A DNA stretch of 49,562 bases from an uncultured Ignavibacteriota bacterium (lineage in GTDB: Bacteria > Bacteroidota > Ignavibacteria > UBA10030 > UBA8401), in contig CAISDA010000057.1 in NCBI GenBank assembly GCA_903884005.1, positions 1 to 49,562 on the forward strand. Direction: 5' to 3'. The notes beneath the pieces were generated by a model, which did no database searches, was not told the DNA's origin, and saw nothing but the letters and a program-made list of their open reading frames with translations. A program made the translations under genes and the position numbers. Positions 1-49,562 of the stretch are shown here, one piece after another; positions within the stretch are counted from its first letter, which is position 1, and each line of letters starts with the position of its first letter.

Positions 1-117
1 AGATTAAAAATTATTGAATTGACCAAGGGCAAGAAAATCCTTACTGAAGTATCAAAGAATCAAGCTTTCGTGTTCAGAGAGTTCGGATTGCCAATTCCAG
101 AGATAGCCTTGTTATAA
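1..117 (+). CDS. C-terminal end of an unidentified protein, possibly a transposase (partial)
   Basis: An open frame runs from the first base of the window to a TAA at 115-117, giving the last 38 residues of a protein whose start lies outside. The peptide is lysine-rich and ends in a short hydrophobic tail (FGLPIPEIALL). A basic stretch followed by a GLPIPE-like ending resembles the C-termini of some IS4/IS1634-type transposases, but this is an impression, not a match. Support for it being real comes from context: it converges on a GH30 gene whose homology stops abruptly about 20 bases beyond this stop codon, as expected if a mobile element had inserted there. An 8-base direct repeat (GTTATAAT) lies at 111-118 and 135-142. 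Confidence 0.35.
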   Translation, partial: RLKIIELTKGKKILTEVSKNQAFVFREFGLPIPEIALL

Positions 118-725
118 TTTAAACGGGATTTTGGGTTATAATATTCAGGCAGCAGCGTGCCTCCTTTGAGCATACTCTTGTTGCTTTTCATGAATGCGGG
201 AGGGCTCCACGGGCTTGCGAACAGGGTCAGGCGGCCGCCGGCCGCTGCGATCGCACGTTTGATGAGAGGAATGCGGTACTGCCGGTCGTGGTCAATTGAA
301 AATGTTGTGAGCTCTTTATCGCCCTCGTTCACATAGGTATAACTCTCGGAGGCGAAGTCGGAGCTGTGAATCGACGTGCGCGCCAGCGTGTACCCGATTC
401 CTTTGCTGCGGTCAAAGTATGCAGTCAACAATTCCTGCTGCTTTGGCTCCGGCAATTTGGCAAACACTTCCGCCGCAGCGTCCGTTATTGCACCACCGAT
501 GCCGAGGAATGTTTGAAATGTTTTACGGGGATTGACAAAAATACAAATCTCCGATTCCAGCGGCTGCACAGATCGCACAAATGGATTTGCGTCTGTGCGT
601 GTAAGCCGATACTCCGTCTTCTCTGCAGTGGTGTAGACGACGATTTCGTGGTGCCCGCCGGACGGCTGTGCGGGACAAACGGCTGCACCGAGGCAGATGA
701 TAATCAGTATGAGTGTATTTTTCAT
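60..725 (-). pseudogene. Glycoside hydrolase family 30 (glucosylceramidase-like), 3'-truncated
   Basis: The start is taken at the ATG at 725, which opens a typical signal peptide (MKNTLILIIICLGAAVCPA). The body matches the N-terminal half of GH30 enzymes, secreted TIM-barrel beta-glycosidases: the FLGIGGAITDAAAE block, the YTLARTSIHSSDFASESYTYV block and the LFASPWSPPAFMKSN block are diagnostic. Family members are usually about 450-500 residues. Here homology ends after LPEYY near position 138, and the remaining residues to the stop at 60 are unrelated. The catalytic acid/base and nucleophile glutamates, which lie further C-terminal in GH30, are therefore missing and the gene should be inactive. 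The break coincides with the end of an oppositely oriented foreign-looking frame. A weak promoter-like pair (TTCCGC, 17 bases, GATATT) is seen on the minus strand at 815-843. Confidence 0.8.
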
Positions 726-960
726 ATGTTTTCCAAGAGTAAGATGACGTCTGTCCTGCGGATACCTCCCAGCCTGAGCGATTTTCGCAGAACACTGAGA
801 ATACTTTATTCGCCAATATCGTGCCACATTCAATACGGCGGAATTGGGCTTAATTTAAACAATTATTCGCATTGGGCAGGGCCGCGTTATCAATTCAATA
901 ATGATGGCTTATTGAATAGATAAAAGAATTTTAGGACCGGAACTATTTTATTGCTTCCAC

Positions 961-989
961 TTGCCTGTGCTGTGAGCAAAAACTATATT
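961..989 (+). promoter_or_regulatory. Promoter of the GH123-like gene (TTGCCT-17-TATATT)
   Basis: The -35 box TTGCCT (961-966) and -10 box TATATT (984-989) are 17 bases apart, about 96 bases before the ATG at 1086. The spacer ends in GCAAAAAC and the -10 box is followed by ACGC-CCGG. The same arrangement occurs at 16079-16107 and 34527-34555 on the other strand. The rest of the 726-1085 gap shows nothing else convincing. Confidence 0.6.
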
Positions 990-1085
990 ACGCTCCGGTT
1001 TACAAACGTGAACCGGACGGGGGTGGGGCGGGTAAGTTTTTTTGCTCTCGGCGAGGGCGCCAACGAAGTACCTATAAGGTGACGA

Positions 1086-2795
1086 ATGAAACGACAACCG
1101 GCAATCATTATGTTCGCGGCGATGACTTTTTTTTTCACAATGCGGGCCGTTGCGGACGGACGGCTTCAACACTCCGCGCCCGATGCCGGGCCCGTTGTCG
1201 GACTCATTGATGAGGTCCGGGAGTTCTATCCCGACACCAAGCTGGATCAGCCCGTGAAACGGCTCACCGTCCACACGGCAAGGAACACAAGGGCCTGCGT
1301 CCACATCATGATCACGGGACTTCGGGGGACGGAGACAATCGCGTTCTCCGAGTCGGGCACAAACGCCAAGCCGACATCGGGAATCGCCTGGTTCAGGATG
1401 ATCGACGTGCCGGTGCTGGAGAACACGGGGCTCGACCGCAACACGGAAAAATACAGCGGCAAGACGAATCCCTATGTCATCCGCAGAGCGCCCTTTCGCA
1501 TCTATGATCCTTTCCGGCCCGTGAGTTCGCCGGTTGCGGCGGACTCCGCTTCTCTTGCACTTCGAATGGAAGTGCCGATCGATTCTACGCTCTCCCCCGG
1601 CGAATACGTCCACACCATCACACTCGATTTCGGTGATCACACCGAATCACTGGAATTCGTCGTGGTCGTGCATCGCGCCATGGTTCCTCCGGTCACGCGA
1701 TCCACCATTTCCTATATCAACTGGATGAACATCGATAACATCTGCAGCGCTCACGGCGTCAAGAAGTGGAGCGAGCCATTCTGGGCGATGCTCGCAACCT
1801 ATGCGCAGACGATGGCCAGGGGCAGGCAGAATGCGTTCTGGTTTATATGGCCCGACTATTTTATGATCGACAGTTCCGGCAACGTCTCTGAATTCCGCCG
1901 CGATCGTCTCGAGCGGTACATCCGTGTCTTTCTCTCGGCCGGCCTTACAACGATTCACGGAGCGCCCATGTTCGGCCGCCGGAACTGGACGTCCACAGAC
2001 ATGCTCCTCTATGTTCCCACTGCAGACGGAAAAGAAGTCGGCGCAGTGTCCGACAAGGGAAAGCGAATGCTGACACAGATGACGCTCCGCATCGCCGCCA
2101 TGATGAAGGAGAACCATTGGGAGGGACAGTGGCTGCAGGGTGTGTTCGATGAACCGGAAGACGCATTTGTCGACCGCTATCGGGAGCTGGTCTCGGTGCT
2201 GCGGGCAGTGAAACCCGATATCAGCATCCTTGAAGCGACGATGACGACGAGTGTGAGCGGTCTCGTCAATGTCTGGTGCCCGCAGGTTCAGGAATATCAG
2301 CACAATCAGGAATTCTTCGACAAGCGAAAAGCGGCTGGAGACAAGGTCTGGGTGTACACGTGCTTGTCGCCGGGAGGGCCATGGTTGAACAGGCTCCTCG
2401 ATCAGGAGCGCCTCCGTCAGGTGTATATCGGGTGGGCGTGCGCGAAATACGACCTGCAGGGGTTCCTGCACTGGGGGTTGAATTTCCATACGGCCAAACC
2501 GTTTGAGGAGCTTGTCCGGTTTCACATGGAGGGGCAGTTCCTTCCGGCAGGCGATTCGCACATTCTCTATCCCGTGCATGAGGGTCCGCTCTCCAGCCAC
2601 CGATTCGAAGCGCATCGGATCGGCATGGAAGACTACGAACTGCTGGCTCAACTCAAATCGCACGATGCGGCCAAACAGCAGCAGATCATCGCGCGTGTAG
2701 TGCAGGGATTCGACAAGTATAACACGGACATTGCCGTCTATCGTGCGGCGCGTACGCTGCTACTGGAGGAAGTCGATGCATACACAAAGGAATGA
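1086..2795 (+). CDS. Secreted glycoside hydrolase, DUF4091 / GH123-like
   Basis: This is a 569-residue protein with a signal peptide (about residues 1-24). The C-terminal half carries the DUF4091 catalytic domain shared with GH123 beta-N-acetylgalactosaminidases: a TIM barrel with WLQGVFDEPEDAF, then a VWCPQ segment, a DKVWVYTCLSPGGP segment and a GFLHWGLNFH segment. The consecutive Asp-Glu pair in the DEPED motif (D355-E356) corresponds to the pair that GH123 enzymes use for substrate-assisted catalysis. The N-terminal part (about 30-210) looks like the beta-sandwich usually found before this domain. The final 60 residues include HRIGMEDYELL, typical of the C-terminal helix of DUF4091 proteins. 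Exact substrate is not decided by sequence; amino-sugar-containing glycans are a reasonable guess. The gene has its own promoter and is followed convergently by the PL9 gene. Confidence 0.85.
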   Translation: MKRQPAIIMFAAMTFFFTMRAVADGRLQHSAPDAGPVVGLIDEVREFYPDTKLDQPVKRLTVHTARNTRACVHIMITGLRGTETIAFSESGTNAKPTSGIAWFRMIDVPVLENTGLDRNTEKYSGKTNPYVIRRAPFRIYDPFRPVSSPVAADSASLALRMEVPIDSTLSPGEYVHTITLDFGDHTESLEFVVVVHRAMVPPVTRSTISYINWMNIDNICSAHGVKKWSEPFWAMLATYAQTMARGRQNAFWFIWPDYFMIDSSGNVSEFRRDRLERYIRVFLSAGLTTIHGAPMFGRRNWTSTDMLLYVPTADGKEVGAVSDKGKRMLTQMTLRIAAMMKENHWEGQWLQGVFDEPEDAFVDRYRELVSVLRAVKPDISILEATMTTSVSGLVNVWCPQVQEYQHNQEFFDKRKAAGDKVWVYTCLSPGGPWLNRLLDQERLRQVYIGWACAKYDLQGFLHWGLNFHTAKPFEELVRFHMEGQFLPAGDSHILYPVHEGPLSSHRFEAHRIGMEDYELLAQLKSHDAAKQQQIIARVVQGFDKYNTDIAVYRAARTLLLEEVDAYTKE

Positions 2796-2859
2796 AACAA
2801 TCTTAAAGAGCGGAGATCGAGCGGCCTCGATTGTTGATGCGGATGGTTGTGAAGGGGGA

Positions 2860-4485
2860 TTATTTCAGGAGCGACATTTTTTTCAATTGCACATTCCCGT
2901 CAAATTCCAATCGGGAAAAATATATTCCCGACGCGAGGCCTGATGCGTTGAACCGCACCTGATGGCCGACGCCGGCTTCAGCAATGCCGGCGAATAATGT
3001 GGCAACTTCCTGTCCGAGCACGTTCAATATTTTCAGCGTCGCTTTCCCGGTGAGAGGAACACTGAACAGAATCTTCGTGGCCGGATTGAACGGGTTCGGG
3101 AAGTTTTGGGACAAGTGAAAATCGGAAGGCACACCGGCGCCCGACGCCTTCACATCCGTGATCGCCGCGGTTTCAAAACACCCAAGGTCGGGCCTGCTTC
3201 CGTTATACGGCAGCCCCACGTTCGTTCCGGCATCGATGAACGGACTGGTGGATTTCAGATGCATGAATTGAAGGTCGGGCAGCGAGCCGTCGGACTTGCG
3301 GGGCCCGCGAACACCCGTTGTATCCACGGAAATAAAATCGCTGGCAAGCGCACCGGCGAATGGAGCCGACCAACTGTTCGAGGCCACGATGGGATTCGGG
3401 ACACCAGCGAGTGTTACGCCGGATGAGCCGAGCGAGATGCAATTCTCGACCGTCAGGATTGAGGTCGTTCGTATAAATCCGGGGATGCCGAAATTGTTCG
3501 AACCATTCCGAACGCTGGTGCAATTCAACATCGTCATCGATCCGCGATTGTTGTTCTGATCGAAGCCCCTCACCTTATTGTCGAACGCGAGACAATTTTT
3601 CAGGATCATGGTGTGCCGCAGACTGTCGGCATTGCTAATTGATTGAGTGGCGAGATCTTTGTCGCCACCTCCCATCTTAAATCCATTGCCGTTCCCCGTG
3701 CCAACAACGCCGCTTTTGAGATACCCATTGGCGAAACTCCAGCAATTTTCCAGGATCGTCACCATGGTGTCTTTTCCTGCCACCGGCGCCGAGGGACGAA
3801 CGTACCCGTCCCAGCCGTCATCGGAATTCTGCCACGAGCGGCATCCGTAAAAATAATTGTACGTCCCATTATCGAGCTTCGGTGAGAAACCATCAGCGTT
3901 GCCGTCGTAACTGGATGCACTGGTGGAATCACGATTGCTATAGGAATCGCAATTGACCACTCTATTATATGAGCCGAGATTGGAGATCTGTAATCCCGTG
4001 TTTCGGTTCTCGAAGACCGAACAATATTCGATGATATTGTACCAGCCTCCGTTGATCGCAATTCCATTATGCGGTGCGCCTTTGACATCCATCCCCTTGA
4101 TATTCCAATACCTGCCTGTCACACGTATCCCGTCGGCCGAGCCGCTGACGCGAGGGATGCCGATCGAGGAAAAATCCAGGAGAGGCCGCTCGCCCGGATA
4201 GGCGAGCACACACGTGCGCCTTGCAGAATCGATGCCGTTCGACGACAGTGTGATCTGAACCGTAGAGACATACGTGCCACCACGAACATAGATGGTATCG
4301 CCCGCCGTCAGTTTGCTCACTGCAGTCGAAAGCTTCGCAAGGGGCTGGTCTATCGAGAGCCCGGCATTCGAGTCGTTTCCATTGACAGCAACATAGTACG
4401 TTTTCGGCTGCGACAGTGCCTCGCTCAGAGCGCCCTGGAGCACAAGGAGATGAATGCACACGCTCAACGGTAACAGTAGTTTCAT
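2860..4485 (-). CDS. Secreted PL9-type pectate lyase with T9SS sorting domain
   Basis: The start is placed at the ATG at 4485, which has an AGAAGAG ribosome site and begins the signal peptide (MKLLLPLSVCIHLLVLQ). The 541-residue protein is a right-handed parallel beta-helix. It opens with YYVAVNGNDSNAG and GDTIYVRGGTY, the standard beginning of family PL9 and related helices. Coil motifs follow: YWNIKGMDVKGAPHNGI, NRNTGLQISN, GNADGFSPKL (about 195-204), NSDDGWDGY (about 221-229) and GNGFKMGGG. In PL9 enzymes the Asp cluster of DDGWD binds calcium and the Lys of the GFK motif (here about K270) is the catalytic base, so an active pectate lyase is likely. The last 85 residues form a T9SS C-terminal domain beginning at FPNPFNP, so the protein should be exported through the type IX pathway and released or attached at the cell surface. 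Confidence 0.88.
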   Translation of the reverse strand: MKLLLPLSVCIHLLVLQGALSEALSQPKTYYVAVNGNDSNAGLSIDQPLAKLSTAVSKLTAGDTIYVRGGTYVSTVQITLSSNGIDSARRTCVLAYPGERPLLDFSSIGIPRVSGSADGIRVTGRYWNIKGMDVKGAPHNGIAINGGWYNIIEYCSVFENRNTGLQISNLGSYNRVVNCDSYSNRDSTSASSYDGNADGFSPKLDNGTYNYFYGCRSWQNSDDGWDGYVRPSAPVAGKDTMVTILENCWSFANGYLKSGVVGTGNGNGFKMGGGDKDLATQSISNADSLRHTMILKNCLAFDNKVRGFDQNNNRGSMTMLNCTSVRNGSNNFGIPGFIRTTSILTVENCISLGSSGVTLAGVPNPIVASNSWSAPFAGALASDFISVDTTGVRGPRKSDGSLPDLQFMHLKSTSPFIDAGTNVGLPYNGSRPDLGCFETAAITDVKASGAGVPSDFHLSQNFPNPFNPATKILFSVPLTGKATLKILNVLGQEVATLFAGIAEAGVGHQVRFNASGLASGIYFSRLEFDGNVQLKKMSLLK

Positions 4486-4625
4486 TATTTGTACTCTTCT
4501 CGCCGTCATGGTACTCTTGACATTTACTGTAATAAACAGCATTCATAAAAACACGCACGGACCACACACGCGGCGCACCGAAGCGTGCTGCGCCGGCACG
4601 TTGGTGACCTCATTCCGTCTCTCCA

Positions 4626-5435
4626 TTACTCCGGCCGCGCAATTCCCTTCCAGTGACCGTCCGGGTCGCTGCCGCTGACAAGAATCCCCTTCTCATTCCA
4701 TCCCCAGTATGTCCGCACATCGACCGGACAATAACGTAATGTCAATCCGCAGCGCCGTCGGCTTGATGTATTCGCCAGCGAACCATGCAGAAGCAGATCG
4801 CTGTGAATCGAAAATTGACCCGCTCTCAGCTCAATGAGAACTTCTTCGTCTCCATATTTAAATGGATCGTCCACAGACTGAGTCAGCACATTGTGCTCCG
4901 AAGGATCGCTTTCCCGGAATTTGAGATGTCCATGGATGTGCGAGCCGGGGATGACACGCATGCATCCGTTTGCAGCATCAACGTCGTCGATCGCCAGCCA
5001 GACGGTAACAGTCTTCGACGGGGTCACGGCCCAATAGGAACAATCCTGATGCCACGACACAGCTTTTCCATCCCCCGGCATTTTACAGAAATAATGAGTC
5101 GCCCAGCAGACAACATTCGGACCGAGAAGATCAGTGATCTTCTCTACGATCGCCGGATTTTTTGCAAGATCATAGATGGCTGAAAACCGGTCGTGGTACC
5201 GGTCTATGGCGTAGCTATCCTTCCCTTCGGCTGTGACCTTCAGGAGAATGTCATCGAAATCCTTCCGGTTGGCATCGGCTTCAGCCTCATTGAAGGCGGT
5301 CAAACCGGTCAGGTATCCTTTCTCATTGAACAACCGGATTTGCTCCTTCGCCAATATGTTCGGACGGTCGTTATGCACAGGGAAAAAACGCAGCTCCCTT
5401 TCCAGCTTCGACACTTTCTCGTCATGGTCGTTCAT
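4626..5435 (-). CDS. Phytanoyl-CoA dioxygenase family protein (Fe(II)/2-oxoglutarate oxygenase)
   Basis: The start at 5435 is preferred over the longer frame because AGGAG lies just upstream. The 269-residue cytoplasmic protein has the PhyH double-stranded beta-helix. The iron-binding HxD is seen in SWHQDCSYW (H129, D131), and the distal histidine with the following 2-oxoglutarate arginine lies in the HGSLANTSSRRR segment (about H217). The segment IDDVDAANGCMRVIPGSH is typical of bacterial PhyH proteins. Such enzymes hydroxylate small organic substrates, often in secondary or osmolyte metabolism; the substrate here is unknown. It is divergently arranged with the GH78 rhamnosidase gene across a 325-base gap that holds the GH78 promoter. 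There is no evident functional link to the carbohydrate genes. Confidence 0.85.
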   Translation of the reverse strand: MNDHDEKVSKLERELRFFPVHNDRPNILAKEQIRLFNEKGYLTGLTAFNEAEADANRKDFDDILLKVTAEGKDSYAIDRYHDRFSAIYDLAKNPAIVEKITDLLGPNVVCWATHYFCKMPGDGKAVSWHQDCSYWAVTPSKTVTVWLAIDDVDAANGCMRVIPGSHIHGHLKFRESDPSEHNVLTQSVDDPFKYGDEEVLIELRAGQFSIHSDLLLHGSLANTSSRRRCGLTLRYCPVDVRTYWGWNEKGILVSGSDPDGHWKGIARPE

Positions 5436-5588
5436 GAAGTTCTCCTCATCGCACATCGTGATGAACCATTACTATCTTTTTGATGTATTTTTTTTAACAC
5501 CAATGCATGCCGTTCTGTTCCCGGAATACGGCCAATGGCGGCGTCATCGGAAGAGCCATACTTTTTTTTTCAGATGTCCCAATGATGC

Positions 5589-5617
5589 TTGATTTCTTTG
5601 CTTTTGCAAGCGATATT
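5589..5617 (+). promoter_or_regulatory. Promoter of the GH78 gene (TTGATT-17-GATATT)
   Basis: TTGATT (5589-5594) and GATATT (5612-5617) are separated by 17 bases, and the spacer ends in TTGCAAGC. This is one of six copies of a near-identical promoter type in the window. It leaves a leader of about 140 bases before the ATG at 5761. Confidence 0.6.
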
Positions 5618-5760
5618 GTTCCCAGCGTGTTTAGAGAAAAGTGAACATGCGGATTACAGGGACTTTGGAAATGGCACTGCTTGCGCGCAACACCAGATCG
5701 GCCGCTCAATGCCTGAATTGCTCATGCAGATGTACACTGAACACAGAAAGGTCAACGATC

Positions 5761-8136
5761 ATGCGAATATCTCTCTTCATTGCGCTCATGTGGTGTATTG
5801 TCCACTCCATGGCTTTTTCACAACGCCAGGCGCTTCCGGGGGCCGGTTCCGATTCACCGCATTGGATTTCTCCCTACGCATCAGAAACAACGACTGAAAA
5901 AACACCGTGCCCGTTGATGCGATCGATGTTCAGTCTCAACGACGTTGCCGCGACGGGCATTGTGCGAATCATCGGCCTCGGACATTATGAATTGTATCTG
6001 AACGGCCAACGAGTGGGAAACGCGTTGATCAAGCAACCGTGGTCGCAATACGATAAAACTCTGTATTGGCAGGAATTTGATGTCAGCAAGCTCGTCCGGC
6101 CCGGAAAAAATGTCTGGGGAGTGATGCTGGGAAATTCGTTCTGGCACGTCGGACCGGCAAACGATACAGGACGCTATGTGAAGACGGATGCCATGCCTAA
6201 TTTTTCTTCCGGCTATCCGTATCTGCTGTGGCTGGAGGCACGATTCAAAACGAAAGACGGTAAGGAACAGATCGTATCGAGCGGCGATTCATGGAAATGG
6301 ATCGAGGGCCCGCTGACATTCTCGCACATCTATGCCGGCGAAGATTATGATGCGCGGCTCCTGCCTGCCGGGTGGAATGCCCCCGGATTCGACGACCGCA
6401 CATGGAAGCCAATTCACACCGCGCCGGCTCCTTCGGCGAAACTGGAACGGTATCTCGGTCCGCCCATGGAAGCATTTGAAGTGTTCACACCGGTGAAGGT
6501 GATGTCTCCCATTGCCGGCGAGTATACGTATGTCTTTCCGCAAAATTGTTCCGCGCTGCTGCGTTTCACGGTCACGGGTGCGGCGGGAAAAACCATTCGA
6601 TTCAAACCGTGCGAGTACATGGATTCAACGGGCCATGTCAAGTTCACCTACACGTGGGGAACGCATAAGGACATCTGGCACGACTATACAACTTCCGGCA
6701 AAGGCATCGAGGCGCACCAGGTGATGTTCTGTTACGAGGGATGCCAGTATGTCGGAATGACGGGGGCTGTGCCGGAAGGGTATCCCAATCCTCAGGGCCT
6801 TCCCGTCGTGAAGACGATGGAACTCGTTCACGTGCGCACGGCTAATCCGCTCGTGGGCGCATTCACGTGCTCGAGCGAGCTGCAGAACGGCGCCGAACGG
6901 ATGATCGACTGGTCCATCCGCTCGAACATGAGTTACGTCGCCACGGATTGTCCGCACCGCGAGAAGAACGGATGGCAGGAAGAAAACTGGCACATGGCCA
7001 GGGCAATGAGTTATCGATTCAACACCGAACAATGGATGACCAAAATAGCGCGGGATCTGAAGGATACACAGCTTCCCGACGGCCACGTGCCGACGAATTG
7101 TCCGAACTATCTGGTCTTTATCCCGCCGCACGGATACTGGAATGAAGCTCCCGAGTGGGGAATTTCGTCGGTCCTTGTTCCATGGCATCTCTACGAATGG
7201 TACGGCACGACCAGCGTGCTCAAGTCGAATTTCGAGAGCATGCGCAAGTTCGTCGATTACCTTTCATCGACTGCAAAGGACGGCATCATCAACAGCAATT
7301 TGGGAGATTGGTACGACTACGGCCATGGGAAAGGCGACGGGCCATCGCAGTGGACTCCGAACGAACTCAGCGCAACGGCTATCTGGGCGCTGGGGGCAAA
7401 AACTGTGGCGCAGGCGGCAACGGTACTTGGAAAGCCGGCCGAAGCGGCGGCGTATGGAAAGCTGTTCGAACAGATCAAGCAGGATTTTCAGCGGCGCTTT
7501 TACGACACGGCAACGAAGACGCTGAAGAACAACGGCTCATGCCAGGCGGGACACAGCGTGGCGCTGTGTGTTGGACTTGTTCCCGAGCAGGATCGTCCGG
7601 CGGTGCTGCAGGCGATCGTTGATGATCTGGAAAAACGAGAGTATCAGCAAACCGTGGGCGAGGTGCTGCAGGTGTTCTTCATTCGCGCTCTTGCGCAGGG
7701 AAACCGAAATGACGTTCTCCATCGTGTCTACGCTCGCGAGAACCGCGGAAGCTACGGGTACATGGTGAACCAAGGATTCACATCGTTGCCCGAGAGCTGG
7801 GATGCGCAGCCGGGCACAGTCAATAGTATGAACCACTTTATGCTGGGGCATTTGATGGAATGGCATTATGCGTACGTCGCCGGAATACAGCAGCAACCGG
7901 GCAGCGTGGGCTGGAAGAATGTTCTCATCGCTCCGAATCCGGGCAAGCTCACAAGCGCTTCGGCTTCATTTAAGAGTCCCTCGGGCACGATCAAAGTTGA
8001 CTGGAAACAATCCACAACCGAGTTCGCAATGACAGTCACGATCCCCAAAGGAATGAAGGCCACTGCGCTTCTTCCCACGGGAGAGCGGCATGTATTGAAA
8101 TCCGGAACAACAACGCTGAAGCACCGATTCTCCTGA
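5761..8136 (+). CDS. Secreted alpha-L-rhamnosidase, GH78
   Basis: The open frame extends further upstream, but the ATG at 5761 starts a clear signal peptide (MRISLFIALMWCIVHSMAFS) and has AAAGG about ten bases before it. The mature protein has the GH78 order: an N-terminal beta-sandwich with HYELYLNGQRVG and KNVWGVMLGNSFW, a further sandwich (about 220-330), the (alpha/alpha)6 barrel, and a small C-terminal beta domain after about residue 700. The catalytic region DCPHREKNGWQEE (residues 396-408) contains the conserved acids of the family. WNEAPEWGISSVLVPWHLYEWYG is another strongly conserved barrel segment. The enzyme should remove terminal L-rhamnose from pectic or glycoside substrates in the periplasm or outside. 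No T9SS tail is present, so it probably stays periplasmic. It sits upstream of the ROK kinase gene with a 120-base gap. Confidence 0.9.
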   Translation: MRISLFIALMWCIVHSMAFSQRQALPGAGSDSPHWISPYASETTTEKTPCPLMRSMFSLNDVAATGIVRIIGLGHYELYLNGQRVGNALIKQPWSQYDKTLYWQEFDVSKLVRPGKNVWGVMLGNSFWHVGPANDTGRYVKTDAMPNFSSGYPYLLWLEARFKTKDGKEQIVSSGDSWKWIEGPLTFSHIYAGEDYDARLLPAGWNAPGFDDRTWKPIHTAPAPSAKLERYLGPPMEAFEVFTPVKVMSPIAGEYTYVFPQNCSALLRFTVTGAAGKTIRFKPCEYMDSTGHVKFTYTWGTHKDIWHDYTTSGKGIEAHQVMFCYEGCQYVGMTGAVPEGYPNPQGLPVVKTMELVHVRTANPLVGAFTCSSELQNGAERMIDWSIRSNMSYVATDCPHREKNGWQEENWHMARAMSYRFNTEQWMTKIARDLKDTQLPDGHVPTNCPNYLVFIPPHGYWNEAPEWGISSVLVPWHLYEWYGTTSVLKSNFESMRKFVDYLSSTAKDGIINSNLGDWYDYGHGKGDGPSQWTPNELSATAIWALGAKTVAQAATVLGKPAEAAAYGKLFEQIKQDFQRRFYDTATKTLKNNGSCQAGHSVALCVGLVPEQDRPAVLQAIVDDLEKREYQQTVGEVLQVFFIRALAQGNRNDVLHRVYARENRGSYGYMVNQGFTSLPESWDAQPGTVNSMNHFMLGHLMEWHYAYVAGIQQQPGSVGWKNVLIAPNPGKLTSASASFKSPSGTIKVDWKQSTTEFAMTVTIPKGMKATALLPTGERHVLKSGTTTLKHRFS

Positions 8137-8256
8137 GAAGAAGATCCATGCACACGGCATGAATGGAAAGCCGGCGGCGGCGGTGACCGTCGATTGCATA
8201 AGCAGAATAAATCACAGTATCAGTCTATACAAATTTAATTATACCAAGGTGTACCT

Positions 8257-9291
8257 ATGAGCGGAAGACGAGTGTATCTCGGCACGGATAGCGGCGCGAC
8301 ATCATCAAAAACCGGCGGTGTGTGGGAGGACGGCACCACCATTTCGACAAAGCTGGCACAACAATCGACGAACGCCGACGCGGGTACGACGGCTGTCGTT
8401 CGCGGGTGGATGGAAGGTGTCAATGAATATTTGGTTCGCAATGACCTGACGTGGGATCAGGTGCAGGGTGTTGGTTTGGCCATCCCCGGGCCATACAAGC
8501 GATATGGAGTATTAGACAGCACCACCAACCTCCCGAAAAATTTTGAAGGCTGGGATTTTTACACGGAGTATGGCGGTGCGCTGGCTGAACGCGCCGGCCG
8601 TGCTATTCCACTTGTGGTCGGCAACGATGGAAATTACGGCGGTGTGGCCGAAGCGCAACACGCGCGCGGCGCGAGCAAGAGTTCTGTTGTGATGCTCGCT
8701 CCCGGAACAGGCTTGGGGTGTGCGTTCATCGATTCGCGCGGACTCCCGCTCGACGGCGATACGCTCAACGGCATGGAAGGCGGCCATATGGCTGCGCCGC
8801 TTCATCTTCTCGATACCAAAGCGTATCCATGCGGCTGCGGCCGCACCTGGGGCTGTGTTGAAGTGTACACAACCATCTCCGGCCTGCCATATCTGCTCGC
8901 CGAAAAGCTGGCAAAATATCCCGACCATTTTCTGGCGAAGTCACCGCTGAGCGCAAAGGAAAAATCGTTAAGCCTGCGCACATTGGCGCAACAAGGCGAT
9001 CCGCTTGCGGTCGAAATATTCGATTTCCAGGCCAAGGTGATGGGCTTGCATGCCGCCAATCTCACGATGGCGTTCGATGCTGAATTCGTCGTGATCGGCG
9101 GAGGCCTCATGGACCACGAGTCGACGACCGAGGCATTTCGTGCCCGCTACTTGCGTGTGCTGCGTGAGAACATGGAACCGTACCTGTGGCCGGCGCAGCG
9201 CGGCCGCGTCACCGTCGTTCCTGCCGCACTCGGCGATCTCTCACAAGCCATAGGCGCCGCCTTGGTAGCGCTGTATCAAAGCCGGACATAA
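8257..9291 (+). CDS. ROK family sugar kinase (glucokinase-like)
   Basis: This 344-residue cytoplasmic protein starts immediately with the ATP-binding phosphate-1 motif (YLGTDSGATSSKTG) and has no N-terminal helix-turn-helix, so it is a kinase rather than a ROK repressor. The catalytic Asp is D124 in VVGNDGNYGG. The ROK signature follows: PGTGLGCAFI, EGGHMAAP and the zinc site formed by His of GGH plus the cysteines of CGCGRTWGCVE. ROK kinases phosphorylate glucose, mannose, fructose, allose or N-acetyl sugars; the substrate cannot be read off here. An AAGGTG site precedes the ATG. A strong intrinsic terminator closes the unit, so the kinase may be co-transcribed with the upstream rhamnosidase or use its own promoter in the 8137-8256 gap. 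Confidence 0.88.
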   Translation: MSGRRVYLGTDSGATSSKTGGVWEDGTTISTKLAQQSTNADAGTTAVVRGWMEGVNEYLVRNDLTWDQVQGVGLAIPGPYKRYGVLDSTTNLPKNFEGWDFYTEYGGALAERAGRAIPLVVGNDGNYGGVAEAQHARGASKSSVVMLAPGTGLGCAFIDSRGLPLDGDTLNGMEGGHMAAPLHLLDTKAYPCGCGRTWGCVEVYTTISGLPYLLAEKLAKYPDHFLAKSPLSAKEKSLSLRTLAQQGDPLAVEIFDFQAKVMGLHAANLTMAFDAEFVVIGGGLMDHESTTEAFRARYLRVLRENMEPYLWPAQRGRVTVVPAALGDLSQAIGAALVALYQSRT

Positions 9292-9327
9292 GCACGAGTC
9301 ACCGTTGGCCGCACACTCTATAACGAA

Positions 9328-9367
9328 CGCCCGGCAGCATTGTCGACTGCCGGGCGCTCGTGTTTTT
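9328..9367 (+). terminator. Rho-independent terminator after the ROK gene
   Basis: A perfect 10-base stem (CGCCCGGCAG at 9328-9337, CTGCCGGGCG at 9347-9356) with a 9-base loop is followed by a T-run (GTGTTTTT, to 9367). It lies 36 bases after the ROK stop and in front of the convergent propeller gene. Confidence 0.85.
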
Positions 9368-9383
9368 CCTTCACAATGATCGG

Positions 9384-10661
9384 TCATCTCAGCAACACCA
9401 GTTTCTTCGTCTCCATGAAATTCCCTGTTTGAATCCTGTAGAAGTATACTCCGGCGGCACATCCTGAACCGTCAAATTTCGCTTCGTGGCGTCCCGCTTC
9501 CATTTCACCATTCACGAGAGTCGTTACACGCTGCCCGAGAGTGTTGAAGACGGAAAGCGTCACATGGCACCTGACGGGCAAGCCGTAGCGGATCGTGGTG
9601 CTCGGGTTGAAGGGATTAGGGTAATTCAGGTCCAAACTGTACGCACCAGGTATTCCGGATGGCACGCTCCCGACTGACACCAGTTTGCCCCACCCCCCGT
9701 TCGTTGTGTGGACGGCAACATCACGGTAGCCGACCGCCCACCCTTGCGACGTATCGATAAAGCAGACTGCCCATAGATCCATTAGCGTGTTGCTTATCTG
9801 TTGTGTCCAATTCGCGCCGCCATCTACTGTGCGGTAAATTTTTCCAAGTGATGCAACCAGTGTTCCCACTGCAGCATCCTTGAACGACATCCCGCGGACC
9901 GAGGCCGGGAGGCTGTGCACTGCCTTCCACGTCGCGCCACCATCGGTTGTTTTGTAAATGGAATCTGCAGCCGCATACCCGACGGCGACATTGGCGAAGG
10001 AGATCGCAGTCACCACGCGGTTTGTTGTTTGCAGCACCGTGTCCCAGGATGCTCCGTTGTTTGTGGTTCGGATGATGAGTCCCTTCTGCGTCGTCGGGTT
10101 ACCGCCACCGACGACCCATGCCGATGTGCCTGCAGGGGCGAGGCTGAAGTACGTGAGCGCGAAAGGACCATAGGTGGTAGGGGAGACAGGACTCCAGCTC
10201 GCGCCGCGGTCGAGTGAAAGCGAGATGGAGTTGTTCGCGCCGGCAGCAAGCCCTGTTGATCCGACGAACTCGACCGCCCAAAAAACGGAACCATACGAAT
10301 AGAGAGTATGGAGCGAGTCAAAAAGCCATGTTCGTCCTGCGTCAGTGGTTCGGAAGGATGAATTACCAACCCCCACCCATTCGAGATCAGTGAAGCAGTG
10401 GATGGCTGAAAAGCCCTCTTCCAGTCCATGCCAACCGATGGCACGTCCGAGCGCCTGCCAGCTCTTACCTCCGTCAGACGTCCTGAGGATTGTATCACCG
10501 ACAATAACTCCTGCGTTGGCACTCGTGAATTCCACTCCCGAAAGAATGCCGGTTATATTGCGCTTAAGCGTATCCACTTTCCAGCCCTGTTGTGCGCGCG
10601 ATTCAACGGCGACAAGCAGAGAAGACAAGAGCGCGATTGCAAAGAAGAAACGAATTCTCAT
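9384..10661 (-). CDS. Secreted Ycf48/BNR-type beta-propeller protein with T9SS sorting domain
   Basis: The start at 10661 has GGAGAG seven bases upstream and opens a signal peptide (MRIRFFFAIALLSSLLVAVESRAQ). The 425-residue protein contains about six repeats of the BNR/Asp-box kind: TSDGGKSW, TTDAGRTW, LDRGASW, TTNNGASW, TTDGGATW and TVDGGANW. They are spaced as in Ycf48-like or Vps10-like propellers. The last 85 residues are a T9SS domain starting at NYPNPFNPSTT and ending in a KKLVLLR tail. Such proteins are usually glycan-binding or scaffold proteins at the cell surface. A sialidase-type active site is not evident, so enzymatic activity is not claimed. A promoter and an adjacent palindrome lie upstream. 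Confidence 0.82.
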   Translation of the reverse strand: MRIRFFFAIALLSSLLVAVESRAQQGWKVDTLKRNITGILSGVEFTSANAGVIVGDTILRTSDGGKSWQALGRAIGWHGLEEGFSAIHCFTDLEWVGVGNSSFRTTDAGRTWLFDSLHTLYSYGSVFWAVEFVGSTGLAAGANNSISLSLDRGASWSPVSPTTYGPFALTYFSLAPAGTSAWVVGGGNPTTQKGLIIRTTNNGASWDTVLQTTNRVVTAISFANVAVGYAAADSIYKTTDGGATWKAVHSLPASVRGMSFKDAAVGTLVASLGKIYRTVDGGANWTQQISNTLMDLWAVCFIDTSQGWAVGYRDVAVHTTNGGWGKLVSVGSVPSGIPGAYSLDLNYPNPFNPSTTIRYGLPVRCHVTLSVFNTLGQRVTTLVNGEMEAGRHEAKFDGSGCAAGVYFYRIQTGNFMETKKLVLLR

Positions 10662-10739
10662 AGGAACTCTCCTTCCTTGGCTAGTGATCTCTTTCGGCGG
10701 ACAGAGTGAATGGCAGGCCCGAAATAACGGTTTCAATGG

Positions 10740-10785
10740 ATGGTACGACCTGTCATTCACATAGTCAAGTTAGATCTTTCTAACT
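10740..10785 (-). promoter_or_regulatory. Promoter TTGACT-17-TACCAT with an adjoining palindrome
   Basis: On the minus strand TTGACT (10763-10768) and TACCAT (10740-10745) are separated by 17 bases. Touching the -35 box is a perfect dyad, AGTTAGA-TCTT-TCTAACT, at 10768-10785. A symmetric site directly upstream of -35 is a plausible activator or repressor site. There is no T-run, so it is not an obvious terminator for the GH47 gene that ends at 10805. Confidence 0.5.
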
Positions 10786-10804
10786 ATCATACGAGCGCAA
10801 TGCA

Positions 10805-12181
10805 TCACTGCCATGTTCTTCGGATTGGATGAGCTTCGGTATTGAAAATGGTGTTTCTGAAGTCCAGCGTTTCAGGCGGGGCAAACAATAGATAAAGGTA
10901 TTTCAAGGTTTCGGCGAGGAAGTAGCTTTCCATACGGTCGTTTTTTTCTTTGCTCACAACGTTCTTGAGTTCCGCATACCCATTGTCCGTTCTGCAGTAA
11001 CGCTTCAAATCTTCAAAGAACACCTTTCCCATTCTCTGGTAGCGCGGGTCTTTGGTGTATTGGTAGAGATAATAGGCCGACTCCATGATTTCCGGGTTGA
11101 GGAAAAATCGCCGCCACTTCGGATCGGCCGGTGCTTCCATCCGTACGTAGTCGAATTGTTCCGGCTCGATGCCGTACGTATTCCACATCGTGAAGCACGA
11201 TTCCTGCAAGCGTGCCGCGGTCTTCACATCGCCGGACAATGCGAGCACGGCCGGGAAGAATGCGTCGAGAGCACCGAACCATGTCTTTGTGCGTGTGCCG
11301 GTATTCATGTCTGCATGACCGTACCAGAGCCCCGACACGGTCTCGTGAGCGAGATACGTGTTGACGGCAACAATGCTCGAATCCCACATTCTGGCAAAAT
11401 CCTGGTCCCCAAAGAGGATCTTGCATTTCACCATGTACTCGTAATACGAATCGATACAAGCGCTCAGGTGACTGTCGGTATCCAGCCATTGTCCGGTCTC
11501 CGCATCGATCCATGTGCCGACTAGTCCGATGGACGACCGTCTGTTGTAGATCTGTTGAACCGCATTCTTGGCTGTGTTGTAGTATACCGGTTTTCCGGTA
11601 AGTTTGCTCAACGTGCCGAACTCAACGAGCAACGTACCAACCTCGCCTGGAGTCGTTCGGGTATTTCTCACAGCGCCGGTTTTCAGGTTCACATCGACAT
11701 AAGGAATTCCGGTCGGCGACTTAAATACCGGAAGGAGACGAGTTCCCAGATCGTCAGCCAGCTTCAACAGACGTTCGTCTCCCGTGAGTTGGTAGCTCGA
11801 GAGCAAGCCGCCAAGCATCCGGATCGTTATCTCAAAATTCTTCACGTAGATGTCGTGGTCGAAGGAAAGATGTGTGGCCAGAAATTCCCGCGTCGTGTCC
11901 GCCTCTTCTTTCAATCCCATCAGGATCATTGTGTCCAGCGCGTCGAGGATGGACATGTAGAGAGGCGCCGTGTACCAATCATAGTATGATGTGCTGAGCG
12001 GTTTGAGTCCATCGTGAGCCCATGCGTACTTCTTGTATGCTGTCCATGCGTGAAGGAATTCGTTCCGCACTTCTTGCGCAAGCTGAGCGCTGTGAACCGT
12101 CGACGTGTCTTCAATGGGGAGTCGTGGCGACGCCTGACCCAGGCTGCAGAGGAACGCGACCGCGATGAACATTCTGATCAT
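10805..12181 (-). CDS. Glycoside hydrolase family 47 (class I alpha-1,2-mannosidase), bacterial
   Basis: This 458-residue protein has a short signal peptide (MIRMFIAVAFLCSLGQA). The ATG at 12181 has GGAG six bases before it. The whole length matches the GH47 (alpha/alpha)7 barrel: DALDTMILMGL, ITIRMLGGLLSSYQLTGD, DSYYEYMVKCKILFGD, GALDAFFPAVLALSGD, DRMESYFLAETLKYLYLLF and the C-terminal FNTEAHPI. In characterised GH47 enzymes the Thr of NTEAHP binds the catalytic calcium, and carboxylates in the DSYYEY and RMES regions form the active site; all are present. GH47 is best known from eukaryotic N-glycan trimming in the ER and Golgi and is uncommon in bacteria, where the few known examples also trim alpha-1,2-mannose. 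It follows the esterase gene with a 96-base gap and probably shares its transcript. This suggests a role in degrading mannose-rich or partly acylated glycans. Confidence 0.9.
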   Translation of the reverse strand: MIRMFIAVAFLCSLGQASPRLPIEDTSTVHSAQLAQEVRNEFLHAWTAYKKYAWAHDGLKPLSTSYYDWYTAPLYMSILDALDTMILMGLKEEADTTREFLATHLSFDHDIYVKNFEITIRMLGGLLSSYQLTGDERLLKLADDLGTRLLPVFKSPTGIPYVDVNLKTGAVRNTRTTPGEVGTLLVEFGTLSKLTGKPVYYNTAKNAVQQIYNRRSSIGLVGTWIDAETGQWLDTDSHLSACIDSYYEYMVKCKILFGDQDFARMWDSSIVAVNTYLAHETVSGLWYGHADMNTGTRTKTWFGALDAFFPAVLALSGDVKTAARLQESCFTMWNTYGIEPEQFDYVRMEAPADPKWRRFFLNPEIMESAYYLYQYTKDPRYQRMGKVFFEDLKRYCRTDNGYAELKNVVSKEKNDRMESYFLAETLKYLYLLFAPPETLDFRNTIFNTEAHPIRRTWQ

Positions 12182-12277
12182 ATCATGCTCCGGGTAAAGG
12201 AAGAAAACAGATTATCGGGAACTCGAACCCGCAGTGCGCATCACATACGCCGCGCGCGCGCGCACGTCGGTATCGTG

Positions 12278-13144
12278 CTAATGGATCACGCCGCGGCCTT
12301 TGAGCCACGCGACCAGATCTTTGGTCCACGGAAGCGTGTTCGCAAATGGAGGCTTGTCGCCCAGGCCAAGTCCATGTCTTCCGTGCTCGTAGATGTGAAG
12401 ATCGAACGGGACGCCATGTTCTTCCAATGCCTTCGCGAACATAAGGCTGTTCTTCACGCTGACCGCACTGTCTTCGAACGTGTGCCACAAAAAACACGGG
12501 GGAGTCGATGCGGTGACCTGGAATTCATTTGAATACAGTTGCACCAGTTCCGCTGAAGGAGTGAGTCCAAGGAACTGTTCTCGTGAGACCCTGTGGCCGA
12601 TCGGCCCCATCGAGATGACCGGATAGCAGAGAATGCCGAAATCGGGACGCGAGCTGACGCGTTCAACAGAATCGGGCGAGTTTCGATCACCATCGCCGAA
12701 GTGTGTCATCATCGTTGATGCGAGATGTCCCCCTGCGGATGAGCCCATGATGCCGATCTTCCCTCGATTCAGCTTCCACTCACGCGCGCGCGCGCGGACG
12801 ATTCTGATCGCGCGGGCGGCGTCGGCCGTAATGTCAGGATACTTGTACCCGCCGCCGCCGTGACGGTACTTGAGAACAATTCCGGTGATGCCGTAGGTCG
12901 CCAGGAAGCGCGCATAGTCTTCCCCTTCATGCGCCGCGAGGCCTCTGTACGCCCCTCCCGGACAAATGATGATCGCCGCATCCATCGCTTTAGCGGAATC
13001 CGGCGAGAAGAGCGTGAGTGTGGGATTGTCTTTCTCCGCTGTACTGACAGACTCCGGCCAAAGACGAATCACTTGTTGTGCCCGGCCCTGCCGTGAACCG
13101 AGTGCCATTGCGAACAGAATCACCACCACATAGGTAAACTTCAT
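12278..13144 (-). CDS. Secreted alpha/beta hydrolase (carbohydrate-esterase-like)
   Basis: The start at 13144 (MKFTYVVVILFAMALGS...) has AAAGGA upstream and a signal peptide ending near GRAQ. The 288-residue protein is a lipase/esterase-type alpha/beta hydrolase. It has the oxyanion-loop segment IICPGGAYRGLA, the nucleophile elbow GSSAGGH (Ser136), an Asp in the TFEDSAV segment and a His in HGRHGLG. This arrangement resembles BD-FAE and acetyl-xylan-esterase-like enzymes found beside glycoside hydrolases, so removal of acetyl or other acyl groups from a glycan is the likely role. It leads the GH47 gene, and a consensus promoter lies 60-90 bases upstream. The coding sequence contains an alternating CG tract near 12783-12796. 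Confidence 0.82.
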   Translation of the reverse strand: MKFTYVVVILFAMALGSRQGRAQQVIRLWPESVSTAEKDNPTLTLFSPDSAKAMDAAIIICPGGAYRGLAAHEGEDYARFLATYGITGIVLKYRHGGGGYKYPDITADAARAIRIVRARAREWKLNRGKIGIMGSSAGGHLASTMMTHFGDGDRNSPDSVERVSSRPDFGILCYPVISMGPIGHRVSREQFLGLTPSAELVQLYSNEFQVTASTPPCFLWHTFEDSAVSVKNSLMFAKALEEHGVPFDLHIYEHGRHGLGLGDKPPFANTLPWTKDLVAWLKGRGVIH

Positions 13145-13206
13145 AGAATCCTTTTTGATGTTCTTAGCCTCTTCGGCCGACATTACGCACTGAACGTTGT
13201 GACTAC

Positions 13207-13235
13207 AATATCGCCTCCAAGATGAAAGGAATCAA
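13207..13235 (-). promoter_or_regulatory. Promoter of the esterase-GH47 unit (TTGATT-17-GATATT)
   Basis: On the minus strand TTGATT (13230-13235), a 17-base spacer ending in GGAGGC, and GATATT (13207-13212) match the promoter type also seen at 5589 and 16272. The predicted leader before the ATG at 13144 is about 55 bases. Confidence 0.6.
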
Positions 13236-13304
13236 GTGCCCATGACCGAATCAACAGCGAGCGAAAACAGCAAGCCGGCCGCGTTTGCAATGCCCCATTC
13301 AGGC

Positions 13305-14972
13305 TCACTCAATGAGAAGTTTTCCTCTCGAAATAATTCTGTTTCTCTCCGTCAATTGATAGAAATACATTCCGCGGCAAAGATTGTCACGCGTAAGTTG
13401 AAATTCATTCGATCGTATCCCGCTGACAGTTTTCACAATTTGTCCAATGATGTTGTATATTTTAAATTGACCATCCTGTACTGCACTTCCTGGAACTCTG
13501 AGCCTTGCGCTTTTATTGAAGGGGTTCGGATAGATCGATATGTCATTGTGAGCGTCATCCCTGGACCTCTCCACCTCTGTCATCCCAAGTGTTCCCATCT
13601 TCATTCCATTGCCAAAGCTTGTAACCCACAGCTCGTTTTGATTATATGGATTGAAGAACACGCGTTCAGGCATGGAGAAAAGATAGCCGGCCACCTGTGA
13701 AAAGGCGGGAGTGCTGAAGTTGACATTGCTGCTCTTCCATAACCCCTGGGCCTCTGTTGCCACGTAGAGTTCCTCCTTGTTGACCGGACTGAAGGTGCAA
13801 GAATTGACCCTTGATAACAACGACCCGGTCACTCTGGTCCATGTCGCTCCCCTGTTACTGGTTTTATACAAACCTCCCAGTCCGTTCGGAGCGCCGCCCC
13901 AACCGCTATACACGCCTGCATACCATGTATTCTGACTGATGTCATAGGGGTCAACCACAATATCTCTCGTCCAGTATTTCATGCCATTATCAGTCACATC
14001 GGTCCAAGAGTTTCGCACAGGGTCATAAATGAAACACCCCGAGCTGGGAGTGAATGTCCCGCCGGCGTCCCTTCGTCCCGAATACGCGGCTACAAGCTTT
14101 CCATCGGTCAACACGGCCAGAGAGGCAGGATGTTTTTCAGTGCGCGGCGGATCAGGAAGCTGCGTCCAGACCGATGCTGAGAGAGCGCCGAGGTTATCAC
14201 AGCGGTATACTCCTCCTGCTCCTGCGCCTCCTCCGTAATGAACAACACTGGCATACGCGCGGTTTGTCGTGCCGGGATCGAGAGTGATCCAGAACACCGG
14301 ATGGTTGAACTGGTGAAGCACGCTCCATGTCAGCCCATTGTCAATGGAATAAGAGATCTTTCCCTGTGCGTCATTTGCATCGAGCAGTGCATCCTGCAGG
14401 TACGACGTTTGATAGATGTCGTGAATGTTGGACGTGGCCGCGTATAAGGTTCCGTTCGTTCCTTGTGCAGCATGGTAGGTTGTATTCACTGCGGCCGCTG
14501 AGAAGTTGAATGACCACGTTGTTCCCCCGTCGATGGAGCGGATCGCTCCGATATCCGTGTAACACGCCCACAGGGTCGTTGCATTGCACCACACGATCTG
14601 CCAGCAGGATGTATTTTCCATCCCATTGCTTCTGTAGTTTTGTTTCTTAGGCGTCGGTGCCTTCGCGCTATGCTGATAGGCGGCATCGGTATACGCCTGG
14701 TACCACGTCGCGCCTCCATCTTTTGTCGTGTGACAGAATCCGTAGTCGCCGAAAATCACCGTTTGAGAACTATTCCTGGCAACAGTGAAGCCCATCACGC
14801 ATTGTCCGTAACTCCATGGACTATCGCCCTGATATCCGCACCATCCCGTCACAACATTCTGATTATTGTTCGTGTTGAACACGTGCGTCCAGTTCCTGCC
14901 GGCATCGGTAGTTATCGTGATTTCATAATCTTTGAACCTCTTCCCACATCGATTTGTCCACCGGGATTCCAT
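13305..14972 (-). CDS. BNR/Asp-box propeller protein with T9SS domain, N-terminally truncated
   Basis: This frame contains repeats TTDAGRNW, TKDGGATW, SIDGGTTW, SIDNGLTW and TSNRGATW, and C-terminal half segments of the kind seen in sortilin-like or xyloglucanase-like propellers. It closes with a T9SS domain (ISIYPNPFNK ... GMYFYQL ... GKLLIE). It has no signal peptide. The first residues are encoded by bases that also encode the end of the Ldh_2 dehydrogenase upstream, and propeller-like sequence begins at about 14935. A T9SS cargo needs an N-terminal signal, so this is best read as a gene whose 5' part was deleted and whose remainder now sits behind another gene. The frame itself is otherwise intact over about 545 codons, so the loss may be recent or the protein may have been retained in a non-exported form. 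Confidence 0.7.
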   Translation of the reverse strand: MESRWTNRCGKRFKDYEITITTDAGRNWTHVFNTNNNQNVVTGWCGYQGDSPWSYGQCVMGFTVARNSSQTVIFGDYGFCHTTKDGGATWYQAYTDAAYQHSAKAPTPKKQNYRSNGMENTSCWQIVWCNATTLWACYTDIGAIRSIDGGTTWSFNFSAAAVNTTYHAAQGTNGTLYAATSNIHDIYQTSYLQDALLDANDAQGKISYSIDNGLTWSVLHQFNHPVFWITLDPGTTNRAYASVVHYGGGAGAGGVYRCDNLGALSASVWTQLPDPPRTEKHPASLAVLTDGKLVAAYSGRRDAGGTFTPSSGCFIYDPVRNSWTDVTDNGMKYWTRDIVVDPYDISQNTWYAGVYSGWGGAPNGLGGLYKTSNRGATWTRVTGSLLSRVNSCTFSPVNKEELYVATEAQGLWKSSNVNFSTPAFSQVAGYLFSMPERVFFNPYNQNELWVTSFGNGMKMGTLGMTEVERSRDDAHNDISIYPNPFNKSARLRVPGSAVQDGQFKIYNIIGQIVKTVSGIRSNEFQLTRDNLCRGMYFYQLTERNRIISRGKLLIE

Positions 14973-15933
14973 TTTTCAGATTCTCACTTCTCGTATGCAG
15001 GACGCGTTCACCGGGATATAATATTTTCTGCGTTCCATGCGCGGGAACGGATCCGTGAAGATCGTTGATGATGCCGGACACCGATTCCTGAATTGTGCGA
15101 TGATTGCCAAGCTTAGAAATATCGATCGCAATGAAGACTTGAGACACGGCAAATTCTGCTGCCTGCCGGCTTATCTGTGCGGTCGACAATCCGCCAGAGA
15201 GGATCACGGCAAGCAAGTCCAGCAGCAGCGCTAGTCCGGAACCCTTCCAGTACCCTATGGGCAGCGCACGGTTCGATTCCAAAATTTCAGAAGCGTTGTC
15301 TGTTAATACACCATCTTTGGTATAGCCTCCCGGAATCGGGAGTGCGATCGACTTGAGATCGTGCGACTCCAACGTGCCATAGGAAAATTGTGACATGGCC
15401 ATATCCAGCACGATCGCTTCTTCCCTGAACGGCACTCCCAACACTAGAGGATTATTTCCCAAATGGCAATCCACGGCTCCCCAGGCAGGCATATTTGCGA
15501 CAGTATTCGTCCAACCGATGAAGATGCAGCCCGCCTTCGCTGCTTTCCATGCATAATGTCCGCCTCTCATCCAATGATTAGTATTGCACAGGGCAACACA
15601 GCCGATCCCGCATTCCTTTGAAAGATCCATTGCCCTATCCGTGGCGAAAAGTGCGTTCAGCGGTCCTGGACCCAAACATCCATCCCATTGCTCAATTGAA
15701 CCTGCACGATGCACAATTTCGGGCTTTGCCTTGACGTGTATGTATCCATTCCTGACATGTTCGACAAACCGCGGGAACCGATTGATGCCGTGCGTGTAGA
15801 CACCGTCGAGAGTATTTTCGGAAAAGAGACGCGCACAACGATTCATTGCCTCCGACTCGAAGCCGATGCTTCCCAAGATACGAGTGAATTCCCGGTTGAG
15901 CACCTCGAAAGGAATTCGAATAATTTCCGGCAT
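14923..15933 (-). CDS. Malate/L-lactate (Ldh_2) family NAD(P)-dependent dehydrogenase
   Basis: The frame is open further upstream, but the ATG at 15933 has GGAG five bases before it and begins MPEIIRIPFEVLNREF, the normal start of this family. At 336 residues it has the expected length. Family motifs are LFSENTLDGVYTHGINRFPRF, GPLNALFATDRAMDLSKECGIG, ALCNTNHWMRGGHYAWKAA, FIGWTNT and the C-terminal PGERVLHTRSENLKNGIPVD. Members reduce 2-keto acids or oxidise 2-hydroxy acids, including malate, sulfolactate, ureidoglycolate and 2,3-diketogulonate. The sequence alone does not choose among these; a sugar-acid substrate would fit the neighbourhood. The last few codons overlap the truncated BNR gene. 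A consensus promoter lies about 145 bases upstream. Confidence 0.85.
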   Translation of the reverse strand: MPEIIRIPFEVLNREFTRILGSIGFESEAMNRCARLFSENTLDGVYTHGINRFPRFVEHVRNGYIHVKAKPEIVHRAGSIEQWDGCLGPGPLNALFATDRAMDLSKECGIGCVALCNTNHWMRGGHYAWKAAKAGCIFIGWTNTVANMPAWGAVDCHLGNNPLVLGVPFREEAIVLDMAMSQFSYGTLESHDLKSIALPIPGGYTKDGVLTDNASEILESNRALPIGYWKGSGLALLLDLLAVILSGGLSTAQISRQAAEFAVSQVFIAIDISKLGNHRTIQESVSGIINDLHGSVPAHGTQKILYPGERVLHTRSENLKNGIPVDKSMWEEVQRL

Positions 15934-16078
15934 GTCTCCATCCTCTTCTTGAAATAGTATCTTTTCCACAACTTCGGCAACGACACCGCTTCGTTCAGCG
16001 ATTCTTTTTTTCGCCGCGATGAGCGCAGCGTAGCCAAACAATACAAATGCACTTTTTCCATGTACTGCGCCAGTGCGT

Positions 16079-16107
16079 AATGTAGTTTTTGCTGCAGGCA
16101 CTAGCAA
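16079..16107 (-). promoter_or_regulatory. Promoter of the Ldh_2 gene (TTGCTA-17-TACATT)
   Basis: On the minus strand TTGCTA (16102-16107) and TACATT (16079-16084) are 17 bases apart, and the spacer ends in GCAAAAAC. The site resembles 34527-34555 over roughly 75 bases, including the upstream GGCTTGCTAGTGCC and a downstream CAGT. With the plus-strand promoter at 16272 it fills the 15934-16429 intergenic gap; nothing else was seen there. Confidence 0.6.
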
Positions 16108-16271
16108 GCCGAAATTTTAAAAATTCTTCCTGCGCCGGCAGTCGTATTGAATGGACGAGTGCATCGTGCGGAGCAGTATCGAACCATAAACGATGTGGAT
16201 GTAAACGCGCCTGGGATGAACTTCGATCGCGTGCGGACCATCCGAATTTTGTATGAATCTTCCGTTGAAGC

Positions 16272-16300
16272 TTGATTCCATTGATTATGTGAGCGATATT
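16272..16300 (+). promoter_or_regulatory. Promoter of the GH13 gene (TTGATT-17-GATATT)
   Basis: TTGATT (16272-16277) and GATATT (16295-16300) are 17 bases apart, with a spacer ending in GTGAGC. It is divergent from the Ldh_2 promoter and leaves a leader of about 125 bases to the ATG at 16430. Confidence 0.6.
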
Positions 16301-16429
16301 ATGGTCGCCTAACGATGTATTGCTGACTGCCATCGAAACGATCGCATTCGATAACTATTGGCCAGCCTGATACGAGCAACTGCATAATTCCCACTTCTTT
16401 CGGTGAAACTTAACGTAATAGAGCATCAT

Positions 16430-18211
16430 ATGGCAACGCACAATAAAAACAATCAAGGCCTGATCGTGATAGATGACCCGAGGTCGTTGTCCTTGCCGAC
16501 CACACGGAGCATTCGGCGCTTCGACGCATTGAAACAGCTGATCGCAGTATCCGTTTTCGTTGCCGCATGTTTCCTGATCCCAACCAGCGGATTCTCGCAA
16601 TCGATCGTCCCCCCCGCAGTTCGGTTGGATGGCACTGCGTGGACGCAGAATCTCAGCGTGTACGAAGTCAATGTGCGTCAATACACGAAGGCAGGCACCT
16701 TTGCCGCCTTCGGCGCACATCTCGACCGGCTCAGGGATCTTGGCGTCGGTATTCTGTGGTTTATGCCCATCCATCCCATTGGCATCAAAAATCATCTCGG
16801 CAGCCTTGGAAGTTATTACTCCGTAAAAAATTATTATGGCATCAATCCGGAATTTGGCACGCTGGCAGATTTTAAGGCACTCGTCGATTCGGTACATAAA
16901 AAAGGAATGTTCGTGCTCATGGATTGGGTGGCGAATCATACGTCGTGGGACAATGATCTCACGCTGACGCATCCGGAATATTATCAAAAAAGCACTTCGG
17001 GTGCATTCATCGCGCCCCCTGGCACCGGTTGGTCCGATGTGATACAGCTCGATTACAGCAAAGCGGAATTGCGGACCTATATGATCGGTGCGATGAAGTA
17101 CTGGATCACCGAGGCCAATGTAGACGGCTTTCGCTGCGATGCGGCGAGCATGGTGCCCATCGATTTTTGGGCTGCGGCTACAGCCGAATTAAAAAAAACT
17201 AAACCCGGGATCTTAATGATCGCCGAAGATCAGGCCGTGAAATATTACCCTGCAGGATTTGACGGCACCTATGCATGGAGTTATTATGGATTTGGAAGCG
17301 GGGTGCTGATTCAACTGGCGAAGGGTGCGAACAATGCAAACAATTTTGACGCATTTGTGGTGAATGAAAACAGCCAGTATCCGGGTAACAATCACAGATT
17401 ATATTTCACCTCTAACCATGACGAAAATTCATGGTATGGCACCGACACTGAATTATTCGGGAAAGCAGCGGAATCCTTCCTCGCTCTCTCTCTCGTATTC
17501 AGAAGCATCCCGTTGATCTACAGCGGCCAGGAAGCCGGGTTGAACCATCGGCTGCTCTTCTTCGACAAGGACGAAATTGTGTGGCAGTCATCTCCTCGTG
17601 CAAAAGTCTATTCGACCCTGCTGCATTTAAAAAGCAGGAATAGCGCATTATGGAACGGAACTTCCGGAGGCAATCCGTACCGCATAGCAACGACAAACGA
17701 TGTGAATGTCTACGCCTTCGAGCGTCGAAACGGCATCGAAAAAGTGTGGGGCGTGTTCAATCTTTCATCGGCCGGACAAACGTTCAGGTTCGCAGACACC
17801 ACATATCCAGGCGTGTATCGCGACGTATTTACTGATTCAACGTTTTCGTTCTCACACCCCTATCAAATGACGCTGCCGGCCTGGGGATACAAAGTGTTAG
17901 AGTATAGTCAAACGCTCAGTACGGCTCCCGGCGAAGGCCTCGTGCCAACGATGTATCAATTTTTTCAAAATTACCCCAATCCTTTTAACCCCTCAACCAC
18001 GATTCGGTACGGACTTTCCCATACCTCGATTGTCCGGTTGTCAGTGTTCAACACAGTAGGCCAACAGGTCGCAGTCCTTCAGAATGGTGAGCAAAAAGCA
18101 GGGTATCATGAGGTCATACTGAACGGGGATGGCCTGTCCAGCGGAGTATATTTTTACAGGATACAAGCAGGAGAATTTGTGCAGACCAGGAAATTGCTGC
18201 TGTTGCGTTGA
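16430..18211 (+). CDS. Secreted alpha-amylase family enzyme (GH13) with T9SS sorting domain
   Basis: An ATG at 16430 is preferred over an in-frame GTG at 16403. Both give a long charged N-region before the hydrophobic segment LIAVSVFVAACFLI, so the true start is uncertain. The protein is a GH13 TIM barrel: YEVNVRQYT, GILWFMPIHPIG, VLMDWVANHTSWDN, VDGFRCDAAS (nucleophile D237), LMIAEDQ (acid/base E266) and YFTSNHDENSW (D331). All three catalytic carboxylates are present. A small beta domain follows the barrel, and the last 85 residues are a T9SS domain (NYPNPFNPSTT ... KLLLLR). It is therefore an extracellular or surface alpha-glucan hydrolase, for example a maltogenic or alpha-amylase type; specificity is not decided. 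Just after its stop lies a patch of gene debris. Confidence 0.88.
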   Translation: MATHNKNNQGLIVIDDPRSLSLPTTRSIRRFDALKQLIAVSVFVAACFLIPTSGFSQSIVPPAVRLDGTAWTQNLSVYEVNVRQYTKAGTFAAFGAHLDRLRDLGVGILWFMPIHPIGIKNHLGSLGSYYSVKNYYGINPEFGTLADFKALVDSVHKKGMFVLMDWVANHTSWDNDLTLTHPEYYQKSTSGAFIAPPGTGWSDVIQLDYSKAELRTYMIGAMKYWITEANVDGFRCDAASMVPIDFWAAATAELKKTKPGILMIAEDQAVKYYPAGFDGTYAWSYYGFGSGVLIQLAKGANNANNFDAFVVNENSQYPGNNHRLYFTSNHDENSWYGTDTELFGKAAESFLALSLVFRSIPLIYSGQEAGLNHRLLFFDKDEIVWQSSPRAKVYSTLLHLKSRNSALWNGTSGGNPYRIATTNDVNVYAFERRNGIEKVWGVFNLSSAGQTFRFADTTYPGVYRDVFTDSTFSFSHPYQMTLPAWGYKVLEYSQTLSTAPGEGLVPTMYQFFQNYPNPFNPSTTIRYGLSHTSIVRLSVFNTVGQQVAVLQNGEQKAGYHEVILNGDGLSSGVYFYRIQAGEFVQTRKLLLLR

Positions 18212-18224
18212 GGAGCAGATGCGG

Positions 18225-18395
18225 CCCGAAGGGAACGCCGGGCATCACGGGCATGTGAAAATCCTTGGCATCGGCAATCCAGCGATACCTCGCAAATGTT
18301 GAATCTCCGCGATAGGTCAGACGTGCATCCAACTGGGGAATCTGCCTCATCTTCAGGTATTGATCGAAGAAGTAGTTGAAATCGCACCCGTGAAA
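18225..18395 (-). pseudogene. Fragment of an M1-family aminopeptidase (C-terminal part)
   Basis: On the minus strand the segments DFNYFFDQYLKMRQIPQLD and then YRWIADAKDFHMPV match the C-terminal region of bacterial M1 metallopeptidases (typically DFxxFFDQYL..IPxLEY and YRW..GFDMPV). Only about 55 codons are present. The zinc motif HExxH, which lies far N-terminal, is absent, and homology stops on both sides: on one side at the GH13 gene and on the other at the antitoxin remnant. This is a dead remnant. Confidence 0.6.
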
Positions 18396-18607
18396 TTGCC
18401 ACACTTTGCCGTGAGCAGGATATTCCGGTTTTCTTGACAACCAATGGCGAGGGTCATCTCGTTGTAATGAGCATTAATCATTACGAAAGGATCAGTGCTC
18501 GTCTGGACCTATATGAAAAACTTGACCAGCTTGCCACTGGCGAGAAAGGATTTACCCATAAACAGGTTTTTTCAAAACTTCGTCAACGAATAAATGTCCG
18601 AAAATAA
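18380..18607 (+). pseudogene. Phd/YefM-type antitoxin, 5'-truncated
   Basis: A plus-strand frame encodes EIATLCREQDIPVFLTTNGE followed by GHLVVMSINHYE, the hallmark N-terminal DNA-binding half of Phd/YefM antitoxins, and continues to a TAA at 18605-18607. A stop codon lies just upstream (18377-18379), and the usual first 15-20 residues including the start are missing. The frame begins where the M1 peptidase fragment on the other strand ends. An internal ATG at 18467 could give a short C-terminal peptide that might still bind the toxin. Confidence 0.65.
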
Positions 18608-18788
18608 GTTTCGTCTGCAATACTTACAAACGGCTCTTGATGATTTGATAGGCATCTTGGATTACATTGCTCAAGATTCTATTGAAAGAGCACACTCCTT
18701 TGTGTATAAAATTGAAAAACGTATTAAATCTCTTGAATCGCATCCTTTGCTTGGAATAATCCCAAGGCCCCGAGAACAAACACAGTAG
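18594..18788 (+). CDS. RelE/ParE-family toxin, probably C-terminally truncated
   Basis: This 64-residue frame overlaps the antitoxin remnant by 14 bases, the usual arrangement for a toxin-antitoxin pair. The sequence FRLQYLQTALDDLIGILDYI, then the IERAHSFVYKIEKRIKSLESHP segment and LLGIIPR, matches the N-terminal two thirds of RelE/ParE toxins. Family members are about 90-100 residues and end with two more beta-strands carrying catalytic or binding residues. Here the frame stops 6 residues after GIIPR, so the C-terminal strands are missing. The toxin is probably inactive, consistent with loss of the antitoxin start. Confidence 0.65.
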   Translation: MSENKFRLQYLQTALDDLIGILDYIAQDSIERAHSFVYKIEKRIKSLESHPLLGIIPRPREQTQ

Positions 18789-18817
18789 GAAGATGTTCGA
18801 ATATCCGATGCCTTCAT

Positions 18818-20974
18818 CTACTTCACATTTTTTTCCAGCGCTTCTTTCACCCGTGCGGGTGTGATGGGCAGTTGGAATACGCGCGCGCCGACGGCATCGT
18901 ACACGGCGTTCGCGATGACCGCCCCCATGAGTATGATTGCAGGTTCGCCTCCGCCTTGCGGCGGCGCTTCATTATCGGTCACGAACGCCGTTTCGATTGT
19001 GGGAAGCCAGGAGAAGCGCGGGATGTCGTACGTATCGAAATTTTCCTCCATGATCTCTCCGCCTTTGAAGCGAACATGTTCCGATAATGCGTATCCCAAC
19101 CCCATCGTAATGCAGCCTTCCATCTGTATCGTCGCGCCTTCGGGATTCACAACGAGGCCCATGTCCTGAACGCAGACAACGCGCTTCACGCGCACAGTGC
19201 CTGTGGACGCGTCGACCTCGACCTCGGCGATGGCTGCCACAGGAGTACCGGCATCGATGCCGCAGGCGACACCAATGCCGCGCTTGCTCGGAGCTTTCGC
19301 CGCAACCCATCCAAATTTTTCAGCCGCCAGTGTCAAGACGTCCCGCATTTTCTTATCGGTCATATTCTGCAGACGGAATTCGATGGGGTCCACGCCCGCC
19401 TTCGACGCCATGATATCGATCTGTGATTCGCGCGCGAATGTATTCGTGTTGTTGCCCGGCGCCCGCCATGCCCCCGTGGCGAACGGATGTGGGCCCTCTG
19501 CCCCGTTCACACTTGCATCAAACGCCGTCGTGACAGCGTTGGGTATGGTGTAAAAATGCGCCGCGCCCCGGTCCCCGGCAAAGTAGACATTGTACTCCCA
19601 CGCGCTCATTTTTCCGAGCGCATCGATGCCCGATGTGATGGTGACGACCGCCGCAGGCCTGAACGCATCGAAGAAAAATTCTTCCTTCCGCGTGTATGCC
19701 ACCTGCACAGGCTTGCCAGAGAGTTGTGCAAGACGCGCCGCTTCCGCCGCCTGCAGGTTTCGCGTCTTCCCGCCGAACCCTCCGCCGACATACGGAGTGA
19801 TGACGCGGACATTCTCCGAACTGAAACCGAGCTCGTGCGCGATCTCTTCCTTGCACGTAAATGGGTTTTGCGTCGACGCCCAAACAGTGGCTTTGCCGTT
19901 TTCGATCACAGCGAGCGCGGCATGAGGTTCCATTGCCGCATGCGCCTTATATCCGTCGAGGAACGTCGAAGTGACGATGGCGGCAGATTCCGCCTTCCCT
20001 TTGTTGATGTCGCCCTGTTGCGCGACAATTTTTCCCCCGGCAGCGGCCTTCAAGAGATGGTCGAAAACCGTGTTGTCGTCGAAGGCGGTCGGTGGAGTCT
20101 CATAGCGCGCTTTGATCTTCGAAAGCGCATACTCCGCCATGTCGGGAAGCCGATGGAGCGCCGCGACAAGCGTGCCCTCGTGAATGATGACGACATCCTT
20201 CACGAGTTTCGCCTCGGCGATGTCAACATCGACGAGCTTCGATGCGTGAGACGGCGGACGCAGAATTTTTGCATACAGCATGCCGGGAAGGCGCATGTCG
20301 GCGGCGTACACCGTCTTGCCTGTCACCTTCTCCCGGCCATCCCGGCGCAGATGGGACGTGTTCATGATCCTGAACTCTGAAAATTTCTTGACGACGGCCT
20401 TTCCGGTCGCATGCCGCTCGATCGACCTTCCGTGCGCCAGCTCTCCGTACGACACCCGATGCTGCGGATGGTCTTTTTCGAAGACGATGCCATTCTCGAC
20501 TGCGAGATTCGCTGCCGGCACCGAGAGGTGTTCCGAGGCCAATTCAAGGAGCACCAACCGGGCCTCTGCTCCGGCGGCGCGGAGCGCGGGACTGAATGAG
20601 CGGGTTGAGAGCGAACCGAATGTCCCCCTGTCCCACGGACAGAGATCGGTATCACCCATGACCATATCGATCGACTCGAGGGCGGTGTCGAGTTCATCGG
20701 CGAGCATTTGGGCTAGCGATGTGACGATGCCTTGTCCCATTTCTATCTTGCCGACATAACACGCGATGCGGCCGTTTTCGGTGATCCTCAGGAATGCATT
20801 GAAGTCCGTCGGGAGAGCTCGAGCCTGCCGCTGCTGGGCGATCGCAGGCAGTTCGCCGATCGTAAAAAAGAGGACGATGCCTCCGCCCGCAAGCTTTAAG
20901 AAGTCCCGGCGGTCGATCTCGAACGTTTCGCGAAGAGCCGCGGCTTCAGCGTCGATGTGATGATGCTTCCTCAT
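18818..20974 (-). CDS. Molybdenum hydroxylase large subunit (xanthine dehydrogenase family), Tat-exported
   Basis: This 718-residue protein begins with a twin-arginine-type leader (IDRRDFLKLAGGG) followed by a hydrophobic segment, so the enzyme is probably exported folded to the periplasm. Molybdopterin-binding motifs are present in order: GKIEMGQGIVTSLAQMLADE, GTFGSLSTRS, the VTGKTVYAADMRLPGMLYAKI hinge, YVGGGFGGKTRN, GAWRAPGNNT and the C-terminal GGGEPA with catalytic Glu677. The layout (leader, large subunit without FAD domain, separate small Fe-S subunit) is that of IorB / isoquinoline 1-oxidoreductase or periplasmic aldehyde oxidoreductases. It oxidises an aldehyde or N-heterocycle and passes electrons through the Fe-S subunit, usually to a cytochrome. 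Its start lies one base after the stop of the Fe-S gene, so translation is coupled. No FAD subunit and no cofactor-insertion chaperone are visible in the window. Confidence 0.9.
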   Translation of the reverse strand: MRKHHHIDAEAAALRETFEIDRRDFLKLAGGGIVLFFTIGELPAIAQQRQARALPTDFNAFLRITENGRIACYVGKIEMGQGIVTSLAQMLADELDTALESIDMVMGDTDLCPWDRGTFGSLSTRSFSPALRAAGAEARLVLLELASEHLSVPAANLAVENGIVFEKDHPQHRVSYGELAHGRSIERHATGKAVVKKFSEFRIMNTSHLRRDGREKVTGKTVYAADMRLPGMLYAKILRPPSHASKLVDVDIAEAKLVKDVVIIHEGTLVAALHRLPDMAEYALSKIKARYETPPTAFDDNTVFDHLLKAAAGGKIVAQQGDINKGKAESAAIVTSTFLDGYKAHAAMEPHAALAVIENGKATVWASTQNPFTCKEEIAHELGFSSENVRVITPYVGGGFGGKTRNLQAAEAARLAQLSGKPVQVAYTRKEEFFFDAFRPAAVVTITSGIDALGKMSAWEYNVYFAGDRGAAHFYTIPNAVTTAFDASVNGAEGPHPFATGAWRAPGNNTNTFARESQIDIMASKAGVDPIEFRLQNMTDKKMRDVLTLAAEKFGWVAAKAPSKRGIGVACGIDAGTPVAAIAEVEVDASTGTVRVKRVVCVQDMGLVVNPEGATIQMEGCITMGLGYALSEHVRFKGGEIMEENFDTYDIPRFSWLPTIETAFVTDNEAPPQGGGEPAIILMGAVIANAVYDAVGARVFQLPITPARVKEALEKNVK

Positions 20975-20975
20975 G

Positions 20976-21452
20976 TCAGAATCCCCCTTCCATTTCCTTC
21001 GCTGCTGTCGCGACGGCTTCGATGATCCGCTTATGGGCGCCGCACCGACAGAGATTGTTTTCCATTCCCATGGTGATCTCCCCGCGTGAAGGATGCGGAT
21101 GGTGGGAAAGGAATCCTGCCGCTGTCATGATCATTCCCGGCGTGCAGTATCCGCACTGGAGCGCATCATGCGCCATGAACGCTTGCTGCACAGGATGCAG
21201 CACCTCGCCCTTCGCCAACCCTTCGATCGTTGTCACATGCTTGCCGCCGACGCTCTTCATCGGCGTCTGGCATGAGCGGACCGCTTCTCCGTCGATGAGC
21301 ACGGTGCATGACCCGCACAACCCTTCACCGCATCCGTATTTCGTGCCGGTGAGTTCGAGATCGGTCCGCAGCACCCACAGCAACATCCGATCGTTGTCAA
21401 CATGAAGACTGACGGCTTTTCCATTGAGAGTGAATTGCACGGTTTCATCCAT
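20976..21452 (-). CDS. (2Fe-2S)-binding small subunit of the molybdenum hydroxylase
   Basis: The ATG at 21452, with GGGGGAG upstream, gives the normal 158-residue length; longer in-frame starts are unlikely. The N-terminal plant-ferredoxin-type cluster is held by C41, C46, C49 (CGEGLCGSC) and C61. The C-terminal helical domain cluster is held by C100, C103 (QCGYC) and C135, C137 (LCRC), the standard pattern of CoxS/IorA-type subunits. It has no signal of its own and would be carried out by hitch-hiking on the Tat leader of the large subunit. It is transcribed first in a two-gene operon from a consensus promoter about 80 bases upstream. Confidence 0.92.
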   Translation of the reverse strand: MDETVQFTLNGKAVSLHVDNDRMLLWVLRTDLELTGTKYGCGEGLCGSCTVLIDGEAVRSCQTPMKSVGGKHVTTIEGLAKGEVLHPVQQAFMAHDALQCGYCTPGMIMTAAGFLSHHPHPSRGEITMGMENNLCRCGAHKRIIEAVATAAKEMEGGF

Positions 21453-21533
21453 ATATGGCTCCCCCGGCTGCGGCCGATTGATAGGAAAGGTGATGCGAGT
21501 TGTTGCTGCTCGTTCTCTTCGCACAGACATTGC

Positions 21534-21562
21534 AATATCGCTTTCAACAGAAACGATAGCAA
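21534..21562 (-). promoter_or_regulatory. Promoter of the molybdenum hydroxylase operon (TTGCTA-17-GATATT)
   Basis: On the minus strand TTGCTA (21557-21562), 17 bases ending in GTTGAAAGC, then GATATT (21534-21539). It combines the -35 form seen at 16102 with the -10 form seen at 5612, which ties the two promoter subtypes together. Confidence 0.55.
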
Positions 21563-21728
21563 GCAATATCCGAAAATTCTTTCCCAAAAATATATACCGC
21601 TCCGCGAACAATTGCATTTGTTTATTACAACCATGAGCGATACATTATAATAGTATCGATAAAGAGTCGGAAACACAGGGTGCGTTGACATTCGGAAATA
21701 ATGAACCATGCCGGCAGCCGGCAATTTT

Positions 21729-21757
21729 TTCTTACTATTTCACCACTATACTACATT
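21729..21757 (+). promoter_or_regulatory. Candidate promoter of the propeller gene at 21772 (TTCTTA-17-TACATT)
   Basis: TTCTTA (21729-21734) and TACATT (21752-21757) are 17 bases apart. The predicted transcript start falls only about 7 bases before the GTG start codon, which would make the message nearly leaderless. Confidence 0.4.
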
Positions 21758-21771
21758 AAAATTTCCCGCCC

Positions 21772-22767
21772 GTGAACCGTACAATTGCATTTGCCGCTCT
21801 TTGCCTCATTACCTGCCAGATAGCCGAAGGCCAGCAGGAAACCATGTACATGTCGGTGCTCAATTCGCGCAAGCACCGGTTGAATGCGAGCGACAATCCG
21901 CAAGTCGGGCTGTTCGTCAGCACGGATAGAGGACAAACGTGGACCCACCGCGGCTGGCGGGAATATACACGGATGTTCTATACGGAGGCCGGTCCCGATG
22001 GAACGCTCTGGTCCGCGTGCGGCAATGGCGTCATGCGCTCCACTGATGGAGCGCAGAGTTGGAAAATTGTCACCGACTGGCACGTCACTGAAGTCCTGAA
22101 GGTGAAGGTGGATCCTTCACACCCCGGGACGGTCTTTGCAGCAACGGCATACGGGATCATCAAGAGCTCGGATCATGGCGACACCTGGGCTGCGCACAAT
22201 ACCGGGCTTCGCCATCCGTTCACCGCCGACGTGCTTGTGGACCGGACAAATAGCCGGAAGATCTTTGCGGCCACCGAGGACGGAATCTTCCAGAGCGTTG
22301 ACGCTGGGAATACATGGAGCCTGGCGGGATTGAACGGGAAGGGTGTGCGAACGATCGTGCAGGATCCGGTGCACGGAACAACCTTGTGGGCCGGGACGGA
22401 GGACGACGGCGTGTTTCTCTCAACAGACGGCGGCACGAGCTGGATGCAGAGGATCTCGGGATTGTCTCACAAGACCGTCTACGCAGTCCTGATAGACCCG
22501 AAAAATCCGGATCGGATATTTCTCGGCACACACGGAGGAGGCGTCTACGCTTCGGCAGATGGAGGGGCGCAATGGGTACAGCGGAGCGACGGGTTGACAT
22601 TGCCGGTCATCCACACACTGGCAATGGTCGCTGGAAATCCGGAGACAATTTTTGCCGGGTCGCTGAACGGGGGGCTTTTTCAGAGCACCGATGGCGGAGT
22701 GCATTGGACATTCAACAGTCAGGAAGAAGCCCAGGTCTGGGGCCTGACGGTGGGTCCGAAGCGGTGA
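21772..22767 (+). CDS. Secreted BNR/Ycf48-like beta-propeller protein
   Basis: This 331-residue protein starts at a GTG. No ATG is available: an in-frame stop lies 15 bases upstream, and the next codons form the signal peptide (NRTIAFAALCLITCQIAEG). Seven Asp-box-like repeats can be counted: STDRGQTW, STDGAQSW, SSDHGDTW, SVDAGNTW, STDGGTSW, SADGGAQW and STDGGVHW. They are spaced about 42-45 residues apart as in a seven-bladed propeller. Each blade also carries a VDP-HPGTVFAAT-like strand, as in Vps10/sortilin-type bacterial propellers. There is no T9SS tail, unlike the other two propeller proteins in the window, so this one should be periplasmic or lipid-free secreted. No Shine-Dalgarno sequence is visible. 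A glycan-binding or structural role is inferred. Confidence 0.8.
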   Translation: MNRTIAFAALCLITCQIAEGQQETMYMSVLNSRKHRLNASDNPQVGLFVSTDRGQTWTHRGWREYTRMFYTEAGPDGTLWSACGNGVMRSTDGAQSWKIVTDWHVTEVLKVKVDPSHPGTVFAATAYGIIKSSDHGDTWAAHNTGLRHPFTADVLVDRTNSRKIFAATEDGIFQSVDAGNTWSLAGLNGKGVRTIVQDPVHGTTLWAGTEDDGVFLSTDGGTSWMQRISGLSHKTVYAVLIDPKNPDRIFLGTHGGGVYASADGGAQWVQRSDGLTLPVIHTLAMVAGNPETIFAGSLNGGLFQSTDGGVHWTFNSQEEAQVWGLTVGPKR

Positions 22768-22886
22768 ATGGACATCGAGCTTCAACCTCTTCGCCCCCTG
22801 CGTCTGACTGCAAGGGCAGAACAGCCTCTTGACGGCAGAGACTGGCAATCCACAGTTTCAACACAGATCAATTAAATTTCGCTTAT

Positions 22887-24671
22887 ATGAACATTCCACA
22901 ACGCATCGTTTTTTTTGTGCTGAATCTGTTGAGCATAGTCTCGGGAGTGATCGCTCAACCAGGGTTCGAAGAACGCAGAACCCGACTGCTTACCGTAGCG
23001 GGTGCTGAAAACGAAAAAAGTTTTTATGCCGCGCTGGCCAAACTGCGGCTTGGCAAGGATACCGCGCGCGCCTTTGTGATGCTGGATTCGCTCACAGCCG
23101 ACAACGCCATGGGAGGCATGTTTTATTCGTATACGCTCATCGGGACGTATCTCTATACGCGCCACCTCCTGCCCGATTCACTGCAGCACAAGATCCGTAA
23201 TGCGTACAACAACAGAACCATGTACCGCGGCGATACGGAGAACCACTGGGTCATGTACTACACCGGCCTCTACCTCGCATCGCAAACATGGCCTGGCGAG
23301 GACGGCAGCCGCTGGTTCAACGGGAAAAGTTCGGACGAGAACTTCCGCGAAGCGAAAGGATGGCTCGAGCAGTGGATGCACATCACCAGTACGATCGGAC
23401 AAGGAGAGTTCGATTCCCCCACGTACAGCACCGTCTTCATCACTCCCATGTTGGTCATGTATGAATTTGCCGCCGACCCGGTCATGAAACGCCGTGCCCA
23501 GATGATGCTCGACTTGCTCTTCGTGGACTTTGCCGCCGAAGAACTCGGCGGCAACTACGGAGGCGGCCATAGCCGCGACTACCCCGAGGATATCATCAAC
23601 CCGCTTTCGGCTCCGATCACGCGCTTTTCCTGGCTCTACTTCGGCCAGCCGGACATCGAGCGGTGGGACGAAGCGCGCCTGCGCCCGCGCAACCGTGGGT
23701 CGTGGGAAACCGTCTTCGCGGCTCTCAGTTCGTACAGGCTTTCGGATATCATCTACCACATCGGCACCGACCGGTCCGTTCCGTATGTCCATACCGAAAC
23801 GAAGCGTGTCCGAAATGAGATCCGCTTCAGCGACCAACTCAATCCTCCGGTGTACAAATACACGTACATGACGCCCGACTACGTCATCGGGTCACTGCAA
23901 GGGGGGATTCTCCAACCGATCCAGCAACATACCTGGAGTGCCATATGGCTTTCTAGTAAACCCAACAACACGCTGTTCACGCTTCATCCGTCATACTCCG
24001 GGAAGGAGCTCGCCATGTTCTTTCCGGAAGACCAAAAATTTCTCGCAGAAGAGGTGGACCGTTATCATCTCGTGTACACAAACCCGGACAAGTGGAACTC
24101 CAGCTCTCCGTATGAACAGACGTTTCAGCACAAGGATGCGTTGATCGTCCTTTACAACATCGACGAAAACGCAAAGCATCAGCACATCGATGGATTTTTT
24201 CCAAAAAGCCTGGACCAGCGAATCATTGATTCCACCGGTTGGATCTTCTGTCGGGCGGGTCGAACGTACATCGCCTTTTATCCATTGAAGCCGTACTCGT
24301 GGATCGAGGAGGATGTGAACTGGCGCTTGCGAAGCGCGGAGCGGAAAAACGGCGCCGTGGTGCAGATGGGAGCGGAACGGATCTATGGCTCGTTCGAGAA
24401 TTTCACGACGGCCATACGAAAGACGCACGTGAACAAAAACAACTTTGACCAGAATCTCACAATCGAATACAGATCGCCGGCTGGTGATACAATGAAATTC
24501 ACGTATGGCGGGGACCGGATCATCAACGGGAAGGCGGTAAATTTCAACGACTACGGCCTGTTCAACGGACCATTCGTCAAGGCCGCCGTGGGAACGGGCG
24601 TCATCACGCTTCAGTACAAAGAACAGCAACGGATACTGGACTTCAACAAGGCAACGATCACAGATCGATGA
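22887..24671 (+). CDS. Secreted protein of unknown function, probable alpha/alpha-toroid
   Basis: This 594-residue protein has a signal peptide (MNIPQRIVFFVLNLLSIVSGVIAQ). I do not recognise a named family. Residues about 60-330 are helix-rich, with aromatic and acidic motifs: ENHWVMYYTGLYLASQTWPGE, IGQGEFDSPTY and GGGHSRDYPED. These resemble the (alpha/alpha) barrel of alginate lyase, heparinase-like and GH88-type enzymes. The C-terminal half (about 340-594) is rich in beta-strand patterns, as in the sandwich that follows the toroid in several polysaccharide lyases. Conserved-looking Asn-His, Tyr and His residues (ENHW, SPTY, HSRDY, KHQHIDG) are candidates for a lyase active site. This is inference from pattern only. 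It lies 120 bases after the propeller gene on the same strand and could share its transcript; a weak TTGACG-17-ACAGTT pair lies in the gap. Confidence 0.55.
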   Translation: MNIPQRIVFFVLNLLSIVSGVIAQPGFEERRTRLLTVAGAENEKSFYAALAKLRLGKDTARAFVMLDSLTADNAMGGMFYSYTLIGTYLYTRHLLPDSLQHKIRNAYNNRTMYRGDTENHWVMYYTGLYLASQTWPGEDGSRWFNGKSSDENFREAKGWLEQWMHITSTIGQGEFDSPTYSTVFITPMLVMYEFAADPVMKRRAQMMLDLLFVDFAAEELGGNYGGGHSRDYPEDIINPLSAPITRFSWLYFGQPDIERWDEARLRPRNRGSWETVFAALSSYRLSDIIYHIGTDRSVPYVHTETKRVRNEIRFSDQLNPPVYKYTYMTPDYVIGSLQGGILQPIQQHTWSAIWLSSKPNNTLFTLHPSYSGKELAMFFPEDQKFLAEEVDRYHLVYTNPDKWNSSSPYEQTFQHKDALIVLYNIDENAKHQHIDGFFPKSLDQRIIDSTGWIFCRAGRTYIAFYPLKPYSWIEEDVNWRLRSAERKNGAVVQMGAERIYGSFENFTTAIRKTHVNKNNFDQNLTIEYRSPAGDTMKFTYGGDRIINGKAVNFNDYGLFNGPFVKAAVGTGVITLQYKEQQRILDFNKATITDR

Positions 24672-24692
24672 ACGGATCCGTCACAGCGCATC

Positions 24693-24715
24693 ACCCCGGG
24701 AGCGGGACCCGGGGT
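24693..24715 (+). terminator. Hairpin after the unknown toroid gene
   Basis: A perfect 8-base GC-rich stem (ACCCCGGG / CCCGGGGT) with a 7-base loop lies 20 bases after the stop at 24671. The T-run expected for a strong intrinsic terminator is missing, so termination efficiency is uncertain. It also separates the convergent DUF1761 gene. Confidence 0.45.
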
Positions 24716-24809
24716 TCTCCAACACACCCACGCCGCTGCGCACAACGACGCCGGTCCCGATGAAACCACTTCGATTTGTTATATACTCTCTACCCCTTCC
24801 TCACACCCG

Positions 24810-25214
24810 TTATTGCCACGCAGACAGGATCGACCCCATGACAAGCAGAGAGACGAGCCAGAATGCGTTGTCCAGCAGCCACAGTTTCCACGGCCGTTTT
24901 TCGTAGAGCACGTTGGTCAAGGTGACGGGAGCGATAAATCCCAGCCAGCTGAAGAAGCCGCCCATGATGCCGCCTCCGATACCGCTCATATGAACATACG
25001 CATTTCCGAAGGCGATCGAATGCAGGAGAACAAAACTCATCACGAATGAACTGATGAGCACGAGGACGATGTTCATCGGGGCCGGCTTCATCTCGGTGAT
25101 ACCGGTCAATGCGCTCCAGGTCTTGCCGAAGAGAAATGCGTACCAGATAGCGGCGATGGCGTAGTTGACAAGAGCTGCAACCACTACGGCGAGATAGTTG
25201 ACGTGGACTTCCAT
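24810..25214 (-). CDS. DUF1761 family small membrane protein
   Basis: This 134-residue inner-membrane protein has four predicted transmembrane segments: about 5-27, 48-70, 78-100 and 112-132. The N-terminal VVVAALVNYAIAAIWYAFLF and the GKTWSALTG segment are typical of DUF1761 proteins, whose function is unknown. The ATG at 25214 has a strong GGAGG site. A TTCATT-17-TAAAAT pair lies about 20-50 bases upstream. It stands alone between a convergent gene and the DUF4153 gene and shows no link to the carbohydrate genes. Confidence 0.8.
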   Translation of the reverse strand: MEVHVNYLAVVVAALVNYAIAAIWYAFLFGKTWSALTGITEMKPAPMNIVLVLISSFVMSFVLLHSIAFGNAYVHMSGIGGGIMGGFFSWLGFIAPVTLTNVLYEKRPWKLWLLDNAFWLVSLLVMGSILSAWQ

Positions 25215-25434
25215 TGCGATAACCTCCAGTGATTTTAGTGATGAGTTTATTGAAAATGAACAACTACCATCCGCCTATCTGCACGATATTTTTCCGGGGA
25301 ATGCGGGAGCTTTCAATACAGATAGAGAGAGATTCTGTTCAGATGCCGGAGAACGATCACTATCATAGAACATATCATGAAGATAAACGTTCCGAAAAAT
25401 GCAATGGTCTCCCATCCATAGTGAACCATCCATA

Positions 25435-27255
25435 TCAATTTTTCTTTCTGAACCGATAGGCAATGTCGGCATCAAAAGACGTCACCTTCCACCTTCCTTC
25501 GTGCCGTTGCATTCTCAAAATGGAAAGAAAAACCTTGACAATAACCGTCTGGTTGGCTGCAACTATCGCCATCTTTTCGGGTGGGATTCTGTCCGTTGAA
25601 CCATTTCCAAATTCTGCCCTGAGTTTGTCCGCGAGCGGCTTCAAGTCGATCTGCAGAGAATCGGCAGCCTGCATATCAGGCGATATCGTAACAGTCATCG
25701 TGCTCAAGTCCCGCCCTAGTCGAATTGCAATTCCCTGGCTTGAGAATTTGCGGTCCATGCTTTCCACGTCGAAATGCTGCCCACGCAACAATCGTTCATA
25801 GCCATCAATCGCCAGCGCTCCATCTCTATCCGCCCTCAGAAACATTATTCCGCCGGCAGCGATCTGCCACACACGGACATAGGTCACGCCCATCAGTTTT
25901 GCGACGAGAACCGGATCCTTGAACGCGTCACCTCTTCCTGCAGTATCCCGTTTCAGGCTTTCGCCAAACCATGGCTGGATTGCGTCGAATCCGTGGACCT
26001 CCGACAGATAGCCAATGATCGAACTGATCTGTTTGGTAGTCTCGAATTGCAGCGAGTCGTGCTTGCTCTGCACGTGTCCGTTCACAAGTATGTGGTTCTG
26101 AACGAGGAGCATCTTGAGACGACTCACCTGACTATTTTCCGAGACGGCGAACATGCCCCATGGACCAAAGCTCACCACAAACACTGCGACGCAAAGTGAT
26201 AGGGCAAGGAAGAGAATTTTCTTTTTCCTGCTGAGAATGAAATACGGCGTGACGACACAAAGCCAGGCCACGGTTGCAATGCCCAGATATCTGCCTTCGG
26301 TGATTCCATACTCAGAAACCCTCTGCACTACGGCGAGGAAGAGCATGATCGTGAGCGGGATGATGATCACGTAGAACCATTGGGAAGTTATTTTAATCCA
26401 GAGATTCTCGATCCGGTCTCTGATTGGGTGCAGCAACAACAGTGAGGCGAAACCGGTTGCGATGAATCCAAGTATGAGCCTGCTGACCCAGCCTTGAGGC
26501 CAATCCCACGCCAGCAGGATCTTCCCGAGATATGCATACAATATGACAAGGTACACGAGCACAAGAGGGATGAGGATGTATTGTGAGAAGATCTTAAGTC
26601 CCTTCGGGTAGTCCGTGACGCTGTCGAGGCTTTCCAGTTCTTTCGGAATGCCTGCGAGGAAGAACCACGTCGTGAATATTCCAATGATGAACACCCATAA
26701 TTCCCCGTACCGCTTTCCGGGGACGTCCACGCCGAAAAGATTGTTGAGCGCGGCAAGCGCGATCGCCAGGCCCGCCCACAAGACGACTGTATAGAGGCAC
26801 GCCGTGAGCATCCTGAGGCAAAGCGTTTTGCAGTAGTTCCAATACCCGAGTTCGCTCTCGTGCCTGATATACGGCGCGGCTAAGATAAACAAGACCATTC
26901 CCAAAATGAGCATGAGAAGTCGCAAAAGATGGATGTTGGGTGCGTCGATGAGGTCCTTGGGAACGGACATTGCATACAAACCGACAAGAACGACACCGGC
27001 AATCTGCACACCGAGCGATATCGATCTACTCCACTTCCATTTCTGAGATGTTATTGCGAGTCCAGTCAAAAGTGGCAACCCGAGAGCTGCGCCAAAAACG
27101 ATCGGGAACAGCACGGTCGGTCCTGAAGGCCCCTGATAGTCGATCAATATCAACGCACATGCGGTCCCAATAATGGCATCAAGAATGACAACCGGGAATC
27201 GCGTAAACGTATTGCGTGCGTCTGCAACGGTTTGGGTAATGGACGGAAGGTTCAT
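25435..27255 (-). CDS. DUF4153 family integral membrane protein
   Basis: This 606-residue protein has about ten to twelve transmembrane helices in the first 390 residues and a soluble C-terminal region (about 400-606) predicted outside the membrane. Segments such as YWNYCKTLCLRMLTACLYTVVL, a WVFIIGIFTTWFFLAGIPK segment and LKIFSQYILIPLVLVYLVILYAYL match DUF4153, a family of unknown function common in Bacteroidota. The C-terminal domain contains VTYVRVWQIAAGGIMFLRAD and ends in basic residues. GGGG lies a few bases before the ATG at 27255. The gene stands alone, with 183 bases of unassigned sequence on its 5' side. Confidence 0.82.
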   Translation of the reverse strand: MNLPSITQTVADARNTFTRFPVVILDAIIGTACALILIDYQGPSGPTVLFPIVFGAALGLPLLTGLAITSQKWKWSRSISLGVQIAGVVLVGLYAMSVPKDLIDAPNIHLLRLLMLILGMVLFILAAPYIRHESELGYWNYCKTLCLRMLTACLYTVVLWAGLAIALAALNNLFGVDVPGKRYGELWVFIIGIFTTWFFLAGIPKELESLDSVTDYPKGLKIFSQYILIPLVLVYLVILYAYLGKILLAWDWPQGWVSRLILGFIATGFASLLLLHPIRDRIENLWIKITSQWFYVIIIPLTIMLFLAVVQRVSEYGITEGRYLGIATVAWLCVVTPYFILSRKKKILFLALSLCVAVFVVSFGPWGMFAVSENSQVSRLKMLLVQNHILVNGHVQSKHDSLQFETTKQISSIIGYLSEVHGFDAIQPWFGESLKRDTAGRGDAFKDPVLVAKLMGVTYVRVWQIAAGGIMFLRADRDGALAIDGYERLLRGQHFDVESMDRKFSSQGIAIRLGRDLSTMTVTISPDMQAADSLQIDLKPLADKLRAEFGNGSTDRIPPEKMAIVAANQTVIVKVFLSILRMQRHEGRWKVTSFDADIAYRFRKKN

Positions 27256-27438
27256 AGATACCCCGCGTAATGTTTCATTGTTGAAAGCTATGCCACCTTT
27301 TTTTATATCGTGTTTTCGGAATAGAAACGGACCAAATCACTTCTAATTTCATCCCTTGTTTTTCGAAACTCCTCAGCGTGCACCCAAATGAATGCCATCC
27401 TGAGCACAGTTATACTGGTATTGCCGCTCCCGGAACAT

Positions 27439-29976
27439 TTACGTATAGGCAAGTTTCAACGTGAGCTTTGAACCTCCCTTTACTCTGTATTTTGTGATTC
27501 CCTTGCCGGTTTTTTCGACTACCGTCAGCCCGATGTTTTCCCTGCTATCCAGCCATAACTCTACTTCACACTCATGTGGCACGTTGAGAAAAATAGTCCG
27601 GCTTCCCTTCACACCTTTTGATGTGAATGTTACCGCTCCTGCAAGTGTTTGAATGTCGACATCAATAAGACGAAGATCACCGGGTTGAGGAAATATTCTG
27701 TATTTTTTCCCGCCGGGCGATAACGGCTTCGCTCCAGCCAGTCCCTGATAGAGCAGCACAATCGGTGCTACGGCACAATGGCTCCACTGCGAACTGCCGT
27801 CGTACCCTGCATTCCAGTCTTCCTGCAATGTTGTATTTTCCCAGACAGAAGGCATGTTACCCCACTTGTTCCTCAGATCGGACAGCAGTGTTTCCACCTC
27901 ACCGTTTTCAGCCAGGGCCCAATAGCGCCATACCGCATTGCAGGGATACGAAACGCCCATTGACGCTGGAAATGTTTTCAGTATCTCGACAGATTTTTTT
28001 TCATCATTCCCCGGACATTGATGAAACAGCAAGGCGGTTGCCAGCGCCCTGTCGCTGTAGCGCACCTCTTTTTCTTCCTCCATCCATGGTTTATTGTCGA
28101 TAAATATTTTTTCTTCATTGCTCCAATATTTCGCAACACAGTGTGAAAGGATGTTCTCTGAAAATATTTTTGCCTGCTTTGCCGTTTCAGTATCTCCAAA
28201 TACTTTACTGAGCTCGTACAGAGAATATCCGGTCATTGCCGATACATACAGATTGAAGGACAATTGCTTGTGCTTCTGTTGTTTAAAGGCGATGTGGTCC
28301 ATCCACACACATGTTACGCCAAGATCTTCAACTTTAAGAAGTCCGTCTTTCTGGTCAACCATCGATTGAAGGAACCGGAAAAATTTCACAATGCGAGGGT
28401 ACGCTTCTTGCAGCGGCGTTCGATCGCCGGTGTAGAGGTAGTAATTATATGAATCCATGCAAAATCCAACGCCGTGATCCACAATTGATCCCCAATAGCC
28501 CCAGTTAATCGAACGCTGCTGAAGGCGTGCCAGACGGTCATACGCAGGCCAGGAATCCAAAAAATACCCGTCCACAGTAATGCCCTGACTGAATGTGGAA
28601 ACGAAGCGGGCGGGCAGGCGGGCTTCGCCAAATGCCTGATAGAGCGGGTGCAACTGGTGCGAACCGTCTCCGCTATATTGCTGTCGTTCGCGCGCCATTC
28701 CGTCTACGATAATATCCTGGGCTGAATTGTAGAGAGTGTTCACCGAAGCATCCATCACCTTTTGAATAACTGTATCGGAAATTACGATCCGCGGCTCCAG
28801 TGTATAATCGAACTGCCTTCTCAGAAGGCCTATCTTAGAAATGGTAACGGGGCGATTAAAGTTATGAACGTGAAGCTGCACCCACCGAAAACTTTCAAAG
28901 TCAAACGGGGAAAAAGTGTTCATTCCTTCCTTGCAGATAAACCTGGACCATGAATTAAAGTGCGTGTTGATCAGCACATCGCCGCCCGGTTTGTGAGCTT
29001 CATGCACCAGCATTTCGATCACCGTTCCTTCTGGCGCGTCAATGGTAAAATAAGGCCAGCCAACAGACTGACGATTAAATTCAAACGTAAGTGCAGCCGC
29101 CTTGCCGCCATTTGGAGCGATGGTGAGTGTTGTATTTTTAAATTCGGGCAATGGTACGATCGGGGAAGCAGCAAAAGCGTGCGGCACCTTCATATCGAAG
29201 TAGTTTTCGCACGGCATCTTCCAGTCGATCCAGTATGCTTCGGTGAGTTGCTTTACAGCCACATTGTTTTCCTTCATCAGCGGGATGGACCTTTCGCGGA
29301 GCTGCGAATCCACATTCCCCGAAATATCAAGCTGGTAGTTTGAATTACCGTTTGATCCCGATGATTTACCGGCTTTTCCGGACAGTTCTTGAGCAAAGAT
29401 CCACTCGCCCGTTTCGGTAAAGTTGGCGGTATCCCATCCGTACGGAAAAATCCGTGCATCAAAATTTTCCTGCAGGGCCCTCAGGTACCAGCGCTTGTAC
29501 TGCCCCGGATTCCAGCTCCGGGCTAAAAATGATTTCCAGGAACCGTCTGTAATTATTTCTTTCCCGTCGATAGTAATGTTCATCAAAAATCCGGGCATGC
29601 CGAGGGGACTTGTGCCATCACCCGTCCCATAGTACAGCACCTGGCAGCCGATCACATTTTTCCCGCGCTTAAGATACCTGCTGATATCAACCGGATCGGC
29701 CTCCTGCCATCGCGGATCGAAGGGAGCCGGCCCCCATTGAACCCGCTGCCCGTTCACAAACAACTGATAGCGGCTGTCTGCGATCACCCATCCCTTTGCA
29801 CTCACCAGATCCTTGTCTAGAGTAATCTCTTTGCGAAAAAGAATAAATGTATTCTGCAACGTTCGTTCCGACGGATACCAAATCCATTTGGCGGGAGAAA
29901 GGTCCAGGCCGGCGGCATCAAGACGACACCCCACAATAACCTGAATAAGAAGTAACAATAGTCCGGTCTTTTTCAT
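27439..29976 (-). CDS. GH78-type alpha-L-rhamnosidase-like lipoprotein
   Basis: The start is set at the ATG at 29976, which begins MKKTGLLLLLIQVIVGC. The IVGC motif is a lipobox, so the 845-residue protein is probably a lipoprotein. It has no good Shine-Dalgarno sequence; the region before the ATG is A-rich. The architecture follows GH78: sandwich with RYQLFVNGQRVQWGP and KNVIGCQVLYYG, a second sandwich with ENFDARIFPYGW, an (alpha/alpha) barrel with DIIVDGMARERQQYSGDG (the equivalent of the catalytic DCPxRE region), SWPAYDRLARLQQRSINWG, and a C-terminal sandwich. It differs clearly from the GH78 at 5761 and belongs to another subgroup, so specificity may differ. A divergent gap of 258 bases separates it from the DUF2961 gene. 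Confidence 0.82.
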   Translation of the reverse strand: MKKTGLLLLLIQVIVGCRLDAAGLDLSPAKWIWYPSERTLQNTFILFRKEITLDKDLVSAKGWVIADSRYQLFVNGQRVQWGPAPFDPRWQEADPVDISRYLKRGKNVIGCQVLYYGTGDGTSPLGMPGFLMNITIDGKEIITDGSWKSFLARSWNPGQYKRWYLRALQENFDARIFPYGWDTANFTETGEWIFAQELSGKAGKSSGSNGNSNYQLDISGNVDSQLRERSIPLMKENNVAVKQLTEAYWIDWKMPCENYFDMKVPHAFAASPIVPLPEFKNTTLTIAPNGGKAAALTFEFNRQSVGWPYFTIDAPEGTVIEMLVHEAHKPGGDVLINTHFNSWSRFICKEGMNTFSPFDFESFRWVQLHVHNFNRPVTISKIGLLRRQFDYTLEPRIVISDTVIQKVMDASVNTLYNSAQDIIVDGMARERQQYSGDGSHQLHPLYQAFGEARLPARFVSTFSQGITVDGYFLDSWPAYDRLARLQQRSINWGYWGSIVDHGVGFCMDSYNYYLYTGDRTPLQEAYPRIVKFFRFLQSMVDQKDGLLKVEDLGVTCVWMDHIAFKQQKHKQLSFNLYVSAMTGYSLYELSKVFGDTETAKQAKIFSENILSHCVAKYWSNEEKIFIDNKPWMEEEKEVRYSDRALATALLFHQCPGNDEKKSVEILKTFPASMGVSYPCNAVWRYWALAENGEVETLLSDLRNKWGNMPSVWENTTLQEDWNAGYDGSSQWSHCAVAPIVLLYQGLAGAKPLSPGGKKYRIFPQPGDLRLIDVDIQTLAGAVTFTSKGVKGSRTIFLNVPHECEVELWLDSRENIGLTVVEKTGKGITKYRVKGGSKLTLKLAYT

Positions 29977-30085
29977 ATTTTTAGTGTGGACGGTTGAATG
30001 GAACTGATAGGCAATTTGATTGAACATTCAAGCATGGAAGGCGTGAGGAACACAAGACTCGCCCGGGCATGCTCTGCCAGTGCGT

Positions 30086-30114
30086 AATATAAATGTTGTT
30101 GCCTGAAAAAGAAA
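30086..30114 (-). promoter_or_regulatory. Candidate promoter of the second GH78 gene
   Basis: On the minus strand TATATT (30086-30091) is followed by ACGCACTGGC, identical to the bases after the -10 box of the Ldh_2 promoter at 16079. The -35 position holds only TTTCTT, so the match is partial. Confidence 0.4.
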
Positions 30115-30234
30115 GACTAAATACCGTTTCACTAGTGTGCCAGTCAAACAACATTTTCTCTACACGGTAAGCATGCTCCGTACATGAATACATACAATTC
30201 ATTTTATACGATGCACCCACATACATCACATACC

Positions 30235-31422
30235 ATGAAAAATATTATCTTCTTTTCACTCGGGATGCTGCTGATTCCAATATTGGCACTGTCGCAGACA
30301 ACATTTAGCGGTCTCGACATGACGATGGGAAATCTCTACAGGCTTTCAGAAGCCAAGACGCGCTCCATCGGCCCTGAAAATAGTACAGGCGAGAAGGGCA
30401 AAGCCGGAATGGCTAACCCTGCCGACAAAGACAACATCAATGCTGCCAATGCGTTCAACGCGGCTCGCGGTCTTGGCCAGGGGTGGAAAGTAAATCCCTA
30501 TGTCAGGATCAAGCCCGGAGAAACGTATACACTGGCTGAAATATCCGGACCAGGCGCACTGCAGCACATATGGATGACCCCTACAGGCAACTGGCGGTTT
30601 TCGATACTGAGGATGTACTGGGATGACGAGACGAACCCTTCGGTCGAATGTCCGGTTGGTGATTTCTTTGGTATGGGATGGGGAGTTTATGCCCCTCTCT
30701 CTTCTCTCGCATTATGCGTAAATCCCGGAAGTGCATTCAACTGTTACTGGGCAATGCCATTCCACAAAAAATGCCGCATCACCATGGAAAACATCAACGA
30801 CACAGATCCGATGGTGCTCTATTATCAGGTCGATTACACACTGACTGAAGTCTCTGCCGATGCCGGCTATTTCCACGCGCAATTTCGTAGGGCCAATCCA
30901 ACTGAGACTTCGGTCTATACAATTGTCGATGGAATAAAAGGCAAGGGCCAGTATGTTGGTGTATACATGGCGTGGGGCGTTCATAATAACGGATGGTGGG
31001 GAGAAGGTGAAATAAAATTCTTTATCGATGGCGATACTCGGTTCCCAACCATTTGCGGCACCGGGACAGAAGATTATTTCTGCGGTTCATATGGTTTCGA
31101 CACAAACAAAAAAAACGCTGCAGGTGCGGCTGAAACAAATTATACTGAGTTCTGTACTCCTTATGCCGGATTGCATCAGGTCATCCGCGGCGACGGCCAC
31201 TACAGCGTTATGCAACGGTTCGGATTGTACCGCTGGCATATTATGGACCCGGTACGTTTCGAGAAGGATCTGAAGATCACAATGCAAGACCTCGGCTGGC
31301 ATAAAGGCGGCAGATACCTTCCACAGAAATCGGATATCGCAACTGTTTGTTTCTGGTACCAGGCCGAACCCCACGCACAATTCCCCAAACTACCCGGCTG
31401 GGAAGGACTTGAAATAAATTAG
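30235..31422 (+). CDS. Secreted DUF2961 / GH172 family glycoside hydrolase
   Basis: The ATG at 30235 begins a signal peptide (MKNIIFFSLGMLLIPILALSQ); upstream in-frame ATGs at 30184 and 30211 are less likely. The 395-residue protein matches DUF2961: YRLSEAKTRSIGPENSTGE, then the KVNPYVRIKPGETYTLAEISGPG block, IQHIWM-type ALQHIWMTPTG, ILRMYWDDETNPSVECPVGDFF, WAMPFHKKCRI, EGEIKFFIDGD and the GTGTEDYFCGSYG segment. DUF2961 proteins are now grouped as GH172, a family with alpha-fructofuranosidase/difructose-anhydride and D-arabinofuranosidase activities. The acidic residues in the EDY and WDDE regions are candidates for the active site. The gene is followed after 32 bases by a phosphofructokinase, so the two are probably co-transcribed. 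Confidence 0.85.
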   Translation: MKNIIFFSLGMLLIPILALSQTTFSGLDMTMGNLYRLSEAKTRSIGPENSTGEKGKAGMANPADKDNINAANAFNAARGLGQGWKVNPYVRIKPGETYTLAEISGPGALQHIWMTPTGNWRFSILRMYWDDETNPSVECPVGDFFGMGWGVYAPLSSLALCVNPGSAFNCYWAMPFHKKCRITMENINDTDPMVLYYQVDYTLTEVSADAGYFHAQFRRANPTETSVYTIVDGIKGKGQYVGVYMAWGVHNNGWWGEGEIKFFIDGDTRFPTICGTGTEDYFCGSYGFDTNKKNAAGAAETNYTEFCTPYAGLHQVIRGDGHYSVMQRFGLYRWHIMDPVRFEKDLKITMQDLGWHKGGRYLPQKSDIATVCFWYQAEPHAQFPKLPGWEGLEIN

Positions 31423-31454
31423 AGAAGCGGGATAACTTATCATTTATTAAAAGC

Positions 31455-32681
31455 ATGAGAATTATGGAAAAGCAATCAATTGCAATTTTTTGTGGCGGCG
31501 GGCCTGCACCCGGCATCAATACCGTGATCAGTTCTGTAGCGCGTCCGTTTTTAAGTGCCGGTTACCGCGTTATCGGCGTGCACGATGGTTTTAAAGGATT
31601 ATTGAGCACCGTTCCTGATACCGTCGATATCGATTTTGAATACGCCGACCGTATCTTTTGCTTAGGTGGTTCATCATTGCGTATGAGCCGGTTTAAACCG
31701 AAAGAATCTGATTTTAAAAGTGCATTCTTCAAAGAACACAATATACAGCTGCTTGTTTCAATTGGAGGCGATGACACGGCTTCTTCGGCTTCACGTCTGG
31801 CCGATTTTTTGAAAAAAGAACATATGGATGTGCGCAATGTGCATGTCCCCAAGACGATTGATAATGATCTGCCTCTGCCCGAAGGTGTTCCAACCTTTGG
31901 GTATCAATCTGCTCAAGAGACCGGTTCTGTGATTGCCAATACTATTTATGAAGATGCACGAACATCACAGAACTGGTTTGTCATGTGCGTGATGGGCCGC
32001 GAGGCCGGCCATTTGGCTTTTGGCATCGGTTCGGCGTGTCACTTCCCCATGATCATCATTCCTGAAATGTTTACTAAAACTGAAATCACCGTCGATAAGA
32101 TCGTTAAACTGGTTATTTCTTCAATAGTAAAAAGAAGAATTCTGGACATTAAATACGGTGTGGCAATGATCAGTGAAGGAGTCTTTCATTTCATCAGCGA
32201 TGAGGATTTGAAATCGACCGGCATTCAGTTCAGTTACGACGCCCATGGCCACCCGGAATTGAACCAGGTAAGCAAGGCTCACATTTTCAATCAATTGGTG
32301 GTGAAACAATTAAAAGAAATCGGCCTCGATATCATTCCCCGTCCCATTGAAATCGGCTATTCGCTTCGCTGCTGCAAACCCATTGGTTTCGATTTGAATT
32401 ACTGCGGAGAATTGGGACGCGGCGTGTACACGTTGTTTGCCGAAGGAAAGACCGGCTGCATGGTAGCCATCGATTCGGTTGGCAACGTACTTCCGCTGTA
32501 TCTGAACGATCTGAAAGGACCCGATGGCCGTATCCAGGCACGGTTGGTCAACATGGAAAGTCAAAGGGTGCAAAGCGTGTATGACAATCTGCACTATTTA
32601 CGTGCGGACGATGTAGAAGAGGCCAAAGGCTTAATAAAAAATGCCGACCAATATATTTTTAAGACCATCGTGAATTGGTAA
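31455..32681 (+). CDS. 6-phosphofructokinase, PPi-dependent type
   Basis: This 408-residue cytoplasmic enzyme of the PfkA fold interconverts fructose 6-phosphate and fructose 1,6-bisphosphate. Motifs are FCGGGPAPGINTVI (phosphoryl-donor loop), IGGDDTASSA (G104-D107), PKTIDNDLP and MGREAGHLAFGIG. In ATP-dependent enzymes the second motif is GGDGS and the third has PGTIDND. The Asp at the GGDD position and the Lys in PKTIDND are the recognised marks of pyrophosphate-dependent enzymes, so PPi as donor is likely. An alternative start is the ATG at 31464, which is equally plausible. It sits directly behind the DUF2961 gene, which suggests a link between a furanoside hydrolase and fructose-phosphate metabolism. 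Confidence 0.88.
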   Translation: MRIMEKQSIAIFCGGGPAPGINTVISSVARPFLSAGYRVIGVHDGFKGLLSTVPDTVDIDFEYADRIFCLGGSSLRMSRFKPKESDFKSAFFKEHNIQLLVSIGGDDTASSASRLADFLKKEHMDVRNVHVPKTIDNDLPLPEGVPTFGYQSAQETGSVIANTIYEDARTSQNWFVMCVMGREAGHLAFGIGSACHFPMIIIPEMFTKTEITVDKIVKLVISSIVKRRILDIKYGVAMISEGVFHFISDEDLKSTGIQFSYDAHGHPELNQVSKAHIFNQLVVKQLKEIGLDIIPRPIEIGYSLRCCKPIGFDLNYCGELGRGVYTLFAEGKTGCMVAIDSVGNVLPLYLNDLKGPDGRIQARLVNMESQRVQSVYDNLHYLRADDVEEAKGLIKNADQYIFKTIVNW

Positions 32682-32689
32682 GCATCCCC

Positions 32690-32815
32690 TTCAGCCTTCA
32701 GCGTCATATGCGGTTCGTCGACGGTATATTCGTCGACGCGCACCGGATTCGGGTAGAACAGAATGGACGCGAGTGCGCGATTGGTGGGCATGGCAGTCAT
32801 CGTGTCGTCTAAAAA
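32690..32815 (-). pseudogene. Coding remnant of unknown family between PFK and the TIM-barrel hydrolase
   Basis: A minus-strand frame encodes about 42 residues with protein-like character (RALASILFYPNPVRVDEY, then VDEPHMTLKAEG). It is not antisense to another gene and stops at the PFK stop codon. I do not recognise it. It may be a fragment of a lost gene, or the natural C-terminus of the following hydrolase disrupted by slippage in the 7-T run at 32810-32816: one extra T there would join the two frames. Confidence 0.3.
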
Positions 32816-34464
32816 AACCCACATTCCTGTACGCTGCCATAATTGACGGCAACTTCAATTCTTTTCATAAAAAAAGGAACGGGCTGCATGGATCGTATGT
32901 GAAAATCGTTTGACCCACAGTTCAATAATTTGTACGGAATGGTAAAGACATACACGTCATCTTCTGGCAGAAGATGAGCCTTCCTTTTATACACATCTGC
33001 TAGGTGACCGCCGGCCGCATCGATAAAAACACCGTTCAGTTTGACACGAAATTTCGAGTCTTTTGTGCCGCGTAAAAAAAGTGTGACAAGGTCCGGTTTG
33101 TGCTTTGAGACATTTTCTGGGATATTCAACGCCACCTCATATTCTTCCCACGCGCTTACAAATATCGGGAATGGGGTTTCATGGCGATAGCTTGTTTCCT
33201 GGGAGCCATCGGACAACGAATAGAATTTATTCTTTTTTTCCAGTGAGTGCAACGAAGATAATTCTCTCAACAGTGCCGGTTCTTTGATCGTCACATAAAA
33301 CCCTTCGCCGCTTTTCCTGATCTCTGCGAGGCGCTCCTGTTCTTTTTCCGTGAAGAAGAAATTGAAAAGATACAGTCCGTCCGCACCCTGATCATAATAA
33401 TGTGCTGCCACCCCGCGGTACATTCCATTCGACCGGGGTTCTCTCGGCTGAAACTGGCCGTCGTCGATCGTCGCATACAACGGGATGGCCGGATCGCCAA
33501 GTTCACGTTTAAATTTTGCGACAGGCAGATTTGGGTCGCATATCCAATGAGGACCGACGGTGATGAAATCGATAAGATGATGCTTCAACCATTGCTTCAC
33601 ATCCAATCCTTTATCCATACAGAGCTCCAGACGGGGCGGGATCCTTACGGAAAGGAGTATTTTAGTTTTCTTTCTCCGTGCGATCTGATCGACGGAGCGG
33701 CGGATCTCCTTCATCCATGCGGTCATCACATCTGCATACTCTCTGCCGCGTTCGAACGGGAAGAGTTCGAAGAATCTCATAAAATCCAATTCGATACCGT
33801 CAATATTGTACCTTTCGCACTCTTCTTTTATCAGGTCGAGCTTATGCTGACGGACGGCAGTATGAGCGAAATTAAATCCGCCTGCCGCGTGCCAGCCCGG
33901 ATGATCGCCCATCCAATATTCCGGGTGGGTCAGCCAAAACTCACTTTTCGTTGAAGGGAAATATTCCGCTGTGTCGGTAAAATGAAGATCATTCATTCTG
34001 ACCGTGATAAATGCCTCCTTGCCTTTTTCTTTGGCCCTGTCCACAGCGATCTTCACGATGTCGGTTCCCTGATCGCTTAAGAATTTGAAATTTATTTTGT
34101 ACATCTTCATCATCGCGGTCTGAGCTGAGTCTTCCGGTCTCGCCTTTAATCGTGCTATGAGCCGCGCATCCTCACCATCTCCGAACGCCCTGTCGTACTT
34201 TGACCGGACATACGGGCTCAACGCGCCCGTACACACCAGCACCGTCGTTACCGGTGAATCGGCGATCCTGTCGATATAGCTTTGAACATCCATGACCGAT
34301 GCAGGCCTGCAGCCGTAATAAAAATTCCCCATGATATCGGTGCCGTCGGTATTATAGAGCATTCGATATTTTGGTTTTGCGTGCAGATCTAAGGATTCGG
34401 CGCACACAATAAGCATCAGAATGCATGATAAACAGGCGAATATTCGAACTCTGTGTGTATTCAT
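32809..34464 (-). CDS. Secreted TIM-barrel glycoside hydrolase-like protein (GHL10-type)
   Basis: This 551-residue protein has a signal peptide (RIFACLSCILMLIVCAESLDLHA) and a good GAGGTGAG ribosome site before the ATG at 34464. The central region (about 60-400) looks like a (beta/alpha)8 barrel of the family-10-like hydrolase group: AFITVRMNDLHF, the substrate-side HPEYWMGD and GFNFAH segments, then RYNIDGIELDFMRF. The last is the most telling motif, with an Asp/Glu pair at the end of a barrel strand. Further on are LLSVRIPPR, DFITVGPHW and GADGLYLFNF. A beta-sandwich C-terminal domain (about 430-551) may bind carbohydrate. The substrate is unknown. It is divergent from ilvD, and both genes have consensus promoters in the 320-base gap. 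Confidence 0.7.
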   Translation of the reverse strand: MNTHRVRIFACLSCILMLIVCAESLDLHAKPKYRMLYNTDGTDIMGNFYYGCRPASVMDVQSYIDRIADSPVTTVLVCTGALSPYVRSKYDRAFGDGEDARLIARLKARPEDSAQTAMMKMYKINFKFLSDQGTDIVKIAVDRAKEKGKEAFITVRMNDLHFTDTAEYFPSTKSEFWLTHPEYWMGDHPGWHAAGGFNFAHTAVRQHKLDLIKEECERYNIDGIELDFMRFFELFPFERGREYADVMTAWMKEIRRSVDQIARRKKTKILLSVRIPPRLELCMDKGLDVKQWLKHHLIDFITVGPHWICDPNLPVAKFKRELGDPAIPLYATIDDGQFQPREPRSNGMYRGVAAHYYDQGADGLYLFNFFFTEKEQERLAEIRKSGEGFYVTIKEPALLRELSSLHSLEKKNKFYSLSDGSQETSYRHETPFPIFVSAWEEYEVALNIPENVSKHKPDLVTLFLRGTKDSKFRVKLNGVFIDAAGGHLADVYKRKAHLLPEDDVYVFTIPYKLLNCGSNDFHIRSMQPVPFFMKRIEVAVNYGSVQECGFF

Positions 34465-34526
34465 GTCTCACCTCATTACAATAAAACTCAATTGACAAAG
34501 AAACACTATAGACTGTGTCGGTATGC

Positions 34527-34555
34527 AATGTAGTTTTTACCCCTGGCACTAGCAA
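34527..34555 (-). promoter_or_regulatory. Promoter of the TIM-barrel hydrolase gene (TTGCTA-17-TACATT)
   Basis: On the minus strand TTGCTA (34550-34555) and TACATT (34527-34532) are 17 bases apart. The region is a diverged copy of the Ldh_2 promoter at 16079-16107, including GGCTTGCTAGTGCC upstream, the spacer end AAAAAC and CAGT about 17-20 bases after the -10 box. Confidence 0.65.
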
Positions 34556-34609
34556 GCCAAGAAATTTATCCAAATTTTCATCCTGCAGCAAAAGAATTAC
34601 CGCCGGAAC

Positions 34610-34638
34610 TTGATTGTCGCGCTGTTGCACGCTATATT
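34610..34638 (+). promoter_or_regulatory. Promoter of ilvD (TTGATT-17-TATATT)
   Basis: TTGATT (34610-34615), 17 bases ending in GTTGCACGC, TATATT (34633-34638), then GCCCCCTGC. The same stretch, with 8 mismatches over about 45 bases, recurs before the PfkB kinase at 42411. It leaves a leader of about 140 bases. Confidence 0.6.
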
Positions 34639-34785
34639 GCCCCCTGCGTATGTCGAGAATAACGCGCCGCAGGATGAGGTGAACTCCGCAATGTCCCGTA
34701 TGTATTGGAAACGGTTGCGTTATGCTCGCTTCTTCGCTACAATAATTAATTAAACACATATCCGTATTACCCATCAGTAATTTCT

Positions 34786-36624
34786 ATGAAAATGCATATT
34801 CCTTTCAGAAGTAATGCCAGTACGCAGGGCCGCCGCATGGCAGGAGCCCGCGCATTGTGGGCAGCCAACGGAATGAAGACCGAACAGATGGGCAAGCCCA
34901 TCATCGCTATCGTCAACTCATTCACACAGTTTGTTCCCGGGCACGTGCATCTGCACGACATCGGCCAGAAAGTAAAGGCTGAAATCGAAAAGCTCGGCTG
35001 TTTTGCGGCCGAGTTCAACACCATTGCCATCGATGACGGCATCGCCATGGGCCACGACGGAATGTTGTATTCCCTGCCCAGCCGCGACTTGATCGCCGAC
35101 AGTGTTGAATATATGGTGAATGCCCACAAGGCCGACGCCATGGTGTGCATCTCCAATTGCGACAAGATCACGCCGGGTATGCTGATGGCTGCCATGCGTC
35201 TGAATATTCCCGTCGTTTTTGTATCGGGAGGCCCGATGGAAGCCGGTGAACTGGACGGCGCCCATCTGGATCTGATCGATGCCATGGTACAAGCCGCCGA
35301 CGATAACATCAGTGACGCTCAGGTGTTCAAAGTCGAACAGGCTGCCTGTCCGACGTGCGGTTCCTGCTCCGGCATGTTCACCGCCAATTCCATGAATTGC
35401 CTGAACGAGGCCCTTGGCCTGGCGCTGCCTGGCAACGGTACAATTGTGGCAACACACGAGAATCGCGCGAACCTGTTTACAGAAGCCGCTGCATTGATTG
35501 TTGAAAACACCTATAAATATTACCGCGACGGAGACGCGACGGTTCTGCCGAGAAGCATCGGTACGAGGCCCGCATTCCTGAACGCCATGACGTTGGATAT
35601 CGCCATGGGCGGTTCCACCAATACGGTATTGCACATGTTGGCCATTGCCAGAGAAGCGGAAGTGGACTTCACAATGGATGATATCGATGCGCTGTCCCGC
35701 AAGACGCCGTGTCTGTGCAAGGTCGCTCCGAATTCACAGAAATACCACATCGAGGACGTGAATCGTGCCGGCGGCATTTTGGGGATCTTATATGAACTGA
35801 GCAAAGCCGGCTTGCTGGACACCAATGTTTTCCGCGTGGATGGCCTGACGCTGGAAGAGGCAGTTGAAAAATACGACATCACCAAATCGGATACGGATCC
35901 GAAGGCACTGAACATCTATGGCTCGGCTCCCGGCCGCCGTTTTAATCTGGTCATGGGTTCGCAAAACAGCCGTTATAAGTCGCTCGATGCCGACCGCGTG
36001 GAAGGATGCATCCGTGATTTCGCGCATGCCTATACCAGAGACGGAGGCCTCGGCATTCTGAAAGGTAACATTGCAGTGAAAGGGTGTGTCATCAAAACTG
36101 CAGGCGTGGACGAAAGCCTATGGATTTTCAAAGGCCCTGCCAAAGTCTTCGATTCACAGGATGCCGCATGCGATGCCATTCTCAGCGATCGGGTCGTTGC
36201 CGGTGATGTCGTGGTCATTACGCACGAAGGCCCCAAAGGCGGACCCGGCATGCAGGAAATGCTGTATCCCACTTCCTATATTAAATCCAAACACCTGGGC
36301 AAAGCCTGCGCGCTGATCACCGACGGTCGTTTCTCCGGAGGTACTTCCGGACTTTCCATCGGGCATGTGTCTCCTGAAGCTGCCAGCGGCGGCGCCATCG
36401 GTCTCATCAAAGACGGTGACATGATCGAGATCAATATTCCTCAACGCAGCATCAATGTGCTGTTGAGCGAACAGGATCTGGCCGAACGCCGCGCGCGTGA
36501 AGAAGCCCGCGGTGCACAAGCCTGGACGGCGCCCACGCGCAAGCGCTTCGTCCCCAAATCCCTGAAAGCATATGCATCCATGGTCAGCTCGGCCGATTTG
36601 GGTGCAGTACGTCTCATCGATTAA
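34786..36624 (+). CDS. ilvD: Dihydroxy-acid dehydratase
   Basis: This 612-residue enzyme converts 2,3-dihydroxy-isovalerate and 2,3-dihydroxy-3-methylvalerate to the 2-keto acids of valine and isoleucine synthesis. It aligns over its full length with the 616-residue E. coli IlvD type: [23 protein letters not shown] (C125), [19 protein letters not shown] (C188, C191, C194), [26 protein letters not shown] and [20 protein letters not shown]. The N-terminal cysteine that marks the oxygen-stable 2Fe-2S dehydratases is absent, as in the oxygen-sensitive 4Fe-4S type. No other branched-chain gene is nearby. It stands alone among carbohydrate genes, and an additional or alternative role on a sugar acid (the Ilv/Edd superfamily includes sugar-acid dehydratases) cannot be excluded, though the sequence favours IlvD itself. 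Confidence 0.92.
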
Positions 36625-36659
36625 TATCTGGGAAAAAAGACTTAGGTCTATGAACTTAT

Positions 36660-39600
36660 TTAACACATATTCAAATGTACCCTGCTGCCTCTATGGTAGA
36701 TATCCTGTTCTATTATTTTGGTAAAAAATTCACGAGCCTTCTCGGTATGACCAAGCCCCAGATTTCCTAAACCGATGAGATACATGCAATGAAGCGTATT
36801 GCGCTTTTGCATATCATCATCCCAGATAAGAAAGTCCGGCAATGAAACAGCAAAATAATCTGCTGTAACGTTGTCCGAAATGTGCCTTTCGCCATAGTCC
36901 TTCAGTGTATTGAACCGGCTATGGGCTTCATCGAATTTTCCAAGTTTTACTAAGGCCAGCCCCTGATAAAAGATCTTATCCGGTTGCTGATCGTTATAAA
37001 ACATTGCTGCAGACGGTTCAGTAATTCCAATGGAAGCCCGTTGCCAACACTGAACGGCATTGCTGTCATCGTTCAATCCTTGATACGCAATTCCCTTCCA
37101 ATACTCAGTATCATTTTCCCGGACACCGTACAGCTTGCCTTCGCCGAGGTTGTGCGGGTATTCGTCCATAGCATTCAAATGCACCAGGGCATTTGCATAA
37201 TCACATTCGATCAACGCCTTTTTTGCAATTTCGGTATGGGCAGCGACATACTCGCCGGTAGCCTTGCCTTCGCCGCCCTCCCATGGATGAAACCTGCGCT
37301 TCATCATGAGGTCAAGCGCAAGTTCATGATTGCCCACCGCATTATACAAGGTGACAACTTCAAGATACAGATCGTCGCGGTATTCCAGCGCCTGAGGATA
37401 CTGTTCAAGGAAGGCGAGACGTTCTGTAAATGACCGGCCCAGCTTTTTGTACAGCTGATCGAGTTCCATTAATATACGATAATCGGTCGTATCCAGCGAA
37501 AACGCCTTTTCAAGTTCTTCAAGAGCCTGAGGCACCGCGTGCTGCTTGTTGTAATATGCGAGCGACAAATTGCGCCTCACTGTCGGATACTCGCCATCGA
37601 GGTTTCTCGATTTTTCCCAACACGCAATGGCCTCTGTGTATTGGCGGGCTGCATACCAGAAATTTCCCAGATAATAATGTGCCTTCGCTCCACCAGGATT
37701 TGCACCGATGGCGTTCTCTAATGCCAGAACTTCCTCCAGCCTATTGGGGAAACAATGACCGGGCTGTTGTCTTTCAGCTCTTCGGAAAAATTCGACGGCG
37801 TTGTTCGAATCACCCTGCTGACCCGCATACCATCCCAACAGGTAGAGAGCCATCGGATAAATTTCTTGTTGGCCTTGAATTCCCAACTCCATAACCGTTG
37901 TTGCTTCGGCATAGAGGCCGGCCATGGCATAATCGAGCGAGTATTCAATGCAGCTGTGGACATTGCCGTTCATCAAGTCTTGTATCGTTGACAGGGTCTT
38001 GTCAGATTTTTTGTCCAATACATATTTTTCAAAGAGCACACCAACATTAAACCTGTCGATGGTAAGAGATTCATCGGCCAATGCGACGGCCTCTTCTATT
38101 CTGTTTGACGTGCGAAGCAGTACCACTTTCAAATGCCGCGCTTTATGATTGTGCCAGTTTCGAATGAGTGAACGGGACACCAGATCGAGTGCTTCGTCCC
38201 ACTCGCCATTCATGCAGGCCAACTGTGCAAGAATAAAATAGGCTGCATCCTGCCAGGCGGCATTCCATACCGATTTATAGAATGCATCGTAGGCCTCGGC
38301 AAATTTATACTGATACCGTAAACATATACCCAGATTGAACAGCGGCTCACCATCGTATGGATTAGGATTCCGTTCACTCAGTGTGGCAATGGCAGTCCGG
38401 AAGTACGGTTCCGCCAGGGAGAACCGCCCTTTCCGCATGAACAGCAGTCCCATGGCATTATTATTCCGAGCGTCGCCGGGTTCGCGACTGATGGCCTCTA
38501 GATAATAATCGGCGGGATTATAGGTTGCATGACGGTATTGCTCGACGTGCAATCCTGTTAAATACAGCTGCTCGATGCTTTCAATCTCTTTGGGATCCTT
38601 CGCAGGCTTCGCAGCATCGGGCAGTGGGTGCAGCACTTCTTTTTCAGGCTGCCACGATACCAATACTTTATTTGCATGAGTGACAACCGAGACAACAACA
38701 TCTTCCTTGATCCAATCGGAATCGATGGTGACGGATCTCTCAAACGAGGTTTCCGGAAAAAAATCGAAGGCTTCATTCAATACCGTCTTCGTTTGATGGG
38801 TGAGTATCACGCGCGCACCGGGATATTCGCCGGTGCACAATGCTTTAACGACGGCCGTTCTTCCCTCGAATTCCAGATTGATCATCGCTTCTTTGGTGGC
38901 GTTTTTCACTACACCCAGGTCGCGGTACGGCATAAAGTACTGGTTGAACCTGCGTTCCTCGTACGGCATGATCCAGGAAAAGTCGGGTTGGTTATCGGTA
39001 AACACACCGCACATGAGCTCGATATACGGGCCATCCTCATCGGTAAGATTACGATCCCATGCAACTCCGAAATCACTCGTTCCCCACGTCCATTGTTTCT
39101 TGCCGGGCGACACGTGGTGATTTGCAACATGCAGCATTCCAGAACGCGTGTCGTTCTCATAACCGCCGACAAAATTATACTTCGACGATATCGCCATATA
39201 CGACGTAGGCACAGGGATGTTTTTGTACCGCGAAATATCCACTCCGGCCGAATAATCTACCTTATAATAGGTGCCCGTGGCAATGGGGAACCTTGACACA
39301 TCACGCTTGCCGTGATCGAACACAGCATGCACGTCGGGAGGGAACACTGACTGATATTCATCATTGACATGCACTGCCGGATTTGCCCACCAAAGAAATG
39401 TTTGAGGATGCGGTGTGCGGTTATACAGGGCGGCTGTAATTTCGAGATATGCCTTATCGGGATAGAGTGTAAATCCCGTCATTCCTTTGGTGCGAAACAT
39501 GCGCTCTACCTCGCTGCACCACACCGTCACACTGCCATCGGCATTTTCTTCTATAGCAGAATCGACCGGTTGGTATGTACTTGGCCTGTGGTGCTGAGGC

Positions 39601-39953
39601 CAGTTGAATTCAATGCCACCCGATATCCATGGACCGGTGAGACCAACCAATGCCGGTTTTATCACCTGGTTATAATAGACAAAATGCCGGTTCCTGGTTT
39701 TATCGAAAGCCATTTGAATACGGCCGCCCAATTCAGGCAGTATCATGATCTTCAGATACTTGTTTTCGAGAAATACCGCGTTCCATTCTTTGTCGGTTTT
39801 CACATCGAGAATTTTTTCAATAACAGGATGTGGATAGACAATGCCACTGCTGCCCTGATACACCCTTTTCTCCAAAAACATCGGATTTTTTTCGGGTGCT
39901 CCGATACCATACGTCGGAATTATTACTTTTTCGGTCCAGGCTTTTACGAGCAT
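36660..39953 (-). CDS. DUF5107 protein with C-terminal TPR repeats
   Basis: This 1097-residue protein has no signal peptide. Residues about 1-420 are DUF5107, a beta-sandwich domain resembling the galactose-mutarotase fold: the KILPELGGRI-like segment IMILPELGGRI, then HFVYYN, GPWISGGIEFNWPQHHRP, TLYPDKAYLEI and FLWWANPAVHVND. Histidines in WPQHHRP and the following Glu/Asp residues could form a sugar-binding or catalytic site. From about 450 on there are at least ten tetratricopeptide-like helical repeats (for example NPYDGEPLFNLGICLRYQYKFAEAYDAF and KAHYYLGNFWYAARQYTEAIACWEKS regions). DUF5107 proteins of this size occur beside sugar transporters, but no activity is established in what I know. 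AAAGGA precedes the ATG. The gene lies 42 bases behind the sugar porter and is almost certainly in the same operon, so it probably acts on the imported sugar in the cytoplasm. Confidence 0.82.
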   Translation of the reverse strand: MLVKAWTEKVIIPTYGIGAPEKNPMFLEKRVYQGSSGIVYPHPVIEKILDVKTDKEWNAVFLENKYLKIMILPELGGRIQMAFDKTRNRHFVYYNQVIKPALVGLTGPWISGGIEFNWPQHHRPSTYQPVDSAIEENADGSVTVWCSEVERMFRTKGMTGFTLYPDKAYLEITAALYNRTPHPQTFLWWANPAVHVNDEYQSVFPPDVHAVFDHGKRDVSRFPIATGTYYKVDYSAGVDISRYKNIPVPTSYMAISSKYNFVGGYENDTRSGMLHVANHHVSPGKKQWTWGTSDFGVAWDRNLTDEDGPYIELMCGVFTDNQPDFSWIMPYEERRFNQYFMPYRDLGVVKNATKEAMINLEFEGRTAVVKALCTGEYPGARVILTHQTKTVLNEAFDFFPETSFERSVTIDSDWIKEDVVVSVVTHANKVLVSWQPEKEVLHPLPDAAKPAKDPKEIESIEQLYLTGLHVEQYRHATYNPADYYLEAISREPGDARNNNAMGLLFMRKGRFSLAEPYFRTAIATLSERNPNPYDGEPLFNLGICLRYQYKFAEAYDAFYKSVWNAAWQDAAYFILAQLACMNGEWDEALDLVSRSLIRNWHNHKARHLKVVLLRTSNRIEEAVALADESLTIDRFNVGVLFEKYVLDKKSDKTLSTIQDLMNGNVHSCIEYSLDYAMAGLYAEATTVMELGIQGQQEIYPMALYLLGWYAGQQGDSNNAVEFFRRAERQQPGHCFPNRLEEVLALENAIGANPGGAKAHYYLGNFWYAARQYTEAIACWEKSRNLDGEYPTVRRNLSLAYYNKQHAVPQALEELEKAFSLDTTDYRILMELDQLYKKLGRSFTERLAFLEQYPQALEYRDDLYLEVVTLYNAVGNHELALDLMMKRRFHPWEGGEGKATGEYVAAHTEIAKKALIECDYANALVHLNAMDEYPHNLGEGKLYGVRENDTEYWKGIAYQGLNDDSNAVQCWQRASIGITEPSAAMFYNDQQPDKIFYQGLALVKLGKFDEAHSRFNTLKDYGERHISDNVTADYFAVSLPDFLIWDDDMQKRNTLHCMYLIGLGNLGLGHTEKAREFFTKIIEQDIYHRGSRVHLNMC

Positions 39954-39995
39954 ACGACATTCCTTTAATGGAGTTGGCTGACGTCCCTCTTCACA

Positions 39996-41381
39996 TCATA
40001 AAAATTCGTGTTCGATCGTTTCAAGAGATTTTCCTTTAGTCTCGGGCAATTTTTTCAGGATATACCAAAATCCAAGCGCACAAATGATACCGTACAGCCA
40101 GAAGGTTCCGAAAGCCTTGAGGGTTTCGTTCAACAATGGAAACGTATAGGTAAGAATGAAACATGCAGTCCATAATGCAAACGTTGCAACAGACATCGCG
40201 GTACCGCGAACGCGGTTTGGAAATATTTCCGAGAGAATGACCCAGGTGACGGGAGCCAGCGACATTGCATAGCATGCTATCGCCCCTACGACAAGGATGA
40301 GCACCGGCAAGCCCTGCAGATGAATGAAATAGAAGACGCCCATCACTGCATAAATTCCGGCAAGGCCCCCGGCTCCGATGAGCATGAGAGCTTTTCTTCC
40401 GAGCCTGTCAACAGTAAACATGCCCACAAACGTGAAGATTAAATTCACACTGCCTGTAATGATGATGTTGAACAACATATCCGAGACACCATACCCGGCA
40501 GCAGCAAATACTTCCTGGGCGTAATTAAAAATAACGTTGATGCCGCACCATTGTTGAAACACGGCGAGCACGATCCCAATCACCATCACCTTGCGTACGC
40601 CTGGCTGGAACAGCGTCTTGATGTCAATTTTTTCCTCAGACCGAGTCAGTGTTTTTTCGATTTCCGCGATTTCCGCGGCTGCATATTCTTCACCTCCGAT
40701 ACGGGCGAGAATACTACGTGCCGCCGAATGGCCTCCTTTTTTCTTTGCAAGCCATCGCGGACTTTCGGGAATGAACCACATGAAGAGGAAAAAGAAGGCC
40801 GCCGGTACGGCGCATGACCAGAACATCCACCGCCACCCTATCTGACCGTTCCATGATTGCAGGATGTAGGTTCCCGATGCACCGAATGGAACAGGCTGGG
40901 CGATGAGCCAGTTGATGACTTGTGCGGCTAAGATCCCTATAACGATTGTCAATTGATTGATAGAAACAAATTTCCCTCGCGCGTGCGCAGGCGAGACTTC
41001 GGCGATATACATAGGCGACAAATTCGACGCAAGACCGATTGCAACACCGCCAAAAATGCGAGCAGTGATAAATAGAATAAATGTCGTTGCGAAGCCGCTC
41101 CCGATCGATGTGATGAAAAACAATGCGGCGGCAGCGATAAGCAGATATTTGCGCCCGTACTTGTCGCTGAGAAAGCCCGACACAATAGCGCCGCACAGAC
41201 AACCGATGAGGGCGGAGCTCATCGCCCACCCCTGCAGTACGGATGACTGCGCGATTCCGAAGAATGCTTCATAGAACGGTTTTGCGCCTCCGATCACAAC
41301 CCAATCGTAACCGAACAGCAGTCCGCCCATTGCCGACACGAGAGAGATAAAGAGGATGTACTGTGTATTCGTTTTCTTCAT
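39996..41381 (-). CDS. MFS sugar porter (XylE/GalP-type sugar:H+ symporter)
   Basis: The ATG at 41381 gives a 461-residue protein with 12 predicted transmembrane helices; the longer frame upstream is not needed. Sugar porter signatures are present: GGLLFGYDWVVIGGA in helix 1, GFLSDKYGRKYLL after helix 2, RIFGGVAIGLASNLSPMYIAE in helices 4-5, PESPRWLAKKKG in the central loop, DRLGRKALML after helix 8 and the terminal PETKGKSLETIE. The W in YDWVVIGG replaces the more usual T or N. The substrate is a monosaccharide; which one is not evident. It starts a two-gene operon with the DUF5107 protein. A perfect 16-base palindrome lies 45 bases upstream. A decayed paralogue of its first exofacial region lies at 42277-42357. 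Confidence 0.88.
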   Translation of the reverse strand: MKKTNTQYILFISLVSAMGGLLFGYDWVVIGGAKPFYEAFFGIAQSSVLQGWAMSSALIGCLCGAIVSGFLSDKYGRKYLLIAAAALFFITSIGSGFATTFILFITARIFGGVAIGLASNLSPMYIAEVSPAHARGKFVSINQLTIVIGILAAQVINWLIAQPVPFGASGTYILQSWNGQIGWRWMFWSCAVPAAFFFLFMWFIPESPRWLAKKKGGHSAARSILARIGGEEYAAAEIAEIEKTLTRSEEKIDIKTLFQPGVRKVMVIGIVLAVFQQWCGINVIFNYAQEVFAAAGYGVSDMLFNIIITGSVNLIFTFVGMFTVDRLGRKALMLIGAGGLAGIYAVMGVFYFIHLQGLPVLILVVGAIACYAMSLAPVTWVILSEIFPNRVRGTAMSVATFALWTACFILTYTFPLLNETLKAFGTFWLYGIICALGFWYILKKLPETKGKSLETIEHEFL

Positions 41382-41426
41382 GGCGGTCGCACTTTCGTTG
41401 GATTGAAAACATTTTTTTTCTACGAA

Positions 41427-41442
41427 TTCGTGGAACCACGAA
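41427..41442. promoter_or_regulatory. Perfect palindrome TTCGTGG-AA-CCACGAA upstream of the sugar porter
   Basis: The inverted repeat (7-base arms, 2-base centre) sits 46 bases before the porter start codon. Its compact symmetric form suits a LacI-, GntR- or AraC-type regulator dimer. No clear -10/-35 pair was found around it. Confidence 0.4.
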
Positions 41443-41515
41443 GCTTCCACTATGCGCCTCGAATTGACCTCGCAGCACAAGAGCAGAGGCGGTCAGTACT
41501 ACTACGTATTAGTTT

Positions 41516-41989
41516 CTATGGGTAAAAGATCGGAAGGATTCGCCCTTTACGCAAAAAGAGGGTTTTTGACTTCGATGCAAACGGGAACATCCGACCGATA
41601 CAATCGAAAACAACCATTCTTCGCTCAACATAGACACCACGGGTTAACGTTTGTCCGCCCAGAGCCGCCGAAATGGTAGCGTCAGGTGTTCGGCCAAAGG
41701 CATCGGTCAACGCAGCGGCCAAATCGGTTTGCGCTTGGGCATTGTGGCTGCCGCCTATGCCGTAGTTCGTTCCAGTTTGAACTACGGTTACGTCTATCGC
41801 CGCAGTTGTCGTACCAATATCACCCTGGACTGTGGCGGAACCCGTGATCCCTGAGTACGCCAACGCATAATACGTGCCCGCCGTTAACAGTGGTACTGGC
41901 AATGGATTGTTGTATGCTTGAACAACACAAACAGGATCCATCAATGCTGCCGCCAGTAAGGCACCGATGTACCGTGAATACCGGTTCAT
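41516..41989 (-). pseudogene. DUF3494 (ice-binding-like) protein, 3'-truncated
   Basis: The frame starts with a signal-like segment (MNRYSRYIGALLAAALMDPVCVVQA). It continues with the first part of the DUF3494 domain: AYSGITGSATVQGDIGT, then AQAQTDLAAALTDAFGRTPDATI and LGGQTLTRGVY. DUF3494 forms a beta-helix used by ice-binding and adhesion-like proteins and normally needs about 200 residues. Homology stops at GVY near position 41640; the remaining 40 residues are arbitrary and basic. The rest of the domain is not found nearby. The gene is a remnant. Confidence 0.7.
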
Positions 41990-42149
41990 AGCGGCGGAGG
42001 AATTAACGGACGAAGTACTTTGACGGGCAGGATCACGACAACAAATGGAAGACGCATGGGATCACCGAGGGATAAATGATTTGATTCGTTATGGCGGTCA
42101 TCGATGCCCGCTGTCGGAGCAGAATATCGGCTGGTGCCGCGCAATCTCT

Positions 42150-42275
42150 TCACGCAGGTGCGTCAATATACCTTTCGGTTGCGCCGGAATCAAGCATCTC
42201 CCGTACAATCGTGAGAAATAAATCGGGCTCTTCGCTGACAAGAGACAGTGGGCGCATGGCATCATCTGTGTATAT
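42150..42275 (-). pseudogene. C-terminal fragment of an unidentified protein
   Basis: A minus-strand frame encodes LSLVSEEPDLFLTIVREML followed by DSGATERYIDAPA and a stop at 42150. The residue pattern looks like real protein, but I do not recognise the family. Its upstream end abuts the transporter remnant at 42277, so it appears to be a broken gene in a patch of debris. Confidence 0.3.
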
Positions 42276-42276
42276 A

Positions 42277-42357
42277 CTTCATAAAACAGTTTCGCACCTC
42301 CGATTGCAATTCAGTCATACCCAACAGCAGTCCGCCCATTGCCGGCACGAGAGAGAT
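42277..42357 (-). pseudogene. Decayed fragment of a second sugar porter gene
   Basis: These 81 bases match 41267-41348, the start of the intact sugar porter gene, with scattered substitutions and one missing base. In the corresponding reading the equivalent of GYDW becomes GYD-stop, followed by IAIGGAKLFYE after the frame shift. The divergence level suggests the remnant of a separate paralogue, not a recent copy. Confidence 0.65.
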
Positions 42358-42410
42358 CACAACGTTATCGGAAGAACCGATTTTTTTTACAATGCATACT
42401 TTGCCGGAGC

Positions 42411-42439
42411 TTGATTGTATTGCCGTTGCGAGCTATATT
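42411..42439 (+). promoter_or_regulatory. Promoter of the PfkB kinase gene (TTGATT-17-TATATT)
   Basis: TTGATT (42411-42416), spacer ending in GTTGCGAGC, TATATT (42434-42439), then GCCCCCTGC. It is a close copy of the ilvD promoter at 34610. The leader to the ATG at 42519 is about 73 bases. The 41990-42410 stretch upstream holds only the two gene fragments listed here. Confidence 0.6.
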
Positions 42440-42518
42440 GCCCCCTGCTCATGGTGAGAAACACGGACCACGGAAAGAATTATTTTGTTGGGTTCAACAA
42501 CAATCAGGGGTTTTTCGA

Positions 42519-43550
42519 ATGAACAGAACTGAACTTGTCACCCTATTACGTGACGTACAGAGTGCGACCATTTCCGTGGTAGGCGATTTTTGCCTCGATG
42601 CCTATTGGTTCATACATTCAACGGCGGTTGAAAAATCCGTTGAAACAGGGATCGATGTCAGACTTGTGGACAAACAGAACTATTCGCTCGGGGGTGCCGG
42701 AAATGTTGTCATGAACCTCATTGCACTTGGAGTGAACAGAGTCCATACCATCGGCGTCATAGGCAATGATCTTTTCGGCAAAGAGCTGTCGAATATACTC
42801 CGCAAGGGAAATAACATCAACACCGAGGGCCTGCTGACGCAGGAAATGGGATGGGATACCCATGTGTATGCAAAGCCGTATCTGAACGGCAGCGAACTCA
42901 ACCGTATCGATTTCGGACGATTCAACACTCTCGATGACGACATCGCAAAAAAACTTATCGGCATCCTCGAACAATCCCTTTCAACAAGCGACGCTGTCAT
43001 CATCAATGAACAGGTTGAAAGCGGGATACACAATTCCCCATTGTTCAGAACACTTCTTGCCTCCCTGATTCGAACACATCGCAAAAAAATTTTCCTGCTC
43101 GACAGCCGTCATTATAACGATTATTATTCCGGAACCATACGGAAGCTGAATGAGACAGCAGCCGCAGTCCTCTGCGGATTGGAAAGAACTCCCGACGATA
43201 CGATCACCGATGCTGAGGCGAAGGACTGTATTCTCAGGCTCTGGAAAAATTGGAAGGACCCAATAGTCTTGACACGCGGTGAAAGGGGATCGTTCATCAT
43301 TGATGACAGCGGATTCCATGAGATCTCCGGCCTTCGCCTCACGGGAAGGGTCGACCCCGTGGGGGCCGGCGACAGCCTGGTCGCCGGGACGGCCGCCGCC
43401 CTGGCAACAGGGGCACCCCTTGCGAAGGCGGCGGAACTTGGAAATATCTCTGCCGGCATCACCGTCCAAAAGCTATTCCAGACTGGAACCGCAAGCCCTG
43501 AAGAGATTCTTGCCATCGGTGAGCACAATCACCGGCCCCGTTCAGTATAA
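42519..43550 (+). CDS. PfkB-family carbohydrate kinase
   Basis: The ATG at 42519, with AGGGG upstream, is chosen over the longer frame, whose first 60 codons cross the promoter. The 343-residue cytoplasmic protein is a ribokinase-fold kinase. The N-terminal VVGDFCLDAYWFI and NYSLGGAGNVVMNLIALG form the substrate lid and binding region, and the C-terminal GRVDPVGAGDSLVAG contains the anion hole and catalytic base D285. The N-terminal style resembles RfaE/HldE heptose kinases more than fructokinases, but no nucleotidyltransferase domain is attached. It phosphorylates a sugar or sugar acid; substrate unknown. It is followed by an AraC-type regulator on the same strand. The promoter it shares with ilvD suggests joint control. 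Confidence 0.85.
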   Translation: MNRTELVTLLRDVQSATISVVGDFCLDAYWFIHSTAVEKSVETGIDVRLVDKQNYSLGGAGNVVMNLIALGVNRVHTIGVIGNDLFGKELSNILRKGNNINTEGLLTQEMGWDTHVYAKPYLNGSELNRIDFGRFNTLDDDIAKKLIGILEQSLSTSDAVIINEQVESGIHNSPLFRTLLASLIRTHRKKIFLLDSRHYNDYYSGTIRKLNETAAAVLCGLERTPDDTITDAEAKDCILRLWKNWKDPIVLTRGERGSFIIDDSGFHEISGLRLTGRVDPVGAGDSLVAGTAAALATGAPLAKAAELGNISAGITVQKLFQTGTASPEEILAIGEHNHRPRSV

Positions 43551-43816
43551 TCAAAATGAATTCCATCGAGCAGGTTATTTCATTGTGCTCAACGCAGCGC
43601 ATTGCTCTTCCACGCTTTTTTTAAAATTGCTGTTATTGAAATGACGTGTCGTATCATTGCGATTGAATGATAACCCTCCGACTGCGTGGAATTTTGTCAC
43701 AACTCTTTTTATATTGTAAAACGATAAGAGCACAGACTGATAATGCCCGTTTTCACGCATACAACGGGATCTTGATGAATGGCGAGCGTGCATAGACCGG
43801 GTTACACCAGCTTAAC

Positions 43817-44647
43817 ATGGCCGAACTGTTCAAAATATATAAACTGACAATCGAGAATGCCGCAACGATAGCGGCCTCTCCGAACCTTCCCCACTTCCAT
43901 GATTTTGAAGAACTGATCATCGGAATGGAAGGGCAACTGGAACATTTCATCGATTTTAAAGCCACCACGTTTAATGCCCCGTATATCAGCTTCGTCACAA
44001 AAGGCAAGCTGCATCAGGCGAAGCCGACGATCTCGGATGGCAAATGCAGCATTTGGGTCATGCGTTTTCATACTGAGTTCATTCCTGAAACGGTATTCCG
44101 GCTCTACTCCTATTATCACGACCATGCGAATATCGAAATGGCCGATGACGATTGTTTCGGCCGGATGGTCATGCTCTGTGAAATGATGAACGGGGAAATG
44201 AAGACCGACAAACCCAACCTAGCCATTGTCCGCGATCTGCTTAAGACACTGTTTACCATGATCGAAGGTGAAAGGGAAAAACACTCAGCTGGCGGACACC
44301 CCATACCCAAAACACAGAACACCACATTTCAAAATTTTCTAAAAATTCTCGAGGATAATTTCAGGCGCCCGGAAGGCGTCGAATTTTACGCGGAAAAATT
44401 ATTCATGTCCGCACGGAACCTGAATCTGGTCTGCCAGAACATCATGCATAAAAGCGTTTCTGAAATGATCGAGACACGGAAACTCCTTGAAGCCCAGAAT
44501 CTGCTCATTTATTCGGATAAGGCCGTGTCCGAGATCGGGTACGATCTGGGGTACAGCGAAAAAGCCTATTTTACAAGTGTGTTTAAGAAAAAAATTGGAC
44601 GCACCCCAACCGACTTTCGGACGGCGATGAGCGCACTCATTTCGTAA
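43817..44647 (+). CDS. AraC-family transcriptional regulator
   Basis: This 276-residue protein has an N-terminal cupin-like sensing domain (PHFHDFEELIIGMEGQLEHF, with the usual HxHxxxE-type pattern) and a C-terminal double helix-turn-helix from about residue 185. The second is the AraC signature: AVSEIGYDLGYSEKAYFTSVFKK, then IGRTPTDFR. The linker and HTH1 contain FYAEKLFMSARNLNLVCQNIM and the KSVSEMIETRKLLEAQNLL segment. Proteins of this kind usually activate transport or catabolic genes in response to a small molecule. Candidates for its targets are the PfkB kinase upstream and the oxidoreductase downstream. The 266-base gap before it holds a TATATT at about 43717 but no good -35 box. Confidence 0.9.
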   Translation: MAELFKIYKLTIENAATIAASPNLPHFHDFEELIIGMEGQLEHFIDFKATTFNAPYISFVTKGKLHQAKPTISDGKCSIWVMRFHTEFIPETVFRLYSYYHDHANIEMADDDCFGRMVMLCEMMNGEMKTDKPNLAIVRDLLKTLFTMIEGEREKHSAGGHPIPKTQNTTFQNFLKILEDNFRRPEGVEFYAEKLFMSARNLNLVCQNIMHKSVSEMIETRKLLEAQNLLIYSDKAVSEIGYDLGYSEKAYFTSVFKKKIGRTPTDFRTAMSALIS

Positions 44648-44711
44648 AACCACAACTCTTTTTCCGAATCCTCATACCCCCCGCCCCCCAAAGTGTCGTA
44701 TCTTACCATTG

Positions 44712-44741
44712 TTGATGTACGTATTCACTACGAACAACATT
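44712..44741 (+). promoter_or_regulatory. Candidate promoter TTGATG-18-AACATT
   Basis: The TTGATG (44712-44717) and AACATT (44736-44741) boxes are 18 bases apart. They lie about 40 bases before the ATG of the NADP-binding oxidoreductase gene. The spacing is one base longer than the common type in this window. Confidence 0.35.
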
Positions 44742-44780
44742 CCAATTCTAACACATCACGAATCTTGAAAGGAACACATC

Positions 44781-45413
44781 ATGACACTCGCAACCATCGG
44801 TGCAGGAAATATCGGGAAATCAATCGGCGTGTGGGCGGCCAAATCCGGATACGACGTCATCTTCTCGGCAAACAATGAACAGCACGCACAGGATGCGGCT
44901 CGAGCCGCGGGCGGCACCGCAAAGGCCGCGACAGTTCGCAACGCAGTTGCCGCAGCGGATATTGTTCTTCTTGCCGTTCCCTACGGCGCCGCGAAGGATG
45001 TATTGACGGACATCAACGATCTTCTGAAAGGCAAAGTGCTGATCGATGCATCAAACGCCCTCACTGCGGACTATAGCGGATTGACGCTCGGCTTTACAAC
45101 GTCGGCCGCCGAAGAGATCGCCAAGATCGTTCCCGAAGCGCATGTCGTGAAAGCGTTTAACACCGTCTTCGCCCAGGTCTATGCTTCACAGAATCCGAAG
45201 GTCAATGGAAATACGATCGCAGTCTTCTACGCGGGCGACGACAAGGAATCGAAGGCGAAGGTTGCAGAACTCATCGCGAAGATGGGATTCGATGCAGTAG
45301 ATGCGGGTGCATTGGCCTCGGCACGCACGCTCGAGCCAATGGCGCTTTTGAATATTGCTCTTGGATATGGACTGGGCCACGGAACTTCAATCGGATTTTC
45401 ATTCAATCGCTGA
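44781..45413 (+). CDS. NADPH-dependent F420-reductase-like oxidoreductase
   Basis: This 210-residue protein has an N-terminal Rossmann fold with TIGAGNIGKSIGVWAAKSGY and the second strand IFSANN. Further segments are DIVLLAVPYGA, VLIDASNALTADY, HVVKAFNTVFAQVY and the AGDDKESKAKVAELIAKMGFDAVDAG block. This matches the F420-oxidoreductase/YrfF-like (NADPH:F420 reductase or dinucleotide-binding) family. In bacteria without F420 these act as small NADP-dependent reductases of undefined substrate. The AAAGGA before the ATG is strong. It is followed 92 bases later by the YgiD-type dioxygenase on the same strand, a pair that may be co-transcribed. Confidence 0.82.
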   Translation: MTLATIGAGNIGKSIGVWAAKSGYDVIFSANNEQHAQDAARAAGGTAKAATVRNAVAAADIVLLAVPYGAAKDVLTDINDLLKGKVLIDASNALTADYSGLTLGFTTSAAEEIAKIVPEAHVVKAFNTVFAQVYASQNPKVNGNTIAVFYAGDDKESKAKVAELIAKMGFDAVDAGALASARTLEPMALLNIALGYGLGHGTSIGFSFNR

Positions 45414-45505
45414 GATCTTCGATTCGGAATGCGGTGATGGCGATGACGCCGTCATTCCTCCCGGAATAGGAAGACTCGTTGACGAAAAAAAACAACGGGG
45501 CAACT

Positions 45506-46339
45506 ATGAACATGAGCGAACTCATTACAATGACCGGCACGTTCGGGCACACAGAAAAAATGCCAGTCCTCTTCTTGGGACACGGCAGTCCGATGAACGC
45601 CATCGAAGAGAACGAATTTGTCGCAGGTTGGAGAACGGTCGGAAAGACGCTGCCGAGGCCGAATGCGGTGCTTTGCGTCTCCGCGCACTGGGAAACCAAA
45701 GGCACATTTGTGACCGCGATGCAGCATCCCAAAACCATCCACGACTTCGGCGGATTTCCGAGGGAATTATTTGCAGTGGAATATCCCGCTCCCGGAAGCC
45801 CCGAGTTGGCGAGGGAAGTGATTACTATTGTGAACAACACCGATGTCGCACTCGATGAGCGGTGGGGACTCGATCACGGATGTTGGAGCGTGGTGAGCCG
45901 CCTCTACCCCAATGCCGATGTTCCGGTGATACAAATGAGCCTGGACTATGATCTGTCCCCGCAAGCTCATTATGATCTGGCGAAAGAACTGTCGTCGCTT
46001 CGCACAAAAGGCGTACTGATCGTGGGCAGCGGAAACATCGTACACAATCTCGGAAAACTCGCATGGGATAAGCTGGATGAACCTGGCTTCGGCTATGATT
46101 GGGCGCTTGAAGCAGACGCAAAAATAAAGCGATTCATTATGGCAGATGATCATCCGTCGCTCATCAATTATCGGTCCCAGGGAACAGCGTTCGATCTGGC
46201 CATTCCCACTCCCGATCACTATCTGCCGCTCTTGTATACGCTGGCATTAAAAGATGAGAATGAACGTGTAATTGTGTTCAACGACAAAGCTGTCGCGGGA
46301 TCGCTGACGATGACTTCGCTAAAAATTGAAAAGGCCTAA
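45506..46339 (+). CDS. ygiD: 4,5-DOPA dioxygenase extradiol-like protein (YgiD)
   Basis: This 277-residue protein matches the class III extradiol ring-cleavage dioxygenase family. Zinc- or iron-binding histidines are seen in VLFLGHGSPMNA, VLCVSAHWETKG and SGNIVHNLGKL. Other conserved blocks are HDFGGFPRELFAVEYPAPG, ERWGLDHGCWSV and the final HYLPLLY and DKAVAGSLTMTS. In E. coli YgiD has DOPA-dioxygenase activity on catechol-type compounds in vitro; the natural substrate is unclear. The ATG at 45506 with GGGGC upstream is preferred; an ATG two codons on is also possible. It converges with the arsenic operon. Confidence 0.88.
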   Translation: MNMSELITMTGTFGHTEKMPVLFLGHGSPMNAIEENEFVAGWRTVGKTLPRPNAVLCVSAHWETKGTFVTAMQHPKTIHDFGGFPRELFAVEYPAPGSPELAREVITIVNNTDVALDERWGLDHGCWSVVSRLYPNADVPVIQMSLDYDLSPQAHYDLAKELSSLRTKGVLIVGSGNIVHNLGKLAWDKLDEPGFGYDWALEADAKIKRFIMADDHPSLINYRSQGTAFDLAIPTPDHYLPLLYTLALKDENERVIVFNDKAVAGSLTMTSLKIEKA

Positions 46340-46453
46340 TTCCTCGCAATACTGTTTTTTAATGCAAGTGTATCGGTTTTACATCTTTCCGTTTTAGGGA
46401 TAGAACTATCTTCGAAGCATCACTTGATGAACGCCATGTGCAACAATACAATG

Positions 46454-47512
46454 TCACACGTCTCCTTGGATCGCTGTAAAATATTTTGGTTGAAGCCGCA
46501 GCGCCACATTGACAAGCATGATCAAGACAGGAACTTCTACGAGTGGACCGATAACTGCCGCAAAGGCTTCGCCCGAATTGATGCCGAACACGGCAATGGC
46601 AACGGCAATCGCCAGTTCGAAATTGTTGCTCGCTGCGGTGAATGAAAGCGTGACTGTTTTTTCGTATCCTGCTCCGGCTTTTCTTCCCATATAGAACGAA
46701 AGAGAAAACATGATCACAAAATAGACGGTGAGCGGGATAGCAATGCGAACGACATCCATCGGTATCTTCACGATGAATTCCCCCTTCAGAGAAAACATCA
46801 CAAGGATCGTGAATAATAGGGCGATGGGTGTTATCGGCGATATTTTGGGAATGAAGTTCTTTTCATACCATTCTTTACTGTGAACTTTCAGCAGCACGAA
46901 GCGTGTGGCCATCCCGGCAAGGAAGGGAATGCCCAGATAGATGAACACACTTTGCGCGATCTGGCCGATGGTGATACGGACGACAAAGGTCTGTAAACCG
47001 AACCAGGAAGGCAAAATAGTGAGGAACACGAACGCATACGCCGAAAAGAAAAGCACCTGGAAGATCGAATTGAAGGCGACAAGTCCGGCTGCGTACTCTG
47101 TGTCCCCCCCGGCAAGTTCGTTCCACACGATCACCATGGCGATGCAGCGGGCGAGTCCGATCATGATCAGGCCGGCCATATAATCAGGATATCCGCGCAA
47201 GAAGATGATCGCCAGAAGAAACATCAGCACCGGACCGATGAGCCAGTTTTGAACGAGCGACAGTAACAGGATCTTTTTATTTTTAAAGACGTCGGCGAGC
47301 TCTTCGTATTTAACCTTTGCCAATGGCGGATACATCATCAGAATTAGACCGATGGCGATGGGAATGTTTGTTGTCCCGGATTGGAATGAATTCCAGAACG
47401 CGCCGACTCCCGGATACAAAAACCCGGAACCGATGCCAACGAGCATCGCAAGGAATATCCACAGCGTTAGATATCGGTCAAAGAACGATAGTCTGCCGGA
47501 AACAGCGCTCAT
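46454..47512 (-). CDS. acr3: ACR3-family arsenite efflux permease
   Basis: This 352-residue membrane protein has ten predicted helices and exports arsenite from the cell. Family-specific segments are [36 protein letters not shown]-type [18 protein letters not shown] containing the conserved functional cysteine, [22 protein letters not shown] and the [22 protein letters not shown] segment. It is the last gene of the ars operon. Its ATG overlaps the arsC stop by four bases, so translation is coupled. Confidence 0.93.
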
Positions 47513-47946
47513 AATGTTCCTTTAGAAATGTACTCGGTATAGAAGTCGAAAAAATCTCTTTTAATTTCATCCCTGACCCTTCGGAAAACATGGAGGGTTT
47601 CCTCTTCTGTTCCACGAGCATCCGCAGGATCGTCAAACCCGATATGCAGACGGTGCTTCACATCACCGAGGAACACGGGGCACGATTCTTTTGCATTCCC
47701 GCACACGGTGATAACGTAATCGAATGGTTGGGAAATAAACTGATCGACCACCTTCGGATAATTTTCCGTAAGGTCTATCCCGGCTTCCCCCATCACTTGT
47801 ATCGCTGTTGGATGAACGCATGCAGCCGCTTTTGTGCCTGCAGAAACCACGTCGAGTGATGGATCGAACGATTTGAGGAAGCCTTCAGCCATCTGTGAAC
47901 GGCAGGAATTTCCAGTACACAGCACAAGGATTCGTGCTCTTGTCAT
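47509..47946 (-). CDS. arsC: Arsenate reductase, thioredoxin-coupled type
   Basis: This 145-residue cytoplasmic enzyme reduces arsenate to arsenite. It has the low-molecular-weight phosphatase P-loop CTGNSCRS (C10 nucleophile, C15) and the two redox cysteines of [10 protein letters not shown] (C82 and C89). This identifies the thioredoxin-dependent pI258 type and not the glutaredoxin type. The ATG at 47946 overlaps the end of arsM by four bases, and the stop overlaps acr3 by four. Confidence 0.93.
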
Positions 47947-48752
47947 GGCTTGTCCGCGTATACAGTAATGCTAAAAATACCCGTTCCGTTTTTTGCAAAT
48001 GCCTGCACTTCTTCAGATGACATATATTGCAAGAGAAGCTCATTGGGAATGATAATTTGCCGCTCCTTCTGAATTGTAACATTGATGAAACCCGCATCAA
48101 CGATTGTCTTCAGGTACTCGTCCATTTGCTGTGCCCCGGCCACACAACCTGCATACATTTCCGCAGCATTCTTCAGGGAGAGCGGAAGCGCGCCCTTCAA
48201 GACAATGTCCGATATGGAAAAATGGCCGCCTGATTTTAAGATTCGAAATGTTTCGGCGAATGCTTTTTGCTTATTCGGCACGAGATTCATCACGCAATTA
48301 CTGACGATGACGTCGGCAGTGTTCCCATCGATCGGCATGTTGTCTATATCACCGAGCCGGAATTCAACATTCGTAAATTTTCCGGCCGCAGCATTCGTTC
48401 TTGCTTTCTCGTTCATCGCATCGGTCATGTCTATACCGATCACCTTCCCCATTTCACCCACAAGCGAGCGTGCGACGAACGCATCATTGCCCGCACCGGA
48501 ACCGAGATCAACGACCGTATCGCCGGGTTTGATCTGGGCGAATTCTGTCGGCAATCCACAACCTAATCCAAGGTCGGCATCGGCAACATAGCCGGAAAGT
48601 TTCGAATAATCCTCAGACATGATCGTATAATACTCCGAAGAGCAGCAGCTCGAACTTCCACAGCATGATTTCTCATTCTGTTCCTTCGACTGGTTGGCGA
48701 TCTCGCCGTATTTTTCCTTTACAAGATCTTTGAGTTCTTTATCGGTCGACAT
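47943..48752 (-). CDS. arsM: Arsenite S-adenosylmethionine methyltransferase
   Basis: The ATG at 48752, with AAAGGAG upstream, gives 269 residues. The SAM-binding motif VVDLGSGAGNDAFVA and the three cysteine sites typical of ArsM are present: GLGCGLP, SNCVMNLVP and AGCVAGA. An extra cysteine-rich N-terminal segment (SCCGSSSCC) may help bind arsenite. The enzyme methylates trivalent arsenic to methylated, partly volatile forms. It follows arsR, with a second ArsR-type operator in the 54-base gap, and overlaps arsC. Confidence 0.93.
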   Translation of the reverse strand: MSTDKELKDLVKEKYGEIANQSKEQNEKSCCGSSSCCSSEYYTIMSEDYSKLSGYVADADLGLGCGLPTEFAQIKPGDTVVDLGSGAGNDAFVARSLVGEMGKVIGIDMTDAMNEKARTNAAAGKFTNVEFRLGDIDNMPIDGNTADVIVSNCVMNLVPNKQKAFAETFRILKSGGHFSISDIVLKGALPLSLKNAAEMYAGCVAGAQQMDEYLKTIVDAGFINVTIQKERQIIIPNELLLQYMSSEEVQAFAKNGTGIFSITVYADKP

Positions 48753-48773
48753 ACAGACTCCTTTCATACAATC

Positions 48774-48791
48774 GTAATATTGCGATATTTA
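48774..48791. promoter_or_regulatory. Second ArsR-type operator before arsM
   Basis: GTAATAT-TGCG-ATATTTA repeats the dyad found before arsR (GTAATAT-ACCG-ATATTAC) with one arm slightly degenerate. It overlaps an AATATT -10-like box. Control of arsM-arsC-acr3 separately from arsR is likely. Confidence 0.65.
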
Positions 48792-48806
48792 GACGAAAAA
48801 AATTTT

Positions 48807-49124
48807 CTAACAGCACGATTTTTTATTCAAAAAGATGGCCAGTAAACCCCGAGCTTCTTCAAACGCCTTATCGTTAATGCAATAGCACACTTTTGCCCCG
48901 TCGATTTCGCCTTTAATGAGGCCGGCGTTCTTCAATTCACGCAGATGCTGAGACACAGTTGATTGGGAGAGGGGCAGTTCATCGACAATCGAGCCACACA
49001 TGCACGAATCACTCTTTGCGAGAAACTCTAAAATAGCGATGCGGGCGGGATGGCCGAGCGCCTTGGCAATATCAGCAATCTTATTCTGTTTTACGGAAAA
49101 TTCTTCTTTTTTGGACAGACCCAT
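48807..49124 (-). CDS. arsR: ArsR-family arsenic-responsive repressor
   Basis: This 105-residue winged-helix protein has [15 protein letters not shown], then the metal site [10 protein letters not shown] (C41, C43), close to the classical ELCVCDL site, and the recognition helix [19 protein letters not shown]. Additional cysteines occur at C80, C82 and at the C-terminus (KKSCC) and may join in metal binding. Arsenite binding should release it from the operator at 49142-49159 and from the second one before arsM. The AAAGGA before the ATG is strong. Confidence 0.92.
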
Positions 49125-49141
49125 GGTAGCATTCCTTTATC

Positions 49142-49172
49142 GTAATATACCGATATTACATGGAAAAGTCAA
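49142..49172 (-). promoter_or_regulatory. Promoter and ArsR operator of the ars operon
   Basis: On the minus strand TTGACT (49167-49172), 17 bases, TATATT (49144-49149). A perfect dyad GTAATAT-ACCG-ATATTAC (49142-49159) covers the -10 box and half of the spacer, the expected position for a repressor that blocks RNA polymerase. Confidence 0.8.
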
Positions 49173-49298
49173 GCAGCGAATGAGGCGTCATTCGGTTAAC
49201 GCGAAATTCGATATACCCGGTCAGCCAAACCAGTTCTGCGCTATCATCATACTCCATATTGGCAGAACATCATTCATCGGCAATCACAGATTTTTTTT

Positions 49299-49562
49299 TC
49301 ATTGTCTGTCTTTTATTTTGTCAACCATAGTGCGTATTAATCGGCTGATGTTTTTAATTTCATACGGTTTCGTAATGGATTCATGAATGCCTACAGACGT
49401 TATCAGCTCAGGATTTACCATAGTGCTGAATCCGGTGCAAAGAATTACCAGAAGATTTTTTTGCAATAGTAATGCTTCTTTTGCCAGTTCAATTCCAGTC
49501 ATTCCCGGCATCGTCTGGTCGGTAATGAGTATATCGATCGCATGTGGATTTTTCTTCATGAA
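49299..49562 (-). CDS. Response-regulator receiver domain, C-terminal part (partial)
   Basis: The frame is open to the end of the window, so the start lies outside. The visible 87 residues are the C-terminal two thirds of a receiver domain: ILITDQTMPGMTG with the phospho-accepting Asp, then NLLVILCTGFS (the conserved Thr region) and SITKPYEIKNI (the conserved Lys). The protein ends shortly after the domain with no output domain. That is typical of hybrid histidine kinases or of single-domain regulators. Which of these it is cannot be told from the window. Confidence 0.85.
   Translation of the reverse strand, partial: FMKKNPHAIDILITDQTMPGMTGIELAKEALLLQKNLLVILCTGFSTMVNPELITSVGIHESITKPYEIKNISRLIRTMVDKIKDRQ

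Follow-up and report, generated by a model that had tools for sequence, protein, structure and literature searches.

A candidate toroid polysaccharide lyase and its conserved Asp-box propeller neighbour, encoded by an uncultured Ignavibacteriota bacterium

In characterised toroid polysaccharide lyases an asparagine and a tyrosine neutralise the substrate carboxylate and act as acid or acid/base, the PL8 lyases also have a toroid arginine, and the GH88 unsaturated glucuronyl hydrolases consume lyase products. Those parts of PMC12088678, PMC12915356 and PMC11848413 that treat the active sites place the neutralising Asn 53–63 residues before the Tyr in families PL8, PL12, PL15, PL17, PL23, PL33, PL35, PL39 and PL40; the pairs given there are N187/Y241 and N192/Y246 in PL35, N240/Y294 in PL12, N336/Y390 in a PL15 exoheparinase, N201/Y258 in PL17, N186/Y239 in PL39, N183/Y242 in PL8 and N236/Y299 in PL23 (all PMC12088678), N238/Y291 in PL33 (PMC11848413) and N245/Y305 in PL40 (PMC12915356).

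The window analysed here, the whole stretch of 49,562 nucleotides from an uncultured Ignavibacteriota bacterium, includes an ATG-initiated open reading frame of 594 codons, in which a first-pass annotation had noted the motifs ENHW, SPTY and HSRDY; frame and motifs are all present, the latter at residues 118–121, 177–180 and 228–232, and the first ~24 residues resemble a signal peptide by eye.

22887–24671, + strand: candidate toroid polysaccharide lyase, apparently secreted (open reading frame, AlphaFold2 model, 74 related loci)

The frame is not a chance one, as there are 74 related loci and a second copy, 46% identical, elsewhere in the window's genome. This second copy is truncated by the end of its contig (C35 of the window's genome, G000). 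The same region has short tail matches at the ends of contigs C24 and C22, which looks as though a repeat had interrupted the assembly there.

Judged by its sequence, the putative enzyme belongs to a widespread bacterial family that is unnamed in the libraries searched (Pfam and NCBIfam). The record titles of the 74 loci assign them to Ignavibacteria and other Bacteroidota, candidate division KSB1, one Deferribacteres record, Acidobacteria (Bryobacterales and Solibacteraceae) and many Opitutae. Near the window's genome the distribution is patchy: the enzyme is present in 5 of 41 genomes in the relatives search and in 11 of 395 in a phylum-wide search (own genome counted in both), and three of those 11 have distant members only. 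A profile search of genomes of the window's phylum gave three distant proteins (L087–L089), and tblastn gave 13 plasmid records, 20–28% identical, in Rhizobiaceae, Thioclava, Streptomyces and the archaeon Haladaptatus; the former three and seven of the 13 make up the set of ten distant relatives used below. Those on plasmids that are annotated at the match are called "hypothetical protein", and the nine that were scanned (all but L099) have no significant Pfam match over the aligned part. We note that in L089 (3–6999, − strand) the distant relative is flanked on either side by a further large gene of lyase-like appearance by eye, and that one flanking gene has an HQHAD stretch and no significant Pfam match.

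The earlier statement that the protein fits no family holds for Pfam and NCBIfam, both for the window protein and for 57 relatives (from 57 of the 74 loci) that together form our 58-member alignment. The window protein has no Pfam match at E ≤ 1, and the best E-values among the 58 members are 0.054 (Pfam) and 0.013 (NCBIfam), to unrelated small families, none of them credible; Hepar_II_III_C, DUF4962 and GH88 (PF07470) have no match at E ≤ 1 in any member. A PDB sequence search found no lyase chain at E ≤ 10, and hhalign against a Hepar_II_III cluster present in seven of the related loci (set A3, 7 sequences) gave a probability of 0.2%. Membership of the heparinase II/III group was rejected on these Pfam, PDB and hhalign results, and no sequence or profile link connects the family to known lyases.

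AlphaFold2, run with the 58-row alignment, gives a confident model (pLDDT 90.2, pTM 0.91) that bears out the helical first half and β-rich second half predicted from the sequence, with a toroid present and the following domain limits.

22965–23768, + strand: α toroid domain, residues 27–294 (DSSP on the model)
23784–24665, + strand: β-sandwich domain, residues 300–593 (DSSP on the model)

The model and the fold searches agree on the two-domain architecture of toroid plus β-sandwich lyases, and the best matches are polysaccharide lyases. Of the two outcomes named beforehand as counting against the earlier proposal, a model that lacks a toroid and a strong match to a family of non-enzymes, neither was obtained. 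Foldseek against the PDB returned 49 matches at E ≤ 1e-3, namely 48 chains of toroid lyases that act on chondroitin, hyaluronan, heparin or heparan sulfate, alginate and xanthan, and one epimerase, human dermatan sulfate epimerase 1; the top VIA-align match is GAGase VII (Z 11.8, rmsd 6.1, 401 aligned, model residues 22–538). This predicted fold class is well supported; close kinship to one family is not, because Foldseek TM-scores to the best matches are mostly 0.3–0.45 with high rmsd, terpene synthases score up to Z 10.1 on just the toroid, and VIA-align itself warns that helical models often reach Z-scores of such size. Fold matches that span both domains are lyases or the epimerase. Thus of the architecture that had been likened to both polysaccharide lyases and glucuronyl hydrolases the lyase part stands, and the hydrolase part is weaker, since the GH88 chain covers the toroid only and PF07470 is unmatched. 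The one viral protein that Foldseek matched at E ≤ 1e-3 is uncharacterised and comes from Tomelloso virus; an ODV-E66 is below that threshold (rank 4, E 5.7e-3).

The residues that are invariant in all 58 members include E118, N119, H120, E174, Y180, R230, K402, E410 and Q414; W121 is present in 57 and H228 in 44. The positions of most interest are these:

23238–23249, + strand: ENHW, with Asn119 and His120 as predicted carboxylate neutralisers at a helix start (conservation, spacing to Tyr180)
23415–23426, + strand: SPTY, with Tyr180 as predicted catalytic tyrosine (58 of 58 members, 10 of 10 distant relatives)
23568–23582, + strand: HSRDY, with R230 as predicted substrate or catalytic arginine (58 of 58 members, 10 of 10 distant relatives)
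23928–23930, + strand: His348, candidate counterpart of the β-domain His of known lyases (His in 50 of 58)
24075–24077, + strand: Tyr397, candidate for a second active-site Tyr, located in the loop that follows the fifth β strand (58 of 58; DSSP)

Toroid helices start at residues 118 and 182 by DSSP, so that N119 and Y180 lie at or just before a helix start, and the two are 61 residues apart in every member, which is the order and approximate spacing (a neutralising Asn, often with a His, then a Tyr ~53–63 residues on) of the known enzymes. E174, like Y180 and R230, is kept in all ten distant relatives, and E-N-H in eight (not in L088, and not aligned in L089). E118-N119-H120, E174, Y180 and R230 are therefore predicted to be the toroid residues expected of such lyases, a mapping made by order, spacing and conservation.

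The β domain is different. Among the 58 members it has no invariant His, and the HxHxD-type metal motif of known relatives, the site typical of heparinase II/III-type enzymes (PL15, 17, 21, 35, 39 and 40), is absent; in the set A3 comparison H423-E-H425-A-D427 is invariant. The nearest His to the missing motif is H348, which is Q in seven members and R in one. These eight are in L054, L055, L060, L061, L063, L064, L068 and L070, and in all eight loci the propeller gene (see below) is downstream of that enzyme copy and not upstream, suggesting that they form a separate clade with an enzyme-then-propeller order.

The PL35 GAGases (GAGase VII, 8khw; GAGase II, 8khv) have, as here, an α toroid plus antiparallel β sandwich and a loop Tyr that follows the first five strands, and in the cited passages their toroid Asn and Tyr are 54 apart rather than 61; the window family differs from them in having no sequence match, no HxHxD-type motif and a propeller partner of its own. 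Families PL12, PL15, PL17, PL21, PL33, PL39 and PL40 have the fold in common with the window protein and, as far as those passages give the sites, an Asn and/or His followed by a Tyr 53–60 residues on (60 for N245–Y305 of PL40), but they lack a sequence match to it, and the β-domain His is not strictly conserved here. The PL8 chondroitin, hyaluronan and xanthan lyases match in fold and likewise carry Asn, His, Tyr and Arg all on the toroid; from the residues listed for 1RWA the Asn-to-Tyr distance is 59 (N183, Y242) and the His is 9 residues before the Tyr, whereas in the window family it directly follows the Asn, and again there is no sequence match. Dermatan sulfate epimerase 1 (6hzn) has the fold and a toroid His/Tyr pair in common with the window protein, which has no DUF4962 match and no invariant counterpart of the epimerase's β-domain metal-ligand His.

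Directly upstream of the enzyme gene, on the same strand and 119 nt away, is the propeller gene that had been put forward as encoding a possible binding partner.

21772–22767, + strand: Asp-box β-propeller partner, 331 aa, with seven Asp-box-like repeats by eye (PF15902, neighbourhood)

Its assignment as a BNR/sortilin-like Asp-box propeller follows from the repeats and from Pfam matches above cut-off (PF15902, 59.3 bits, cut-off 33; PF02012, 28.2 bits, cut-off 27). Asp boxes and, as judged from the L014 fusion, the fold are common to this protein, GH74 enzymes, sortilin and Ycf48; unlike those, it is a single small seven-repeat propeller tied to one enzyme family. Profile searches over 76 sequences (the 74 loci, L002 and the window), in which enzyme copies or pieces were counted above 300 bits and a pair was defined as same strand and within 700 nt, show the propeller to be a conserved neighbour: 99 of 108 enzyme copies or pieces are paired (65 with a propeller upstream only, 15 downstream only and 19 on both sides), 71 of the 76 sources hold at least one pair, and 101 of 104 propellers are beside an enzyme. 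Of the nine unpaired copies, three are fragments of one broken gene of L067, another three (L023, L073 and L076) have a contig end within 30 nt downstream, two (L021 and L022) have a propeller 1.3–1.4 kb upstream, and L019 has none within 2.1 kb upstream or 1.3 kb downstream. In the window's genome the top three of 44 propeller-like matches (461, 405 and 262 bits) lie at the two enzyme copies, and the next has 94.5 bits.

Two loci have natural fusions in opposite orders, propeller-enzyme in L014 and enzyme-propeller in L017, and no second signal peptide was seen at either junction. Long open frames in G068 and G131 were considered as further fusions and rejected, their propellers being in other frames. 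A mirror-tree comparison of 92 pairs gives a correlation of r 0.923 between enzyme and propeller distances (at most 0.123 after shuffling), which co-inherited genes would be expected to show. Between 23 multi-copy loci, the copy types of enzyme and propeller match in 144 of 253 comparisons; at 144 to 109, a propeller does not keep strictly to a single type of enzyme. Searches of open-licence PMC literature gave no paper on a lyase-propeller pairing of this kind, and it would be unusual for a lyase to have a propeller as its fixed partner.

The propeller could itself be a glycosidase of GH74 or sialidase type that shares a pathway with the enzyme and no joint machine, a reading compatible with a lyase next door that we consider rather unlikely. 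Its nearest solved relatives by sequence are the putative BNR glycosyl hydrolase 3b7f, GH74 enzymes and Ycf48 (by fold, in a search with the L014 fusion model, it also resembles sortilin), and the NCBIfam glycosylhydrolase model NF045728 gives 128.8 bits, though below its cut-off of 175. The L014 fusion model, made with unpaired rows, folds both domains (mean pLDDT 86.6) and has a pTM of 0.64, which gives no confident domain interface. Against a glycosidase, the invariant or near-invariant propeller columns in 28 sequences are mostly the Gly, Trp, Ser and Asp of the Asp boxes, other conserved polar columns being T106, E107 and T209, and a joint role is favoured by the fusions in both orders and by the adjacency of 101 of 104 propellers to an enzyme.

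That the enzyme lies among glycan enzymes is only loosely true, since the closest other Pfam-annotated genes in the window are a molybdopterin/Fe-S dehydrogenase pair and a DUF4153 gene, and GH78 (27439–30027), DUF2961, GH13, GH47 and a second GH78 are further off. The dehydrogenase pair (18818–21617, − strand) encodes xanthine-dehydrogenase-type molybdopterin-binding and 2Fe-2S subunits and is divergent from the propeller gene. The GH47 α-mannosidase match (10805–12181, − strand) is full-length (E 4.9e-122), in a family best known from eukaryotes. Three proteins (9384–10760, 13305–14972 and 16403–18211) have type IX secretion sorting tails (Por_Secre_tail); two have BNR/Asp-box matches, in one case below Pfam cut-offs, and one is GH13.

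Among the 74 core loci, 15 tblastn queries (one per gene type, E ≤ 1e-10) found a class-V PLP enzyme in 34, a protein that we take to be RidA-like in 35, DUF6807 in 29, GH78 in 27, an M28 peptidase in 20, GH127, GH38 and a PfkB kinase in 11 each and GH51 in 9. At this threshold the window was matched by none of the 15, though its GH78 gene at 27439–30027 fell into the GH78 group of the loci when proteins were clustered by blastp at 1e-8. GH78, DUF6807, PLP class-V enzyme, RidA-like protein, propeller, lyase and M28 recur together in L078 (2755–9037) and related Opitutae loci, where the PLP enzyme has a TAT-like leader by eye and the secreted RidA-like protein is on the opposite strand (L078, 4164–4697). 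A second unnamed family is represented by a 795-aa protein directly upstream of the propeller-lyase pair in L006 (2577–4961), which has no Pfam or NCBIfam match at the thresholds used and has relatives in 10 of the 74 loci. Our guess is that the substrate is a glycan of plants or algae that contains rhamnose, arabinose and uronic acid.

A GH88 gene is directly downstream of the enzyme in five of the ten distant relatives, Thioclava (by annotation and Pfam) and four Rhizobiaceae (by 53–69% identity to the Thioclava protein); all five are from Alphaproteobacteria and may thus go back to only a few independent events. A tblastn search with the Thioclava GH88 as the one query (E ≤ 1e-4) gave no match in the window or in any of the 74 core loci. 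A GH88-family match is lacking in 19 of 38 genomes that hold the core family (38 of the 74 loci were covered, and many of the genomes are drafts), and the window's own genome has two strong matches and a weaker one on other contigs. GH88 was therefore rejected as an obligate companion of the core family.

The absence of GH88 from half of these 38 genomes would suit a glycoside hydrolase built on the same α-toroid plus β-sandwich scaffold, as would the GH94 (Z 10.2) and GH88 (Z 9.8) chains among the VIA-align matches, the GH78, GH38, GH127 and GH51 genes of the core loci and the invariant acids E118, E174 and E410. We regard this as unlikely: the GH94 and GH88 matches cover model residues 22–285 only, lyases and one epimerase make up the 49 best Foldseek matches, and no GH family of Pfam is matched at E ≤ 1 by any of the 58 members. 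It is quite improbable that the protein is a non-catalytic glycan-binding or scaffold protein that keeps a lyase fold, with the propeller as co-scaffold; the missing β-domain metal motif and the variable H348 are in keeping with such a role, but the presumed active-site residues of the toroid are invariant in all 58 members and kept in 8–10 of the ten distant relatives. A polymer-level uronate C5-epimerase resembling dermatan sulfate epimerase 1, with which it would share the fold and a Tyr/His site (His205 and Tyr261, 56 apart, in the part of PMC8006597 that describes them; 6hzn is second by Foldseek and third by VIA-align), is highly improbable for an apparently exported protein of bacterial loci with glycan-degrading genes, five of whose distant relatives adjoin GH88, a consumer of lyase products.

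The protein is thus probably an exported toroid polysaccharide lyase of an unnamed family that acts on a uronate-containing glycan and has a dedicated Asp-box propeller subunit. As a lyase, it would bind the glycan in the cleft between the α toroid and the β sandwich, with the uronate carboxylate held by Asn119 and His120, the acid or acid/base role at C5 and the glycosidic oxygen taken by Tyr180, and the acidic chain bound by R230 together with other invariant basic residues; β-elimination would then cut the chain to leave a 4,5-unsaturated uronide. The propeller would belong to this machine as a subunit of its own, with a dedicated role in binding or structure. A more specific form of this proposal, which we put forward tentatively and with some doubt, is a two-subunit, metal-free lyase in which the toroid residues alone catalyse and an obligate propeller feeds or orients the acidic chain.

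The fold and the likely chemistry are already known; the sequence family has no name in Pfam or NCBIfam, is without the metal motif and keeps a conserved propeller partner, and searches of open-licence PMC literature gave no paper recognisable as describing the enzyme family. The family is a concrete and testable candidate for a new family of polysaccharide lyases. If the two-subunit proposal is true, the lyase family would be a new one, its distant relatives spread over several bacterial phyla and one archaeal genus, and its bond with the partner close enough for fusions to have arisen in either order. The record titles of all 74 related loci begin with "MAG", and so the family may represent uronate-glycan breakdown in taxa that are uncultured, among Bacteroidota, KSB1, Acidobacteria and Verrucomicrobia.
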